Shown here: positions 1 to 64,000 of the stretch, piece by piece | Layout of the letters: each line of letters opens with the position of its first letter | How positions within the stretch are numbered: position 1 is the first letter of the stretch | Source of the DNA: Anabaena lutea FACHB-196 | GTDB taxonomy: Bacteria; Cyanobacteriota; Cyanobacteriia; Cyanobacteriales; Nostocaceae | Direction of reading: 5' to 3' | Assembly: GCF_014698305.1 (NCBI RefSeq) | Contig: NZ_JACJST010000013.1 | Span: 62,001 to 126,000, forward strand | Length of the DNA: 64,000 nucleotides | Made by a program: the position numbers and the translations under genes | The notes under the pieces: generated by a model | What the model was told of the DNA's origin: nothing | The model's database searches: none | What the model saw: the letters and a program-made list of their open reading frames with translations, nothing else

Positions 1-1
1 A

Positions 2-1183
2 GTTCTTAAAGAATATTTCCCCAGGGGTCCTGCGAGAATAGTTTTATATATAGATGATTTAGATCGTTGTCCTCCTCAAAAAGTTGTAGAAGTTTTAGAA
101 GCTGTGCAATTATTGTTAAATACTAATATTTTTATCATTGTCTTAGCAATAGACGACCGTTATATTGGTCGTGCTTTAGAACACAATTATAGAGGAGTTT
201 TAAAACGTGGTGGTACTCCTTCTGGTGTTGACTATTTGGAGAAAATTATCCAAATTCCCTACAGAATGCGGCCTATTAGTAGAAATGTGACAGCAAGTTA
301 TTTAAAATCTTTGGTAGATATTGAAGAAGAGTCTAAACAAGAGAATCAAAATATATCTAATTCACAACCAGTAATCCAAAAAAGTATAGTTTTAGAACAA
401 AGAATAGAACAAGATGAAAATAAATTTTTACTAGAAGATGGAAGTAAAATTTTACTAGAAGATGAACAGGTTTCAGACATATCATATCAAGATAGTATTG
501 AAGAACATCCTGTCGAAACTGAGGAAAAAATACCGAAAGATGATATTTCTGAATCCACCAATAAAAAATCTAATTCAGAACCCAACAATAAAAAAAATCA
601 ACATTATTCAAATACTGACCCATTAGTTAGTTTTGAAAGATTTACTGCTGAAGAGTTCGCATGGATATCAGAATCTTGTCAGCACGTTGATTTAACTCCC
701 AGAACTGCAAAGCGACTAATTAATATTTGCAAAATCATTAAAATTATCTGGACTCCAGTATCTCATGATACAACATGGAAACAAGAACCAAAACCCGAAT
801 ACAAGCAAACATTAATTGCATTTTTAGCTTTAGCTGGTAGATATCTCCAGGAAATAAGAAAAATATTGGAAGAGATTTATTTGGAATTTGAAGAAACAGA
901 TGAAGATACGGTAATAATTGAAAAAGATGATTTGCTGAATCGCTTACAAAAACAAGATGGATATATGGATAGCCATAATCAAAGGGAGTGGAAGAAGTTT
1001 AAAAATGATTTCCAAAAAATGTCACCCCAGGACAAGTTCTATTTTGAAACTAGAACCTTAAATTTAGCAATTTCCTTCTGTTTTGTGGGAGATATTGGTT
1101 ATGATCCCGATGATCATTATAATCGTGAACATAGGTTTGATAATAGGCAAAAAGATTATGATTTTTATAGAGATAATGTTTAA
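2..1183 (+). CDS. KAP family P-loop NTPase, C-terminal part (cut by window edge)
   Basis: The reading frame is open from base 2, so the N-terminus and Walker A lie outside the window. Fragment residues 12-23 read RIVLYIDDLDRC, the Walker B of KAP NTPases, followed by a helix-rich ATPase segment. A helical lid with TPRTAKRLINICKII comes later. KAP ATPases are often membrane-associated, and some take part in phage exclusion; the role here is unknown. Between the ATPase and the lid is an acidic, Glu/Asp/Asn/Lys-rich stretch of about 100 residues that looks disordered. The TAA stop is the first triplet of a TTCGTAA heptamer array. Confidence 0.8.
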   Translation, partial: VLKEYFPRGPARIVLYIDDLDRCPPQKVVEVLEAVQLLLNTNIFIIVLAIDDRYIGRALEHNYRGVLKRGGTPSGVDYLEKIIQIPYRMRPISRNVTASYLKSLVDIEEESKQENQNISNSQPVIQKSIVLEQRIEQDENKFLLEDGSKILLEDEQVSDISYQDSIEEHPVETEEKIPKDDISESTNKKSNSEPNNKKNQHYSNTDPLVSFERFTAEEFAWISESCQHVDLTPRTAKRLINICKIIKIIWTPVSHDTTWKQEPKPEYKQTLIAFLALAGRYLQEIRKILEEIYLEFEETDEDTVIIEKDDLLNRLQKQDGYMDSHNQREWKKFKNDFQKMSPQDKFYFETRTLNLAISFCFVGDIGYDPDDHYNREHRFDNRQKDYDFYRDNV

Positions 1184-1206
1184 TTCGTAATTCGTAATTC
1201 GTAATT
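1181..1206. repeat. STRR heptamer array (TTCGTAA)n
   Basis: Just over three copies of TTCGTAA begin at the stop codon of the KAP ATPase gene. The same heptamer recurs at about 9009-9070 and 30366-30416. Such short tandem repeats are typical of heterocystous cyanobacteria. Confidence 0.85.
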
Positions 1207-1526
1207 AAGACGGTACAAGCCCTCGCTAAATTTTCAACTTAACGGTCTACAATTACAGAATGTTTTAAAAGCTGATTTGATTTTTGTTGGTATGGCTGGC
1301 GCTGGGAATTAACAAAATGTAGCTTTTGTAAAGATTTTTAAAGTTATGTAATGTAATGTAAATTCTAGATTGATTCTCAAAAATTGTTCAATTGTGCGTT
1401 TACCTCAGATTCTGAAGCCTTTGGCCAGACTCAATCACTAAAAACTGTTACAGTCTATGACGCGATCGCAATATTAGCTCAATTCCGATGTTAGTATGCC
1501 CTAAAAACGTTGAGAGACAACCTCTT
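1184..1526 (+). other. Intergenic region upstream of psaD
   Basis: This 343-base gap holds the heptamer array at its left end, a HIP1 octamer (GCGATCGC) at 1462-1469, and an ATGTA direct repeat near 1345-1360. It must carry the psaD promoter, but I cannot assign -35 and -10 boxes with confidence. No additional gene is visible. Confidence 0.5.
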
Positions 1527-1946
1527 ATGGCAGACACTCTTACTGGTAAAACTCCACTTTTCGGTGGCAGCACTGGCGGATTGCTGAGAAAAGCACAGGA
1601 AGAAGAAAAGTACGCTATCACCTGGACTAGCCCCAAGGCACAAGTTTTTGAACTGCCTACAGGTGGCGCTGCGACAATGAACCAAGGCGAAAACCTGCTT
1701 TATATCGCTCGGAAAGAGTATGGTATCGCTTTGGGCGGCCAACTCCGGAAATTCAAAATCACAGACTACAAAATTTACCGGATTCTTCCCAGCGGTGAAA
1801 CCACTTTCATTCACCCAGCAGATGGTGTGTTCCCAGAAAAAGTGAATGCTGGTCGTGATAAAGTGCGCTTTGTACCCCGCAGAATTGGTCAAAACCCCAG
1901 TCCTGCACAACTGAAGTTCAGTGGTAAAGCTACTTACGATGCATAA
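1527..1946 (+). CDS. psaD: Photosystem I reaction centre subunit II (PsaD)
   Basis: The product is a 139-residue stromal-side (cytoplasmic) extrinsic subunit of photosystem I. PsaD docks ferredoxin and stabilises PsaC. The family start [18 protein letters not shown] is plain, as are the later conserved basic segment ([17 protein letters not shown]) and the [15 protein letters not shown] region. An in-frame ATG at 1488 would add 13 unlike residues, so 1527 is chosen, with a GAGA purine stretch upstream. The gene appears monocistronic: it is flanked by long gaps and followed by a repeat-derived hairpin. Confidence 0.97.
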
Positions 1947-1950
1947 TCAG

Positions 1951-2003
1951 TAATGAGTGCTGAGTACTGAGTACTGAGTCAAAATCAGGAATCAGTACTC
2001 AGC
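1951..2003. repeat. GAGTACT heptamer repeat forming a hairpin after psaD
   Basis: Copies of the heptamer TGAGTAC run from 1959 and an inverted copy lies at 1992-2003. GCTGAGTACTGA (1959-1970) pairs perfectly with TCAGTACTCAGC (1992-2003). The element starts five bases after the psaD stop and could act as a terminator or a transcript-stabilising stem. It has no clear T-run. Confidence 0.6.
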
Positions 2004-2095
2004 GCTTAATCAGCAGCTATACTAAAAACGGCTAATATCTCGACTTTATAGGATAACAAAATTGAAAGGGAAAACTTCAATAAAAACTCTGCGCC

Positions 2096-2207
2096 ACTCT
2101 GTCTTGAAAAGTTTCCTACGCCGGGAAACCCGGCTTTCCTGCGGAACGCTGACGCGAACGAGGAACTTTTCGCTGCGTTTACCTCAGCGAACCTCTGCGT
2201 TTAAAAG
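2096..2207. repeat. Interspersed GC-rich repeat with inverted ends, psaD-trpE gap
   Basis: The gap 1947-2249 holds the heptamer hairpin and this second repeat. GAAAAGTTTCCT at 2106 is inverted, with a one-base shift, as AGGAACTTTTC at 2161-2171. A compact CCGGGAAACCCGG hairpin sits inside at 2121-2133. The flanks carry TCTGCG-type motifs like those at 33155, 34004, 40100 and 63310. It appears to be a mobile-repeat relic with no coding potential. Confidence 0.55.
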
Positions 2208-2249
2208 TAAAGTTCCCCACCGTTTTTAGTAGAAATATAAATAATAATT

Positions 2250-3764
2250 ATGATTTTTCCCGATTTCACCCAGTTTAAGAAGCTCGCTAAACAAGGTAAC
2301 TTTGTCCCGGTTTACCAGGAATGGGTAGCTGATTTAGATACTCCCGTTTCTGCTTGGTATAAAGTATGTGCGGATCAACCTTATAGCTTTTTACTGGAAT
2401 CGGTGGAAGGTGGAGAAAAAATAGGACGTTATAGTTTGCTAGGTTGTGATCCTCTATGGATTTTGGAAGCTAGAGGTGATCAAACTACCCAAACACATCG
2501 AGATGGTTCTCAGCAAGTTTTTACCGGTGATCCTTTTACAGTTTTAGCTGAATGTTTAGCACCCTATCACCCAGTAAAATTACCAGAATTACCTTCAGGA
2601 ATTGGCGGTTTATTTGGGTTTTGGGGTTATGAATTAATTAATTGGATTGAGCCGCGTGTACCAATTCATCCCCAAGATAGCCGTAATATACCTGATGGAT
2701 TGTGGATGCAGGTAGACCACCTGTTGGTTTTTGACCAGGTAAAACGGAAAATTTGGGCGATCGCATATGCTGATTTACGTGACCCAAATGTTAATTTAGA
2801 GGTAGCCTATCAACAGGCAGGCGATCGCATTCAGGAAATGGTCAGCAAGCTATCTTTACCTCTATCGCCACAAAATACCAAATTAGCTTGGACAGCCCCC
2901 GGAAACAAGCCGAAAGCGGGAATAGAGGAATACACCAGCAACTTCACCCGTCCAGAATTTTGCGCCAGTGTCGAAAAAGCTAAAGAATATATCAAAGCTG
3001 GTGATATCTTCCAAGTCGTCATTTCTCAACGCTTATCCACAGAATACACTGGCGACCCCTTCGCCCTTTATCGTTCTTTACGCCAAATCAATCCTTCACC
3101 TTACATGGCGTATTTTAACTTTAAGGATTGGCAAATTATCGGTTCTAGTCCTGAAGTCATGGTCAAAGCAGAATGCGACCCTGATGGGGGTATAATCGCC
3201 ACAGTCCGCCCCATTGCAGGCACAAGACCGAGAGGTAAGACAACCCAAGAAGATGCGGCTTTTGCAGAAGATTTACTTCAAGACCCCAAAGAAATCGCCG
3301 AACACGTCATGTTAGTTGATTTAGGACGCAATGATTTAGGGCGTGTGTGCGAAAGCGGTAGCGTGAAAGTTGATGAATTAATGCTCATTGAACGCTATTC
3401 CCATGTTATGCACATTGTCAGTAATGTGGTGGGTAAATTGGCAAATGACAAAACAGCCTGGGATTTACTTAAAGCCAGCTTCCCAGCCGGTACAGTGAGC
3501 GGTGCGCCGAAAATCAGGGCGATGGAAATCATCAACGAATTAGAACCAAATCGCCGGGGTGTGTATTCGGGTGTGTATGGCTATTATGATTTTGAAGGAC
3601 AATTAAATAGTGCGATCGCGATTCGGACAATGGTATTGCATAATCATACCGTCACAGTCCAAGCCGGTGCGGGTTTAGTCGCAGATTCAGAACCAGAAAA
3701 GGAATACGAGGAAACGCTGAATAAAGCCAGAGGATTGTTAGAAGCAATTCGTTGTTTGCGTTAA
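2250..3764 (+). CDS. trpE: Anthranilate synthase component I (TrpE)
   Basis: TrpE converts chorismate, with ammonia supplied by the TrpG subunit, to anthranilate, the first step of tryptophan synthesis. At 504 residues the length is normal. The N-terminus carries the tryptophan feedback element LLES. The C-terminal chorismate-binding domain shows GSSPEVMVK, RPIAGTRPRGKT, DLGRNDLGRVCESG and SGAPKIRAMEIINELE. No TrpG domain is fused. The start has only a weak ribosome binding site. No attenuator-like leader peptide was recognised upstream. Confidence 0.95.
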   Translation: MIFPDFTQFKKLAKQGNFVPVYQEWVADLDTPVSAWYKVCADQPYSFLLESVEGGEKIGRYSLLGCDPLWILEARGDQTTQTHRDGSQQVFTGDPFTVLAECLAPYHPVKLPELPSGIGGLFGFWGYELINWIEPRVPIHPQDSRNIPDGLWMQVDHLLVFDQVKRKIWAIAYADLRDPNVNLEVAYQQAGDRIQEMVSKLSLPLSPQNTKLAWTAPGNKPKAGIEEYTSNFTRPEFCASVEKAKEYIKAGDIFQVVISQRLSTEYTGDPFALYRSLRQINPSPYMAYFNFKDWQIIGSSPEVMVKAECDPDGGIIATVRPIAGTRPRGKTTQEDAAFAEDLLQDPKEIAEHVMLVDLGRNDLGRVCESGSVKVDELMLIERYSHVMHIVSNVVGKLANDKTAWDLLKASFPAGTVSGAPKIRAMEIINELEPNRRGVYSGVYGYYDFEGQLNSAIAIRTMVLHNHTVTVQAGAGLVADSEPEKEYEETLNKARGLLEAIRCLR

Positions 3765-3801
3765 ACTTTAACCCATTGAATCCCCGCAGGAGAATAGATA
3801 T

Positions 3802-4047
3802 ATGAGTATTGTCATCACAGATGAAGTCTTGCAGACAATCCAAATGTCTGACAAAGAATTAATTCAAGAAATAGCAATTTTGCTCTTTGAACAAGAACGT
3901 TTTACTTTAGGACAAGCAAGCCATTTTGTAGGAATGAATCAACTCGAGTTTCAGCGATTACTTGCTAGTCGAAAAATTCCCATTCACTATGATATTGCTG
4001 AATTCACGGAGGATATAAAGAGTTTGGAAGCTAATAATTGGCGATGA
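3802..4047 (+). CDS. UPF0175 family small protein (putative antitoxin)
   Basis: This 81-residue protein has the UPF0175 pattern: an N-terminal strand, LIQEIAILLFEQERFTLGQASHFVGM and IPIHYDIAEFTEDI. The middle looks like a short helix-turn-helix that could bind DNA. An AGGAGA ribosome binding site at 3788-3793 lies 8 bases before the ATG. It overlaps the next gene in an ATGA junction at 4044-4047. UPF0175 genes regularly precede DUF3368 PIN-like genes and are thought to be the antitoxin half; that role is inferred from pairing. Confidence 0.85.
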   Translation: MSIVITDEVLQTIQMSDKELIQEIAILLFEQERFTLGQASHFVGMNQLEFQRLLASRKIPIHYDIAEFTEDIKSLEANNWR

Positions 4048-4520
4048 TTATTATTAGCAATACATCACCTATCAGTAACCTCGCTGCGATTGGACAGTTA
4101 ACTTTGTTGCAGCAACTCTATGGGAATATAATTATTCCACCGACAGTCTATCAGGAAATTCTTGCTTCTGGTAGTACAGATCCAGGTACACTAGCACTTC
4201 AAACTCTCGATTGGATTCAAGTTATACCAGTTACAAATATTGTCCTAGTTCAGACTCTACAAACAATTTTAGATCCAGGTAAAGCGGAAGCGATAGCTCT
4301 TGGTCTGGAGTTAAATGCTGATAGACTGATTATTGATGAACGAAAAGGTAGAAATGAAGCAATAAAGTCTGGTTTACAGGTTACTGGACTTTTAGGTGTT
4401 GTACTAGCTGCTAGACAACAAGGGTTTATTCCACTAGTACAACCGATATTAGATGATTTGATTGCTAATGGCTTCTGGATTAGTGAACCGTTGTTTGCGG
4501 TGAATTTCATAAAAAAGTAG
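4044..4520 (+). CDS. DUF3368 PIN-like protein (putative toxin)
   Basis: This 158-residue protein matches DUF3368, a PIN-domain relative: NTSPISNLAAIGQL at the N-terminus, IIPPTVYQEIL, then PGKAEAIALGLELNADRLIIDERKGR. PIN toxins are metal-dependent RNases using clustered acidic residues. Here the first acidic position (usually Asp in SDTSPL) is Asn. The ATG at 4044 overlaps the antitoxin stop by four bases. A TTG at 4038 is an alternative start. Translational coupling to the upstream UPF0175 gene supports a toxin-antitoxin pair. Confidence 0.85.
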   Translation: MIIISNTSPISNLAAIGQLTLLQQLYGNIIIPPTVYQEILASGSTDPGTLALQTLDWIQVIPVTNIVLVQTLQTILDPGKAEAIALGLELNADRLIIDERKGRNEAIKSGLQVTGLLGVVLAARQQGFIPLVQPILDDLIANGFWISEPLFAVNFIKK

Positions 4521-4668
4521 AGACAAAAAATTTTTCTGTCTCCACACCACAAGCAGGGTAAGAGCATCTCAATTAGGCTTGACATAAGGACTGATAAGTC
4601 AGGTTTGGTAAAAAATGAATTCAAAATCTTAAAGTTGATCTTAATAAACAGGTTTAGAGCTTAGAGTT

Positions 4669-5607
4669 ATGGACGCAGGAGAATTACTCAGACGCTACGC
4701 TATAGGTGAAAGAAATTTTTCTGGTGTCAATTTTAGTCGTCTACACTTGGAAGAAGTTGATCTGTGTGGGGTAAACTTGAATGGTGCTGAGTTGACTGGT
4801 ACTCATCTTAATGATGTGAATCTGAGTTACGCAAATTTGAGTAATGCCAGTCTACAAGGGGTTACGCTGCTTGGAGCAAATTTTGAAGGTGCTAATTTAA
4901 GTAATGCTCGTCTTGACGGATCTGAAGCAGAGTACGCTAACTTCAAAGCAGCTAATCTGAGTCACGCCAACTTGTCTGGCAGTTTTCAAGGAGTGGACTT
5001 TAGCTATGCAGATTTGAGTAACATTTATATGGATCATGGCTGGATAGAAGAAGCTAATATTAGTTATGCCAACTTAAGCAATATCACGACATACCAAAGT
5101 ACGTTAGATAAAGTTAACCTGCGAGGCGCAAATCTAAGCAATGCTTTCTTTAGTGATGGAACAAGACTACGGAAAGCAAATTTGATTGGTGCTAACCTTA
5201 CAGGTATGGGTATAGGTCAACTTCTTACAGACTGTATCTATGATACTGAGACAATAATTGACGAAAAAACAAGATATCTTTCTATACCTGGAATAGGTCT
5301 TTTCGATATTTTTGAACGAGCTATTTTGATTGGTTCTGGAGAAAATTTAAATTCTGCTAACTTAGAAAATACCGACCTTAGTGATTTGGATTTAAGCGAG
5401 GCTGATTTAAGCTATGCAAATTTGAAAGGTACGAATCTAAGCAATAGCTCTCTTTTTCAAGCAAATTTAGAAGGTGCAGATTTAGAAGGAGCAAATTTGA
5501 CAGGTGCTGACTTGGAAGGTGCAAATTTAAACAATGCTTATCTTTATAACACTATATTTGACAGTACCGTTATGCCAGATGGAAACATAAGGGATGATGA
5601 TTGTTAA
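4669..5607 (+). CDS. Pentapeptide-repeat protein
   Basis: The protein has 312 residues and is mostly A(D/N)Lxx repeats (for example ANLSYANLSNASLQG, ADLEGANLTGADLEGANL), which fold into a right-handed quadrilateral beta-helix. The helix is interrupted at about residues 180-225 by a non-repeat segment (LLTDCIYDTETIIDEKTRYL). There is no signal peptide or membrane segment, so it is likely cytoplasmic. Such proteins are very abundant in cyanobacteria and few have known roles. The gene stands alone and ends facing the ycf35 terminators. Confidence 0.9.
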   Translation: MDAGELLRRYAIGERNFSGVNFSRLHLEEVDLCGVNLNGAELTGTHLNDVNLSYANLSNASLQGVTLLGANFEGANLSNARLDGSEAEYANFKAANLSHANLSGSFQGVDFSYADLSNIYMDHGWIEEANISYANLSNITTYQSTLDKVNLRGANLSNAFFSDGTRLRKANLIGANLTGMGIGQLLTDCIYDTETIIDEKTRYLSIPGIGLFDIFERAILIGSGENLNSANLENTDLSDLDLSEADLSYANLKGTNLSNSSLFQANLEGADLEGANLTGADLEGANLNNAYLYNTIFDSTVMPDGNIRDDDC

Positions 5608-5650
5608 CAAAGTTGCTCAAGAATCTCTCCCTAACCTTCACTAACAAAAT

Positions 5651-5678
5651 CGGGACTGAGAAATACATCTCAGTGCCG
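5651..5678 (-). terminator. Second hairpin downstream of ycf35
   Basis: An 11-base stem with one mismatch (CGGCACTGAGA against TCTCAGTCCCG on the minus strand) closes a 6-base loop and is followed by ATTTTG. It sits directly beyond the stronger terminator at 5682-5717 and would back it up for minus-strand transcripts. It also separates ycf35 from the convergent pentapeptide gene. Confidence 0.6.
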
Positions 5679-5681
5679 ATA

Positions 5682-5717
5682 AAAAAGCGGGCTAACCGCT
5701 ATTACATGGTTAACCCG
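5682..5717 (-). terminator. Rho-independent terminator of ycf35
   Basis: On the minus strand, CGGGTTAACC and GGTTAGCCCG form a 10-base stem with one mismatch and a 10-base loop. The stem is followed by CTTTTTT. It lies 30 bases after the ycf35 stop. Confidence 0.8.
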
Positions 5718-5746
5718 TTCAGCTTTGGGAACGCGCAGAGAAAATA

Positions 5747-6097
5747 TTATTGCAATACCAACTTGACATTGGCGTTTTGCAGACCGCGCTGTTTTACTTC
5801 AGTCAAAGTCTTGTTAACGGCGTATTTTTGGTTAATAGAGTTGATCAACTCGGTTTGGTTGTGCTTCTTAGCAACGCCCCACAAGTCAGCGATAAGGTCA
5901 AAAGAACCATCACTGTTGCGAGACCAACCTAAATCGTACTCGCCTTCCAATACAGCAACGATGTCCGAACGTACACGCTGACCGTTATAACCACGAACAT
6001 CAGCTTCAGTCTTTACGCTGATACCTAAGTCGCGCAAAGAAGACTTCAGAATTTCGGCATCGGTGATTTTGGTACGCAGAGTGCTAAAGTGAGACAT
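5747..6097 (-). CDS. ycf35: DUF1257 protein Ycf35
   Basis: This 116-residue protein starts MSHFSTLRTKITDAEIL and contains SVKTEADVRGYNGQ and YDLGWSRNSDGSFDLIADLWG, the signature of DUF1257/Ycf35. The family is conserved in cyanobacteria and red-lineage plastids; its function is not established. An in-frame ATG at 6157 lacks a ribosome binding site, whereas GGAGGAAACC (6101-6110) fits the ATG at 6097. It follows ycf46 on the same strand across a gap with several hairpins, and ends before tandem terminators. Confidence 0.92.
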   Translation of the reverse strand: MSHFSTLRTKITDAEILKSSLRDLGISVKTEADVRGYNGQRVRSDIVAVLEGEYDLGWSRNSDGSFDLIADLWGVAKKHNQTELINSINQKYAVNKTLTEVKQRGLQNANVKLVLQ

Positions 6098-6155
6098 TTG
6101 GGTTTCCTCCAATGAGAAGATTGATGAGAAAAACGACAACGGTTTCTTTTCAGCC

Positions 6156-6243
6156 AAGCCGCATTGATTGGGAGCGGCTTTTTTCTTCTAAACTGTTAGC
6201 TTTGTAGCTAACCTTTCCCCCCTGACATTGCAGGAGAAAGCTT
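6156..6243. promoter_or_regulatory. Cluster of small hairpins between ycf46 and ycf35
   Basis: Three stems are visible: AAGCCGC/GCGGCTT (6156-6180), GTTAGCT/AGCTAAC with a 4-base loop (6195-6212), and CTTTC/GAAAG (about 6213-6241). Read on the plus strand, the first is followed by a T-run and resembles a terminator. On the minus strand, which carries the genes, there is no T-run. The block could be a processing or attenuation region for ycf35, or the end of an antisense transcript. Confidence 0.4.
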
Positions 6244-7755
6244 TTAAAACTCCATGCGCTGATATTCAGCGACGGAGGATGCTGCGGGTCTTGCACGCTG
6301 TCTGGCCCAGTCTCTTAAAGCTGTGACCTGTTCTTGCATCGTTCGTGACAGTGGCAAAGTAGACTTCAATGCAGCAATAATATCTAATTGGGTGAACTCC
6401 CGATCTTGGGCGAAGGCTTCATACATCGCCGCCACGATCGCTTGTTCAATTTCTGCACCAGAGAAGCCGTCAGACATTTTGGCTAGTTGTTCCAGATCAA
6501 ATCTAGCAATATCTTCCCGTCTTTTAGTCAAGTGAATGTTGAAGATATCCTGACGTTCTTCAGATGTGGGCAGATCCACAAAGAATATTTCATCAAAGCG
6601 ACCTTTCCTCAAAAACTCCCCAGGTAGGCGTTCCACGCGGTTAGCAGTCGCCATTACAAAGACTGGAGATTTCTTTTCTTGCATCCAGGTGAGGAAAGAA
6701 CCGAAAATTCTACTCGATGTCCCCCCATCAGAATCACCAGAACCGGCACTACCCGCGAAAGATTTATCCAACTCGTCGATAAACAGAATCGTGGGGGAAA
6801 TTGATTCTGCTGTCTTTAGGGCGTTCCGCAGATTTGCTTCACTTCGACCCACCATTGAGCCGTCGTATACACGCCCCATATCTAACCGCAAGATTGGTAA
6901 ACCCCATAAACGGGAGGTAGTTTTGGCAATTAGTGACTTACCACAACCGGGAACACCGAGAATCAACATTCCCTTGGGTTGAGGCAAACCATACTCTCTC
7001 GCTCTTTCTGTGAAGGCGTTAGAGCGTTGTTTGAGCCACTTTTTCAATTCTTCCAAGCCACCAATAGCATCAATGGTTTCATCTTCTTCGATGTATTCTA
7101 GGATGCCATTGCGCCGAATCAGTTGTTTCTTCTCAGATAGAACTATATCTACTTCATCTTCCGTTAGTCTTCCGGTAGTTACCTGAGCCTTACGGTATAC
7201 TTTTTCAGATTCGTCTTTAGTTAGACCTAAAGCTGCTCTGAGAAGTTTTTCTCGTGCTTCGGTTGTTAGCCGTCGGCCACGATGCTGTTCTTGGTGGTTG
7301 GTTAAAACTTTGTTCAACTCAACCATATCTGGTAGTTGGAAGTCTAGGACAACAACCTCTTTTTCTAGTTCGATGGGAACTTGTTGCATGGGAGACATCA
7401 AGATGATGTTCTTTTGCATTCCCTTGAAACTAGCGATCGCATCCCGTAGCGATCTCGTTGTTGCTGGCGCATCAATAAATGGATGTAAATCTTTAAGAAT
7501 AAATATACCGGGTTCTTTTTGGCGAATAATCCACTCAATCGCCGCTTCTGGAGAAACTGTATTATGTTGAGTTGTATTCCGGGGTTGACCATACTCAATG
7601 ATACCGTGAGTTACAGTCCAAACATATACCCGGCGTTGGGGCTTCAATAACTGTGCGATCGTGGAAATTGCTTGCTCTGCCCGCTCTTCCTCGGAGGTCA
7701 CAAGGTAGATTAAAGGGTATTGAGCTTGAATTAAAATATTGAGCTCTTCTTTCAT
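6244..7755 (-). CDS. ycf46: AAA+ ATPase Ycf46
   Basis: This 503-residue protein has an N-terminal domain (about 1-230) and a C-terminal AAA module. The module shows Walker A GVPGCGKS (267-274), Walker B ILFIDELDK (323-331), sensor 1 MATANRVERLP and the arginine-finger region LRKGRFDE. This is Ycf46, conserved in cyanobacteria and algal plastids. The Synechocystis homologue has been linked to inorganic carbon uptake; the substrate is unknown. The ribbon-helix-helix gene lies upstream and ycf35 downstream on the same strand. Confidence 0.92.
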   Translation of the reverse strand: MKEELNILIQAQYPLIYLVTSEEERAEQAISTIAQLLKPQRRVYVWTVTHGIIEYGQPRNTTQHNTVSPEAAIEWIIRQKEPGIFILKDLHPFIDAPATTRSLRDAIASFKGMQKNIILMSPMQQVPIELEKEVVVLDFQLPDMVELNKVLTNHQEQHRGRRLTTEAREKLLRAALGLTKDESEKVYRKAQVTTGRLTEDEVDIVLSEKKQLIRRNGILEYIEEDETIDAIGGLEELKKWLKQRSNAFTERAREYGLPQPKGMLILGVPGCGKSLIAKTTSRLWGLPILRLDMGRVYDGSMVGRSEANLRNALKTAESISPTILFIDELDKSFAGSAGSGDSDGGTSSRIFGSFLTWMQEKKSPVFVMATANRVERLPGEFLRKGRFDEIFFVDLPTSEERQDIFNIHLTKRREDIARFDLEQLAKMSDGFSGAEIEQAIVAAMYEAFAQDREFTQLDIIAALKSTLPLSRTMQEQVTALRDWARQRARPAASSVAEYQRMEF

Positions 7756-7844
7756 ACAATCGACCTACTTGAGACCTTCTAAAGACAGTACAGTCATCGC
7801 TTTTGATCAAGACAACCGAAAAACTTCTTCTTCATAATTCCTAC

Positions 7845-8201
7845 CTAGCAAGGAACCAATTCTTCCTCACCCTTCGGATGGGTTTCATCTTGTTCCATTT
7901 CATCCAGGGACAGATGTTCTTGACCAATTATTCCCGGTTGATTGCCTAAAGCTACTAATTCCCCATCACGTATGATTAGTGAACTTTCACAGGTAGGACA
8001 AGAATAAACCCTATGTGTTCGTCCATAGGAAGACGCTTCTACTTCTTCGACTAATTCTGAATTTGTCAGGTAGAAATTGAGGGCGCGTTCTGCAAGTTCT
8101 GACATCGGCTCCGAATCAACTGCTGATCGAATTTTCAATCTTCTGTGCAGTTCAGGCGATAGATACAAAGTAACCTTTTGCTTAGTTTGCATATAACTCA
8201 T
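7845..8201 (-). CDS. Ribbon-helix-helix-like protein with CPTC motif
   Basis: This 118-residue protein opens with QKVTLYLSPELHRRLKIRSA and SMSELAERAL-type residues (EPMSELAERALNFYL), the pattern of a ribbon-helix-helix DNA-binding or antitoxin-like fold. The second half has a single CPTC pair and an acidic tail. An alternative start is the ATG at 8192. No toxin-like partner lies beside it; the next gene on this strand is ycf46, 89 bases on. Its role is unknown; it could regulate the ycf46-ycf35 group. Confidence 0.75.
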   Translation of the reverse strand: MSYMQTKQKVTLYLSPELHRRLKIRSAVDSEPMSELAERALNFYLTNSELVEEVEASSYGRTHRVYSCPTCESSLIIRDGELVALGNQPGIIGQEHLSLDEMEQDETHPKGEEELVPC

Positions 8202-8502
8202 TAACGGTCTTACCCGGGTATGTAACTAACGTTATCGGCTTCTTGATTCCTTGTCAAGATAAAAAAACGTTTTAATGGCTATTTTGTTACATCTCTTAAT
8301 AATATTAGTTAGCAATTAGCCACCACATCATTAAACTAAGTGATTTATGTCACAATAAATCTAGTAGAGAAAACGGAGCAAAACGGAGCTAGGGTACAGG
8401 GTACAGAGGAATTTTCCCCTCTACCTCTTGGTGTTATTCAGCCCCTGCCCTCTTTCCTCTTCTTTGACTCCACTGACAGGAAATTGGGTGAAGGGTGTAT
8501 TT
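8202..8502. other. Divergent intergenic region, ribbon-helix-helix gene / lipoprotein gene
   Basis: This 301-base gap separates two divergent genes and so holds both promoters. It contains the CRP-like palindrome at 8339-8354 and a GGGTACA heptamer repeat at about 8391-8406. No coding region is convincing. Confidence 0.5.
8339..8354. promoter_or_regulatory. CRP-type (cAMP receptor protein) binding-site candidate
   Basis: AGTGATTTATGTCACA matches TGTGA-N6-TCACA at nine of ten defined positions. It lies 138 bases from the start of the ribbon-helix-helix gene and 149 bases from the lipoprotein start. Cyanobacterial CRP homologues such as AnCrpA use this consensus. Binding is inferred from sequence alone. 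Confidence 0.5.
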
Positions 8503-9024
8503 ATGTCTACTGTTGCGGTCAAAACCTGTAATTTGAGGCGAGTAATTGTGGCGCTAATCTCTGGTGTTGGCACAGCAATGATTTTCTCAAGTTGTAGTGC
8601 TACTAGCTTCCCAACCTCCAAACTGGCATGGGAGACTTACTACAATTCCCGTTATGGTTTTGAGTTTCCCTATCCCAGCAATTGGACTTCTGTCGCACCT
8701 CCAGACAATAATGATGGAGTTATCTTCGTGTCACCACAAAACCAAGATGCCCAAATTCGCGCTTGGGCAGGAAATCAATTACCAGAGTCAATTACCCAAG
8801 ATCCAAAGACCATAAAAACGATAGATGAGAATTTTCAAACTGCTCAAGGAGTCTCTGGAGTGCTGGTTGTAGAAGTGGGAGAAGAGGTAAGTTTCATGCA
8901 ATTGACCATAACTCAAGGTCAAGTGAAATATTATTGGCAAGGGAAAAGCAACAGCAAAGAATTTCGATATCACTATCAGTTGTTTTACTACATTGCCCAG
9001 CAATATAAAATTCGTAATTCGTAA
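8503..9024 (+). CDS. Putative lipoprotein, PsbP-like fold possible
   Basis: This 173-residue protein has a basic N-terminus, a hydrophobic segment and a lipobox-like FSSC (Cys31), so it is probably lipid-anchored. The mature part begins with YYNSRYGFEFPYPSNW, a pattern seen in PsbP-like extracytoplasmic proteins; that assignment is tentative. An upstream in-frame GTG/ATG extension would run through repeat sequence, so 8503 is preferred. The last residues (KIRNS) and the stop are encoded by a TTCGTAA heptamer array, so the C-terminus seems to have been rewritten by the repeat. Confidence 0.75.
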   Translation: MSTVAVKTCNLRRVIVALISGVGTAMIFSSCSATSFPTSKLAWETYYNSRYGFEFPYPSNWTSVAPPDNNDGVIFVSPQNQDAQIRAWAGNQLPESITQDPKTIKTIDENFQTAQGVSGVLVVEVGEEVSFMQLTITQGQVKYYWQGKSNSKEFRYHYQLFYYIAQQYKIRNS

Positions 9025-9070
9025 TAATGCCGACCGCAGGCTACGCCAAGGTAATTCGTAATTCGTAATT
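9009..9070. repeat. Composite STRR: TTCGTAA array split by a GC-rich core
   Basis: Two runs of TTCGTAA flank a GC-rich core (about 9027-9050, including GACCGCAGGCTACGCC). A similar arrangement with a related core occurs at 30366-30416 and, inverted, at about 60711-60760. The left run encodes the end of the preceding gene. Confidence 0.7.
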
Positions 9071-9153
9071 GAGAAAACTTTTCCCCTTCCAATCCCCAGA
9101 ATTAATGAGCGAGAGGGGACACAAACCTGATAGATTTAGCTATCAGCGAGTAA

Positions 9154-10320
<1,167 letters not shown>

Positions 10321-10325
10321 GTGAG

Positions 10326-10450
<125 letters not shown>

Positions 10451-10461
10451 TCCAGTTATTT

Positions 10462-11583
10462 ATGAGAATTGCCCTATTTACCGAAACTTTCTTACCCAAA
10501 GTTGATGGAATTGTGACGCGTCTGCGTCACACCGTTGACTATTTACAACGTCATGGAAATCAAGTGTTAGTGATTGCCCCAGAAGGTGGGATCACTGAAC
10601 ATAAAGGAGCGAAAGTTTACGGCGTGACAGGCTTTCCTCTGCCTCTGTATCCAGAGCTAAAAGTAGCACTACCTCGTCCAGCTATTGGTTATGCGTTGGA
10701 ACAGTTTCGTCCCGATATTATTCATGTTGTCAATCCCGCAGTTTTAGGATTATCGGGAATTTTTTACAGTAAAGTCTTGAAAATTCCTTTGGTGGCTTCT
10801 TACCATACCCACTTGCCGCAATATCTGCAACATTACGGTTTAGGAATGTTAGAAGGCTTACTATGGGAATTATTGAAAGGCGCTCATAATCAAGCGGAGT
10901 TAAATTTGTGTACATCCACAGCGATGGTGGAGGAATTATCAGGACATGGAATTGAACGGGTAGATTTATGGCAGAGAGGGGTTGATACAGAATTATTTCA
11001 TCCTGATTTAGCTAGTGTCGAAATGCGATCGCGTCTATCCCAAAATCATCCAGAAAGCCCCTTACTTTTGTATGTAGGTCGTCTTTCCGCTGAAAAAGAA
11101 ATTGAGCGGATTAAACCGATTTTACAAGCCATTCCTGGTGCGCGGTTGGCCTTGGTAGGAGATGGACCACATCGCCAAAATTTAGAAAAACATTTTGCAG
11201 GCACAAATACTTATTTTGTTGGTTATCTGATGGGAAAAGAGTTAGGTTCTGCCTTTGCTAGTGCTGATGCCTTTATTTTTCCTTCTCGGACAGAAACACT
11301 GGGATTAGTGCTACTAGAAGCAATGGCAGCTGGGTGTCCAGTCATAGCAGCCCGTTCTGGTGGAATTCCTGATATTGTTACAGATGGGGTAAATGGGTAT
11401 CTTTTTGAACCGACAGCAGATATTCAAGAGGCTATTAATGCTACAGTGCGTTTATTACAAGAGCAACAAGAAGTCACCCAAATCCGTAAAAATGCCCGCC
11501 AAGAAGCGGAAAATTGGGGATGGGCAGCTGCTACCCGTCAATTACAAGATTATTATCAAAAGGTGATAGGGAATAGGGAATAG
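10462..11583 (+). CDS. sqdX: Sulfoquinovosyltransferase (SqdX)
   Basis: SqdX transfers sulfoquinovose from UDP-sulfoquinovose to diacylglycerol, completing SQDG. The 373-residue protein is a GT-B, family 4 glycosyltransferase. The N-terminal acceptor domain begins FTETFLPKVDGIVTRL. The donor domain has ALVGDGPHRQNLE and the E-x7-E motif in SRTETLGLVLLEAMAAGCP. Position directly after sqdB supports SqdX over other GT4 enzymes. The C-terminal GNRE and the stop are encoded by a GGGAATA heptamer repeat. Confidence 0.93.
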   Translation: MRIALFTETFLPKVDGIVTRLRHTVDYLQRHGNQVLVIAPEGGITEHKGAKVYGVTGFPLPLYPELKVALPRPAIGYALEQFRPDIIHVVNPAVLGLSGIFYSKVLKIPLVASYHTHLPQYLQHYGLGMLEGLLWELLKGAHNQAELNLCTSTAMVEELSGHGIERVDLWQRGVDTELFHPDLASVEMRSRLSQNHPESPLLLYVGRLSAEKEIERIKPILQAIPGARLALVGDGPHRQNLEKHFAGTNTYFVGYLMGKELGSAFASADAFIFPSRTETLGLVLLEAMAAGCPVIAARSGGIPDIVTDGVNGYLFEPTADIQEAINATVRLLQEQQEVTQIRKNARQEAENWGWAAATRQLQDYYQKVIGNRE

Positions 11584-11656
11584 GGAAGCCAGAGGAAAAT
11601 TAATCGACTAATGACTAATGACTAATGACCAATGACTAATGACTATTTTTAATTAT
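11569..11656. repeat. STRR arrays (GGGAATA)n and (TGACTAA)n
   Basis: Two-and-a-half GGGAATA copies span the sqdX stop codon. They are followed by five or six TGACTAA/TGACCAA units ending just before the cyclase start. This fills the whole 75-base spacer. Confidence 0.8.
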
Positions 11657-11658
11657 TT

Positions 11659-14235
11659 ATGACACTCCCTAACGCCGGTAGCGTCTTGGCAACATTAACT
11701 GAACTTACTCAAGTTAATCGCACCCACACCCTACTCAGTCGCGTCAAAGACCTCTCTGTTAACGAATTTGTTTGCTTACTTGATTTCATTACAGCTGAGT
11801 TTCAGCAATTTCTCAGAGCTATTGATCTAATCAATAATGAAGCTCTAGAAAGTATGTTGGAAAAAGTTCTAGAAGCCATTACACTCAAAATTGGTCAAAT
11901 TCTCCAAGCCGAACATACAGCCATTTTTTTAGTTGACTATGATAAGGCTCAACTATGGTCAAAAGTTCCCCAGGATAATAGCCAAAAATTCCTAGAAATA
12001 CGCACTCCCTTAAATGTGGGTATTCCTGGTCATGTTGCGACTACAGGTCAATATCTCAACATATCTGAAACCTCTACTCACCCTCTTTTTAGCCCAGAAT
12101 TAGAAAGACAAATGGGCTATAAAATCCGCAATCTTTTATGTATGCCAGTTGTGAGTAGTAAAAAGCAAACTGTAGCTGTAGTACAACTAGCAAATAAAGC
12201 TGGGAATGTTCCTTTTGATCAGGATGATGAAGAGTCATTTCGAGACTTTGCCTCTTCTATTGGCATTATCTTAGAAAGTTGTCAGTCTTTTTATGTAGCG
12301 GCTCGCAATCAGCGCGGTGCAACAGCTTTATTGCGTGCGACTCAGACATTAGGGCAAAGTTTGGATTTAGAGGTGACTTTGCAAATAGTCATGGAACAAG
12401 CCCGGATTTTAATGCAAGCAGACCGCAGTGCGCTGTTTTTGTATCGCAAGGAAATGGGGGAACTATGGACGAAGGTGGCTGCTGCTGATGGTAAAAACTT
12501 GATTGAAGTCCGTATACCTTCTAATCGCGGTATTGCTGGCTATGTGGCTTCTACTGGTCAAGCACTGAATATCCCCGAAGCTTACCAAGATCATCGCTTT
12601 GACCCAACTACAGATCAAAAGACTGGGTATGTAACTCGTAATATCTTGTGTTTACCAGTTTTTAATTCTGCTAATGAATTGATTGGGGTGACACAGTTAA
12701 TTAATAAGCAACAAGGTAGTTTTTCTACTTCTGATGAAGAATTCATGCGGGCTTTTAATATTCAGGCGGGAATTGCTTTGGAAAATGCCCGTCTATTTGA
12801 AAACGTATTGTTAGAAAGACAATATCAAAAAGATATTCTCCAGAGTTTGTCAGATGCTGTAATTTCTACAGATATGCAAGGTCAAATTGTCACTATTAAT
12901 GATGCAGCGCTGGAGTTAATTGGTTGTCCTTTGAAGGAAGCTAACAGAATTACTAATAAACTGCTGTGGAAGGAAAATTTGCTTGGTCGTAAAGTTTGGG
13001 AGGTGATGCCAATTGAAAATCTGCAAATGCGGCTGGAAGATAGTTTACAACATGGGTCTAGACATTATGTCCCAGAGCAAAGTTTGCTAGTGGGATTGTA
13101 TCAATTAGAAAATGGTGAACCTCAAAAGTCAAAACAGAAAACTCAGAAGATAATTTTGGCGGTGCGCGATCGCCATAACCCAGATATTTTTATTCCTTGG
13201 AATCAACTCCTGACTCCCCAGTCTGAGTTACTCAGTTCTAGTGTGGTGAAAGAATTAGAACGCAGCATCAATCTCACCGTCAATCCCTTGACTAATCCCG
13301 AAGGTGGAGTCAGAGGTGGTTTAGTGGTATTGGAAGACATCAGTCGGGAAAAACGCATGAAAAGCACCATGTACCGCTATCTGACACCCCGCGTAGCCGA
13401 GCAAATTATGGCGCTGGGAGAGGATACCTTAATGGTAGGTGAGCGCAAAGAAGTCACCATTTTGTTCTCTGATATCCGAGGTTATACAACACTAACGGAA
13501 AACTTGGGCGCAGCTGAGGTGGTATCCTTGCTCAATCAATATTTTGAAACAATGGTGGAGTCAGTTTTTCAATATGAAGGAACTTTAGATAAGTTTATTG
13601 GTGATGCTTTAATGGCGGTATTTGGAGCGCCCCTACCACTGACTGAAAATCATGCCTGGCGAGCAATACAGTCAGCATTGGATATGCGCCACCGATTGGA
13701 GGAATTTAACCACAGACGGATTATGCAGGCACAGCCTCAAATCCATATTGGGATTGGGATTAGTTCTGGGGAAGTAGTTTCCGGGAACATCGGTTCTCGC
13801 AAACGGATGGACTATACGGTGATTGGCGATGGGGTAAATTTGAGTTCCCGCTTGGAAGGTGTAACGAAAGAATATGGTTGTGACATTATTTTGAGCGAAT
13901 TTACTTATAATTTGTGCCGCGATCGCATTTGGGTGCGCCAGCTAGATAAAATTCGCGTCAAAGGTAAACATCAGGCGGTATATATTTACGAATTAATTGG
14001 CGATCGCTCTATTCCCCTTGATGCTAACACCGAAGAGTTTTTGTTTCATTATCATGCTGGACGCACTGCTTATTCCTCGCGAGACTTTTCTCAAGCGATC
14101 GCCAGTTTTGAAGCCGCTAAACGCATCCGACCCCTAGACCAAGCCCTGAATACCCACCTAGAACGATCCTATAATTATCAGCAAATACAACCTCCAGATT
14201 CTTGGGATGGTGTCTGGACGATGATAACTAAATAG
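11659..14235 (+). CDS. cyaB1: Class III adenylate cyclase with two GAF domains and PAS (CyaB1 type)
   Basis: This 858-residue cyclase makes cAMP from ATP. Tandem GAF domains occupy roughly 60-205 and 230-380. A PAS-like segment follows (from about 395), then the catalytic domain from about 600. The catalytic core has FSDIRGYT and DKFIGDALMA, whose Asps bind metal. The purine-specifying Lys645 and Thr720 correspond, with an offset of one, to Lys646 and Thr721 that I recall for Anabaena CyaB1. The GAF domains of CyaB1 bind cAMP and activate the enzyme. A short helical tail of TPR-like character ends the protein. The symbol rests on this match and on gene order. Confidence 0.9.
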   Translation: MTLPNAGSVLATLTELTQVNRTHTLLSRVKDLSVNEFVCLLDFITAEFQQFLRAIDLINNEALESMLEKVLEAITLKIGQILQAEHTAIFLVDYDKAQLWSKVPQDNSQKFLEIRTPLNVGIPGHVATTGQYLNISETSTHPLFSPELERQMGYKIRNLLCMPVVSSKKQTVAVVQLANKAGNVPFDQDDEESFRDFASSIGIILESCQSFYVAARNQRGATALLRATQTLGQSLDLEVTLQIVMEQARILMQADRSALFLYRKEMGELWTKVAAADGKNLIEVRIPSNRGIAGYVASTGQALNIPEAYQDHRFDPTTDQKTGYVTRNILCLPVFNSANELIGVTQLINKQQGSFSTSDEEFMRAFNIQAGIALENARLFENVLLERQYQKDILQSLSDAVISTDMQGQIVTINDAALELIGCPLKEANRITNKLLWKENLLGRKVWEVMPIENLQMRLEDSLQHGSRHYVPEQSLLVGLYQLENGEPQKSKQKTQKIILAVRDRHNPDIFIPWNQLLTPQSELLSSSVVKELERSINLTVNPLTNPEGGVRGGLVVLEDISREKRMKSTMYRYLTPRVAEQIMALGEDTLMVGERKEVTILFSDIRGYTTLTENLGAAEVVSLLNQYFETMVESVFQYEGTLDKFIGDALMAVFGAPLPLTENHAWRAIQSALDMRHRLEEFNHRRIMQAQPQIHIGIGISSGEVVSGNIGSRKRMDYTVIGDGVNLSSRLEGVTKEYGCDIILSEFTYNLCRDRIWVRQLDKIRVKGKHQAVYIYELIGDRSIPLDANTEEFLFHYHAGRTAYSSRDFSQAIASFEAAKRIRPLDQALNTHLERSYNYQQIQPPDSWDGVWTMITK

Positions 14236-14368
14236 TTATTGGTGATTGGTGATTGGTGATTGGTGATTGGTCATTGGTCATTGGTCATTGGTCATTGGTC
14301 ATTGGTCATTGGTCATTGGTCATTGGTCATTGGTCATTGGTCATTGGTCATTGGTCATTGGTCATTGG
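14236..14368. repeat. Long STRR array: 4 x TTGGTGA then 14 x TTGGTCA
   Basis: From 14239 there are four perfect TTGGTGA units followed by fourteen TTGGTCA units and a partial TTGG. It begins immediately after the cyclase stop. Because 7 is not a multiple of 3, it is open in some frames and creates false ORFs. Confidence 0.97.
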
Positions 14369-14443
14369 AGAAAAACCAATACCCAATAAACACTCAATCC
14401 CCGCGTCCCCGCGTCCCTGAGTCCCCAGTTAAGAGTCCCTACT

Positions 14444-14707
14444 TTATTGTTCCGCCTCAGAGCCGTTATTTTGTTCGGGTTGTTCACCTATTTTGAGTTG
14501 TTTTTTCGAGCGTTTTAATTCCTTCCACATAGCCTTGATTTGCTCATAAGCTTCATCTGGGGGCAATTTTCCACCTGTTTCTAAGTTGCAGATGTAGCTA
14601 ACTCGCTGGGCAAACTCCTGTAGATTCGCATTAAAAACCAAGTTTTCTGGTTTTACATGACCATAGTAGCGACCACGAGGATAGAGAAAATCATCTTTAT
14701 TCACCAT
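14444..14707 (-). CDS. Small conserved cyanobacterial protein (DUF7219-like)
   Basis: The 87-residue product starts MVNKDDFLYPRGRYYG and continues with FNANLQEFAQRVSYICNLETGGK and IKAMWKELKRSKK. It is mostly alpha-helical with a charged tail and has no membrane segment. I recognise it only as a small cyanobacterial family, probably DUF7219; no function is known. The ATG at 14707 has GGAG seven bases upstream, which the longer in-frame starts at 14719 and 14770 lack. Confidence 0.75.
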   Translation of the reverse strand: MVNKDDFLYPRGRYYGHVKPENLVFNANLQEFAQRVSYICNLETGGKLPPDEAYEQIKAMWKELKRSKKQLKIGEQPEQNNGSEAEQ

Positions 14708-15313
14708 TTTTTTCTCCATGTATTCAACTCTGCGCCTGATTTTCAAAGTTTGCAGCAGAATCACTAGCAATTATTATCTCTATTTTGTTAGATCCAGAGA
14801 AAGCAAATCCTTAGACGGTGCTGATCGGGAAGTTATAGAGCAATTGGTTAATTCCAGCGTTGACAACATCATAAAGTTATAAGTTACTAAGCAGCAAGCT
14901 GTAAAAAGTTTATGCCCAACTATCCAAAGCTATGAACTAGGGAGCGCCCAATATACATCTTTCCTTATAAAAAATTGCTATTTCTCAGAGGAGGTTAGTC
15001 TACTACAGCTTCAATTTGCTTAAAGGTTTCATATTACATCCGAAACACTAGCTAATCAAGCCATAATATATACTTTTTTTACATGATTGCCAAATTTTTT
15101 TCCTAAAAATTCCCAAAAATCAACTTAAAAAACCGTAATTTCCAGACAAAATCACATTTGCTGTCCAAAAAGGTTTTATTTTAGATGATTGAGGCAATTT
15201 TTGTCCATTTGCTAGTAATCATTAACAGACAAATTATCACTCATGGCCAATCGCTAATAACTAAAGATAAAATGGTGAAGCTTGAAACCATGCCTAGAAA
15301 TGTATCTACCACA
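14708..15313 (+). other. Long intergenic region upstream of purC
   Basis: About 600 bases between divergent genes, AT-rich toward purC. An in-frame start for purC at 15185 would add 43 unlike residues and is not used. I see no hairpin, known riboswitch or tRNA here. The purC promoter must lie within it. Confidence 0.45.
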
Positions 15314-16054
15314 ATGTCTATTAATTCCAAGCTATACGAAGGCAAAGCGAAAATCATCTACAGCACAGACGAACCTGAAGTTTTATTGGCAGATTTTAAA
15401 GATGATGCTACTGCGTTTAATGCCCAAAAGCGTGGCAGTATTCAGGGTAAAGGCAGTATAAATTGCACTATTTCCAGTAAATTGTTTCAACAATTAGAAG
15501 TGCATGGAATCAAGACTCACTACATTGACAGTCCGGCTCCAAATCAAATGCGGGTACGCTCCGTAAAAATTGTACCATTGGAAGTAGTTGTTAGAAATAT
15601 TGCTGCTGGTAGTCTGTGCCAGCAAACAGGATTGCAACTAGGTACAGTTCTGCCACAGCCTTTGGTAGAGTTTTATTATAAAGACGATAAATTGGGAGAT
15701 CCCCTGTTAACACGCGATCGCATATTCCTGTTGGCATTAGCCACTGCGGAACAAGTTGATCACATTACCCATCTTGCATTGCAAATCAACGAGTTTCTTC
15801 AGGGTTTTTGGCAAAGCTGCGGTATCACCTTAGTAGACTTTAAACTTGAATTTGGTTTGGACTCACAACAGCAAATACTCTTGGCAGATGAAATTAGCCC
15901 CGACACTTGCCGTTTGTGGGACATCACAGAAGACGATCCTAACCGCAGGGTAATGGACAAAGACCGCTTTCGCAGAGACATGGGGAATGTAGAGAATGCG
16001 TACCAGGAGGTTTTACAAAGGGTTTTAACAGTCGTAGACAGCAAAAATCTTTGA
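15314..16054 (+). CDS. purC: SAICAR synthetase (PurC)
   Basis: PurC joins CAIR and aspartate, using ATP, to give SAICAR in de novo purine synthesis. The 246-residue form starts MSINSKLYEGKAKIIYSTD, as bacterial PurC proteins do. It shows DDATAFNAQKRG, the conserved VVRNIAAGSLCQQTG and LADEISPDTCRLWD. Its length is normal for the family. It stands alone on the plus strand; the Omp85 gene follows after 77 bases and is functionally unrelated. Confidence 0.96.
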   Translation: MSINSKLYEGKAKIIYSTDEPEVLLADFKDDATAFNAQKRGSIQGKGSINCTISSKLFQQLEVHGIKTHYIDSPAPNQMRVRSVKIVPLEVVVRNIAAGSLCQQTGLQLGTVLPQPLVEFYYKDDKLGDPLLTRDRIFLLALATAEQVDHITHLALQINEFLQGFWQSCGITLVDFKLEFGLDSQQQILLADEISPDTCRLWDITEDDPNRRVMDKDRFRRDMGNVENAYQEVLQRVLTVVDSKNL

Positions 16055-16131
16055 ATTTTGAATTTTGAATTCCGCATTTGCGGAACGCCTTAGAGAAAAG
16101 AGAAGCGGTATGTGTGGTAGTGAAGAGGAAT

Positions 16132-18708
16132 ATGAGTAAAATGCGTTTATCTCCTGTATTGCTGGCAGCGATGCCCTTGGCGAGCCTAGCTATTGCCATT
16201 GCTGCTCCTTTGGATAGTTCCCTAAAAGCAAACGCACAAACTGCGAATGATGTCAATCAGACAACAGAAGTTTCTACCCTAGAAACAACCCAGCAGCTAG
16301 AACAGGAATCTGCTCAGAGTGATGAAAACCAAGTATCTCAACCTCAATCAACAGCAGTAGTTATAGAGACGAAATCGCCTCAGTCTCCTACCACTGTTAC
16401 AGGCTTAACAGCTAACTCGGCACCGATAGAGAAACCAGAAGTAGTTATCCCCAATCCGACAGAGCCAAAAACCGCTCAAGTCCCCCAATCAGCCTTAAAT
16501 CGCAACTTAGCACCAATAGGGAAACAAGAAGTAGTTATCCCCAATCCGACAGAGCCAAAAACCGCTCAAGTTCTGCAATCAGCCTTAAATCGGAACTTAG
16601 CACCGATAGAGAAACCAGAAGTAGTTATCCCCAATCCGACAGAGCCAAAAACGGCTCAAGTTCCCCAATTAGCTTTAAATCGCAACTTAGCACCAATAGA
16701 CAAACCAGAATTAACTATATCTACCACGACAGCGCCAAAAACGGCTCAAGTCCCCCAACCTGCGCCAAATCCCAGCACTACTCCCAGTCAGGAAAATGTC
16801 AATCCACCCACAGCAGAACCTGTTTTTCCTGCTACTCCAGAAACCTCAGAAACAGCAGAACCTCGTGTGCTGGTGTCAGAAGTAGCGATTACATCTCAAA
16901 CAGGAACAATCTCACCAGAACTGGAAAACGAAGTTTACAAAGTCATTCGTACCCAACCAGGACAAACAACTACTCGCTCCCAACTACAAGAAGATATTAA
17001 TGCAATCTTTGGTACAGGCTTTTTCTCTAATGTGCAAGCTGTTCCCGAAGATACGCCTTTGGGGGTGCGGGTGAGTTTTATTGTTGCTCCTAACCCAGTC
17101 GTGACGAAGGTACAAGTCGAAGCTAATCCGGGTACTGGTGTTGCTTCTGTAATTCCTGCTAACACTGTAGATGAAATCTTCCGCGATCAGTATGGCAAAA
17201 TCTTGAATTTACGGGACTTACAAGAAGGTGTCAAAAAGTTAACCAAGCAGTATCAAGATAAAGGTTTTGTACTGGCTAACGTGATTGGTGCGCCTAAAGT
17301 CTCAGAAGATGGAGTTGTTACCCTACAAGTAGCAGAAGGGGTAGTGGAGAATATCAAAGTCCGGTTCCGCAGTAAAGACGGTCAGGAAACAGACGATAAA
17401 GGACAACCAATTCGGGGACGGACTAAGGAATATATCATTACAAGAGAATTGGAATTAAAGCCAGGACAAATATTCAACCGCAACATTGTTCAAAAAGACA
17501 TACAACGAGTATTTGGACTAGGACTGTTTGAGGATGTGAATGTCTCCCTAGACCCTGGGACTGACCCTAGTAAGGTGGATGTAGTATTAAATGTGGCTGA
17601 ACGCAGTAGCGGCTCAATTGCGGCTGGTGCGGGGATTAGTTCCGCGAGTGGGTTATTTGGGACGATTAGCTATCAGCAGCAAAATTTAGGCGGTAGAAAC
17701 CAAAAATTAGGCACTGAGATCCAGCTAGGAGAGAGAGAACTGCTGTTTGACCTCCGCTTTACAGACCCTTGGATTGCGGGTGATCCTTACCGGACTTCTT
17801 ATACAGCCAATATTTTCCGCCGTCGCTCAATTTCGTTGATTTTTGATGGCAAAGATGAAAATATTGAAACCTTTGACCCAAATAATATCACTAATCAGGA
17901 TAAGCAAGATCGCCCCCGGATTACCCGTTTCGGTGGTGGTATCTCCTTTACCCGCCCTCTTACTCCCAATCCCTACGAAAAGTCAGAGTGGGTTGCTTCA
18001 GCTGGCTTGCAATATCAACGGGTTTCTGGCCGTGATGCTGATGGCAATCTCAGAAAACAAGGGGCAATATTTGATGATAATGGTAATATCATCAGCCCGC
18101 TAGTTCCGTTGACCCAATCGGCATCAGGCGAAGACGATTTGCTATTGTTGCAACTGGGCGCACAACGCGATCGCCGTAATAATCCTTTACAACCGAGCAG
18201 CGGTTCTTACCTCCGCTTCGGAGTTGACCAATCTGTACCTATAGGACAAGGCAACATTTTTCTCACTAGAGTCAGGGGTAATTACAGTCAATATTTACCC
18301 GTGAAATTCCTCAGCTTTGGGAAAGGTACACAAACTCTGGCATTTAACATCCAGGGAGGCACAGTCCTGGGTGACTTACCTCCCTACGAAGCCTTTACTC
18401 TTGGTGGTAGCAATTCTGTCCGGGGTTACGATGAGGGTAGATTAGCTTCTGGACGCAGTTATGTGCAAGCATCTGTTGAGTATCGCTTCCCCGTTTTCTC
18501 TGTAGTTAGTGGCGCTCTATTTTTAGATTATGGTAGTGACCTGGGAACTAGTACCAGAGCAGCTGAAGTGTTAAATAAAAATGGTAGTGGCTACGGTTAT
18601 GGTCTAGGTGTGCGTGTACAGTCACCATTGGGGCCAATTCGCATAGACTATGGTATGAGCGATGATGGCGATAGCCGCATCAATTTTGGGATTGGGGAAA
18701 GGTTTTAA
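16132..18708 (+). CDS. Omp85/BamA outer-membrane beta-barrel assembly protein
   Basis: The 858-residue precursor has a signal peptide (MSKMRLSPVLLAAMPLASLA..., cleaved near Ala-Gln 35). A Pro/Thr-rich region of about 230 residues follows, then POTRA domains (about 245-500) and a C-terminal 16-strand barrel ending NFGIGERF, with a terminal Phe. Omp85 inserts beta-barrel proteins in the outer membrane and is the ancestor of chloroplast Toc75. The start at 16132 is chosen for its signal peptide over 16078. Four 30-residue tandem repeats lie in the Pro-rich part. The lpx genes follow. Confidence 0.93.
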   Translation: MSKMRLSPVLLAAMPLASLAIAIAAPLDSSLKANAQTANDVNQTTEVSTLETTQQLEQESAQSDENQVSQPQSTAVVIETKSPQSPTTVTGLTANSAPIEKPEVVIPNPTEPKTAQVPQSALNRNLAPIGKQEVVIPNPTEPKTAQVLQSALNRNLAPIEKPEVVIPNPTEPKTAQVPQLALNRNLAPIDKPELTISTTTAPKTAQVPQPAPNPSTTPSQENVNPPTAEPVFPATPETSETAEPRVLVSEVAITSQTGTISPELENEVYKVIRTQPGQTTTRSQLQEDINAIFGTGFFSNVQAVPEDTPLGVRVSFIVAPNPVVTKVQVEANPGTGVASVIPANTVDEIFRDQYGKILNLRDLQEGVKKLTKQYQDKGFVLANVIGAPKVSEDGVVTLQVAEGVVENIKVRFRSKDGQETDDKGQPIRGRTKEYIITRELELKPGQIFNRNIVQKDIQRVFGLGLFEDVNVSLDPGTDPSKVDVVLNVAERSSGSIAAGAGISSASGLFGTISYQQQNLGGRNQKLGTEIQLGERELLFDLRFTDPWIAGDPYRTSYTANIFRRRSISLIFDGKDENIETFDPNNITNQDKQDRPRITRFGGGISFTRPLTPNPYEKSEWVASAGLQYQRVSGRDADGNLRKQGAIFDDNGNIISPLVPLTQSASGEDDLLLLQLGAQRDRRNNPLQPSSGSYLRFGVDQSVPIGQGNIFLTRVRGNYSQYLPVKFLSFGKGTQTLAFNIQGGTVLGDLPPYEAFTLGGSNSVRGYDEGRLASGRSYVQASVEYRFPVFSVVSGALFLDYGSDLGTSTRAAEVLNKNGSGYGYGLGVRVQSPLGPIRIDYGMSDDGDSRINFGIGERF
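16420..16779 (+). repeat. Four in-frame 90-bp tandem repeats in the omp85 gene
   Basis: Units start near 16420, 16510, 16600 and 16690. Each encodes about 30 residues of the type API(E/G/D)KPEVVIPNPTEPK. The first three are nearly identical and the fourth has diverged. They lie in the linker between the signal peptide and the POTRA domains. Confidence 0.9.
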
Positions 18709-18710
18709 AT

Positions 18711-18760
18711 TAGTACCGAGTACCGAGTACCGAGTATTGAGTACCGAGTATTGAGTATTA
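18711..18760. repeat. STRR array GAGTACC/GAGTATT after omp85
   Basis: About six heptamers alternating between GAGTACC and GAGTATT follow the Omp85 stop codon. The same heptamer type lies between sqdB and sqdX. Confidence 0.8.
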
Positions 18761-18877
18761 AGTACTTGCTAATTTTCACCTTTGCCTTAATACTATTCCC
18801 CATACAGGCTTAAATCAGGGTTTCTACTAAAGATAAAAAATGAGCAGTACAAACCGAAATATATCGGCTTTTCGCCT

Positions 18878-19726
18878 ATGCACCAGCACACTTTAGCGGC
18901 AGAAATTACCCAAAGGGGTGTGGGGCTGCATAGTGGGGTGAGTACCCATGTAAGGATATTACCAGCTGAGGTGGGAAGCGATCGCTATTTTGTCCGGGTG
19001 GATTTGCCAAATTCGCCGATTATTCCCGCCCAAGTTGTAGCAGTTAGTCAGACCCAGCTTTCAACTCAGTTGGGTGAAGGCGAGGTCAGTGTCCGCACTG
19101 TAGAGCATTTATTGGCAGCTTTGGCGGCTATGGGTGTGGATAATGCCCGAATTGAAATTGATGGGCCAGAAGTACCGCTTTTAGATGGTTCGGCTCAGGT
19201 ATGGACTCAAAGCATTGCTGCTGTGGGTTTGGTATTACAGCCCGTTAGTGACACGCAAACACCGATAACTATTAAAGAACCAATTTGGGTTTATCAAGGT
19301 GATGCTTTTACCTGCGCCCTCCCAGCACCAGAAACTCGGTTTAGCTATGGTATTGATTTTGAGTTACCTGCTATTGGTAATCAATGGCACAGTTGGTCAC
19401 TAATTACCAATTCAGAAAATACTGAAAACACTTTTGTTACAGAAATTGCTCCTGCCCGTACATTTGGGTTATTGCATCAAATTGAATATCTCCAAAAATC
19501 AGGATTAATCAAAGGTGGTAGCTTGGATAATGCTCTAGTTTGTGGGGCTGAAGGTTGGCTAAATCCACCCTTGAGATTTGCTAATGAGCCAGTACGTCAT
19601 AAAATCTTAGATTTAGTGGGAGATATGAGCTTGCTGGGGAAATTTCCTATTGCTCACTTCTTGGCTTACAAAGCCAGTCATAATTTACACGTGCAACTGG
19701 CACAAAAAATTTTAGAATTAATCTAG
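18878..19726 (+). CDS. lpxC: UDP-3-O-acyl-N-acetylglucosamine deacetylase (LpxC)
   Basis: LpxC removes the N-acetyl group in the committed step of lipid A synthesis. The 282-residue protein begins [20 protein letters not shown]. It has [12 protein letters not shown] with the zinc ligand His77, the [15 protein letters not shown] motif, and [15 protein letters not shown] with the second His/Asp ligand set. It is a zinc amidase of the cytoplasm. It heads the lpxC-fabZ-lpxA-lpxB series, directly after the Omp85 gene. Confidence 0.96.
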
Positions 19727-19808
19727 AATTCAAACCTACTCAAGATCATTCTCAGTTACTAATTTCACTACGAATTAGTAATTAAAAATTACGAATTAGA
19801 AATTACCC

Positions 19809-20324
19809 ATGTCAACTCTTACCCAAGCTAACTCTACTGACGTGACTACAACCCAAGGAGATAATCAAAATAGCCACACATCTGAGATTAAAACAACGTT
19901 CACAATTGAAGAGATTCAGCAACTATTACCTCACCGTTATCCGTTTTTACTGGTAGATAAAATTATTGACTATGTTCCAGGTAAATTGGCAGTGGGTGTA
20001 AAAAATGTTACTTTTAATGAACCCCAATTTCAAGGTCATTTTCCCGGACGTTCACTGATGCCTGGTGTACTAATTGTGGAAGCAATGGCACAAGTAGGCG
20101 GAATTGTCATGACGCAAATGTCCGATTCACCTGGTGGTCTGTTCGTGTTTGCTGGGATTGATAAAGTCCGTTTCCGTCGTCAAGTAGTACCAGGAGATCA
20201 GCTAGTGATGACGGTGGAACTGTTGTGGGTAAAACAACGTCGTTTCGGTAAAATGCAAGGTCGAGCCGAGGTTGACGGACAACTAGCTGCTGAAGGGGAA
20301 TTAATGTTTTCTTTAGTTAGCTAA
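19809..20324 (+). CDS. fabZ: (3R)-hydroxyacyl-ACP dehydratase (FabZ)
   Basis: FabZ dehydrates 3-hydroxyacyl-ACP in fatty acid elongation and competes with LpxA for hydroxyacyl-ACP. The 171-residue protein has a non-conserved N-terminal tail of about 30 residues. The hot-dog core follows: [14 protein letters not shown], then [19 protein letters not shown] with the catalytic His and Glu. Its place between lpxC and lpxA is the common bacterial order and couples phospholipid and lipid A supply. AT-rich repeats fill the 82-base gap before it. Confidence 0.96.
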
Positions 20325-20525
20325 ATTAGGTACTAAAATTTTATTTTACTGGTCTGGGCATAACCGTGAACTGCCCTCAGTCAATCCTAAAAGAGCGTAA
20401 CAGTAAAAACAAAAAACCACAATAGTATTTACTGATTTCTGGATTTTCGCCCCTCACACGTTGTTTGCCCGACACTTTTTTCACTGAACATTTAATACAC
20501 AGCACTCAGTTCTGGAGAGTCTCCT

Positions 20526-21344
20526 TTGAAAACGCTTATTCATCCAACTGCTGTAATACATCCTAATTCTGAACTCCACTCAACAGTGCAAGTCGGCGCT
20601 TATGCTGTGATTGGAGCAAATGTCAAAGTCGGCGCGGAAACTGTGATTGGCGCTCATGCAGTGCTAGAGGGTCCATGTGAAATTGGGGCGCGAAATCATA
20701 TTTTTCCTGGTGCAGCTATCGGTATGGAACCCCAGGATCTCAAGTATGTGGGAGAACCAACTTGGGTAAAAATTGGGGATAATAATTCCATTCGTGAGTA
20801 TGTTACTATTAACCGCGCTACCGGTCGTGGTGAAGCGACGGTAATTGGTAATGGTAATCTACTCATGGCTTATGTTCATGTGGGTCATAATTGCTTGATT
20901 GAGGATTCGGTGGTAATTGCTAATTCTGTGGCGTTAGCGGGTCATGTTCACATTGAGTCAAGAGCTAGATTAAGTGGTGTTTTGGGTGTCCATCAATTTG
21001 TACATATTGGTGGTATGTCGATGGTGGGCGGTATGGCACGCATTGACAGAGATGTCCCTCCTTATATGTTGGTAGAGGGTAATCCTTCAAGGGTGCGATC
21101 GCTCAATCTGGTGGGTCTAAAACGCTCAGGAATGCCTGTTCAAGATTTCCAAGTCCTCAAAAAGGCTTTCCGTATTCTCTACCGTTCTAATTTACTTTTT
21201 AAGGATGCTTTGGCTGAGTTGGATCTGTTAGGAGATACGGAACAATTAGAACATTTACGCCGTTTTTTGCTTCTTGCTAAAATGCCAGGAAGACGCGGTT
21301 TGATTCCCGGAAAAGGCAGAAAAAGCTCTAGTGATGAGTCGTGA
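20526..21344 (+). CDS. lpxA: UDP-GlcNAc acyltransferase (LpxA)
   Basis: LpxA transfers a 3-hydroxyacyl chain from ACP to UDP-GlcNAc, the first step of lipid A synthesis. The 272-residue protein is a left-handed beta-helix of hexapeptide repeats (VIGANVKVGAETVIGAHAVL). It carries HVHIESRARLSGVLGVHQF and a helical C-terminal domain. The catalytic His lies in MAYVHVGHNC. The start codon is TTG, supported by GGAGA (20514-20518) seven bases upstream. The last residues are Lys/Arg/Ser-rich. Confidence 0.96.
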   Translation: MKTLIHPTAVIHPNSELHSTVQVGAYAVIGANVKVGAETVIGAHAVLEGPCEIGARNHIFPGAAIGMEPQDLKYVGEPTWVKIGDNNSIREYVTINRATGRGEATVIGNGNLLMAYVHVGHNCLIEDSVVIANSVALAGHVHIESRARLSGVLGVHQFVHIGGMSMVGGMARIDRDVPPYMLVEGNPSRVRSLNLVGLKRSGMPVQDFQVLKKAFRILYRSNLLFKDALAELDLLGDTEQLEHLRRFLLLAKMPGRRGLIPGKGRKSSSDES

Positions 21345-21493
21345 TTTAGTGCATTCATGGTTTGATTAGGGAATATGGCGAATACTCCCTAATCACTGGA
21401 AAAATATGGATTAATTGAACCGCAAAGACGCGAAGGAAGAAATAAAGAAGTAGGAAGAAGGAAGAAAGTAAAAATACAACATCTAAAATTGAA

Positions 21494-22654
21494 ATGCGGT
21501 TATTTATCAGCACGGGTGAAGTTTCGGGTGATTTGCAGGGGTCGCTTTTAATTGCAGCACTTCAACGTCAAGTTGCAGCTACGGGTTTGAAGTTGGAAAT
21601 TGTGGCTTTGGGTGGGGAGAAGATGGCTGCCGCTGGAGCGACTATTTTGGGCGATACTAGCGGTATTGGTTCGATGGGTATTATTGAGGCTCTACCTTAC
21701 TTTATACCTACTGTTCAGGTACAACGCCAAGCGATCGCTTATCTCAAGCAAAATCCACCTGATTTGGTGGTGCTGATTGACTACATGACCCCCAATATCG
21801 GGATTGGTAGTTATATGGAGCAGCATTTTCCCGATGTGCCTGTGGTGTATTATATTGCGCCGCAAGAGTGGGTGTGGTCAACGAGTTTTGAAAGAACGAA
21901 ACGAATTGTCAGCTTTACAGATAAGCTATTGGCGATTTTTCCCGAAGAAGCCCGTTATTATCAGCAGAAAGGGGCTAATGTTAATTGGGTAGGTCATCCT
22001 TTGATTGATAGGCTGGAAAATACTCCTAGTCGGGAAGCAGCACGGACAATTTTGGGGATTAAACCAGAAGAGATTGTTGTTGCGCTTTTGCCAGCTTCTC
22101 GTCAACAAGAATTAAAATATCTGTTACCAGCAATTTTCCAAGCTGCTCAAAATATCCAATCTAAATTACCAGAAACCCATTTTTGGATTCCTCTATCTTT
22201 GGAAGCATTTAGACAGCCTATTGAAAAAGCTATTCAAGATTACGGGTTACGAGCTACAGTTGTATCAGGTCAACAACAGGAAGTTTTTGCAGCAGCTGAT
22301 TTTGCTATTACTAAATCTGGAACTGTCAATTTAGAATTAGCTTTGTTAAATGTACCGCAAGTAGTTGTTTATCGTCTGAATACCATTACTGCTTGGATTG
22401 CGCGTAATGTTCTTAAAGGTTCTATTCCTTTTGCTTCCCCAGTAAATTTAGTTGTGATGCGGGAAATCGTGCCAGAATTGTTACAAGAGCAAGCTACATC
22501 TGAGAATATTACTCAAGCAGCGATGGAATTATTATTAAATCCTGAGCGCAGACAGCAAACTTTGGCAGATTATCAGGAAATGCGGCGATGTTTGGGAGAA
22601 GTGGGAGTATGCGATCGCGCTGCAAAGGAAATTCTACAAATGCTACCCAATTAG
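21494..22654 (+). CDS. lpxB: Lipid-A-disaccharide synthase (LpxB)
   Basis: LpxB, a family 19 glycosyltransferase at the inner membrane, condenses UDP-diacylglucosamine with lipid X to form the lipid A disaccharide. The 386-residue protein starts MRLFISTGEVSGDLQGSLL and shows YYIAPQEWVWS, VGHPLIDRL and AITKSGTVNLELAL, all family landmarks. The coding end (22588-22654) is shared in another frame with the start of a DNA methyltransferase gene. The stop at 22652-22654 gives a normal length, so LpxB is not truncated. Confidence 0.96.
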   Translation: MRLFISTGEVSGDLQGSLLIAALQRQVAATGLKLEIVALGGEKMAAAGATILGDTSGIGSMGIIEALPYFIPTVQVQRQAIAYLKQNPPDLVVLIDYMTPNIGIGSYMEQHFPDVPVVYYIAPQEWVWSTSFERTKRIVSFTDKLLAIFPEEARYYQQKGANVNWVGHPLIDRLENTPSREAARTILGIKPEEIVVALLPASRQQELKYLLPAIFQAAQNIQSKLPETHFWIPLSLEAFRQPIEKAIQDYGLRATVVSGQQQEVFAAADFAITKSGTVNLELALLNVPQVVVYRLNTITAWIARNVLKGSIPFASPVNLVVMREIVPELLQEQATSENITQAAMELLLNPERRQQTLADYQEMRRCLGEVGVCDRAAKEILQMLPN

Positions 22655-23979
22655 AACTTTTTGATGGGGAATTAGTCAAAAAAAATAAATATAAAAGACC
22701 GATAGCTGTTGAATTGTTTGCAGGTGCTGGGGGAATGACTCTTGGTTTTGAACAAGCAGGTTTTGATGTTCTCGCAGCAGTAGAAATTGACCCTGTTCAT
22801 TGTGCAACCCACGAATTTAATTTCCCTTTTTGGCAGATTTTTTGTAAAAGTGTTGTTGAAATTACAGGAGAAGAAATTAGAAAATCATCTAAAATAAAAA
22901 ATCAAGAAATTGATGTTTTATTTGGTGGGCCACCCTGTCAAGGATTTTCTTTAATAGGTAAACGGCTACTAGATGACCCTCGCAATTCTTTAGTTTTTCA
23001 CTATATTCGTTTAGTTCTAGAATTACAGCCTAAATTTGTAGTTCTAGAAAATGTCAAAGGAATGACTATAGGTAAACACCGTGAGTTTATTTTAGAAGTT
23101 ATTTCGGCTTTTGAAGCAATTAATTATAAAGTTTATCAAGATTATCAAGTTTTAAATGCAGCTAATTATGGAGTTCCACAAAACCGAGAAAGATTATTTT
23201 TGTTAGCTTGTCGTCAAGATTTAGATTTACCAAATTATCCCCAACCAATCACAACACCGTTAAAAAAAAAGAAAGTTATTAATAATCAGCTTTTATTAAC
23301 TCCAACTGTAAAAAAAGCACTACAAGATTTACCAATAATTGAAAATTACCAAGAACTCTATGAACAAGATTGGGTATTCGCTGATTTTGGTAAAAGCAGC
23401 AGGTATGTTAAACGGCTAAATGGGTTTAAGTCTAAATTTGATAACTACAGTTATAAACGTATTTATGATCCAAAAATGCTCACTTCTAGTTTAAGAACCA
23501 AACATACAGAAGTATCAATTCAAAGATTTGCAGATACTTTACCAGGCAAAATTGAACCAATTAGCCGCTTTTATAAACTTGACTATAAAGGTATTTGTAA
23601 CACACTCAGAGCCGGAACTGCTAGTAATAAAGGTGCATTTACTTCTCCCCGTCCAATTCATCCATTTATTCCTAGATGTATTACTGTAAGGGAAGCAGCA
23701 CGTTTACATTCTTATCCTGACTGGTTTAGATTTCATGTGACAAAATGGCATGGTTTTAGACAAATTGGTAATTCCGTTCCCCCTTTATTAGCGAAAGCTA
23801 TAGCATCAGAAATTATCCATGCTTTAAATGTATTACCATATAGACCTAGAAGTATTAAAAATCTTGGTAATGAGAATTTATTACATTTTAATATGTCGGA
23901 AGCAGCGAAATATTATGATGTGAATGCAGATATTATTGAACCTAGAACCCAAAAAGCAATTAACAAACTTTTGATATAA
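22588..23979 (+). CDS. DNA (cytosine-5) methyltransferase
   Basis: This 463-residue enzyme would transfer methyl from AdoMet to C5 of cytosine. It has motif I VELFAGAGGMTLGF (41-54), motif IV GGPPCQGFS with catalytic Cys117, motif VI LENV (153-156), motif VIII QNRERLF and motif X RQIGNSVPPLLAKAIA. The specificity region lies between VIII and X. The target is unknown. The start overlaps lpxB by 67 bases; an ATG at 22609 is an alternative, and no start exists beyond lpxB. Base composition is visibly more AT-rich than lpxB, suggesting acquisition. A Uma2 nuclease follows. Confidence 0.93.
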   Translation: MFGRSGSMRSRCKGNSTNATQLELFDGELVKKNKYKRPIAVELFAGAGGMTLGFEQAGFDVLAAVEIDPVHCATHEFNFPFWQIFCKSVVEITGEEIRKSSKIKNQEIDVLFGGPPCQGFSLIGKRLLDDPRNSLVFHYIRLVLELQPKFVVLENVKGMTIGKHREFILEVISAFEAINYKVYQDYQVLNAANYGVPQNRERLFLLACRQDLDLPNYPQPITTPLKKKKVINNQLLLTPTVKKALQDLPIIENYQELYEQDWVFADFGKSSRYVKRLNGFKSKFDNYSYKRIYDPKMLTSSLRTKHTEVSIQRFADTLPGKIEPISRFYKLDYKGICNTLRAGTASNKGAFTSPRPIHPFIPRCITVREAARLHSYPDWFRFHVTKWHGFRQIGNSVPPLLAKAIASEIIHALNVLPYRPRSIKNLGNENLLHFNMSEAAKYYDVNADIIEPRTQKAINKLLI

Positions 23980-24009
23980 TGAATTTAGCAGTTAATAGGA
24001 ACAAACATC

Positions 24010-24570
24010 ATGACTGTTACCAAACCTGCATCATTAACACTAGAAGAATTTCTTAAATTACCAGAAACTAAACCACCTAGTGAATATATCAACGGTGAAA
24101 TTATTCAGAAACCAATGCCAAAAACTCGTCATTCTAGACTTCATGGTAAATTAATTAATGGCATTAATCAAGTCACAGAGACGAGTAAAATTGCTTATGC
24201 TTTTCCAGAGTTACGTTGTACATTTGCCGGTAGATCAATTATTCCAGATATAGCAGTTATTCGCTGGGAAAATATCGCATTTGATCATCATGGTGAACCT
24301 ATAGATGATGTGTTAACTCCTCCTGATTGGACAATAGAAATTCTTTCTCCAGATCAAAGTTCAAATAGAGTGACAGGAAACATCTTACACTGTATTAAGC
24401 ATGGTTGTAAACTGGGATGGTTAATTGACCCAGATGATCGTTCTATTTTGATTTTTCAGCCTCAAAAAGAACCAGAATTAAAATATGGGAAAGATAATTT
24501 AATTGTATTAGCTGGAATTGAATTAGATTTGACAGTTGAAGAAGTATTTGGTTGGTTAAAAATGAGTTAG
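24010..24570 (+). CDS. Uma2 family (DUF820) PD-(D/E)XK nuclease
   Basis: The 186-residue protein matches Uma2/DUF820: SLTLEEFLKLPETKPPSEYI, then IIPDIAVIRW and WTIEILSPDQSSNRV, with the acidic residues of a PD-(D/E)XK core, and a final GWLIDPDDRSI. The family is greatly expanded in cyanobacteria. Nuclease activity is presumed from fold and the biological role is not settled. It lies 30 bases after the methyltransferase on the same strand, so co-transcription is likely. Confidence 0.88.
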   Translation: MTVTKPASLTLEEFLKLPETKPPSEYINGEIIQKPMPKTRHSRLHGKLINGINQVTETSKIAYAFPELRCTFAGRSIIPDIAVIRWENIAFDHHGEPIDDVLTPPDWTIEILSPDQSSNRVTGNILHCIKHGCKLGWLIDPDDRSILIFQPQKEPELKYGKDNLIVLAGIELDLTVEEVFGWLKMS

Positions 24571-24588
24571 ATTGTAATTTAATTCTAT

Positions 24589-25737
24589 TCATTTACTACT
24601 ATTAGTATTTTTCTGAGCATAGTTAATATTCTGCTGATACTCTAGAATCTTTTTTTGCGCTACTGCATAATTAGGACTAGAAACTGGGACACTTTTCATC
24701 ATATCTATAGATTTCTGCCACTCATTTGCAACTGTCTTCCAGTCATTCTGCGATTTTGCTAATTGGGTAAGGTTAGCTGCATTAATTGCTTGATTTACAG
24801 CTTCTCGAAAATTATCAGATTGCGGGGAGATATCAGGTGTTAATGTTTCTGTGTTAGATGGTAATTGTGGTTGAGAAGCCATAGGAATAAATTGGTTATT
24901 TTGTTGAACATTTAGTAGGTTGGAAAATAACAATATTCCTATAGCAACTAAGGGAATTAAGCTGAAGATAGCTATTCTTTTCTTTGAGAAAAAACTATAT
25001 TTTTGCTTGTTAGTAGAAACAACTTCTTTTTCATACGGTTGAACGTTTCCTTGCATATTGTGCATACCCATTTCACCTTTTAACAGATTCATTTCTCTAT
25101 CTATACCGTTATTAATATTTTCCTGACTTTTCTGTTCTGTTATATTCACAGAATAAACAGCTATTAAACGACGTTTAAATAAAAATTCAATCTGATAAAT
25201 TACCGCTCCCATACTAATCCAAGTACATCCAAAAATTAATATAACATTTTGTTCAAATTCGTTATAAGATTCAACTGGATTTTCATAGCTAAGATTAAAT
25301 AAAGGTAGTGAAATTGTAGTAACCATAATAGCTATCAGGCTTGAAATTACAGTTACCAACCAACCATACAAGCCTTCCCAATAACTAATTATTCTTGGCA
25401 AAATTCCTTGAATTTTATTCATTTCTGGTGCTTGTAATCTTGGAAAAAATCGACCGATAAACAAATGTACAAGATGATGTGTAAATGTGATTACCAAAAT
25501 TGGAGATAGGGTTGCGATTACAAAAAATATTACAAGTAATTCTGGGCTGTTTGCAAAATTAGCAATTTGAAAGCCTATTTTTCCAGTATTTTGAACTACA
25601 AATGTAATCACTCTGAAGAATAAAGCTAAAATAAAGGATTTTAACCACGAACTAGGATATGGAAACCATACAGGCCAATATGATTTTCGTACATTGTTTT
25701 TAGTCTCTTCTGGAGAATTAGGTTTTGTCATAACCAA
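24589..25737 (-). CDS. Multi-pass membrane protein of unknown function
   Basis: The 382-residue protein has about five hydrophobic segments: near 35-55, 65-90, 125-150, 160-185 and 250-270. A hydrophilic loop and a C-terminal extracytoplasmic domain follow. The C-terminal part (ANLTQLAKSQNDWKTVANEW and SPNYAVAQKKILEYQ) resembles a short helical repeat found at the ends of several cyanobacterial membrane proteins. I do not recognise the whole family. It is convergent with the Uma2 gene (18 bases apart) and follows the prohibitin-like gene on the same strand after a terminator. Confidence 0.8.
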   Translation of the reverse strand: MVMTKPNSPEETKNNVRKSYWPVWFPYPSSWLKSFILALFFRVITFVVQNTGKIGFQIANFANSPELLVIFFVIATLSPILVITFTHHLVHLFIGRFFPRLQAPEMNKIQGILPRIISYWEGLYGWLVTVISSLIAIMVTTISLPLFNLSYENPVESYNEFEQNVILIFGCTWISMGAVIYQIEFLFKRRLIAVYSVNITEQKSQENINNGIDREMNLLKGEMGMHNMQGNVQPYEKEVVSTNKQKYSFFSKKRIAIFSLIPLVAIGILLFSNLLNVQQNNQFIPMASQPQLPSNTETLTPDISPQSDNFREAVNQAINAANLTQLAKSQNDWKTVANEWQKSIDMMKSVPVSSPNYAVAQKKILEYQQNINYAQKNTNSSK

Positions 25738-25818
25738 TAACTAATAAACCTGATATTTACAGTATTTCTACATATAACATTAAAGGATCATTTTTCGTAC
25801 AAAAAATCTATAAAATAC

Positions 25819-25847
25819 CAAAAAACCCCCAATTGAACGGAGGTTTT
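25819..25847 (-). terminator. Terminator of the prohibitin-like gene
   Basis: On the minus strand, AAAACCTCC and GGGGGTTTT form a 9-base stem with one G-T pair around an 8-to-9-base loop, followed by TTTTTT. It lies 80 bases beyond the stop at 25927. Two GAATATTC palindromes sit between the stop and the stem. Confidence 0.7.
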
Positions 25848-25926
25848 AATTAAGAATATTCTATTTGGTAGAGAATATTCTCATCTAGTAATCTAAATTA
25901 ATTCTACCTCTCCCACTTTACAAAAA

Positions 25927-26769
25927 CTAATTTTTCTTTTGTTCACTTGCTAAATCATTAGGATTAATATTAATCAAAGGAACCGCACCATTACCACCCA
26001 TAACCATTGGGAAACGTCCATCCCATTTTTCTATCGCTTGCTTTTGCAATAACTCCGGTGTTAAAGTTAGCCGTTGTAATCTTTGTGCTTCAGCTTGACC
26101 TTTCGCACGGTTAACTTCCGCTTGAGCTTCTTGAGTCGCTTTTTGAGCAATAAAACTTGCTTGTTTTGCTTCTTGTTCAGCTATTTGTTTAGATTCAATC
26201 GCTCTACTAAACTCTGGAGAAAAGGAAAAGTTTACTAGAGAAACATCATCTATGAGTATACCATATTGCTCTATCCTTTTTTTGAGATTACTATCAATTT
26301 CTTCTTTAAGTTCCGTTCTTTTAGTAATGATTTCTTCCGCTGTTTTTTTAGCTGTAGCTGCTTTCAAAACCTCTGATACTGCGGGTGTCATAATGCCATC
26401 AATAATTAAAGTTTCATCTCCAACTTGTTGAAAAACCTTGTTTACCTTGAGTGGATCAATATGCCAATTGACTGCAAGTTCAGTTGTGATTGTTTGCAAA
26501 TCTTTAGAAGCAGCACCAGCTTTAAAGCTATTTTGTTGAACGCGGACATTAAGCCTTTTAACTGATGTCACAACTGGCATAATCGGATGAATTCCTTCAT
26601 CTAAAATTATATCTTGAACTTTGCCAAATTTCATGACTACACCACGTTCACCAGCATTAACAATGGCAAAAGGACGAATCATCATAGCTAAAATTAAAAG
26701 CAAAAAACCTCCACATAAATAAAAAAATAGGCGATAATTATTCCCAAGCTCTCTATTAATATTTCTCAT
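25927..26769 (-). CDS. Prohibitin-like SPFH/Band 7 membrane protein
   Basis: This 280-residue protein has an N-terminal membrane anchor (about 13-35, LFFYLCGGFLLLILAMMIRP). The SPFH domain follows: NAGERGVVMKFGKVQ, then EGIHPIMPVVTSVKRLNVRVQ. A long Ala/Glu/Gln coiled coil spans about 185-240. Prohibitins form ring complexes at membranes and can modulate FtsH-type proteases. The cyanobacterial role is unclear. The gene ends at a rho-independent terminator, so it is probably monocistronic. Confidence 0.9.
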   Translation of the reverse strand: MRNINRELGNNYRLFFYLCGGFLLLILAMMIRPFAIVNAGERGVVMKFGKVQDIILDEGIHPIMPVVTSVKRLNVRVQQNSFKAGAASKDLQTITTELAVNWHIDPLKVNKVFQQVGDETLIIDGIMTPAVSEVLKAATAKKTAEEIITKRTELKEEIDSNLKKRIEQYGILIDDVSLVNFSFSPEFSRAIESKQIAEQEAKQASFIAQKATQEAQAEVNRAKGQAEAQRLQRLTLTPELLQKQAIEKWDGRFPMVMGGNGAVPLININPNDLASEQKKN

Positions 26770-27014
26770 GACTGTATTTATGTAATATGGGACATTAGTT
26801 CATCAGGTCTAATCAATATTGATATCTTAAATTTAACAAAAGTTTACATTCTCTTTAAAATTCAGGATATATACTAAACACGGTTAAAATATGGACTTTT
26901 GAAGGATTATTAAACCCCTACCGATAGAATCAAATAATTAAACAGTTTTCAGTATAGATACAACATGGATAGTGAAGATTTCGGAATATAAACATTTTCA
27001 TTCCCAATTTAAAT

Positions 27015-27680
27015 ATGAAAATTCAACAAATTCATTCTTGGCCTGCCACTGTTGAAGAAGCTATAACTATTCAAGAAACCTTGCAAAATCAAGTAATTAC
27101 TACAGACGTACTCAAAGAACCTATCAAGTACGTCGCAGGTGCGGATTTGGGTTTTCTTGAAGATGGTACAATTAGCCGTGCAGCAGTTGCAGTACTGAGT
27201 TTTCCTGATTTGCAGGTAGTGGAAACGAGTTTAGCATACCGACCCACAAGCTTTCCTTACATACCTGGTTTCCTATCTTTCCGAGAAATACCCGCCCTTT
27301 TGGATGCTTTAGAAAAGATTCAAACTATACCTGATATAATATTGTGTGATGGTCAAGGAATTGCTCACCCTCGAAGATTAGGCATAGCTTGCCATTTAGG
27401 GGTAATCGTGGATATACCGACCATTGGTGTAGCTAAATCTCTGCTGATTGGTAAACATGAAGAATTACCAGAAGCTAAAGGTAGTTGGCAACCATTAATA
27501 CATAAGAAAGAAACTATTGGCGCAGTTTTACGCACACGCACCGGAGTAAAACCTCTCTATATATCTAGTGGACATCGCATCAGTTTACCGACAGCAATTG
27601 ACTATGTATTACGCTGCACGCCAAAATATCGGTTGCCAGAAACTACCCGCATTGCTGATAAATTAGCATCTGATAGATAA
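27015..27680 (+). CDS. nfi: Endonuclease V (deoxyinosine 3' endonuclease)
   Basis: Endonuclease V nicks DNA (or RNA) one base 3' of deoxyinosine and starts repair of deaminated adenine. The 221-residue protein has Asp44 in VAGADLGF, YIPGFLSFREIP with Tyr82 and Glu91, and CDGQGIAHPRRLGIACHLG with Asp112. These match the catalytic and wedge residues known from the Thermotoga enzyme. It is preceded by an AT-rich, repeat-free gap of about 245 bases on the divergent side of the prohibitin gene. Confidence 0.95.
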   Translation: MKIQQIHSWPATVEEAITIQETLQNQVITTDVLKEPIKYVAGADLGFLEDGTISRAAVAVLSFPDLQVVETSLAYRPTSFPYIPGFLSFREIPALLDALEKIQTIPDIILCDGQGIAHPRRLGIACHLGVIVDIPTIGVAKSLLIGKHEELPEAKGSWQPLIHKKETIGAVLRTRTGVKPLYISSGHRISLPTAIDYVLRCTPKYRLPETTRIADKLASDR

Positions 27681-27805
27681 AGTGTAGATTTTACAGTTCA
27701 TTATTTAATAAAGTTGATTTTCAAGACTTGCTTACTAACACCCAATCATGTTAGGAATCGCACTGTAAGGAGTTGAAGTAGCTAAATAAAAGTTATCTAA
27801 AAATA

Positions 27806-28360
27806 ATGAACTCACTAACTTTACAGTGGCAAGATGCAGGACAGAGTAAAACTCAACAAGTTTATGATCAACAGTCCAGCAAAAATCCTGGTACTATCCG
27901 CATTGGTCGTGACCCTTTACGGTGCGATATTATTTTAACTCACCCGACTGTCTCTGGTTTACACGTTGAAATATTTTTTCATTCTCAACAACAACGTTTT
28001 TATATTAGAAATTTGCGGGAAACAAATCCTCCTCAAATAGATGGTAAGTCACTCATTCAAGGTGAAATGATGTTAAGTAAAGGGAGCCTAATTTATTTAG
28101 GACAACAACAACTTCAAGTTACTGATATTTCAATTAACAGTATTCCTGCAACAATTTTAGTTCCACCCCAACAACCACCGGTGCAATCGGGATATAATCA
28201 CCCTAAAAAATCACTTCCAACACAACCAAAACCTGTTTATGGTTTGCAATGTTCCAGATGTTATAAAGTTTCTCCACCAGAAAATCTACAAGTAGGTTGT
28301 TCTTGGTGTGGTACATCTTTAGCTGCGGCTGTTAGTGTACTAGTAGCACCAAGTAATTGA
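27806..28360 (+). CDS. FHA-domain protein with C-terminal zinc ribbon
   Basis: This 184-residue protein has an N-terminal FHA domain: GTIRIGRDPLRCDIIL, HPTVSGLHVEIFF and the LRETNPPQIDGKSL loop, keeping the Arg, Ser and His of a phosphothreonine-binding site. A Pro/Gln linker leads to CSRC-x13-CSWC, a likely zinc ribbon. FHA domains read Ser/Thr-kinase phosphorylation. A second FHA protein starts 39 bases later on the same strand, so the two probably form an operon. Confidence 0.88.
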   Translation: MNSLTLQWQDAGQSKTQQVYDQQSSKNPGTIRIGRDPLRCDIILTHPTVSGLHVEIFFHSQQQRFYIRNLRETNPPQIDGKSLIQGEMMLSKGSLIYLGQQQLQVTDISINSIPATILVPPQQPPVQSGYNHPKKSLPTQPKPVYGLQCSRCYKVSPPENLQVGCSWCGTSLAAAVSVLVAPSN

Positions 28361-28378
28361 GTGCTGAGTCAATTTTTT

Positions 28379-28411
28379 TAATGACTAATGAAATGACCAA
28401 TGACTAATTTA
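28379..28411. repeat. Short TGACTAA/TGACCAA repeat carrying a start codon
   Basis: Units of the TGACTAA type span the spacer between the two FHA genes. The ATG of the downstream gene (28400) is part of a unit, so MTN is encoded by the repeat. Confidence 0.7.
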
Positions 28412-30367
28412 CAAATTCAATTAAGTTGGGAAGATCCAGCGACGGGAGAACGACGAGAACCTAAGTTAAGTTTACCTATCGCTTTTGGTAGAGAATTTGC
28501 TCGTTTACCAACAGAAATTAGGGGTCAACGTGTCTCGCGGATGCTGTTAAATAGCAATGAAGTTTCTCGCTATCATGCCCTCATTGATTGGGAACAAGAT
28601 TGGGAACAAAATCATTTTTTAGTAATTGATCAAAACAGCGTTAATGGTGTGTTGGTAAATGGTCAACGCCAAACACGCTGTCAGTTAGCTAATGGGGATA
28701 CTTTGCAAATTGGTCCCTATATAATGACTGTGCAGTTTGGGATTAATACTGTTATTCCCACTCCTAATAATCCTTCCACAATTCTATTTAATCATAATAC
28801 TAATCTTCCTGACCCTAGTTTATCACCAGTCCGTCCTGTCACTCCTTTAGGAAGTAATTTTCCACCGCCAGCTTTTCAAGATGCAAAAGTTGATTTACAG
28901 GCGCTTCATGCTACGGGTTTACCAGTTGATGAATGTGATTATTTAGCAATTGGTGCAGGTTTAGGTAGTTTTGTTTGGGTGGATTTATTAAGAATTAGTG
29001 GTATTAAAGCTGAAAAAATTATTGCTGTGGGACTAGAAGCGGAACCTTATGCTCGTTATAAACGGCTATGTTTGAATTCGCAAATTCCTCTACATGAAAG
29101 GTTACGTTCTAATTCTGATTCTTGTCCTGATAATATTTGGGGTTGGCCTAGTTATGCTGTGAGGGAATTTTGGCATGATTTAACTAAAGGTCAGTTAAAA
29201 TCGGCGTTTAAATATTTATGGCAGGTTTTTGGCGAACCAACTTTTGCGGAAACTTATACTCCCCGTTCTGGTAATGTTTTTGATTCTATAGATAGGGAAG
29301 CAAAGCGTATTGGTTGGAATCAAATTTATCGTTATGGACGAGTTAGGTCAATTCGCAAAACTGAAGATGGTAGATATTGTGTTGCTTATTCTCGCAGTCC
29401 TGGAAATTATGCTTTTTTAGTTTGTCGTTATTTACATTTAGCTACGGGATATCCTGCGATTCAGTTTCTCCCAGATTTGCAAGCTTATAGAGAAAAATAT
29501 CAAGATTTTAAATCGGTTGTAAATGCTTATGAAGCACACGATCATGTATATGAACAGTTAGAACGCCAAGGTGGGACTGTTTTGATTAGGGGACGGGGTA
29601 TTGTGGCTTCGCGGATTTTGCAGCGGATTTATGAAGCGAGAAAGCAAAATCGCAATATTACAGTTTTGCATTTAATGCGATCGCCTAAACCCCAAGGCAA
29701 CAAATTTCAAAAGTCCCAGCGTACCGTCAAAAACCACTATGAATTTCAACCCTTTAACTGGCCAAAAGCCTGTTGGGGTGGTGAACTTCGGGTCATGTTA
29801 GAAAAAGCCATTCCAGAAGAACGTCAGCGTCTATTAGCAGACTGGGGTGGAACTACTACCGCAGACCGTCAAGATTGGCAAAATATCACTGAACAAGGGA
29901 TTAAAGAAGGTTGGTATCAAATTACTTTTGGTCAGGTGATAGGTGTAGAACGAGATAACCAAAATCATACTATTACCCATATCCAAGAAAAAGGTTTTGG
30001 GGAAATGAAATTAGTCGCTGACTTTATTATTGATGCTACTGGATTAGATGCCAAAGTTGATGCTAATCCGTTGTTAGAAGATTTGGTTAAGCATTACAAT
30101 TTACCCCTAAATCATCTGGGGCGCTTGGTAGTAGCAAATAATTTTGAATTGGTAGAAATGCGGAACACCAAAGGTCAAATGTATGCAGCAGGGGCAATAA
30201 CTTTAGGTGGCCCCTATGCAGCAGTTGATAGTTTCCTGGGTTTACAGTACGCGGCTTTAGTTGCTGTTGATGGATTATACACAGCCCGTGCGCCAGGAGT
30301 GAAAAGATTAAATGGTATTAGTTCATTTGGACAGTGGGTAAAATGGATTTCAAATCAATCACCGTAA
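28400..30367 (+). CDS. FHA domain fused to flavoprotein-like oxidoreductase
   Basis: The 655-residue protein opens with an FHA domain (about 1-115: IAFGREFARLP, NEVSRYHALIDWE, DQNSVNGVLVNGQ). After a Pro-rich linker, an NAD(P)/FAD-binding-like module starts at YLAIGAGLGSFVWVDLL. A second dinucleotide-binding-like motif follows (TVLIRGRGIVASRIL), then FIIDATGLDAKVD and AAGAITLGGPYAAVDSFLG near the end, as in flavin monooxygenase-like enzymes. The substrate is unknown. The combination suggests a redox enzyme recruited to phosphorylated partners. The AT-rich spacer repeat supplies its start codon. Confidence 0.85.
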   Translation: MTNLQIQLSWEDPATGERREPKLSLPIAFGREFARLPTEIRGQRVSRMLLNSNEVSRYHALIDWEQDWEQNHFLVIDQNSVNGVLVNGQRQTRCQLANGDTLQIGPYIMTVQFGINTVIPTPNNPSTILFNHNTNLPDPSLSPVRPVTPLGSNFPPPAFQDAKVDLQALHATGLPVDECDYLAIGAGLGSFVWVDLLRISGIKAEKIIAVGLEAEPYARYKRLCLNSQIPLHERLRSNSDSCPDNIWGWPSYAVREFWHDLTKGQLKSAFKYLWQVFGEPTFAETYTPRSGNVFDSIDREAKRIGWNQIYRYGRVRSIRKTEDGRYCVAYSRSPGNYAFLVCRYLHLATGYPAIQFLPDLQAYREKYQDFKSVVNAYEAHDHVYEQLERQGGTVLIRGRGIVASRILQRIYEARKQNRNITVLHLMRSPKPQGNKFQKSQRTVKNHYEFQPFNWPKACWGGELRVMLEKAIPEERQRLLADWGGTTTADRQDWQNITEQGIKEGWYQITFGQVIGVERDNQNHTITHIQEKGFGEMKLVADFIIDATGLDAKVDANPLLEDLVKHYNLPLNHLGRLVVANNFELVEMRNTKGQMYAAGAITLGGPYAAVDSFLGLQYAALVAVDGLYTARAPGVKRLNGISSFGQWVKWISNQSP

Positions 30368-30459
30368 TTCGTAATTCGTAATTCGTAATAGTGCCTACGG
30401 CAGTAATTCGTAATTTTACTCCAATGACTAATGACTAATGACTAATGACTAATGACCAA
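30366..30459. repeat. Composite STRR: TTCGTAA, GC core, TTCGTAA, then TGACTAA array
   Basis: Three TTCGTAA units end at a GTGCCTACGGCAG core (about 30391-30403). TTCGTAA resumes, and from 30424 four to five ATGACTA units follow. The repeats fill the 93-base convergent gap between the FHA-flavoprotein and glycosidase genes. Confidence 0.8.
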
Positions 30460-30460
30460 T

Positions 30461-31639
30461 TTAATCTGCTGCTAATCGCAATGCAGGATAGGGAAAAAGA
30501 CTTTGAAATCCTTTTAAACGCTCACTTAATAACTCTGAAGAGTTATTCCACAGACTTTCATAATAGAAGAATACTACACCTAGTCCACGCTGTTGGGCGG
30601 CTCGTACTTGAGATTTAATTTGTTGCATTGATACGGGTTTTGTTCTTAACCCTGCCATGATTCCAACTCCAGTAGGAATGATTTGCTGTACTTCTTGCAT
30701 TTCTGGTCGGGAAATCTTGGCGTTAAACTGATTCAGATTCTCTCGATAAACTTGCACAATTAGCTCATCTACTATGTTTAATCGCACCCAGTTGAGCCAG
30801 TCTTGCAGTTGAAATTTGTAAGCAAAATCGTAGTAATTAGGTGAAACTGAAAAAATTGCTTTTGGTTTTATTTGCTTGACTCTTTCATTAAGTCTGACCA
30901 TAAAATCTGTGATTTTATTTGCCCGCCAGCTTACCCATTCTGGATCTTGAGCATCTACTGGAGGATTCTTTTTTGTTTCTTGGCGGTACAAGGCAACTGT
31001 GTATTTATCATAGCCAAATTCATGAGGTAAACTCATGTGATCATCAAATTGGATGCCATCAATGTCATAGTTATTAGCCAGTTCTAAAAGCAGATTAGTA
31101 ATAAACTGCTGTACTTCTGGATGAAAGGGATTTAACCACATAACTTCACCAGCCGCACTAATGGAAGTTTGGCTACCGTTCCGTTTTTGTGTGAACCATT
31201 CTGGTTTATTTAATGCTAGTTCTGAGGTTGGGGGAGCCATAAAACCAAACTCAAACCAAGGAACAACGAGTAAATTTTGGCGATGGGCTTTATCAATTAC
31301 ATCTGCAAGAATATCATGTCCATCTGAACCGCGAAAAACAAATGGTTGAATATCTAAACGTTTGGCTACGACGCTAGGATACATGACATAGCCAGAGTTC
31401 CAAACCACGGGATAAAGAGTATTAAAGTTAAGCTGACGCAGTTTTTTGACAGCATCCTGGACTTTTTGACGATCTTTGAAAATGTTAAGATCGTTGTTGG
31501 TTATCCACACGCCGCGAATTTCTTGACGGGGTGTTTGGGCGGTAACGGGGGTGAAGCTATTTCCCCATAAAACTGCGACAAAGGAAATTAAAAATAACAG
31601 CGGAAACAGACTTTTAAGTAGTTGATGATGCCAATTCAT
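30461..31639 (-). CDS. Secreted glycoside hydrolase-like protein (GHL10/DUF187)
   Basis: The 392-residue precursor starts MNWHHQLLKSLFPLLFLISF, a signal peptide with cleavage near VTAQT. The mature part is a TIM-barrel GHL10 domain: EIRGVWITNNDL, FNTLYPVVWNSGYVMYPS and the DIDGIQFDDHMS segment with acidic residues typical of this family. It is likely periplasmic and may act on cell-wall or extracellular glycans. The substrate is not known. An in-frame ATG at 31768 would place 43 residues before the signal peptide, so 31639 is preferred. Confidence 0.88.
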   Translation of the reverse strand: MNWHHQLLKSLFPLLFLISFVAVLWGNSFTPVTAQTPRQEIRGVWITNNDLNIFKDRQKVQDAVKKLRQLNFNTLYPVVWNSGYVMYPSVVAKRLDIQPFVFRGSDGHDILADVIDKAHRQNLLVVPWFEFGFMAPPTSELALNKPEWFTQKRNGSQTSISAAGEVMWLNPFHPEVQQFITNLLLELANNYDIDGIQFDDHMSLPHEFGYDKYTVALYRQETKKNPPVDAQDPEWVSWRANKITDFMVRLNERVKQIKPKAIFSVSPNYYDFAYKFQLQDWLNWVRLNIVDELIVQVYRENLNQFNAKISRPEMQEVQQIIPTGVGIMAGLRTKPVSMQQIKSQVRAAQQRGLGVVFFYYESLWNNSSELLSERLKGFQSLFPYPALRLAAD

Positions 31640-32266
31640 TCTTTTTCCACGCTGCCAACTTAAAGAGAAAATATTAAATTTCGTCCTTTTGAAGGATGTA
31701 TTAAGTAAAGATTTATGCATCTGCATAAGATGGTGACGGAATTTATGAGTCATGTTGTCTACGATCATGATAAATTTTGCTTGTGCATTGTATTTGGCTG
31801 GGATTCACATCCCGGCTGCGGCTGATTGAGTAAATTCACAATTGTTGACGTAGCTATTTAAAATTAGTGCCTGGTTTGACTATTTTCTCTAGCTGAAACT
31901 ATGTCAAATTAATTTTTGTTTTTTATGTTCAGCATTGATATATTGCAATGCTGTAAAACTCAAACTCATTTTCATAAATTTGCCAAATTCACAGTTAAAT
32001 TCTTGAAATTTTGGATATATTTCGATTTGTTAACCAAGTTTAATAATATCTTTATTTTTTACTTTAAACAAGTAATATAATCGGCATTTGCCCCTAAATA
32101 TATTAATAAACATACAAGTAAGGATAGGTAATAGATAATTAATAGTTATAAGTGGTTCCCTGTAGGGATATGCGATCGCTCTCAGAAAGCCAAGGCTTTT
32201 AGCCGAAAAGATAAAAAAGATACCATAGAATAGTGTAAAAATGTATAGAATCTTGTAAAAATATAA
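31640..32266. other. Divergent intergenic region, glycosidase / SGNH hydrolase
   Basis: About 630 bases, AT-rich, between divergent genes. It has one HIP1-type GCGATCGC near 32172 and a short inverted motif GGATTCACATCC near 31800. A minus-strand ORF at 32030-32290 has low-complexity composition and overlaps the next gene, so it was not accepted. Confidence 0.45.
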
Positions 32267-33013
32267 ATGACACTGCTGTTTAAGATGCAAACCTTGAAGC
32301 CTTCCTCCTCAATGCTGTCTGTAGCACCAAAAGTATGCCAGCCTTTAAAGATTGTCGCCTTGGGAGATAGCTTAGTATATGGATACGGCGACCCTGAAAA
32401 AGGCGGTTGGGTAGAACAACTGCGACGGTGGTGGATGTTGCCAGATAGTGTCGGTCATGTGCTATATAATTTGGGGGTTAGGGGCGATCGCACTCAGCAA
32501 GTTTCCCAAAGGCTAGAAGTAGAATTTCGCAATCGTGGAGAAATCCGTAACCGTGTTCCTGACTTGATTATTTTATCTGTCGGAGTTAACGACACACCCC
32601 GCTTAGGTCGTCCCAACGGCAAAAATTACACAGATTTTACCCAATTTGAAACCGAAATCGCTGCATTATTAGACCAAGCACAACAACTGTGTCCTGTTCT
32701 TTTTGTGGGTATGGTTCCCGTAGATGAAACCAAAATGCCTTTTCTCGATTGTTTATACTACAATCACGCCGACCAATATCGCTACAAAGAAGCCACTCGC
32801 ACGGCTTGTCAGCAACGGCAAATACCCTATTTAGATATTTTTGACCAATGGATGGAACGCAGTGCAGATTGGAGAGAAAAACGCATTACGCCAGATGGAC
32901 TCCACCCCAACACTCTCGGTTATCAAGACCTATTAGAAGCCGTTTTAAACTGGTCAGAATTAACAAAATATCATTGCCAAGTAGATTATCAACTGCAATT
33001 AGAAAATTCATAA
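32267..33013 (+). CDS. SGNH/GDSL family esterase-lipase
   Basis: The 248-residue hydrolase has the four SGNH blocks: GDSLVYGYGD (nucleophile Ser), GVRGDRTQQ (oxyanion Gly), SVGVNDTPR (Asn) and DGLHPNTLGYQ (Asp and His). It probably cleaves acyl or acetyl esters. There is no signal peptide; the 27-residue lead is Ser/Pro-rich. The ATG at 32285 is an alternative start. The protein resembles the cyanobacterial TesA-like esterases; the substrate is unknown. The region after it is filled by repeat elements. Confidence 0.9.
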   Translation: MTLLFKMQTLKPSSSMLSVAPKVCQPLKIVALGDSLVYGYGDPEKGGWVEQLRRWWMLPDSVGHVLYNLGVRGDRTQQVSQRLEVEFRNRGEIRNRVPDLIILSVGVNDTPRLGRPNGKNYTDFTQFETEIAALLDQAQQLCPVLFVGMVPVDETKMPFLDCLYYNHADQYRYKEATRTACQQRQIPYLDIFDQWMERSADWREKRITPDGLHPNTLGYQDLLEAVLNWSELTKYHCQVDYQLQLENS

Positions 33014-33096
33014 ATTTTAATTTGTAATTAAGTATTTCCGAAAATTTCTTGTGGTGCGGGCAAGATGCCCGCTATGAACTAATCCAGGACATATAA

Positions 33097-33215
33097 TAGG
33101 ACTTACGCATGAGTCACGGAATAACGTATCCCTTACGGGAGCCGTAAGGCATACCGCAGAGGACGCAGAGGACACGGAGGAATAAGAGTTTGGGAGAGTT
33201 TTTGCGTAAGTCCTA
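33097..33215. mobile_element. MITE-like element, ends TAGGACTTACGCA
   Basis: A 119-bp element bounded by perfect 13-base inverted ends: TAGGACTTACGCA at 33097-33109 and TGCGTAAGTCCTA at 33203-33215. The inside contains a CCGCAGAGGACGCAGAGG-type segment and no ORF. A second element with nearly the same ends is at 63341-63434. The non-autonomous transposon reading is inferred. Confidence 0.75.
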
Positions 33216-33237
33216 ACATAATTTCCTAATATCATAG

Positions 33238-33265
33238 CCCCCTCCACGAAAGAGCGGGGAGGGGG
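33238..33265. repeat. CCCCCTCC/GGAGGGGG hairpin
   Basis: An 8-base perfect stem (33238-33245 with 33258-33265) around a 12-base loop sits between the two inverted-repeat elements. It lacks a T-run, so I do not call it a terminator. Confidence 0.5.
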
Positions 33266-33268
33266 TTG

Positions 33269-33488
33269 CTCACAAGGGTAGGTATTTTACATTGTCGTGA
33301 GGGCTAGACTTGGTGGACAAGGAAGGACAGTGGACAAGGGAGGAAAACCGTACAAAATCATATTCTCTTGGTAACAAGAACAGTCCGTCAAAAGACCATT
33401 GTGCGTATAAAATCTTCCTTGTCTACCTTCCCTCCTTGTCTTCCAAGTCCTGCCTTCACAGATAATATTAAAAACCTACCCTTGTGAG
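33269..33488. mobile_element. 220-bp element with long inverted arms
   Basis: CTCACAAGGGTAGG at 33269 is repeated inverted as CCTACCCTTGTGAG ending at 33488. The arms stay similar for about 75 bases each (GACTTGG, GACAAGG and GGACAAGG motifs recur in order) around a loop of roughly 70 bases. There is no ORF. It looks like a MITE or a folded repeat, distinct from the 119-bp element beside it. Confidence 0.7.
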
Positions 33489-33568
33489 ATGGGGGGACGC
33501 GGGGGAGGGGTTCTTCGATAAACCCTATAAATATTGCTTTTAATTCCTTAACTACACAGTATTTATTT

Positions 33569-34003
33569 ATGACTCCAACTTTATTTGGTCGTTGGCAAAC
33601 TCGATTATTATTATTACTAACTGTCGGAATATTAGTATCTATACCTTTTGCAATTGGTTTAATTGGCAACCGTCCTCACACAGTTTATTTTTGGATTCTT
33701 GCCTATGTCGCCATTTTTGGTTTAGGTTGGGATGTGCTTTATAGCTATCTCCAAAAATCACGTTGGGATAGAGATTGGCCAGCAGCTTATCAACTTTTTG
33801 CAGGTATTTGGGAAATGGTATTTGTCTTTTGTGGAATTAAGATTTTTGGCTTTTTACCCATACCTATGCCTAAAGAAGAACTACCAATAGGGGTGTTTTT
33901 TCTACATTATAGTTTTGTTTGGTTAGCTGTTTTCATTATTTCACAAAGTTTAATGCGGATTATTTTTCCCCGCTGGCGTTTTCGGGGTGGAGAGTGGTTT
34001 TAA
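33569..34003 (+). CDS. Small integral membrane protein, conserved in cyanobacteria
   Basis: The 144-residue protein has four hydrophobic segments, at about 12-32, 40-62, 78-97 and 108-128. A WDRDWPAAYQLFAG loop lies between the second and third, and the C-terminus is basic and aromatic. I recognise it only as a cyanobacterial hypothetical protein. No signal peptide or catalytic motif is seen. It is flanked on both sides by repeat-rich DNA and has no evident operon partner. Confidence 0.8.
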   Translation: MTPTLFGRWQTRLLLLLTVGILVSIPFAIGLIGNRPHTVYFWILAYVAIFGLGWDVLYSYLQKSRWDRDWPAAYQLFAGIWEMVFVFCGIKIFGFLPIPMPKEELPIGVFFLHYSFVWLAVFIISQSLMRIIFPRWRFRGGEWF

Positions 34004-34034
34004 AACGCAGAGGTACGCTGAGGTTTTTTTTGTT

Positions 34035-34250
34035 TTAATTTTGTGAAAAGGTTCCAATAATTTTTAGAGGATGTTTTTCTTTTTCTGCAAGTTCTATGTT
34101 TAAATTGAGGAGTTTTTCTAGAAAATCATCGTTAAGATGAAAATCATAGGCTTGCATAACTAGTTTATCTAGTTGTTGATGTAGTTTATAAAGTAGGCTG
34201 TTAGGTTCGTGAAAGAATTTATTATAAACAGTGGTAATCCCCCATTGTTT
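34035..34250 (-). pseudogene. C-terminal relic of a type II-style DNA methyltransferase
   Basis: The minus strand is open for 71 codons down to a TAA at 34035-34037 but has no proper start, and a TGA stop at 34251-34253 precedes it. It reads TTVYNKFFHEP, LLYKLHQQLDKLVMQAYDF and FLEKLLNLNIELA. This resembles the C-terminal tail of large type II DNA methylases (LYNxxPxxL...LHxxLDxAVxxAYGW, then LLxLNxERA). No upstream part remains, so this is probably the remnant of a lost restriction-modification gene. The 34004-34344 gap holds little else. Confidence 0.6.
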
Positions 34251-34344
34251 TCACTCCATTTTTTCTGTGCAATTAAGTACCTGCAATAATTCCCATGTTA
34301 TCTTTACAGTGTGATTTACATAAAATAAAACTACTGTAATTACA

Positions 34345-37300
34345 ATGCTAAAACGTATAAATTATCCGCCATTTATCCTCCTAGGCATATTCCTATTTTC
34401 CCCCTTAAATACAGCCAGTGCAGAATATAAACCTGTAAAAATAGCCCAACAACCACAGACAAAACGTACCGCTGCGGAACAAGCATTTCAAGAAGGGATA
34501 AAACTTTATGAACAAGGAACAGCGCCATCTTTAAAACAGGCAATTGCTAAATTAGAAACAGCACTGACACTATTTCGAGAAGCTGGTGAACAACCCTCAG
34601 AAGCAGTAGTCCTCCTTCGGATAGGCTATATTTACTCATCCTTGGGAGAGAAAAAACAAGCACTGGAATACTACAAACAGGCTTTGCCCATATATAAAAC
34701 TGTGGGTAATAAAGGTGGAGAAGCCGCGACTCTCCATAATATTGGCAGTATTTACGACTCATGGGGAAAAAGACAAGAATCACTACAATATTACAACCAG
34801 GCTGTATCTCTGTTACGGGCAGTAGGAGACAAAGCTGGAGAAGCCATTACCCTTAATAACATTGGTTTAGTCCATGACTCATTGGGAGAAAAACAACAAG
34901 CATTAGACTACTATAATCAGGCTTTATCCATATATCAGGTTGTGAGTGACAAAGGTGGAGAAGCCACTACTCTCCATAATCTAGGCTTAGTCTATTCCTC
35001 GTTGGGAAAAAAGCAACAAGCATTAGACTACTATAATCAGTCTTTGCAACTGTTACGGGGAGTAGGTAATAAACGTGGGGAAGCCTATAGCCTTAGTAAT
35101 ATTGGCAGTGTTTACGATTCCTTAGGAGAGAAGCAACAAGCACTTGATTACTATCACCAAGCACTCACCCTGAGACGTGCAGTGGGTGATAAAGGTGGGG
35201 AAGCCTATACTCTCAATAATCTTGGCAGCGTCTACTCTTCTTTGGGAGAGAAACAGCAAGCATTAGATTACTATAACCAAGCTCTAACGCTGTTACGAGC
35301 AGTGGGGGATAGAAGTAAAGAAGCTACTACTCTCAATAATATTGGCACTGTCTACGACTCACAGGCAGAAAAAGAGAAGGCACTAGATTACTATAACCAA
35401 GCTTTACGCCTGTTACGAGCCGTGGGAGATAGATATGGGGAAGCCTCCACTCTGCATAATATGGGCGCTGTCTATTACTCATTGAATAATAATCAGCAAG
35501 CACTAAATTACTATAATCAGTCTCTACCCTTAGCACGAGCAGTAGGTGATAAAGATGGTGAAGCCTATACTTTAACTAATCTTGGCAGTGTCTACGATTC
35601 ATTAGGAGAAAAGCAAAAAGCACTCGAATACTATCATCAGGCTTTACCCTTGAGAAGGATGATAGGAGATAGACGTGGGGAGGCTTTTACTCTTTATAAT
35701 CTCGCTTACCTACAACGCCAACAGGGCAATCTTAATGAAGCCTTGATTCAAATGCAGACTGCTATCAATATTATTGAAAATTTACGCACCAAAATTACTA
35801 ATCAAGATTTACGGGCTGCTTACTTTGCCACTTTTCAAAAGTATTACAAGTTCTACATTGACTTATTAATGAAGTTGCACAAACAGCAACCATCAAAAGG
35901 TTATGATGCCCAAGCGCTACAAGCTGGGGAAAGCGCCCGCGCCCGTGTCCTTTTGGAATTGCTAACAGAAGCTAATGCGGATATTAGAACTGGTGTTGAT
36001 GCCAAGTTATTAGCAGCAGAACGTCAATTACAAGAACAACTGGATAGTAGTGAAAAACGCCGTATTCAATTACTAAGTGCTGAACCCACTCGTCAACAAA
36101 TTCAAGCTTTAGAAACCGAAAGAACTGCACTTTTAGAACAGTACACAGAAATACAAACACAAATTCGTGCTACCAGTCCCCGCTATGCTGCCCTTACTCA
36201 ACCCCAACCGTTGTCACTTAAACAAATTCAGCAGCAAGTATTAGATGAGGATACTCTACTTTTAGAATATTCTCTAGGTGAAGAAGGTAGTTATCTGTGG
36301 GCAGTTAGCAAAACAGATATGACTAGTTATGAATTACCGAAAACTGCCGAAATAGAAGCCGCAGTTAAGAATTTCCGTCGTATTCTCACATCATCAACTT
36401 CCAGTCCTCAAAAAGTCAAGACAGCTGGCGCACCTGTGACGCAAATGCTGTTAGCACCAGTGGCGCAAAAATTGGGCAATAAACGCTTAGTTATTGTTGG
36501 TGATGGTGCTTTGTTATATATCCCTTTTGCTGCCTTAACAGTACCAAATTCCCAGGGAAAGGAGTATCAGCCATTATTACTCAATCACGAAATTATCACT
36601 TTACCATCAGCTTCTACAGTCGCTATTCTGAGAAATGAACAAAAAATCAGGAAAACAGCTTCTAAGACGTTAGCAGTCATCGCAGATCCAGTTTTTACTA
36701 GCAATGATCAACGGATTACTAATAAATTACCAATATACGCAAAGTCAGAAACCCAAAACTTAAGTAACAATACTTTAAGTAGAGCCGCTAGAGACGCTGG
36801 TATTGATTTTGATCGTCTGCCTTTTACCCGCACTGAAGCTAAGATGATTCTGGCGTTAGTTCCTGAAAATCAGCGGTTACAAGCATTTGATTTTGCCGCT
36901 ACTCGTGATTTTGCCACAAATTTGCAACTTAGTGAATATCGAATTTTACATTTTGCCACTCATGGTATCCTCAATAGTCAACAACCAGAGTTATCTGGTG
37001 TGGTGCTGTCGCTGTTTAATAATCAAGGTCAACCCCAAAATGGCTTTTTGCGTTTACATGATATTTTTAACCTCAACCTGTCAGCAGAGTTAGTAGTTCT
37101 CAGTGCCTGTAAAACTGGTTTGGGTAAGGAAATCAAGGGAGAAGGATTAATCGGCTTGACAAATGGGTTTATGTATGCTGGTAGTCCTAGGGTAGTGGTG
37201 AGTTTGTGGAATGTAGATGATCAAGGTACATCTGTACTCATGCAGAAATTCTACCAAAAGATGCTGCAACAGGGTTTAAAGCCCATAGCAGCGTTACGAG

Positions 37301-37392
37301 CCGCACAGTTGCAGATGTTGACAGAGAAAAATAAAAATTTATGGAAACCGTACTATTGGGCGGCGTTTACCTTGCAAGGTGAGTGGCGTTGA
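34345..37392 (+). CDS. TPR-CHAT protein with signal peptide
   Basis: The 1015-residue protein has an N-terminal signal peptide (cleavage after ASA, about residue 27). About nine kinesin-light-chain-type TPRs of exactly 40 residues follow (about 80-460, LGEKQQALDYYNQAL). A helical linker leads to a CHAT domain (about 690-1013). The CHAT caspase-like dyad is present: His873 in HFATHG and Cys922 in VLSACKTGLG. CHAT domains are peptidases of the separase/caspase clan. The signal peptide suggests the protein acts outside the cytoplasm. No CRISPR or Cas gene is nearby. Confidence 0.92.
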   Translation: MLKRINYPPFILLGIFLFSPLNTASAEYKPVKIAQQPQTKRTAAEQAFQEGIKLYEQGTAPSLKQAIAKLETALTLFREAGEQPSEAVVLLRIGYIYSSLGEKKQALEYYKQALPIYKTVGNKGGEAATLHNIGSIYDSWGKRQESLQYYNQAVSLLRAVGDKAGEAITLNNIGLVHDSLGEKQQALDYYNQALSIYQVVSDKGGEATTLHNLGLVYSSLGKKQQALDYYNQSLQLLRGVGNKRGEAYSLSNIGSVYDSLGEKQQALDYYHQALTLRRAVGDKGGEAYTLNNLGSVYSSLGEKQQALDYYNQALTLLRAVGDRSKEATTLNNIGTVYDSQAEKEKALDYYNQALRLLRAVGDRYGEASTLHNMGAVYYSLNNNQQALNYYNQSLPLARAVGDKDGEAYTLTNLGSVYDSLGEKQKALEYYHQALPLRRMIGDRRGEAFTLYNLAYLQRQQGNLNEALIQMQTAINIIENLRTKITNQDLRAAYFATFQKYYKFYIDLLMKLHKQQPSKGYDAQALQAGESARARVLLELLTEANADIRTGVDAKLLAAERQLQEQLDSSEKRRIQLLSAEPTRQQIQALETERTALLEQYTEIQTQIRATSPRYAALTQPQPLSLKQIQQQVLDEDTLLLEYSLGEEGSYLWAVSKTDMTSYELPKTAEIEAAVKNFRRILTSSTSSPQKVKTAGAPVTQMLLAPVAQKLGNKRLVIVGDGALLYIPFAALTVPNSQGKEYQPLLLNHEIITLPSASTVAILRNEQKIRKTASKTLAVIADPVFTSNDQRITNKLPIYAKSETQNLSNNTLSRAARDAGIDFDRLPFTRTEAKMILALVPENQRLQAFDFAATRDFATNLQLSEYRILHFATHGILNSQQPELSGVVLSLFNNQGQPQNGFLRLHDIFNLNLSAELVVLSACKTGLGKEIKGEGLIGLTNGFMYAGSPRVVVSLWNVDDQGTSVLMQKFYQKMLQQGLKPIAALRAAQLQMLTEKNKNLWKPYYWAAFTLQGEWR
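34741..35700 (+). repeat. Eight 120-bp in-frame repeats coding for TPRs
   Basis: The repeat period is exactly 120 bases, with unit boundaries near 34741, 34861, 34981, 35101, 35221, 35341, 35461 and 35581. DNA identity is high in the GATTACTATAA portions, which would favour recombination between units. Confidence 0.85.
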
Positions 37393-37483
37393 CACTCTCC
37401 GGGACAAAGACGAGGAGATTGTTGGTTTAGCGAGTCCACTGATTAAAATAGGCGAAAAGCCGATGAAACAATTTTTTTAATTT

Positions 37484-37861
37484 TTAATTTGACTCTGCGG
37501 TACTAGCTTTCGCTTCATCCCCAGAAGCCTCAGCTACAGCAGCTAATCTATCCGCCGCCGCTTGCACAATTTGTGCTACTTGACTCAGAGGCATATGCTG
37601 AATTTGCCTCAAAATCAAAATTAAATCTGAAGTTTCTTGTATTGGCTTACCATCTAAACAACTGAGTAACTCTTCCAGTGTGTAACCCGCTCTCGCTGCG
37701 ATTTTCGCCAAATTCTCAGTATCTGGCACTTTTACGCCTTTTTCCCACATCTGAACAGAGGTAGCAGAAACACCCAAAAGCTTGCCAAATGCTCGCTTAC
37801 TCATCTCACCACGAGCTAGTTGGATAATCTCAATTAGTTTTTCCCTGCTTTCAATATTCAC
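37484..37861 (-). CDS. XRE-family helix-turn-helix regulator
   Basis: This 125-residue protein has an N-terminal Cro/C1-type HTH (about 8-68: RAFGKLLGVSATSVQMWEKG, with VPDTENLAKIAARAGYTLEELL). A helical tail of about 55 residues is rich in Ala and Gln. It is probably a DNA-binding regulator. It is divergent from the gene at 38076 across a 214-base AT-rich gap and convergent with the CHAT gene. Targets are unknown; autoregulation through the divergent gap is possible. Confidence 0.85.
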   Translation of the reverse strand: MNIESREKLIEIIQLARGEMSKRAFGKLLGVSATSVQMWEKGVKVPDTENLAKIAARAGYTLEELLSCLDGKPIQETSDLILILRQIQHMPLSQVAQIVQAAADRLAAVAEASGDEAKASTAESN

Positions 37862-38075
37862 TGCTTCTGTAGGTAACTAGTCTGTTTTATTGACAACTTT
37901 ATTTTTAATACTACAACGTTACTTTTATCTTGACATCTGCATTTTTTGGAATTAAACTATAACTTTAGTAATTATATATTAACATTAGGAATAATAAGGG
38001 TGGTAAAATAGCTGGACTAGTATAAGAATTTAGCTACCAACTCTGAATTTCTGCCAATCCCATTCCAGGTGCATC

Positions 38076-38522
38076 ATGTCTCGCCCGTCACGTTCAACTA
38101 CCAAATATCGCCGCAAAGGTAAAAACCTAATTAGCTCTAATCAGATTAAACCAGAAAATTGGCACATTTCTGAGTCCGAGGCGAAAGAAGCTCTACAAGC
38201 CAAAGGCTACAATGTCAAGCAAATCAAAAAAATCCACGGACTTAAGCATCAGGTGTCTATTTCCTACTGGGATAATCAAGGCAACATTTGCAGCAGTTTT
38301 TTCAGCTATCGAATTTTTGCCCGTTGGCACAAAGAAGTAGAAAAGTTAATTGACAACTGCCAAAACCTCAAGTTATGGGCAAGATTAAACCACATCATGG
38401 GCTATGAATTTGCCTATTACCATTACCTGAGTGAGATAGAAGATACTCTACAGCAGGCATTAGGAAACCGCCTGGATGTATTACAAGAAACATCTACACA
38501 AGCGGTTTTTCAGGTTGTTTAA
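38076..38522 (+). CDS. Hypothetical protein, basic N-terminus
   Basis: I do not recognise this 148-residue protein. Its first 25 residues are highly basic and Ser-rich (SRPSRSTTKYRRKGKN). A mixed region with SISYWDNQGNICSSFFSYRIFARWH follows, and the second half is helical. It has no signal peptide, membrane segment or known catalytic motif. It is divergent from the XRE regulator and convergent with prfA, which ends 9 bases beyond. The start at 38076 is preceded by GGTGCATC with no clear ribosome binding site. Confidence 0.75.
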   Translation: MSRPSRSTTKYRRKGKNLISSNQIKPENWHISESEAKEALQAKGYNVKQIKKIHGLKHQVSISYWDNQGNICSSFFSYRIFARWHKEVEKLIDNCQNLKLWARLNHIMGYEFAYYHYLSEIEDTLQQALGNRLDVLQETSTQAVFQVV

Positions 38523-38531
38523 CAGGGAAGA

Positions 38532-39626
38532 TTAGCTGCCAGAGGTAGCTAATTCTGCTAAACGCTCTTGCTGGTCTTGAGATATACAAGATTGGATCAC
38601 CGTTTCTAAATCACCTTCCAGAACGGGGTTGAGTGTGTAATTTTGACCTAAGCGATGATCAGTAACACGGCTGTCTTTATAGTTATAGGTGCGAATTTTT
38701 TCAGAACGGGAACCTGTACCAACTTGCGATCGCCTCATAGAAGTGACAGCCTCTTGTTGTTCCCGTAACTTCATTTCATACAATTTCGCCCGCAAAATTT
38801 GCATCGCCCGTTCTTTGTTTTGCAACTGGCTGCGTTCTTCTGTACAAAAAATTCTGATTCCCGTGGGTTTGTGGAACAAGTCAGCGGCTGTTTCCACCTT
38901 GTTGACGTTTTGTCCACCAGCACCACCAGAACGGGCGGTACTCATTTCAATATCTTTCGGGTCAATATGAATTTCCACATCATCCACTTCTGGCATAATA
39001 GCGATGGTGGCTGTAGAAGTGTGAACCCTTCCTCCAGCTTCCGTGGCTGGTACGCGCTGCACTCGATGCACTCCAGCTTCAAACTTCAGCTTGCTGTAAA
39101 CGCTGTCGCCTTGAATTTCCAGAATCACCTCTTTGAAGCCACCCATTTCACCCAGAGATTCACTGACTAGCTTCACTTTCCAACCCTGAGTATCAGCATA
39201 GCGGGAATACATTCGCAGCAAATCACCAGCCCAAATACTCGCTTCATCGCCACCAGTCCCAGCGCGAATTTCCAACATGATGTTTTTATCATCATTGGGG
39301 TCACGGGGTAGCAGCAATACCTTCAAGCGACTTTCCAGGTGTTCTATCTTTTCTACTAATTCATTCACCTCCAAAGCTGCAATTTCTTGCAACTCTAGAT
39401 CACTATTTGCTTCTTTGAGTACCTGACGCGCCCCTATTAATTCATCCTGGGCGGTTTTCCAAATTTCATAGGTATTGACTACCTCTTCCAAAGAAGAACG
39501 AGACTTGGCTATTTTTTGATACTCATCAGGGTTTTTAGTCGTATCAGGGTCGCCCAGGCGACGTGTTAATTCATGAAAGGTTTGTTCAACAGATTTCAGT
39601 TTCTCCAGCAGGTATGATTCAGCCAT
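38532..39626 (-). CDS. prfA: Peptide chain release factor 1 (RF1)
   Basis: RF1 recognises UAA and UAG stop codons and triggers peptide release. The 364-residue form starts [20 protein letters not shown]. It shows the codon-recognition region [19 protein letters not shown] and the universal GGQ ([11 protein letters not shown]) that contacts the peptidyl-transferase centre. The ATG at 39695 would add 23 residues without precedent, so 39626 is used. It closes the minus-strand ribosomal cluster, downstream of rpmE. Confidence 0.95.
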
Positions 39627-39732
39627 GATCAGGGCAACGCTCCTTAAAAAATAACTAGTGTGGCTTTCTGCATTAAATGACAATCGACCCTGCATCTATG
39701 TAGGGTCGTCGTTAACAGCTACAGCCAACCAG

Positions 39733-39975
39733 CTACTTTTTATCTTGGTCGTCGCCAGAGGTTTGGGTATTGCTCATACCGTATTTGCGGAGGAAGCGCT
39801 CAACTCGACCCTCAGCATCAATCATCTTCTGAGTACCAGTGTAAAAGGGGTGGTTTCCAGACCAAACGTCTACGTGTAGTTCAGGCTTGGTAGAACCGAC
39901 GGTCATCACAACTTGACCGTTACAGTAGACCTTAGCCTCTGGATACCACTGGGGATGAATATCAGATTTAGCCAT
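39733..39975 (-). CDS. rpmE: Ribosomal protein L31
   Basis: The 80-residue protein begins MAKSDIHPQWYPEAKVYCNG and has VDVWSGNHPFYTGTQK, the L31 pattern. L31 bridges the large-subunit central protuberance and the small-subunit head. Only one Cys is left (VYC) where zinc forms have four, so this is the zinc-free type. The Asp/Gln/Lys tail is non-conserved. It lies between rpsI and prfA on the same strand, a usual cyanobacterial order. Confidence 0.95.
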   Translation of the reverse strand: MAKSDIHPQWYPEAKVYCNGQVVMTVGSTKPELHVDVWSGNHPFYTGTQKMIDAEGRVERFLRKYGMSNTQTSGDDQDKK

Positions 39976-40146
39976 TGTTCCTTGTGTGGTGAATCTATAT
40001 AAATTATAACTTTCAGTCTTTAGGCATTGATAGAATTTCAGATTTTAGATTAACCGTAAATCCGGAAATTACAACCGCTGATATAGTAGAAAATTTCTGC
40101 GTTTATCTGCGTCCATCTGCGGTTAAAATCCAAAATCCAAAATTGA

Positions 40147-40563
40147 TTACCGCTTGGAATACTGAGGAGCTTTCCGAGCTTTGTGTAAACCGTATTTCTT
40201 CCGTTCTTTAGCTCGTGGGTCACGAGTTAAGTAGCCTTCGGTTTTCAAAGGTGGACGGTTATCGGGGTCTAGTTGGCACAAAGCACGAGCAACACCCAAG
40301 CGAATAGAATCTGCTTGTCCTGTCAAACCGCCGCCGACAGCCTTGACCAAAATGTCATATTCGTTTTCTAGTCCCAAAGTTTCCAAGGGCGCTTTGATGA
40401 CTCCCAGGTAATTGGCGTTGAATTGGAAGTACAACACTCCATCTTTGCCATTCACAATCAACTTGCCTTCACCTGGAACTAGGCGTACACTGGCGACTGC
40501 GGACTTACGACGGCCAGTACCCCAGTACACGGCGCGACCGCTATTGGTTTCTACTGCGACCAT
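40147..40563 (-). CDS. rpsI: Ribosomal protein S9
   Basis: S9 sits in the small-subunit head and its C-terminal tail reaches the P-site tRNA. The 138-residue protein has [38 protein letters not shown] and the ending [16 protein letters not shown] with the terminal KR that contacts tRNA. Its ATG (40561-40563) overlaps the rplM stop by one base (TAATG), so translation is coupled to L13. This is the usual rplM-rpsI pair. Confidence 0.97.
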
Positions 40564-41018
40564 TAATTTTCTCCAGGAATTGTACTAATGTTTAATTCTT
40601 TGGGTTGTTGAGCCTCATGGGGATGAGTAGGCCCAGCGTATACTTTCAGTTTGGTAAACAACTGCTTACCCAAGCTATTTTTAGGCAGCATACCTTTAAC
40701 AGCGTGTTCTAAAATCCGTTCTGGTAGGCGCTGTTGCAGCTTGGCGAAGGTTTCTGTCTTCATCCCGCCGGGACGACCAGAATGGCGACGGTAGAGTTTT
40801 TGGGTACGTTTTTTGCCTGTAACTGCTACTTTTTCGGCGTTGATGACAACTACGAAATCACCTGTGTCCATATGGGGGGTATATTCCGCTTTTCTTTTCC
40901 CTCTCAAGACCATAGCGATTTCGCTGGCCAGGCGACCAAGGCGTTTATCGGTGGCATCTACTACGTACCACTCACGCTCAAGGGATGCTTGAGGAGGAAG
41001 GTATGTTTTACTACTCAT
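40563..41018 (-). CDS. rplM: Ribosomal protein L13
   Basis: L13 is an early-assembly large-subunit protein. The 151-residue form starts [20 protein letters not shown]. It contains [38 protein letters not shown] and [14 protein letters not shown] lies about 10 bases before the ATG at 41018. The in-frame ATG at 41081 is inside heptamer repeat and would add 21 residues, so it was not used. rpsI follows with a one-base overlap. Confidence 0.96.
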
Positions 41019-41070
41019 TGTTATTTGTCCTTTGTTTTTGTTCTTGGTCAGTTGTGCTAATGACCAATGA

Positions 41071-41898
41071 CTAATAACCAAACACTAAATATGGTTGGGT
41101 GTCGTACCAAATTTCCGGAGGAAAGGGAAAATCAGGATAGCCTACTCGTAACAAGCATAAGCCTTGGGGAGGCGCGGCGTATTTTACTTCTTCCCGGCGT
41201 TCTTCTTTCCAGATTTCGGTAAAGTTAGCCAGCGTCCTTTGTCCAGAACCCACTTGTACGAGCATTCCTAACAACAGGCGTACCATGCCATATAAAAATC
41301 CATTAGCTTGAATTTCAATATGGATAAACGACCCATTGCGACGACACTCTGCTGCTTGTACTTCTACCCAGGAATGCGATCGCGCTGAACCGGCTCGATG
41401 AAAGGCAGCTAAATGATGTTTTCCCAGCAGTGGTTCGAGGGCAGCTTGGATTAAGGATTCATCCAGGGGTGCATAATAATAATGCCAACTGAAGCGGTTC
41501 ACGAACAAGTTCGGTAGAGCCTCAGTATAGATTGTGTAGCGATACCGTCGAGAGTCTGCACTAAAGCGAGCGTGCCAACGATCACTTACACCCGCTGAAG
41601 CCCTAATTAATATATCTGGAGGCAGATAGCTGTTCAGAACTGTTGCCCATTTGTGAGCCGGGATGAAACCTGTAGCGTCAAAATGGGCTACTTGAGCAGC
41701 GGCGTGAACTCCGGCATCGGTTCTCCCTGCGCCATGCAGTGTCACATGATACCCCAGAATAGTAGCTATAGCTGTTTCTATTTCTTCCTGGACGGTTCGC
41801 TGGCGTGATTGCCGTTGCCAGCCATGAAAATGAGTACCTAAGTACTGAATGACCAAGGCTACTCGATGAGTTGCTGTAGGCTCGCGGCTGTCTAACAT
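41071..41898 (-). CDS. truA: tRNA pseudouridine(38-40) synthase (TruA)
   Basis: TruA makes pseudouridine at positions 38-40 of the tRNA anticodon stem. The 275-residue form starts [20 protein letters not shown]. It has the catalytic Asp in [18 protein letters not shown], plus [14 protein letters not shown] and a C-terminal [13 protein letters not shown]. The longer ORF from 42081 reads through the rplQ end and repeat DNA. Location between rplQ and rplM is conserved in cyanobacteria. Confidence 0.94.
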
Positions 41899-41959
41899 AT
41901 CAATCAATTTTAGATTTGTGATTTTAGATTTAATCCCAAATCCAAAATCCAAAATATGG

Positions 41960-42310
41960 TTACACCAGTTCAATGATTGCCATTTCCGCATTGTCACCGC
42001 GACGGGGTACGGTATGCAGGATACGAGTATAACCCCCTTGACGGTTGCCATAGCGAGTAGGAGCTTGCTCAAATAGAGCATGAACCAGTGTTTTGTCGTA
42101 GATATAGCCCAGGGCTTCCCGACGTGCTGCTAAGGAGCCATTTTTGGCGAGGGTAATCATTTTATCCACTTCACTTCGCAGGACTTTAGCGCGGATTAAA
42201 GTGGTAGTGATTCGACCATGACGAATGACTTCGGTGGTTAGCGCTCGCAACAGGGCGCGGCGCTGGTCTGCTGGTTTACTGAGTTTTTTGACTCGACAAC
42301 GGTGACGCAT
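41960..42310 (-). CDS. rplQ: Ribosomal protein L17
   Basis: L17 lies near the exit tunnel of the large subunit. The 116-residue protein begins [20 protein letters not shown] and has [28 protein letters not shown], then the C-terminal GGYTRI and [14 protein letters not shown]. It follows rpoA by 33 bases on the same strand, the end of the standard alpha operon. The truA gene comes next. Confidence 0.97.
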
Positions 42311-42343
42311 AATAATGCACTGTGAATTATTAAAGGTGAAAAT

Positions 42344-43288
42344 TTAAGCGTGCTTAGAGCCTCTTTCTTGGGGTAAAGTTATTCCTAAACGTCGCTGTAA
42401 AGCTTCTACTACTTCTTCTGCGGACTTCTGACCGAAGTTTTTAATTTCTAGTAGGTCTTCTTGGGTGTAATCCAACAAGTCTGCCACAGAGTTAACTTGC
42501 GCTCGTTTGAGACAGTTATATGCCCGTACAGAAAGTTGCAACTCTTCAATCGGAATCTGAGCAGTTGGGTCATCTGGGATATCTGAACCTGTATCAGTTG
42601 GTTCCAGGGAGATATCTTTCAATGGGTTGAATAAATCTACCAAAATTCCAGCTGCCGAAGATAGTGCTTCTTGAGGAGAAAGACTGCCATTTGTCCAAAC
42701 TTCTAATAGCAGTCGGTCTTTAAGCGATCCATCTCCACGAGCTTCTTCAACGCTATAGTTGACTTTTCGCACTGGCATAAATACCGAGTCGATTTGCAGA
42801 AAGTCCAAAGATGTTGCTTCTTCCCTTCCTCGCTCGACAGTGCGATATCCTTTGCCTCGTTCAATCCGAAATTCCATTTCCAGTTTGCCGCCATCCGCTA
42901 AGGTAGCTACATACTGGGTGGGATCAATGACTTCTACTTCACTGGGTAAATCAAAATGTGCCGCAGTGACTGTTACTGGTCCGTTAACGAGTAACCGACC
43001 AATCTGAGGTTGAGAGGAATAACTTTTGAGAATGACTTCCTTCATTCGCATGAGGATTTCCAGCACGTCTTCCCGCACGCCTGGAACTGTGGCAAACTCG
43101 TGGCTAACCCCAGCAATCCGCACTGCTGTAACCGCTGTACCCTCTAGATTGGACAGTAAAACCCGCCGCAGCGCGTTGCCAACTGTTGTTCCTTGACCGC
43201 GCTCTAGAGGTTCCAGAACAAATTTACTGTAATGGCTTCGACTTTCCTCAGTATTAGACTCTACACATTCAATTTGAAACTGCGCCAC
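42344..43288 (-). CDS. rpoA: RNA polymerase alpha subunit
   Basis: The alpha dimer nucleates RNA polymerase assembly and contacts UP elements and activators. The 314-residue protein has the N-terminal assembly domain (RGQGTTVGNALRRVLLSNLEGTAVTAVRI and the GPVTVTAA region). A linker of about 20 residues and the C-terminal DNA-binding domain follow (IEELQLSVRAYNCLKRAQ, IKNFGQKSAEEVVEAL). A 353-base gap upstream separates it from rpsK; in many bacteria rpsD is there, but not here. Confidence 0.97.
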   Translation of the reverse strand: MAQFQIECVESNTEESRSHYSKFVLEPLERGQGTTVGNALRRVLLSNLEGTAVTAVRIAGVSHEFATVPGVREDVLEILMRMKEVILKSYSSQPQIGRLLVNGPVTVTAAHFDLPSEVEVIDPTQYVATLADGGKLEMEFRIERGKGYRTVERGREEATSLDFLQIDSVFMPVRKVNYSVEEARGDGSLKDRLLLEVWTNGSLSPQEALSSAAGILVDLFNPLKDISLEPTDTGSDIPDDPTAQIPIEELQLSVRAYNCLKRAQVNSVADLLDYTQEDLLEIKNFGQKSAEEVVEALQRRLGITLPQERGSKHA

Positions 43289-43641
43289 GGAGTAGCCTCC
43301 CTTTTTAAGGTGCTGCTAGCAGGCAAATTAATTGCCTCTCGAATTTACTTTCTGACCTGAGATTTTGTTGAGGCTGATCAAACTACGAACATTAAGAAAA
43401 GTTGTAAAGTTTGATGCCCTAATTTGACCCACAGGCGCTGATAATTTGTGGATGAACCAAAATTTGATCAGTCCTGCCTGTGAGAATACCTGACTTGTTG
43501 CTCCTTTCACCCAATGGCTCTGAAGTTGACAAGTATTTGCTCTGCCAAAGCAGTTTATACTTTGTACGCTCCAGATGATAGATATTGCAGGTGATTTTCC
43601 TTAGCTTTGGCTTCCGTCTGAGCGTGATTAACAAGTTTTGT
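43289..43641 (-). other. Gap between rpsK and rpoA (no rpsD)
   Basis: The 353-base stretch lacks a credible gene; frames on both strands are open but without family resemblance. Its length is exceptional within this otherwise compact cluster, so an internal promoter or leader for rpoA is plausible. The rpsD gene that sits here in E. coli is not detectable. Confidence 0.5.
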
Positions 43642-44037
43642 TTAAACTCGACGACGCTTGGGCGGACGGCAACCATTGTGAGGAATCGGGGTAATATCCC
43701 GAATCAGGGTAATTTCTAATCCTGCTCCTTGAAGTGCGCGGATAGCAGTTTCTCTACCTGCTCCAGGTCCGCTGACCATTACCTCAATTTGGCGCATTCC
43801 TTGATCGATGGCTCTACGGGCTGCACTTTCGGCTGCTGTTTGTGCTGCAAAGGGTGTTCCCTTTTTTGCCCCCTTAAATCCACTAGAACCAGCACTTGCC
43901 CAGGAGATGACATCTCCATTTTGATCTGTAATAGAGACAATGCTATTGTTAAAAGTAGACTGGATGTAGGCAATACCGTTGGGTACGTTCCGTTTCTGCT
44001 TCTTGCTCCCGGATTTTTTAGTTGGTTGTCTGGCCAT
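43642..44037 (-). CDS. rpsK: Ribosomal protein S11
   Basis: S11 is a small-subunit platform protein near the E site. The 131-residue protein has the basic start [20 protein letters not shown]. It continues [35 protein letters not shown]-type [17 protein letters not shown], and the C-terminal [16 protein letters not shown] typical of the family. It follows rpsM by 54 bases on the same strand as in the alpha operon. Confidence 0.97.
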
Positions 44038-44091
44038 ATTTGTTTAGTGAATTTAAGGTAAAACTTGCTTCCATGAGCAAGTGCTGAAAAA

Positions 44092-44472
44092 TTATTTGCC
44101 AGGAGCTTTTTTCTTCCCGGCTACTGTCTGCCTTCTACCACGTCTAGTTCTAGCATTGGTGCGAGTTCTTTGCCCTCTGACGGGTAATCCCATGCGATGG
44201 CGACGACCTCTGTAAGTGCCTATGTCAACTAGACGCTTGATATTCATCGCTTCTAAGCGCCGCAAGTCACCTTCGACTTGATAGTTGCTTTCTATTTCTC
44301 CACGCAGGGCGGCAACATCGGCATCACTTAAGTCTTTAACGCGGGTGTCTGGGTTCACACCGGTCGCTGCTAAGATTTCTTGCGACCTTGATAACCCAAT
44401 TCCGTAAATGTAAGTCAGACCAATTTCTACACGCTTGTCGCGTGGAAGGTCTACTCCGGAGATCCGTGCCAC
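44092..44472 (-). CDS. rpsM: Ribosomal protein S13
   Basis: S13 in the 30S head contacts tRNA and the B1 bridge. The 126-residue protein begins [21 protein letters not shown] and has [24 protein letters not shown], a coiled middle, and a basic C-terminus ([21 protein letters not shown]). It lies between rpmJ and rpsK on the minus strand with the usual order rpmJ-rpsM-rpsK. Confidence 0.97.
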
Positions 44473-44582
44473 AATTAATCTCTCCCTATGTTTCTGGTAA
44501 TCGAGTTGGCAAAACGTGATTAATCGCGTCTTTTCGTTTGAATGGTGATCTGGTATAGTACCAAGCTCTTTTAGTCAGAGCG

Positions 44583-44696
44583 CTATCCTTGACGTTGTTT
44601 GTGCTTGGGGTTAACACAAATCACCATGACGCGACCACGGCGTTTGATCACGTTACATTTTTCACAAATTTTCTTGACTGAGGCTCTGACTTTCAT
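44583..44696 (-). CDS. rpmJ: Ribosomal protein L36
   Basis: This 37-residue gene reads [20 protein letters not shown], then [17 protein letters not shown] and a stop. The zinc ligands Cys11, Cys14, Cys27 and His32 are all present, unlike L31 in this window. It sits between infA (117 bases away) and rpsM, as in the spc operon of cyanobacteria. Confidence 0.97.
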
Positions 44697-44813
44697 GCCT
44701 TTTCTAATTGACTCCAAATAGTAAATTATAGCATTTCTAGAGAAAATAATTCAGTTAAGTAACTGGGAAAACCCCAAAAAAAGCTGCTTTATGGTAATAT
44801 TTTCTGCATAGAT

Positions 44814-45038
44814 TTACTTTTTCCGCAGTCTATAGGTAATTCTGCCTTTGGTTAAGTCATAGGGCGTTAACTCCACTTTGACGCGATCGCCGGGTAAAAT
44901 TTTGATGTAATTACGGCGAATCTTGCCAGAAATATGTGCTAGTACGTTAAAGCCATTGTCTAGGTCAACTCGAAACATTGCATTAGGCAATGACTCGGTG
45001 ACCGTACCTTCCATTTCAATCAAATCTTGCTTAGACAA
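44814..45038 (-). CDS. infA: Translation initiation factor IF-1
   Basis: IF-1 occupies the A site during initiation and helps IF-2 and IF-3. The 74-residue protein is the typical S1/OB fold: [41 protein letters not shown] and the [11 protein letters not shown] end. Its length is normal. It lies after adk (a 188-base spacer) and before rpmJ on the same strand. Confidence 0.97.
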
Positions 45039-45226
45039 TTTGTTTTTTCCTCAACTCAACAATCTCCTGTGACCAAGCAGTATTTTCATCTGCACAAGAA
45101 CACAATTTGAGAAATATATCAACAGTTTATTAATATATCTTAGCTAAAAGGGAACTGAGACTGGGATCTGGGGACTGGGAAAATTGCTCCCCCTGCTTCC
45201 CCTACCTCCCCGTCATTCTTAAATTC

Positions 45227-45781
45227 TTAAGCAGCTATGAGATTTTTCAATGAGTCAGTGACTTCAGCTTGGGACTGATTGCCGTTAACCGTCAGGAGTT
45301 TTTGGCGATCGCGGTAATAATCGATCAGGGGGGCAGTTTCCTCGCGGTAAACCTCTAAACGACGACGAATAACTTCTTCGTTATCGTCTTTTCTTCCTCG
45401 TCCCAGCAAGCGGGTAATAACAACGTCGTCTGGTGCATCCAAGTTGACTACCCTTTCACCACCCTGGCCTATCTTTTGCAGTAATTCTGCCAAAAAAGCT
45501 GCTTGGGTTACTTTACGAGGAAAGCCGTCAAGAATCCAACCTGTTTTTGTATCTGGTTGATTAAGACGCTCTTCTACTAGATCCTGAACTAGTTGATCTG
45601 GAACTAACTCACCAGCATCCATGTAGCTTTGTGCTTTTATGCCCAAAGGTGTTTGGTCTTTAATGGCTTGCCGTAATATATCACCAGTAGAAATATGGGG
45701 AATCCTCAAGAATTCAGCCAAAGTTATTGCCTGAGTTCCTTTACCAGCACCTGGTGGTCCCAAGAAGATTAAGCGAGTCAC
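45227..45781 (-). CDS. adk: Adenylate kinase
   Basis: Adk interconverts ATP, ADP and AMP. The 184-residue protein has the P-loop [11 protein letters not shown], the AMP-binding [10 protein letters not shown] and [13 protein letters not shown], and [18 protein letters not shown]. The LID insert is short and lacks zinc Cys residues, as in the short cyanobacterial and eukaryotic cytosolic type. The start lies 2 bases after the secY stop, so translation is probably coupled. Confidence 0.96.
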
Positions 45782-45783
45782 TA

Positions 45784-47094
45784 TTATTTCACCATTCCTT
45801 CATAGCGCTGAGAAATTACATAAGTTTGGACTTGTTTTGCCGTCTCAATTGCCACACCAACCAGAATTAACAAAGATGTAGCACCCAGCCCCTTAAAAGT
45901 CGGCACTTTCAAAGCACTTTCTACAGCTGTGGGAATAATCGCCACCAAGCCTAAAAAGATCGCACCCAAAAAAGTGAGTCTATTAGTTACACGCTCAATA
46001 TACTCGCTTGTAGCTTTGCCTGGACGAATGCCAGGAATACTAGAACCCATTTTTTTCAAGTTCTGAGCTACATCTACGGGGTTGAGAATCAACGACGAAT
46101 AGAAGTAACTAAAGAAAACAATGGAAGTTAAATAAACTAGAGCGTATACCCAAGGTGCGGAGCCACCAGGACTGAGATAGGTGTTAACAATGGTTGCTAA
46201 TTCTGGGTTTTTGGTGAAATTTGCGATTAAAAGTGGCAAACTCAAGATTGCAGCCGCAAAAATAATCGGCATGACACCGCCAGAATTGAGGCGTAGGGGT
46301 AGATAACTACGCTGCTCTGCCAAAACTCGTCTACCCACTTGGCGACGAGCAGAAATAATCGGGATGCGGCGCATTCCTTCCTGCACAAAGACAATCCCCA
46401 CAATTGTTAGCAGGAATACTAAGACTAGAACGATGACGCGACCGACGATTTCCCGTCCCCCAACTTGTACTAAGTCGATGGTGTCGCCTAAAGATTTGGG
46501 TAGAGAAGCAACAATGTTGACAAAAATCAACAATGATGCACCATTACCTATGCCGCGTTCTGTAATTAGTTCTGATGCCCACATAACAAACATAGAACCA
46601 GCGGTTAGAGCGATCGCTGTTTCAGCCACAAATAGTGGGCCGGGGTTTAAGGCAAACTGTTGCAGAAATAATGCCGAAAAAGCCACGCTTTGTATAATTG
46701 CCCAACAGACCGTTACATAGCGGGTTATTTGGGATATTTTCCGCCGACCTGCCTCACCTTCATTTTTCTGTAAATTTTCTAAAGAAGGAATTGCTGCGGT
46801 GAGCAATTGGATGATAATGGACGCATTAATAAAAGGTAAAATCCCTAAGGCAAAGACACCTAAAGTAGACAAACCCCGTCCAGAAAATATATCCAATAAA
46901 CCAAATACGGAATTATTGCCCGAAATGGCCTCAGCAAACCTAACTCTATTAATTCCTGGTATGGGCAAAAAGATTCCCAGGCGAACCAAAATTAAAATAC
47001 CGACGGTAACAAGCAGCCTACCTCTGAGTCCGGCTGCTTGAGCCATCTGCATAAAAGTTTCTTGAGCCGTTGGGGCTTTATCTCGACTGATCAT
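45784..47094 (-). CDS. secY: Protein translocase subunit SecY
   Basis: SecY is the channel of the Sec translocon in the plasma and thylakoid membranes. The 436-residue protein has ten hydrophobic segments; TM1 carries [22 protein letters not shown], and plug and lateral-gate regions follow ([37 protein letters not shown]-type [20 protein letters not shown]). The length is normal. It lies between rplO and adk, as in the spc operon of most bacteria. Confidence 0.97.
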
Positions 47095-47164
47095 AGAGTG
47101 CTACCTTTATAGTGAACCAGGCGCTGGAAGCGAGTTGGCTAGCTTTAAATTGCGCTTTCTTGGC

Positions 47165-47611
47165 TCAGGTTAAGACTTCACAACTCCCACCAGCTGCCTC
47201 AATTTTGCTCCGGGCTTGTCCTGTGAAAGCTGCTGCTTGCACCTTGAGCGGAATGCTCAATTCCCCATTACCCAGAATTTTCAATGGACCTTTAGCAGCG
47301 GTAAGGATACCTGCTTCTCTTAAAGAGGCTAAAGTTACTTCAGTGTGGGCAGGTAAGGAGGCTAACTTCTCTACATTAATCGTAGTGTAAATTTTACGAT
47401 TAATAACTGGAAAGCCCTTCAGCTTGGGTAAGCGGCGGTACAATGGCTGTTGACCACCTTCAAACCCTGGTCGAGTACCACTACCAGAGCGGGATTTTTG
47501 ACCCCGCATCCCTAAACCTGCACTAGCGCCTTGTCCGGCAGAAATACCTCTACCTACACGCTTACGGCGTTTTTTTGAGCCTTTTTGAGGCTTAACATCG
47601 TTGAGTCTCAT
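47165..47611 (-). CDS. rplO: Ribosomal protein L15
   Basis: L15 is a core large-subunit protein with a long basic extension. The 148-residue protein shows [42 protein letters not shown] and [18 protein letters not shown], the family hallmarks. The globular C-terminal half ends CEVLT. It follows rpsE directly: rpmD (L30) is absent from the usual place. secY begins 71 bases downstream. Confidence 0.97.
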
Positions 47612-47660
47612 GATGTAATTAGTAGTTTTTTAGACTAATACTTAGTAAGAATGTCATCTA

Positions 47661-48188
47661 CTAGATGTAGAGATTCTCAATAGCAATACCCCGATCTTCA
47701 GCAACTTCAGCAAAGGTACGCAGAGTAGATAGGGCATTAACTGCGGCTCTAGCATTGTTGAGAGGATTGTTGGAACCGAGTTGTTTGGCGAGAACGTTAC
47801 GAACTCCTGCCAACTCTAATACAGTCCGTACTGCTCCACCAGCAATTACCCCTGTACCAGGTGCTGCGGGTCGCATCATCACCTTAGCACCGCCACCAAC
47901 GCCATCAATGGGGTGGGGGATAGAATTGGATTTGGTAATAGGAATATCAATCAGATGTTTTTTCCCGTCGGCGACGCCTTTTTTCACGGCACCAATTACA
48001 TCTGAGGCTTTACCTACTCCCACGCCAACTTGACCGCGTTCGTTACCAACGACCACAATCGCCCGGAAGCTGAGTTTTTTACCACCTTTGACGACTTTAC
48101 TCACTCGTCGGATCTGAATAACTCGTTCTTGCCAAGTGGTTTCTTCTTTTTTGGCACGTTTTGTTCTACTTTTACGCTCTGTTGCCAT
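47661..48188 (-). CDS. rpsE: Ribosomal protein S5
   Basis: S5 is part of the 30S decoding region and affects fidelity. The 175-residue form starts [20 protein letters not shown]. It contains [23 protein letters not shown] and the C-terminal [21 protein letters not shown]. The in-frame ATG at 48212 lies in or near a TCATTAG heptamer array and adds eight residues, so 48188 is used. The rplR-rpsE spacer holds these repeats. Confidence 0.96.
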
Positions 48189-48194
48189 AATTAA

Positions 48195-48250
48195 TGCTCT
48201 CTCATTAGTCATTAGTCATTAGTCATTGGTCATTAGTCATTAGTCATTTG
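48195..48250. repeat. STRR array TCATTAG/TCATTGG between rpsE and rplR
   Basis: Six to seven TCATTAG or TCATTGG heptamers fill the 100-base spacer, followed by two GGACAAATGAC copies at about 48261-48288. The rplR and rpsE genes are probably co-transcribed across them. Confidence 0.8.
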
Positions 48251-48288
48251 CTTTTTTACCAAGGACAAATGACACAGGACAAATGACT

Positions 48289-48651
48289 TTAGAAATCTAA
48301 CCCAGCTTCGCGTGCTGCATCAGCTAGAGCTTTGATCCGACCGTGATACAGGTTTCCACCGCGATCAAAGACCACTTGAGTAATACCTTTTTCTAGCGAT
48401 CGCACTGCTATCAACTTACCAACTTGTGCTGATGCATCGCAATTTGAGCCAGAAGCTAAACTAGATTTTAACTCTGGTTCTACAGTTGATGCTGCCACCA
48501 GGGTTTGATGCTGTGTATCATCAATTACTTGAACATAAATATGTTCATTAGAACGGAATACAGCCAGCCTTGGACGTTCTGGTGAACCGCTAACTTTGCC
48601 ACGAACGCGCCGATGGCGACGCTGTTTTGATTCTCTACGAGTAAGTTTCAT
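48289..48651 (-). CDS. rplR: Ribosomal protein L18
   Basis: L18 binds 5S rRNA with L5. The 120-residue protein begins [20 protein letters not shown] and has [34 protein letters not shown] and the ending [11 protein letters not shown]. Its length is normal for the family. It starts 2 bases after the rplF stop and is followed by a repeat-filled spacer before rpsE. Confidence 0.97.
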
Positions 48652-48653
48652 GT

Positions 48654-49202
48654 TTACTTCTTACCACCCTTACCAGTCTTACCAGCTTTGCGTCTGACCA
48701 CTTCACCGGCATAACGAATGCCTTTACCTTTGTAAGGTTCGGGTGGACGAACGGCACGGACTTTAGCTGCTGTGTTGCCTACAATTTCTTTGTCATAGCC
48801 ACTGACTATGACATTGGTAGTACCTTCGACTGCAAATTGAATTCCATCTGGTGGCTCTATTTGCACTTGATGGCTGTAACCCATATTTAAAACTAGGTTA
48901 CGGCCTTGTACTTGGGCGCGGTAACCTACCCCTTGAATTTCCAACCGACGTTGAAAACCAAGGGATACTCCCTCAACCATGTTGGCAACTAAAGTCCGGC
49001 TCAAACCGTGTAGTTGCCTAGATGTGCGGGTTTCATCCCGACGTGTTACTAGTAATGTTTCCCCTTCTTGGGAGACTGTAACATTAGCAGGTAGAATCCG
49101 TGAAAGTTCTCCTTTTGGACCTTTCACGACTACACTAGTGCCATCAATCGCCACTTGTACTTTGGCGGGAACAGTAATTGGACGTTTACCAATTCGAGAC
49201 AT
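48654..49202 (-). CDS. rplF: Ribosomal protein L6
   Basis: L6 sits near the GTPase centre of the large subunit. The 182-residue protein has [20 protein letters not shown], a duplicated alpha-beta fold, and the C-terminal [17 protein letters not shown]-type signature [20 protein letters not shown]. Its end ([13 protein letters not shown]) is Gly/Lys-rich. A 210-base gap with GTCAGTT repeats separates it from rpsH. Confidence 0.97.
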
Positions 49203-49412
49203 GATTTTTTGTCAGTTGTTCAGTTGTCAGTTCTGAGTCAGCGCGCAGAACAGGGGGTTTCCCCCATGTAGGTAGGTGAAAGTCATTTCGTTTTGGATGC
49301 CACTGATGTTCATCTAAGCTACGCCGGAGCTATCACCCGTGAGGGTCAGTTGTCAGTTTTAGGTTGAACTAACTATTGACGTTCGCGAATGGGTGCCGGA
49401 AGCACTTGACGA

Positions 49413-49814
49413 CTACCAAACGTAGCAAAGCACTTCACCACCTAAATTCTGACGGCGTGCTTCACGGTCAGTCATAATACCACTGGATGTGGAAATAATG
49501 GCGATACCGATACCGCCTAGTACTCTGGGTAATTCTTTTCGATTGGAGTAAACTCGCAAACCGGGCTTACTCACTCGCTTCAAGGCAGTGATTAGGGGTT
49601 GGCGATTTTTGCCCTTGTATTTCAGGGAAATCACCAGATTGCGCGTTACCCCTTCTCCTGATTCTTCAAATTCAGCAATAAAGCCTTCGTTCTGTAGAAC
49701 TTTAGCAATATTACGAGTCATTTTTGTTGCTGGCACTTGTGTAGTTTGATGCCTTGCCAGATTAGCATTGCGGATGCGCGTCAGCATATCTGCAATTGTG
49801 TCGTTAGCCGCCAT
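49413..49814 (-). CDS. rpsH: Ribosomal protein S8
   Basis: S8 is a primary 16S rRNA-binding protein. The 133-residue protein starts [20 protein letters not shown] and has [20 protein letters not shown], with the C-terminal [31 protein letters not shown], the S8 signature. It is 20 bases after rplE; rpsN (S14) is absent from the usual place between them. A repeat-containing spacer leads to rplF. Confidence 0.97.
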
Positions 49815-49834
49815 CGTTCCCTCTTTAGATGAAC

Positions 49835-50383
49835 TTATTGATCGCGAAAGGGCATTCCCATTTCTTTAAGTAAGGCGCGACCCTCTTCGTCATTTTTTGC
49901 TGTGGTGATGATAGAAATATCGAGACCACGGATTTGATCGATGCTGTCGTACTCGACTTCTGGAAAAATTAGCTGTTCTCTTACACCCAGAGTGTAGTTG
50001 CCCCGTCCGTCAAAGCTTTTGGGACTAACGCCGCGAAAGTCGCGGATTCTGGGCAATGAAAGGCTAACAAGTCGGTCAAGAAAGGCATACATCCGTTCGC
50101 CTCTCAGAGTCACCATGATACCAACAGGCATACCTTGACGAATTTTAAAGCCTGCGATCGCCTTTTTTGCCCTTGTCACTACTGGTTTTTGACCAGTTAT
50201 CAGTGCAATTTCGTTTAAAGACGCTTCTAATGCTTTAGCATTTTGAGCAGCTTCTCCCAAACCCCGGTTAATAGTTATTTTTACTACCTTCGGTACTTGA
50301 TGTACGTTGGTGTATTGAAACTGATTAATCAGTTTGGGGACAATTGTCTCTTGGTATAAGTTTTTGAGTCTGGTTGTCGCCAT
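49835..50383 (-). CDS. rplE: Ribosomal protein L5
   Basis: L5 binds 5S rRNA in the central protuberance. The 182-residue protein has [36 protein letters not shown], and the C-terminal [23 protein letters not shown]. Its length is normal. A 110-base AT-rich spacer of TTTTTAATT-type repeats lies between it and rplX. Confidence 0.97.
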
Positions 50384-50426
50384 AGTTGTTTGTCCTTATT
50401 ATCCCTGGGCTTGGTCAGGGTCGCTG

Positions 50427-50505
50427 CGCTCCAATTAAAAATTAAAAATTCCAAATTTAAAAATTGAAACTATTCATTTTTAATTGTTAATTTTTAATTG
50501 TTGAG
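50427..50505. repeat. AT-rich repeat spacer, AATTAAAAATT type
   Basis: Inverted copies of AATTAAAAATT-like sequence fill the rplX-rplE gap and can fold on themselves. Similar A/T repeats fill gaps at 53460-53535, 53820-53880, 53925-53957 and 54830-54956. Confidence 0.6.
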
Positions 50506-50841
50506 TATCTCGCCTGTTTTTTTGAGCATCCTGACTTTCTTACCCTCGGCGGTGAAAGTGTAGCAGACGCGACTGGCGACGTTTTGCTTGGTGGAATAGA
50601 GCATCACGTTAGAGCTATGAATTGGGAATTCCTGGGTGATGATCTGCCCCGATTCCCCTTCTTGCTGAGGTTTAACGTGTTTGGTTTTAATATTCACACC
50701 TTTGATAAGGACTTTGCTGAGTTGGGGTAGTGCTTTGATCACTTCACCAACTTTACCCTTATCTTTACCAGCGATCACTTGTACAGTGTCACCTGTTTTA
50801 ACGTGCATTTTGTGGAAAACTTTTGGTTGTGGCTTTGCCAT
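50494..50841 (-). CDS. rplX: Ribosomal protein L24
   Basis: L24 is an assembly initiator that binds 23S rRNA. The 115-residue protein has the KOW motif [18 protein letters not shown] and the following [20 protein letters not shown]. The first 13 residues are basic. Its ATG overlaps the rplN stop by one base, so translation is coupled. The length is normal. Confidence 0.97.
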
Positions 50842-51209
50842 TACAGCACCTCTGGAGCCAGAGAAACAATTTTGGTGAAATTTTTATCGCGTAATTCCCG
50901 TGCTACTGGGCCAAAGACCCGTGTACCTCTGGGATTACCATCTTTGTTGATGATCACGGCGGCGTTGTCATCAAAACGAATGCTCATACCGCTGTCTCTA
51001 TTAATACTTTTTCTGGTACGCACAATGACAGCTTCTACAACATCAGACTTTTTTACAGCCATGTTGGGTGTGGACTCTTTGACAACGGCGATAATTTTAT
51101 CGCCCACGCCACCGTAACGGCGGTTACCTGCACCTAATACGCGGATGCACATTAGCTTTTTGGCACCGCTATTATCTGCAACATTCAGGTAGGTTTGGGG
51201 TTGAATCAC
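50841..51209 (-). CDS. rplN: Ribosomal protein L14
   Basis: L14 forms bridges B5 and B8 with 16S rRNA and L19. The 122-residue protein reads [20 protein letters not shown], then [20 protein letters not shown] and [30 protein letters not shown], all family signatures. It lies between rpsQ (41 bases) and rplX (one-base overlap). Confidence 0.98.
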
Positions 51210-51250
51210 AATCGGTCTCCCTTAGGAAGTTTGTGGCTTTGGAACAACTA

Positions 51251-51502
51251 TTAAGTTGTAGATTTAGTGTTAAGGATTTCTGTGATTTGCCAGCGTTTGG
51301 TTTTGCTCAGAGGTCTAGTTTCCCGAATGCGGACGCGATCGCCCACTTTGCAGTTATTTTCCTCATCGTGGACTTTATATCTCTGAGTTTTAACTACAAT
51401 CTTGCCGTACTTGGGATGAGGAGCGCGGTTTTCTACAGCCACTACCACCGTTTTTTGCATTTTGTCGCTCACTACCAAGCCAACTCGTTCTTTGACTGCC
51501 AT
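51251..51502 (-). CDS. rpsQ: Ribosomal protein S17
   Basis: S17 is a primary 16S-binding OB-fold protein. The 83-residue protein starts [20 protein letters not shown]. It has [27 protein letters not shown] and [21 protein letters not shown]. It begins 6 bases after the rpmC stop, so coupling is likely. Its length is normal. Confidence 0.97.
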
Positions 51503-51508
51503 AATCTC

Positions 51509-51736
51509 CTACTTTTCTTCTTTAGTCGGCTGACTTGCTGCCCGTTGGCGTTCTCCCTCTACTGTGAGTAATTGGGACAAGCGATGGCGAGCGTGTCTGA
51601 ACTGGTGAGGTTTCTCTAGTTGTCTAGTGGCTTTCTGCAAGCGCAACTGAAACAGTTGTCTTTTAACAGCGATAATTTCCTCAGCCAGCTTTTCGTCACT
51701 CAATTCTCTAGCTTCTGATACTTTGGGAAGAGGCAT
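51509..51736 (-). CDS. rpmC: Ribosomal protein L29
   Basis: L29 is near the tunnel exit and contacts trigger factor and SRP partners. The 75-residue protein is two helices: EARELSDEKLAEEIIAVKRQLF with LRLQKATRQLEKPHQFRHARH. A short non-conserved tail follows. It sits 3 bases after rplP and 6 before rpsQ, in the standard rplP-rpmC-rpsQ order. Confidence 0.97.
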   Translation of the reverse strand: MPLPKVSEARELSDEKLAEEIIAVKRQLFQLRLQKATRQLEKPHQFRHARHRLSQLLTVEGERQRAASQPTKEEK

Positions 51737-51739
51737 AAC

Positions 51740-52165
51740 CTACTCCTGCTCCTGTGGTTGAGAGCGTGCAATAAACTTAGTTTTAATCGGTAGTTTGTAG
51801 TCAGCCAAGCGCATAGCTTCACGGGCAATTTCTTCGGAAACACCGGCGATTTCAAAAAGAATCCGCCCTGGCTTAACTACAGCTACCCAAAATTCAGGGT
51901 TACCTTTACCTGAACCCATCCGGGTTTCAGCGGGACGCATGGTTACAGGTTTATCTGGGAAAATCCGAATCCATATCTTTCCACCCCGACGGATATAACG
52001 GGTCATGGCTCGACGAGAAGCTTCGATTTGCCGGGAGGTAATCCAAGCTGGTTCTTGCGCTTGGAGGGCGAAATCACCAAAGTTGAGGGTGCTACCACGG
52101 CTGGCTAGACCCTCCATCCTTCCGCGTTGTTGTTTGCGGAATTTAGTTCTTCTAGGGCTTAACAT
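51740..52165 (-). CDS. rplP: Ribosomal protein L16
   Basis: L16 organises the A-site region of the large subunit. The 141-residue protein starts [20 protein letters not shown]. It has [31 protein letters not shown] and [25 protein letters not shown], the family landmarks. A GTTGTCGGTT heptamer-like array lies between rpsC and this gene. Confidence 0.97.
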
Positions 52166-52262
52166 GATTTGTCAGTTGTCGGTTGTCGGTTGTCGGTTGT
52201 CAGCTTGTCAGTTGTCAGTTGTCAGCTTGTTTTACCACTGACTATTGACTACTGACCATTGA
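52166..52262. repeat. GTTGTCG/GTTGTCA repeat, rpsC-rplP spacer
   Basis: The spacer consists of GTTGTCA, GTTGTCG and GCTTGTCA units followed by TGACTA-type repeats. The same unit appears in the rplF-rpsH and rplC-rplD gaps. Confidence 0.75.
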
Positions 52263-53030
52263 CTATCCTTCATTTGAGCGGTCTTCAAATTGCTGGCGAC
52301 GACGTTGTTGTTGACGGCGACGAGGATCTCGGTCGCGGTCTCGGTCGCGTGTTGCTGGTGGCGGTGGAATTTCTTCCTGTCCAGGAATAATTTCTCCCTT
52401 AAACACCCAAACTTTGATGCCCAAAATGCCGTAAACCGTTTGCGCTGTGCAGTAAGAGTAGTCAATATCAGCCCGTAAGGTATGTAAAGGTACTCTACCT
52501 TCCCGTGTCCACTCTGTCCGGGCAATTTCCGCACCGTTAAGCCGACCACTGACTTGAACTTTAATCCCCAGTACACCAGCCCTTTGAGCGCGCTGAATAG
52601 CTTGACGTACTACCCGACGGAAGGAAACGCGGCGTTCCAATTGTTGAGCAATGTATTCAGCAATCAAGTAGGCATCAGCATCAACTCGTTGAACTTCAAC
52701 TACGTTAATGCGAATTTGGCGGTTGCTACCCAACAGTTCTTGGAGTCCGGTACGCAATGATTCTATACCTTGTCCACCACGACCTACAACTACACCGGGT
52801 CTAGCTGTACGCACTTCTAGGTCGATTTGGTCAGCTTTACGCTCAATCCGTACTTCAGATATGCCGGCGTTGTTTTGAGCGTATCTACCCAGTTTTTGTT
52901 CTATGTAATTACGGAGTTTGTGGTCTTCTTGTAATAGTTCTGGATAACGGTCAGGAACGGCAAACCAACGGGATTGATGTTCTTGAGTAATACCCAGACG
53001 AAAACCGACTGGATGAATTTTCTGTCCCAC
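52263..53030 (-). CDS. rpsC: Ribosomal protein S3
   Basis: S3 lines the mRNA entry channel and has helicase activity. The 255-residue protein has [20 protein letters not shown], a KH domain ([18 protein letters not shown]) and the C-terminal domain [22 protein letters not shown]. Its C-terminal tail of about 30 residues is very basic with an RDRDRDRD repeat, longer than the E. coli protein (233 residues). Confidence 0.96.
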
Positions 53031-53081
53031 AAATGCTTCCTCTAAAATTTCTTACTGTACGCAATTGGTTGTGTCTATTGC

Positions 53082-53441
53082 TTATTTAGCAGCGGTGCCA
53101 GCGCCCACAGCTACAGTAATATGACAGGTTGGTTTGCGAATTTGGTAAGCTCGACCCTGCGCTCTGGGTTGAAACCGTTTCAGCACTGGGCCTTGGTCGG
53201 CATATGCCTGAGTAATCACTAGTTCGGCTCTATCTAGCCCTTCATTATGTTCAGCATTAGCGGCAGCACTTCTGAGTACCTTCAATACTGGCTCACAAGC
53301 TCGATAGGGCATGAATTCTAGGATAATTAGGGCTTCTCGATATGACCGCCCCCGGATTTGGTCGAGTACTCGACGGACTTTGTAGGCAGAAATGCGGATA
53401 TAACGAGCGATCGCTTTAACTTCTGTAGTATCAGTTGCCAT
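53082..53441 (-). CDS. rplV: Ribosomal protein L22
   Basis: L22 has a hairpin lining the exit tunnel at the constriction. The 119-residue form starts [20 protein letters not shown]. It has [26 protein letters not shown] and [20 protein letters not shown]. The ATG at 53441 has GGAG seven bases upstream; in-frame ATGs at 53450 and 53462 are less likely. rpsC follows after 51 bases. Confidence 0.96.
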
Positions 53442-53536
53442 AATTTTCTCCATCTTTATCAATTAAAAATTTAAATTTAAAAATTAAAAAATGGCAGTTG
53501 TTCATTTTTAATTTTTAATTCTGAATTTTTAATTGA

Positions 53537-53815
53537 TTATCTGCCTGATTTCTTGTCACTTTTACCATGACCTCTGTAGGTACGTGTTGGGGCAAATTCT
53601 CCCAACTTATGACCCACCATCTGTTCATTTACAAACACTGGAACGTGTTGTCTGCCGTTGTGAACAGCTATTGTATGGCCTACCATCATCGGTAAAATTG
53701 TCGAGGCTCTTGACCAAGTTTTGATCACTTGCTTTTCATTTTTTGCGTTCAGCTTTTCCAGCTTACTAAGCAAATGATCAGCAACGAAAGGACCTTTTTT
53801 TAGAGAACGACCCAT
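53537..53815 (-). CDS. rpsS: Ribosomal protein S19
   Basis: S19 in the 30S head joins S13 and contacts the 50S via bridge B1. The 92-residue protein reads [20 protein letters not shown], then [30 protein letters not shown] and a Lys/Ser end. Its length is normal. The gaps on both sides (about 95 and 142 bases) are filled with AATTTTTAATT and TTTTGGA repeats. Confidence 0.97.
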
Positions 53816-53816
53816 A

Positions 53817-53880
53817 GTTAGATTTTGGATTTTGGATTTTGGATTTTGAATTTCTAATTTTGGATTTTGGATAATTAAGG
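53817..53880. repeat. (TTTTGGA)n array upstream of rpsS
   Basis: Five or more ATTTTGG heptamers lie immediately before the rpsS ATG (minus strand), followed by diverged copies. It forms part of the 142-base rplB-rpsS spacer. Confidence 0.75.
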
Positions 53881-53957
53881 TGTCTGATCAGGCTTCAAAA
53901 ACTTTGAATGCTTAAAAACAGACCCCATCTAAAATCCAAAATTTCAAATCTCAAATT

Positions 53958-54821
53958 CTAGGACTGACGACCGCCACGTCCGCGTTTAGAAGATTTACGA
54001 CGACGACGTACAATTAGTTTTGTACTCGCTTTCTTGCGATTACGTGTCTTTGCACCCAAAGTAGGTTTACCCCAAGGTGTCACAGGACCCGATCTACCGA
54101 TGGGCGCTCTACCTTCACCACCACCATGTGGGTGGTCTACTGGGTTCATGACGCTACCTCTAACCTTAGGACGACGACCTTTCCAGCGATTTCGTCCGGC
54201 TTTACCAGCACTAAGGTTTCTCGCGTCGGTGTTGCCTACTTGTCCAATGGTGGCGTAGCATTCACGGCGAATCAGGCGAACTTCACCAGAAGGTAACTTG
54301 AGAGTGACATAATTGCCTTCTTTTGCCGCAACTTCGGCTTTTGCACCAGCAGCACGCACGATTTGACCGCCTTTACCTGGAGTCATTTCGACGTTGTGAA
54401 CTGTAGTACCTAATGGAATCCTAGACAGAGGTAAGGCATTACCATCTTCAAACGGAGCCTCAGCGCCAGCAATAATGGTTGCGCCAACTTTCAATCCATT
54501 AGGATGTAAAATATACCGTTTTTCGCCATCAGCGTACAACACCAGAGCGATGCGCGCATTGCGATTTGGATCGTATTCAATTGCTGTGACTGTAGCAGCA
54601 ATATCCCGTTTATCTCTCTTAAAGTCGATAATCCGGTAAAGTTGTTTGTGGCCGCCACCCCGACGACGGCTGGTTATCCGCCCTTGATTGTTCCGTCCTT
54701 TAGGACGATGTACTGACTCAGTTAGTGATTTTTCTGGCTCAGTTTTGGTAATCTCCGCGAAATCGGAGACTATAACTTGGCGAGTACTGGGGGTATAAGG
54801 GCGATAAGAACGAGTACCCAT
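53958..54821 (-). CDS. rplB: Ribosomal protein L2
   Basis: L2 is needed for subunit joining and peptidyl transfer. The 287-residue protein starts [20 protein letters not shown]. It has [53 protein letters not shown] (family signature, with the critical His), and a basic tail. Its length is normal. An AT-rich spacer of 135 bases lies upstream towards rplW. Confidence 0.97.
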
Positions 54822-54956
54822 AAGTGATTTTTGATTTCGGATTTTCGATTTTGAATACAGAATTTTTTGAATTTTGATTTCCGATTTTTAATTGTTTCTT
54901 GGCAATTATTTATTAACTAGCCCAATCTAAAATCTAAAATCTAAAATCTAAAATTC

Positions 54957-55271
54957 TTATACTTCTGGGAATAGAACTTGTCTAATCTTTTCTTCATCCC
55001 CAGGTGCGACGGTGACAATAGCTTTCTTGTATTGAGGCTTGTAACCGATAAATTTACCAACACGACGCTGTTTGCGTGGTGGTAATGAGGTATTGACTTT
55101 TACAACTTTGACTTGAAATAAGTCCTCAATTGCCGCTTTAATTTCTGGCTTGCTTGATTTTGGAGTTACTTCAAAAGTGTATTTGTTTTGCTCCATCAAA
55201 ATTGTCGCTTTTTCGGTAAGAATAGGGCGACGCACTAAGTCAGCAAGGTTGCGGGGGTCAAAGTTAGGCAC
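54957..55271 (-). CDS. rplW: Ribosomal protein L23
   Basis: L23 lies at the tunnel exit and binds trigger factor and SRP. The 104-residue protein has [44 protein letters not shown] and a loop [16 protein letters not shown]. Its start overlaps the rplD stop by eight bases, so translation is coupled. An AT-rich repeat spacer of 135 bases lies between it and rplB. Confidence 0.97.
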
Positions 55272-55896
55272 TGTAGACCTCCTGAATTTTTTCTAAAGCT
55301 GATGATGTAACTACAACTTTGTCAGCGTGCAGTAAATCGTAAACATTTAATTGATCAGCGGCAATTAGCTTTAAATTTTCTATATTGCGGGCTGATAAAA
55401 GCACGTTTTCTGCTATTTCCGACAAAATCAATAATGATTTTTGTTCGGGTGCTGCTCCCCAACGAGCTAGTGCTGTCACCAATTCTTTGGTTTTCGGACG
55501 TTGTAGCTCGTTGCTAAATTCTTCTACAACTATTAAATCTTCGGCACGGCTGACGAAAGCTGTCCGCAGTGCTAAACGTCGCTCTTTGCGGTTCAATTTC
55601 AGGTTAAAATCTCTGGGTTTTGGTCCAAAGATTACACCACCACCACGCCACAGTGGTGAACGAATGGAACCTGCACGAGCGCGACCTGTGCCTTTCTGCC
55701 GCCAGGGTTTGCGACCACCACCTCTAACTTCGGAACGAGTTTTGGTACTGGCATTTCCTTGGCGAGAATTAGTCATTTGTCTGACTAATGCACGGTGTAC
55801 TATGTGAGCCGCTGTTTCTTCTTTGGCAACTCGCAAGTCGAAAGTTGTTTGTCCAACTTCTTCTCCTTGCCAATTTTTTACTACACTCTCAACCAT
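55264..55896 (-). CDS. rplD: Ribosomal protein L4
   Basis: L4 extends a loop into the exit tunnel and, in E. coli, represses the S10 operon. The 210-residue protein has [58 protein letters not shown] and a Rossmann-like C-terminus. It overlaps rplW by eight bases and follows rplC after 58 bases of GTCAGTT repeat. Autoregulation is not evident. Confidence 0.97.
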
Positions 55897-55954
55897 CTTT
55901 ATGTCCTTTGTCAGCTGTCAGTTGTCAGTTTAGCTAATGACTTATGACTAACGA

Positions 55955-56593
55955 CTATTTACTACCAACTATCTTTGCGGGTACAACATTCACTAAGGCA
56001 CCTGGCTTACCAGGAATAGCTCCCTTAATGAGAATTAAGTTGCGTTCTGCATCTACTCGCACTACGGTTAGTTTGCGAATTGTGACACGAGTACCTCCTA
56101 AACGCCCTGCCATCCGTTTACCGGGATAAACACGACCAGGAGTTGTACCAGCACCGATGGAACCAGGCGCTCTGTGGTTTTTGGAACCATGTGACATGGG
56201 ACCGCGACCGAAGTTGTTCCGCTTCTGGTTGCCCGCAAAACCGCGACCAATACTTGTACCGACTACATCTACAATTTGACCAGCACTAAAAATATCTGCT
56301 TTGATTTCTTGACCTAAAGCATAATCACCAGAGTTATCAATGCGATACTCGTTCAAGTGACGCAATGCTGGAGCAGATGATTTAGCCAAATGACCTAACA
56401 GTGGTCTATTCAATGCCTTTGGTTTGACTTCGCCATAACCAACTTGAACAGCGAAGTAACCGTCGGTCTGTTTTGTTTTAACTTGTGTAACAGTGCATGG
56501 CCCAGCTTGGATTACGGTGACAGGAATAGCTCTTCCTGCATCGTCAAATATTTGGGTCATGCCCAGCTTGGTGCCGAGAATACCTACAGACAC
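55955..56593 (-). CDS. rplC: Ribosomal protein L3
   Basis: L3 is an early-assembly protein near the peptidyl-transferase centre. The 212-residue protein starts [20 protein letters not shown] and has [30 protein letters not shown]. The start codon is GTG, with AGGAGA eight bases upstream. It is the first gene of the cluster; rpsJ is absent. The 870-base gap beyond carries a perfect 10-base hairpin 91 bases upstream. Confidence 0.96.
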
Positions 56594-56683
56594 AGTAACT
56601 GGTTCTCCTTTCTAGTTGCTGACCTTGGAATCGGATTTGCTTTAGACACAGTTTATCAGCGTCATTGGTGGACTAGCCTACCA

Positions 56684-56713
56684 AATTTACACTGATGTTA
56701 AGCAGTGTAAATT
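56684..56713. promoter_or_regulatory. Perfect 10-base hairpin upstream of rplC
   Basis: AATTTACACT (56684-56693) pairs with AGTGTAAATT (56704-56713) around a 10-base loop. It lies 91-120 bases before the rplC GTG, within the probable 5' leader or promoter. It may be a protein-binding inverted repeat or a leader stem; there is no T-run on the minus strand. Confidence 0.5.
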
Positions 56714-57042
56714 CTTGATGACGCACAAAATATTGTCTCTACTGCTTGGTGAATCCTTTTGTTTTCACTCACTTGGTCACCAGAACAGCCATAATTACCT
56801 TCTGATTAGGAAGGGATTACTTCTGGAATCAATGCAAGACGTTATTGCTTTGCGCTTTGTGCAGCAATGCTTTCGTCCAAGCAATTGCTCTGGCACTCGA
56901 CCGTTGTAGTAGGACTTAAGCGGTTGATTTCCACCCAGTATCCGTTCCCTGAGACTTTCTATAATGCCATAAAACAAACATTACGGATCAGGTTCTACTT
57001 CTATAACTACCTTAAACTATTGTTTGAGGTTTTGCCTGTTTT

Positions 57043-57201
57043 TTAAGGGGCTACGGGAGTGAACTTGGGCGGGAGCTTTGATTTGGCTTTGGGTTTTAAG
57101 CCATGAGCTTCTTCAGTTTGACCTAAAAGCTTTTCTAGTTTAGCAGTCTCTTACGCATTTCAACCAAATTATCCTTCAGGAAATTAATTCATCAAATTTT
57201 G
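57043..57201 (-). pseudogene. Possible frameshifted gene relic
   Basis: On the minus strand, one frame reads INFLKDNLVEMRKRLLN and stops (57148-57201). The next frame then reads TAKLEKLLGQTEEAHGLKP, KAKSKLPPKFTPVAP and a TAA at 57043. The two pieces would join as one helical, basic protein tail after a single-base shift. No family is recognised. It may be a chance reading. Confidence 0.3.
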
Positions 57202-57462
57202 ATGATTATATTTGGTTGGCAAGACTCAAGAAGATGCTATCTAATTTTACTGTTTGGTCACAATCTAATAATATAAATCATTAATTTATTTTTGTCTAGT
57301 AATTTTTAGGTAGTTGGGGTTGAATTGTGGGAAGATGGGGAAAATTAAAAAATTCCCGATGCTCTATGTCCAATTTTGCTTAAATTATGCAACTTAATCT
57401 AACTTAATCTACCACTAGAGAGTAAATAATAGAGATATCTGAGTGGGATAAGACGAAAATCT

Positions 57463-57939
57463 ATGGCACTACTTACCACTGGCAACGGTTTAATCCGCGA
57501 TTTGGAAAAATTCGGCGCTTTGGGTGTATACGTTCCTTTGGAAGGGGGATATGAAGGTCGGTATCGCCGTCGATTGCGGGCGGCTGGCTATATCAACCTC
57601 CACATAACTGCGAGGGGACTGGGAGATGTTGCAGCCTATCTAACAAGAGTTCATGGAGTCAGACCTCCTCATTTGGGTAAAAAAAGCACTGGTAGCGGTG
57701 CAGCAGTGGGTGAAGTATATTATCTACCACCGATAATTAGCTATCAGTTAGAACAGCTTCCACCTAAATCTAAGGGTCTATTGCTATGGATTATTGAGGG
57801 ACATATTCTTTCTGATCAGGAAGTGGAGTATTTGGCTAATTTGCCCAAGTTAGAACCAAGAGTTAAGGTGGTGATTGAACGGGGTGGCGATCGCTCTTTC
57901 CGTTGGACACCATTAGAAAAAACCCTGTTAGCTAGCTAG
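57463..57939 (+). CDS. ndhN: NAD(P)H-quinone oxidoreductase subunit N (NdhN)
   Basis: NdhN is an oxygenic-photosynthesis-specific subunit of the NDH-1 complex, which carries cyclic electron flow and respiration at the thylakoid. The 158-residue protein reads MALLTTGNGLIRDLEKFGAL, with GGYEGRYRRRLRAAGYINLHITARGLGD and GEVYYLPPIISYQLEQLPPK typical of the family. It is a soluble peripheral subunit. It is monocistronic, followed by a GC-rich hairpin. Confidence 0.96.
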   Translation: MALLTTGNGLIRDLEKFGALGVYVPLEGGYEGRYRRRLRAAGYINLHITARGLGDVAAYLTRVHGVRPPHLGKKSTGSGAAVGEVYYLPPIISYQLEQLPPKSKGLLLWIIEGHILSDQEVEYLANLPKLEPRVKVVIERGGDRSFRWTPLEKTLLAS

Positions 57940-57949
57940 TTAGTTAGTT

Positions 57950-57968
57950 GGGCGGGGTTTCCCCGCCC
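57950..57968 (+). terminator. GC-rich hairpin after ndhN
   Basis: GGGCGGGG and CCCCGCCC form a perfect 8-base stem around a 3-base loop, 11 bases after the ndhN stop. There is no T-run, so it is either a factor-assisted terminator or a bidirectional barrier facing the convergent gene at 57996. Confidence 0.6.
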
Positions 57969-57995
57969 ATACAGCATGAGCATTTTCTTACTGCT

Positions 57996-58454
57996 TCAGA
58001 AACTGATAGTGTAGATTAAATCAAATTCTCGATAGATAACCAGACGGCAGGAGTGAGCAGGGTTTTCTAGGAGTTCGTAATCTAAACCACCAGTAATTTG
58101 TGTGACTGGTCGCCTCAATGGTTTTTCAAACTGATACCACTCACGGTTACTCCACTCAAAGATTGTTGCGTCTACGGAATTTTGTAATTCTGATGCCAAA
58201 AGTAAGAGTTCTAATTTATCTTTGACGCTACCAGTAATAAAGCATTTCAGACAAACTGACTGAGTAATCAGAGGTCTAGGTTCGTTGGCGGCGATGGTAT
58301 GGCATTTTCTTAGTTCAATATCATAAGGCTCTAAGTGCAGATTTTCTAGTTGCTGCCAGGATTGTTCTATCTCATTGAGGCGATTGTCTAGATACGGTAG
58401 CAGTCCTAGCTTGGCATCAGTCAACAGTTGGCGAATATTAGAAGGCTGGGTCAT
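57996..58454 (-). CDS. Hypothetical soluble protein
   Basis: The 152-residue protein starts MTQPSNIRQLLTDAKLGLLP and has KCHTIAANEPRP, SVCLKCFITGSVKDK and a C-terminal beta-rich part (GLDYELLENPAHSCRLVIYREFDLIY). I do not recognise the family. It has no signal peptide or membrane segment. It is convergent with ndhN across the GC hairpin and divergent from the DUF3172 gene. Confidence 0.75.
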   Translation of the reverse strand: MTQPSNIRQLLTDAKLGLLPYLDNRLNEIEQSWQQLENLHLEPYDIELRKCHTIAANEPRPLITQSVCLKCFITGSVKDKLELLLLASELQNSVDATIFEWSNREWYQFEKPLRRPVTQITGGLDYELLENPAHSCRLVIYREFDLIYTISF

Positions 58455-58808
58455 TACTGAGTTTTTTCTCCACTATCCAGTCAGATTATCGTTTTGTTGA
58501 CTAGGTGAGGGATAAACTTTGGAAAACTTTGTTTATTTACACTTGCTGTGGAATGGGTTTGTTTTTGTGTCGCGCAGAGGTGCAAAGAGGAAGAGAAGAA
58601 TAAGGGCGCACTTTTTCGTAGACAGCTATGAAAAAGACTCTGTTGGTTGGCGTGACTCCAAGGGAGTTTATGGTACTGTCCTGCATCTTGATATTATTGA
58701 TGGAATTAGATGGAAATAGGGTACAAATTTCCTCAAGACTCGTCATACTGAAGTAGGGAGAGAATAAACCACTCCTTTCCAAGTTGGCGTGAAGGTGATC
58801 AAGCAAAA
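58455..58808. other. Intergenic region before the DUF3172 gene
   Basis: This 354-base gap contains a GCGCAGAGGTGCAAAGAGG-type segment near 58573, one of the dispersed repeats, and overlapping short ORFs on both strands that lack family resemblance. No promoter could be assigned. Confidence 0.4.
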
Positions 58809-59348
58809 ATGAGACGTAAATCTACTGGTAGATCAGCTACTACTTCTAAACCCTCTATTTTCCAATCCCCTACATTTAACTTCGCCACCATGGCCATTTT
58901 GGGAGGTGTGCTGATTTTGGGAATTGGGATTGGGATTGCGTTTAGTTCTACAAGCACGTTGAGTCCATCAAATGTGGCATCCCGTGAATTTATTGATACT
59001 AAAGCTCCAAACCCTGATCTCTGTGTACAGTATGGAGCCAGTGCGATGGTTATGGATGCCAGACTGTTTGTAACTCTCAACCCTTTTAATGTCTATGTTG
59101 CTCAACCGAATATGCGTCCTGGATGCGTTCTGAGACAAAATAACTGGGCAATTTTAGAAAATAAAAAACTTGTCACTTCAGATCAGGTAAGAGAATGTAA
59201 AAATCGCCTGAATACCTTTGGCTTTACAGGGGACTTAAACAGTGATAAGCCTGATATCCGGTGTATATATCAAAATGAAAATGCTCAAAACTTCTTCTTA
59301 TCTCAACCAGGAGCCGTTGCACCATCTCAGGATACGGAAAGATTCTAA
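58809..59348 (+). CDS. DUF3172 membrane-anchored protein
   Basis: The 179-residue protein has a basic Ser/Thr-rich start, one membrane segment (about 27-48, TMAILGGVLILGIGIGIAFSS) and a soluble DUF3172 domain (RMPDLC-type region: APNPDLCVQYGASAMVMDARLFV, RPGCVLRQNNWAIL). The family is confined to cyanobacteria and plastid-bearing organisms and is unassigned. The soluble domain is most likely extracytoplasmic or lumenal. It has three or more Cys residues that might pair. Confidence 0.88.
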   Translation: MRRKSTGRSATTSKPSIFQSPTFNFATMAILGGVLILGIGIGIAFSSTSTLSPSNVASREFIDTKAPNPDLCVQYGASAMVMDARLFVTLNPFNVYVAQPNMRPGCVLRQNNWAILENKKLVTSDQVRECKNRLNTFGFTGDLNSDKPDIRCIYQNENAQNFFLSQPGAVAPSQDTERF

Positions 59349-59388
59349 AAAATAGGAGATAAGTCTTGGTGTATACAGTTCATCAAGA

Positions 59389-60141
59389 CTATTGATTAGG
59401 AGGTAGGGGTTGACCAAACTCAATTACAGGAATATTGAGAATTTGATCTGAATAGTTTTCTGAATTAGGAACTGTAATGCTATGAGAATTTTCTAAAGAA
59501 TCAGCAGGAATAATAATCAAATTGGATAGTTGAGAAGGGTCTTGAGAATTGAGGGGGGGTACAGTCACAAAGGGTTGTTGGGAGTTGGTGGTTGTCAAGG
59601 GTAGGTTAGTGGATGGTGGTGGTAGGGTAATTAAAGGGGCTGGGGATAGCTGATTATCAGGTAAAGGTGAGGAAATTGGTTGTGTTATGGTGTTATCATA
59701 GGAAATAACGGGGCGTAATACCCAGCGAGTGGGGTTATTTGGGGAAATGGGCTGAAGTTGTACTTGGTTGGGATCGATAAAAGTTCCTGGTTCTAAATCG
59801 ATGACGATGCGGGTGATGTTAGGGCTAAATTGGGAAACTCGAATTCTCTGAATTGTTCCCGGATAGTTTTTTAGGGTGTTAACTTTACCTAACTGGGTAT
59901 TAGGCAAATCTACAACTAAACGTGGTGGTTGGGGAAGGTAGAAATACTCAGGTTTTGTCGCTGCGGAAAGGGTAATTTCTAGTTGCTGTGATTTGGGGTT
60001 AAATTGCCATTTATTGAGTTTGGCAAATGTTGCGGCGAGAGTAATGCCAGTATTGAGGGTAATTGCTGTATATAACCCAAATAAGCTAACTTTAAAAAGA
60101 TATGATGGCCAAAATTTCCAGGTTCTGAGTTTAATTTTCAT
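59389..60141 (-). CDS. AMIN-domain protein
   Basis: The 250-residue protein has an N-terminal anchor or signal (about 13-37) followed by an AMIN domain (about 40-125: FNPKSQQLEITLSAATKPEY, PPRLVVDLPNTQLGKV, RIRVSQFSPNITRIVIDLEP). AMIN domains localise periplasmic amidases and secretion proteins to the septum or peptidoglycan. A Pro/Ser/Thr-rich tail follows without a catalytic amidase domain. It is 3 bases after the gene at 60145, so the two form an operon. Confidence 0.85.
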   Translation of the reverse strand: MKIKLRTWKFWPSYLFKVSLFGLYTAITLNTGITLAATFAKLNKWQFNPKSQQLEITLSAATKPEYFYLPQPPRLVVDLPNTQLGKVNTLKNYPGTIQRIRVSQFSPNITRIVIDLEPGTFIDPNQVQLQPISPNNPTRWVLRPVISYDNTITQPISSPLPDNQLSPAPLITLPPPSTNLPLTTTNSQQPFVTVPPLNSQDPSQLSNLIIIPADSLENSHSITVPNSENYSDQILNIPVIEFGQPLPPNQ

Positions 60142-60144
60142 GTT

Positions 60145-60657
60145 TTAATGGCTATTTGATTTGGGAATTTCTTTTTGATCTGTTTGGGCTGAAGCTGTAA
60201 ATTCTAAAGTTGTGGGAATGTTGTTGATTTTTAGTTTTCCGGGAATATTATTGTTTTTTAGTTGTGACATTTGAATTGTGATAGCTTGAACTGGACTGTT
60301 TTGAGATGAAGGAAGTTGACAGAAATTTGATGTGTCAATTTTTCCCGATAAATGCAATTCTAGATTTTGTAATTTGCCTGAGAGAGGAAACTGTTTTTTG
60401 GTATCTGCGTTGGCGTTAGGTGGTAGTAAAGAGGCATTGAGATAAATACCAGATTGTTGAATATTTAAGATCAAAGAGTTGCCCTTTTCACAGTTTGGTA
60501 GGTTTTGCGCTAGGATGAGACGATAACGGCTGTTAATGAGACTTGTGGTGCGGAGATTATTTTCACCATAAGCGGTGACAGTTTTGAATAAGATGAGAAG
60601 TGAAGCGATCGCTATTCCAGAAATCGCTAAAGATTTAAAGTTGAAGTTGTTCATCAT
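60145..60657 (-). CDS. Hypothetical secreted protein, partner of the AMIN gene
   Basis: The 170-residue protein has a hydrophobic N-terminal segment (about 10-30) and a mature part with NCEKGNSLILNIQQSGIYLN, FPLSGKLQNLELHLSGKIDT and a Gln/Ser/Lys tail. It is probably periplasmic or membrane-anchored. I do not recognise the family. Position two to three bases before the AMIN-domain gene suggests a joint envelope function. An ATG at 60654 is an alternative start. Confidence 0.7.
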   Translation of the reverse strand: MMNNFNFKSLAISGIAIASLLILFKTVTAYGENNLRTTSLINSRYRLILAQNLPNCEKGNSLILNIQQSGIYLNASLLPPNANADTKKQFPLSGKLQNLELHLSGKIDTSNFCQLPSSQNSPVQAITIQMSQLKNNNIPGKLKINNIPTTLEFTASAQTDQKEIPKSNSH

Positions 60658-60710
60658 TGATAATTGGTGATTTGAGAGAATTAATTACCTACTGCCTACT
60701 GCTTTCAATT

Positions 60711-60760
60711 ACGAATTATGTTGGCGGTAGCCTGCCGTAGGCACTATTACGAATTATGAA
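60711..60760. repeat. Composite TTCGTAA-type repeat (inverted)
   Basis: TTACGAATTAT copies flank a GGCGGTAGCCTGCCGTAGGC core at about 60722-60742. It is the reverse complement of the core arrangement at 30366-30416. It fills the space between the antiporter and the secreted-protein gene. Confidence 0.7.
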
Positions 60761-62963
60761 TTATTTCTTGGGTGTTAACTTCCGGGAGTAGGGAACTCAG
60801 ATGAGAGGTAACTTGACTGTAGCGACGGGTGATGAGTAGTGAAGAACGGCATTTTATTGCGAGTTCATCTGTGTATCGTCCTAGAGTTTGTCTTTCAATA
60901 CCCCAAGCGCGACTGGTACCAGCAATGGTTAAATCAACATTTTCAGAGGCTGACACTACGGCTGGCATGGGTTCTGGGGCGGTGACGGTTTTGATTTCAA
61001 TGCGATCGCTTACACTAGATGGTAATTGCCTAATCATCGCCTGTAGTTCATAACTTAATTCATCGTGGGCGTAATTTCCTGATAAAACTTGTAAAATCTG
61101 CAACATACAAGTATCACGATGAATAAGCAGGCGCAGAGCGAGTATGAGGGCTAAATCATCATGGATATTTGCGGAGTAGGGAACTAGTAAACTTTCTAAG
61201 CGTTCACTTCCTCTGTCTACAAATACGGCGACATCTACTGGTGCGGTGGTAAGAATTTGTCCAACTCTTCCACCTAAACGATTATTACTAAAAGCTGGAC
61301 GATGCCATCCCACCAGAATTAAATCTGCTTGTTCGATTTGAGCAATCTGGGCTGTTTCTCTAGCGACATTGCTGGATATGCGAACGATGGGATGTATATA
61401 GGAGCGTATTGTTAGCGGTTCTAAGGTATTGATCAATTCTTCTAGCTGCTGGTGACGCTCGGCAATTAATCGGTTAGCCTCAGTGGGGGTACTCTCAAAA
61501 CCGTAGTCTTCTTCTAATTCAATCAGACTGAGAGGATTGATAATAGCGGGCTGTCGATGGTTGAGAGCGATATCTAGGTTAGGTTGCGCCAACGCTACTG
61601 CTAATTGTAGTAAACCTTTTTGTGTACTAGGGTTAGCTACTGGTACTAAGATTCGGTAGGGTTTAACGTAAGATTCGCTACTATCTATAATATCTATATC
61701 TGTTTCTTCTTCTGTTTCTGGCTCGACTACATCTAATTTGATTAAGCGTTTTGGATATGTCCATTCCAGTAATGGTGAAGTCATAAATGTTGTCACCAAA
61801 GCCATAACTACCAGCATGGTAAACAGCAATGGTGTAATTACGCCTAACTCCAAACCAATGTTTAATACGATTAATTCTGTTAAACCACGAGTATTCATCA
61901 GCCAACCGAGGGCTGACGCTTCCCGTTTGTTAATGCCACTGAGGCGAGCAGCTATATAAGTACCAATATACTTGCCTGCGATCGCTACTCCTAAAACTAA
62001 TGCACACAGCAGCCATAACTCAGGACGGTTGAGTAAACCAATTTGCGTCCGTAAACCACTGTAGGCGAAAAATATCGGTAGCAAAAAAATTAAGACGAAA
62101 TCTTCAGTTTTTATGGCTAATTCTCTCACTAAATCGGCGTTTTTGGGCATGACTGCGCCTAATAGAAATGCGCCAAAAATGAGGTGAATGCCAATAAATT
62201 CGGTAATGAGGGCAGAAGCCACAACTCCCATATAAATTAAAGCCAGAACAAATTGGCTCAAACGTCCAGCGCGTTGATAATAAGTAACTAGACGTTTGAG
62301 AAACCAACGCCCGACTGTGAACATAAAACCTATGTAGAGTAGGCTTTCAATAATAGTGAGAACAGCTTTTTGATCGATGCTACCATTGCGAGCAACTGCG
62401 ATCGCTACTGCCAAAATACACCATGCTGTCACATCATCGACTGCGGCACAAGTTAACGCTAATGTCCCTAAACGTGTTCCCTGTAAATTGTTCTCAGTGA
62501 TAATTCGCGCCAAGACAGGAAAAGCTGTAATTGACATCGCTGCCCCTAAAAATAATGTAAAGGCGGTGAAGGAAACAGTCCCATTGGAAACCAAGGGATA
62601 AAGCAGCAAAGATAAAATCGTGGCCAGAGAAAAAGGAACAATAATGCTGATATTGGAAATCAGAACTGCTGCTTGTAAGTTACCGCTGAGATATTTGGGA
62701 TTTAGCTCTAAACCAATCAAAAACATGAAAAATATTAGTCCTACCTGAGATAAAACATTCAGGAAAGGAATCGTTTCTGGTGGAAAAACACTAGCTGCTA
62801 CATCAGGAGCAATAAAACCGAATAAAGATGGACCGAGCATAATCCCGGCAACAATCTCACCAATTACCAATGGTTGCTTAATTGATCGAAATGCCAAGCC
62901 TACTAGCCGTGACATGGCAATGACAATTAGCACCTCAACCAGGACTAGAATAACTGTATGCAT
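60747..62963 (-). CDS. Na+/H+ (CPA2) antiporter with universal-stress-like C-terminus
   Basis: The 738-residue protein has a 12-13-segment CPA2 antiporter domain (about 1-410; SITAFPVLARIITE and CAAVDDVTAWCILA, with the paired Asp residues for ion transport). A cytoplasmic region (about 440-735) follows with a UspA-like fold: ILVPVANPSTQKGLL, LILVGWHRP, GGRVGQILTTAPVDVAVFVDRG. This would exchange Na+ or K+ for H+ and may sense nucleotides or stress. It begins the minus-strand run, with an 850-base upstream gap. Confidence 0.92.
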   Translation of the reverse strand: MHTVILVLVEVLIVIAMSRLVGLAFRSIKQPLVIGEIVAGIMLGPSLFGFIAPDVAASVFPPETIPFLNVLSQVGLIFFMFLIGLELNPKYLSGNLQAAVLISNISIIVPFSLATILSLLLYPLVSNGTVSFTAFTLFLGAAMSITAFPVLARIITENNLQGTRLGTLALTCAAVDDVTAWCILAVAIAVARNGSIDQKAVLTIIESLLYIGFMFTVGRWFLKRLVTYYQRAGRLSQFVLALIYMGVVASALITEFIGIHLIFGAFLLGAVMPKNADLVRELAIKTEDFVLIFLLPIFFAYSGLRTQIGLLNRPELWLLCALVLGVAIAGKYIGTYIAARLSGINKREASALGWLMNTRGLTELIVLNIGLELGVITPLLFTMLVVMALVTTFMTSPLLEWTYPKRLIKLDVVEPETEEETDIDIIDSSESYVKPYRILVPVANPSTQKGLLQLAVALAQPNLDIALNHRQPAIINPLSLIELEEDYGFESTPTEANRLIAERHQQLEELINTLEPLTIRSYIHPIVRISSNVARETAQIAQIEQADLILVGWHRPAFSNNRLGGRVGQILTTAPVDVAVFVDRGSERLESLLVPYSANIHDDLALILALRLLIHRDTCMLQILQVLSGNYAHDELSYELQAMIRQLPSSVSDRIEIKTVTAPEPMPAVVSASENVDLTIAGTSRAWGIERQTLGRYTDELAIKCRSSLLITRRYSQVTSHLSSLLPEVNTQEIIHNS

Positions 62964-63811
62964 AGTTTCCTCTCAACAGACTATCCGGGTTCCCTAAGAT
63001 AATTCTTTAAACCGTGACAAAATGTCAACCTTGTTCAACATCCTTTGGGTGTATTTCCACACATTTTTTATGTTAATTATTGTTACTTATCCCGAAAAAA
63101 GAGTAAAAAATTCTACTAATTTATTGCATAGATAAACGAAAAATGACTTATACCTTAGCTATGCCAAGATAAACTAGTGTATGAGTCTTAAATTGCAATT
63201 TTTTCTTAATAATCCTTAAATTTTACTCAAAAAAGTAAACTTTTAAATTGTGACAGTCTTATACCAAATTAAGATGAAGCTGCATAGAATATTATCTTAA
63301 TAAGAATTAACCGCAGATAGACGCAGTTCAAAATTAAAAATAGGACTTATGCAAGATGTGACTGAAAACATTATTCTTGTGTAGCGGTAATTCATGAATT
63401 ACCGCTACTTTGGTTCTGTTTTGCGTAAGTCCTAAAAAAGTAGAAATTAAAAACAGTAGATATCAGCAGCGTTAGATTTGAGAGCAGAACAAGTCAGACA
63501 AGTGGCATAGAATTAGTCCCAATAGCTATTCAGCAATACTTACAGTGGATTGCAGGAATTACAAAATTTAAACCAAAAATTCAGGTATCAAAGGGATAAA
63601 GGACAATGCGTTTTACCCCTACTGACTGCTGACTCCCTATGGCTGACGCTTAGGCCTAAGCCTGAATTCTTCTGTCTGTCTAAATTACAGCCAAACTTTC
63701 TCCCTGATGCTCTAAAATTTCTGCTGTAAATTTGTAGTTAAATTTTGTTAAGATTAAAGACGGCGTTAGCTCTTCCTCCCAATTACCTATCCCCTACCTG
63801 AGAGACACTTC
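62964..63811. other. Gap between antiporter and ABC ATPase genes
   Basis: This AT-rich 848-base divergent gap contains the MITE-like element at 63341-63434, a 14-base palindrome GCTTAGGCCTAAGC at 63648-63661 and a CCGCAGATAGACGCAG segment near 63310. It has no convincing gene. Promoters for both flanking genes are within it. Confidence 0.5.
63341..63434. mobile_element. MITE-like element, ends TAGGACTTA
   Basis: A 94-bp element with inverted ends TAGGACTTATGCAA (63341-63354) and TTGCGTAAGTCCTA (63421-63434). A 28-base perfect palindrome centred at 63394-63395 lies inside. Its ends match those of the element at 33097-33215, though the interiors differ. Confidence 0.7.
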
Positions 63812-64000
63812 ATGCTGCGATTAGAACATATAAGTAAAATTTATCCTACAGGCGAAGTTCTTAAAGATATCAACTGGGAAGTCAAACCAGGCGATCGCAT
63901 TGGCTTAGTCGGTGTTAACGGTGCGGGAAAGTCCACACAACTGAAAATCATCTCTGGGGAAATGGAACCCACCGCCGGTGAAATCATTCGTCCTAACAGC
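63812..64000 (+). CDS. ABC-F/ABC ATPase, N-terminal part (cut by window edge)
   Basis: Sixty-three codons are present. The sequence starts MLRLEHISKIYPTGEVLKDI and has Walker A GVNGAGKST (34-42), then IISGEMEPTAGEIIR. The direct start with no membrane part and the EPTAGE wording suggest an ABC-F type protein (translation factor or resistance) or a transporter ATPase. The signature and Walker B lie outside the window, so the subtype is uncertain. Confidence 0.85.
   Translation, partial: MLRLEHISKIYPTGEVLKDINWEVKPGDRIGLVGVNGAGKSTQLKIISGEMEPTAGEIIRPNS

Follow-up and report, generated by a model that had tools for sequence, protein, structure and literature searches.

The CRP-like palindrome AGTGATTTATGTCACA, at positions 8339–8354 (plus strand) of the window, i.e. 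the whole 64,000-nucleotide stretch of Anabaena lutea FACHB-196 DNA that was analysed, is probably a clade-specific form of a cis-element of the divergent lipoprotein gene, and the ribbon-helix-helix (RHH) gene with ycf46 and ycf35 would be driven by a promoter of its own, independent of the box. We assign this reading, which rests on sequence comparison, a probability of roughly 0.6. As a bare consensus match, the box is at or below the number expected by chance, and its apparent significance comes only from the comparison with relatives. CRP control of ycf46-ycf35 is attractive but weak as a reading, and attention shifts by about 120–130 bp, to the RHH promoter. This promoter next door is the more interesting feature: its conservation reaches far past the nearest families of the order, it would drive a stress operon, and its palindrome and HLR1-like repeat make the control of an slr0373-type operon directly testable. 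The box would then be an example of a consensus match arising from the element of a neighbouring gene.

The box and its genomic setting

The 16-mer agreed with TGTGA-N6-TCACA at nine of ten defined positions, with the N6 spacing and a single mismatch, A instead of T at 8339. The first-pass annotation had reported a CRP-type palindrome with this match and spacing between the RHH and lipoprotein genes, and the sequence confirmed it. The RHH gene, on the minus strand (ORF 7845–8201), is a member of the slr0373 family with 174.2 bits against NF052617, above the curated cut-off of 100. We placed its probable start at 8192 (gene 7845–8192) and not at 8201, because many relatives carry AAG where the window has the ATG of 8201. 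The minus strand also holds an AAA ATPase gene (6244–7755) and a DUF1257 gene (5747–6157), both assigned by family match; we take them to be Ycf46 and Ycf35, as did the first-pass annotation. The divergent lipoprotein gene (8503–9024, plus strand) is PsbP_2-like, its Pfam score of 21.9 bits lying below the curated cut-off of 27.

The adenylyl cyclase gene reported earlier 3.3 kb from the box was also found, as a gene with GAF-GAF-PAS-cyclase domain matches at 11659–14235 on the plus strand; it is presumably of the CyaB type named at that time. Its proximity adds little to the CRP reading, because cAMP diffuses and because a CRP orthologue (88–100% identical) was present in all 13 genomes checked, both those that have the palindrome and those that lack it.

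Match numbers gave the box no weight. At most one mismatch to TGTGA-N6-TCACA was observed once in the window, against 2.21 expected, and at least one such match occurred in 85 of 100 shuffles; with up to two mismatches, 19 sites were observed against 30.5 expected. A genome-wide excess of the motif was looked for in the 6.06 Mb of the own genome and none was found, WGTGAN6TCACW giving 25 sites and the reversed-pattern control 23. Ten of the 15 sites examined among these 25 (L001–L015) were located inside ORFs of at least 80 codons.

The promoter of the RHH gene

We fetched 80 RHH loci from named genomes and dropped L078, which had only 59 nt upstream, so that the alignment comprised the window and 79 others. 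The 80 rows showed a strong conserved footprint at about 8202–8303, upstream of the RHH gene, and little conservation at 8339–8354. Within the footprint, on the minus strand, the −35 TTGACA (8252–8257) was present in 80/80 rows and was separated by a 17-nt spacer from the −10 TAACGT (8229–8234), where TAnnnT was likewise found in 80/80. These hexamers suggest a transcription start near 8222. A scan of 8190–8510 under a rule of 4/6 per hexamer returned no sigma-70-type site; the −10 TAACGT scores 3/6. At the predicted start lies a candidate operator, ACATACCCGGGTAAG (8209–8223, minus strand), which contains the palindrome TACCCGGGTA (8211–8220). The palindrome was found in all 80 near rows, and every column of ACATACCCGGGTAAG was conserved in 80/80 except the first (78/80).

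Farther upstream, at 8286–8303 on the plus strand, there is an HLR1-like (RpaB-type) direct repeat of the form KTTACAWW-N2-KTTACAWW, which matches at 13 of 16 positions in the window. Between this repeat and the −35 lies another palindrome, AAAACGTTTT (8264–8273, without strand), well conserved apart from its two central T columns, which are less so. We also observed that AAAACGTTTT and a GCCGTC-like sequence (together 8264–8279) are kept in Nostocales and changed elsewhere to GCCGTCAT...GGC-like forms.

The CRP-like box, outside the footprint and 35 bp from its end, has its centre some 124 bp upstream of the predicted RHH start. Among the 79 judgeable RHH loci, only one had the box in place, namely L016 from Trichormus sp. 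NMC-1, with an RHH protein of 97% identity; L073 also had a 9/10 match to the CRP consensus, elsewhere in the locus. The cAMP-CRP control of the ycf46-ycf35 group put forward in the first-pass annotation was rejected on this position and lack of conservation.

The conservation of the RHH promoter extended far into the phylum. A search with NF052617, counting matches over the cut-off only and so leaving out weaker RHH matches, recovered the family in 88 of 244 genomes, and we read the upstream sequences of all 60 of these that belong to other families (26 family labels in total). A perfect TACCC-type inverted repeat was present in 41 of these 60 distant rows: 30 carried TACCCGGGTA, two carried TACCTAGGTA, a two-sided change of the palindrome that leaves the symmetry intact, seven had an N3 spacer and two an N4 spacer. 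Eleven further rows had imperfect inverted repeats and eight had none by the inverted-repeat test. Among these eight are all six genomes of one family (label f8), which has lost the palindrome and carries CACTTGGGCA-like forms instead. The HLR1 consensus was matched at 14 or more of 16 positions in 68/80 near rows (2.0 per shuffled set) and in 48/60 distant rows (0.8 per shuffled set), and 20 of the 80 near rows matched it at 16/16, compared with only 13/16 in the window. The inverted repeat TTGTAA-N7-TTACAA, scored at 10 or more of 12 positions, was found in 46/60 distant rows (0.9 per shuffled set) and 38/80 near rows (2.2), and this reading of the HLR1-like site may fit the distant rows about as well.

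In the own genome, exact TACCCGGGTA occurs once; a base-composition estimate gives a few copies, and the single copy is unremarkable as a number, although it speaks against a large regulon with exact sites. When up to three mismatches to ACATACCCGGGTAAG were allowed, the own genome gave 52 sites on one strand and 24 on the other (control, 21 and 19).

The RHH protein has a nearly invariant N-terminal KQKVTLYL stretch. Its comparison with Pfam gave sub-threshold RHH matches only, a search against the PDB gave no significant match, and the AlphaFold model was poor (mean pLDDT 48.8) and was left unused. We infer that the RHH protein binds DNA. The RHH-ycf46-ycf35 group would be driven from 8202–8303, probably by RpaB at the HLR1-like repeat together with the sigma-70-type core, and TACCCGGGTA could be bound by a repressor, which may be the RHH protein. 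We propose only tentatively, at somewhat less than even odds, a fuller version in which the RHH protein would control its own operon with ycf46 through a single dedicated operator, TACCCGGGTA, at the transcription start and beneath the RpaB/HLR1 input. This operator would have been retained in many families of cyanobacteria and remade in some lineages, with intact symmetry, as TACCC-N3/4-GGGTA or TACCTAGGTA. In the available texts of the open literature on slr0373 and its neighbours, ycf46, and RpaB with HLR1, we found no account of the TACCCGGGTA palindrome or of CRP at the RHH promoter. A literature search for the letters of TACCCGGGTA beside a cyanobacterial word returned two papers, both on other bacteria to judge by their titles.

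The upstream element of the lipoprotein gene

Of 118 genomes sampled from the family, 82 contained the lipoprotein gene, and a search of the genus recovered it in five of five members. In a motif search on its upstream regions, a start-proximal motif of a Nostoc clade prevailed, so consensus scoring and then matrix scoring were used. The start-proximal motif, AATCAGTGACTTTGGCAAAATGTGTAATG, is strongly conserved about 29 nt before the lipoprotein start in L037 and its relatives.

After removal of duplicates (87 to 78 regions for the consensus count, 139 to 117 for the matrix count), AGTTATnTATnAAAC was matched at 11 or more of 13 positions in 26 of 78 upstream regions, against about one per shuffled set, and a position matrix applied to more genomes, with the 99th percentile of shuffles as threshold, passed 46 of 117; both counts lean towards the consensus and the matrix, which were built from the rows they score, and the shuffles preserve base composition only. 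The controls for AGTTATnTATnAAAC in the 78 regions gave 2/78 for the reversed consensus and 0/78 for the reverse complement. Dropping the start-proximal L031 and L045 left 44 element rows. The element was located 90–165 nt before the lipoprotein start in 39 of the 44 and at 42–63 nt in the other five.

The commonest form of the element is AGTTATnTATnAAAC, and 21 of the 44 rows read GTTA...AAAC. The outer GT and AC are mostly kept 14 bp apart, with T, G, A or C as the third base. In the window form, GTGA replaces the GTTA of this element and TCAC replaces its right end; this form differs at two positions from AGTTATTTATGTAAC of L041. The box would be a derived form of the element, and the lipoprotein gene at 8503–9024 is its likeliest owner.

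Two kinds of flanking sequence bear on the role of the element. GTGACA or ATGACA stood 14 nt before it in 12 of 44 rows, with a 17-nt spacer to TATnTA; this fixed distance favours a core-promoter role. TATnTA is, however, of poor −10 quality, and the upstream hexamer is absent in the window's clade. A TAnnnT, possibly a −10, was over-represented 36–39 nt downstream of the element (15/44 rows). With such a −10, the element would sit at about −57 to −60, like an activator site. At this distance TAGGGT (8390–8395) occurs in the window but not in L016, L198 and L199. CRP sites typically lie at about −41.5 or −61.5 relative to the start, and TAnnnT at the class II distance, 20–24 nt downstream, was found in only three of 44 rows. 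We also note that, relative to three congeners, the window's lipoprotein leader (8359–8500) has about 33 additional bases as well as short repeats (AAAACGGAGC, GGGTACA).

Within the genus, exact AGTGATTTATGTCACA was present in four of the five members, namely the own genome, G312, G329 and G284. The fifth, G338, reads TGTGATTTATGAAACA and has lost the right half, TCACA having become AAACA. Over the five, the box had 13 invariant columns out of 16, and the adjoining sequence had 21 of 37 on its upstream side and 40 of 143 on its downstream side; of the three box columns that vary, two fall in the CRP right half. G231, from another genus, carries AGTGATTGATGTCACA, a 9/10 form of the CRP consensus, two nearby genera (G074 and G303) have degenerate forms, and the element was not found in L095. 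Scored in the register of the element, the CRP match was 9/10 in the window, L016, L198, L199 and L243, 8 in L241 and L201, 7 in L202 and 4–6 in the others. In the lipoprotein tree, made of 25 chosen rows, the CRP-like forms all belonged to one nine-row clade, whose support of 91/90 is below the starred level. GTGA...TCAC was found in five of these nine rows and not in L241, L201, L202 or L095. On this distribution, the palindrome would either have arisen once and decayed several times or have arisen twice. Conservation of the site upstream of the same gene, a check named in the first-pass annotation, was seen in most of the genus and part of the clade for the lipoprotein gene and in a single close relative among the RHH loci.

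Alternative readings and known systems

In the reading that we prefer, the element behaves as the lipoprotein gene's core promoter or its closest regulator site, and in the window's clade it would have drifted to GTGA-N6-TCAC, which fits the CRP consensus by happenstance. Against this count the recurrence of the CRP form in G231 and the symmetric way in which GTTA...TAAC became GTGA...TCAC, a pattern that binding by a dimer would favour. No other observation speaks as strongly for a dimeric protein of the CRP family as this symmetric double change. In the first alternative, the box would be a functional cAMP-CRP (AnCrpA-type) site that the window's clade gained over the older element. Such a site would repress the lipoprotein gene if the element is the core promoter and activate it if the start lies about 57–60 bp downstream, where the 15 rows with a downstream TAnnnT would fit. 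The 9/10 match, the exact 16-mer in most of the genus and AGTGATTGATGTCACA in G231 are consistent with it, as are the CRP orthologues of all genomes checked, that of the own genome (at G000:C45) having RETVTR in its helix-turn-helix. Cyanobacterial CRP sites are reported to resemble TGTGAN6TCACA, and AnCrpA could bind a conventional palindrome in vitro (PMC2633013). At the orthologous place, however, the palindrome is lost in G338 and degenerate in G074 and G303, all with CRP, and the element itself was not found in L095; CRP is encoded in the genomes of L241, L201 and L202, so the palindrome did not disappear as a consequence of CRP being lost. The motif is also without genome-wide excess, and few rows have TAnnnT at the class II distance. 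The restriction to one clade weakens the CRP reading but does not by itself exclude it, because the CRP targets predicted in cyanobacteria are for the most part not shared from one species to the next (PMC2633013). We consider such a site rather unlikely. What the first-pass annotation proposed for the lipoprotein gene is thus possible: the box does overlie the upstream element of that gene, but the commonest form of the element is GTTA...AAAC and the CRP form is lost or degenerate in several relatives.

The mostly constant GT and AC, with their variable third base, could also mark the site of another dimer of the CRP/FNR family (GTn-N8-nAC, the geometry of NtcA sites) that came to recognise a different third base in the clade. 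This is improbable, since the matrix is biased towards GT and AAC to begin with, and the bases further inside are AT-rich and in most rows not symmetric (A...A). NtcA in particular was considered and rejected: its binding site is GTA-N8-TAC (PMC3898017), the window has GTG-N8-CAC, and GTA-N8-TAC occurs in none of the 44 rows. A chance product without any function would agree with match numbers at or below chance, but the place is more conserved than its flanks in the genus and overlies an element common to many genomes. Pure chance is disfavoured by that genus-level conservation, and we regard it as very improbable. A clade-specific form of the lipoprotein gene's own element remains our preferred reading.

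Compared with the cyanobacterial cAMP-CRP sites of SyCRP1 and AnCrpA, the box is similar in its 9/10 match, N6 spacing, intergenic location and the CRP orthologue in the genome. It is unlike them in that its right half is not kept through the clade, genome-wide enrichment is lacking and an older non-CRP element lies beneath it. Predicted targets of cyanobacterial CRP are seldom shared beyond close relatives (PMC2633013). The HLR1 consensus of RpaB is KTTACAWW-N2-KTTACAWW, with activation from −45 to −66 and repression from −38 to +23 (PMC13421787; for background on HLR1 and RpaB, see PMC6331805). The predicted site in the window resembles it as an N2-spaced direct repeat upstream of an slr0373-family gene, but the repeat is a 13/16 match and lies at about −64 to −81 from the predicted start, beyond the −45 to −66 range (PMC13421787).

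In Synechocystis, the slr0373 operon is reported to react to three conditions, namely blue light, high light and low inorganic carbon, and expression of slr0373 is high (PMC7496141, PMC7283877, PMC3564720). In PMC7496141, which covers the high-light response of the operon, slr0374 is called Ycf46 and the function of the operon is described as unknown. The window is similar to this stress-responsive operon of Synechocystis PCC 6803, slr0373-slr0374-slr0376, in having an NF052617 RHH gene followed by an AAA ATPase gene; the third gene here is DUF1257.
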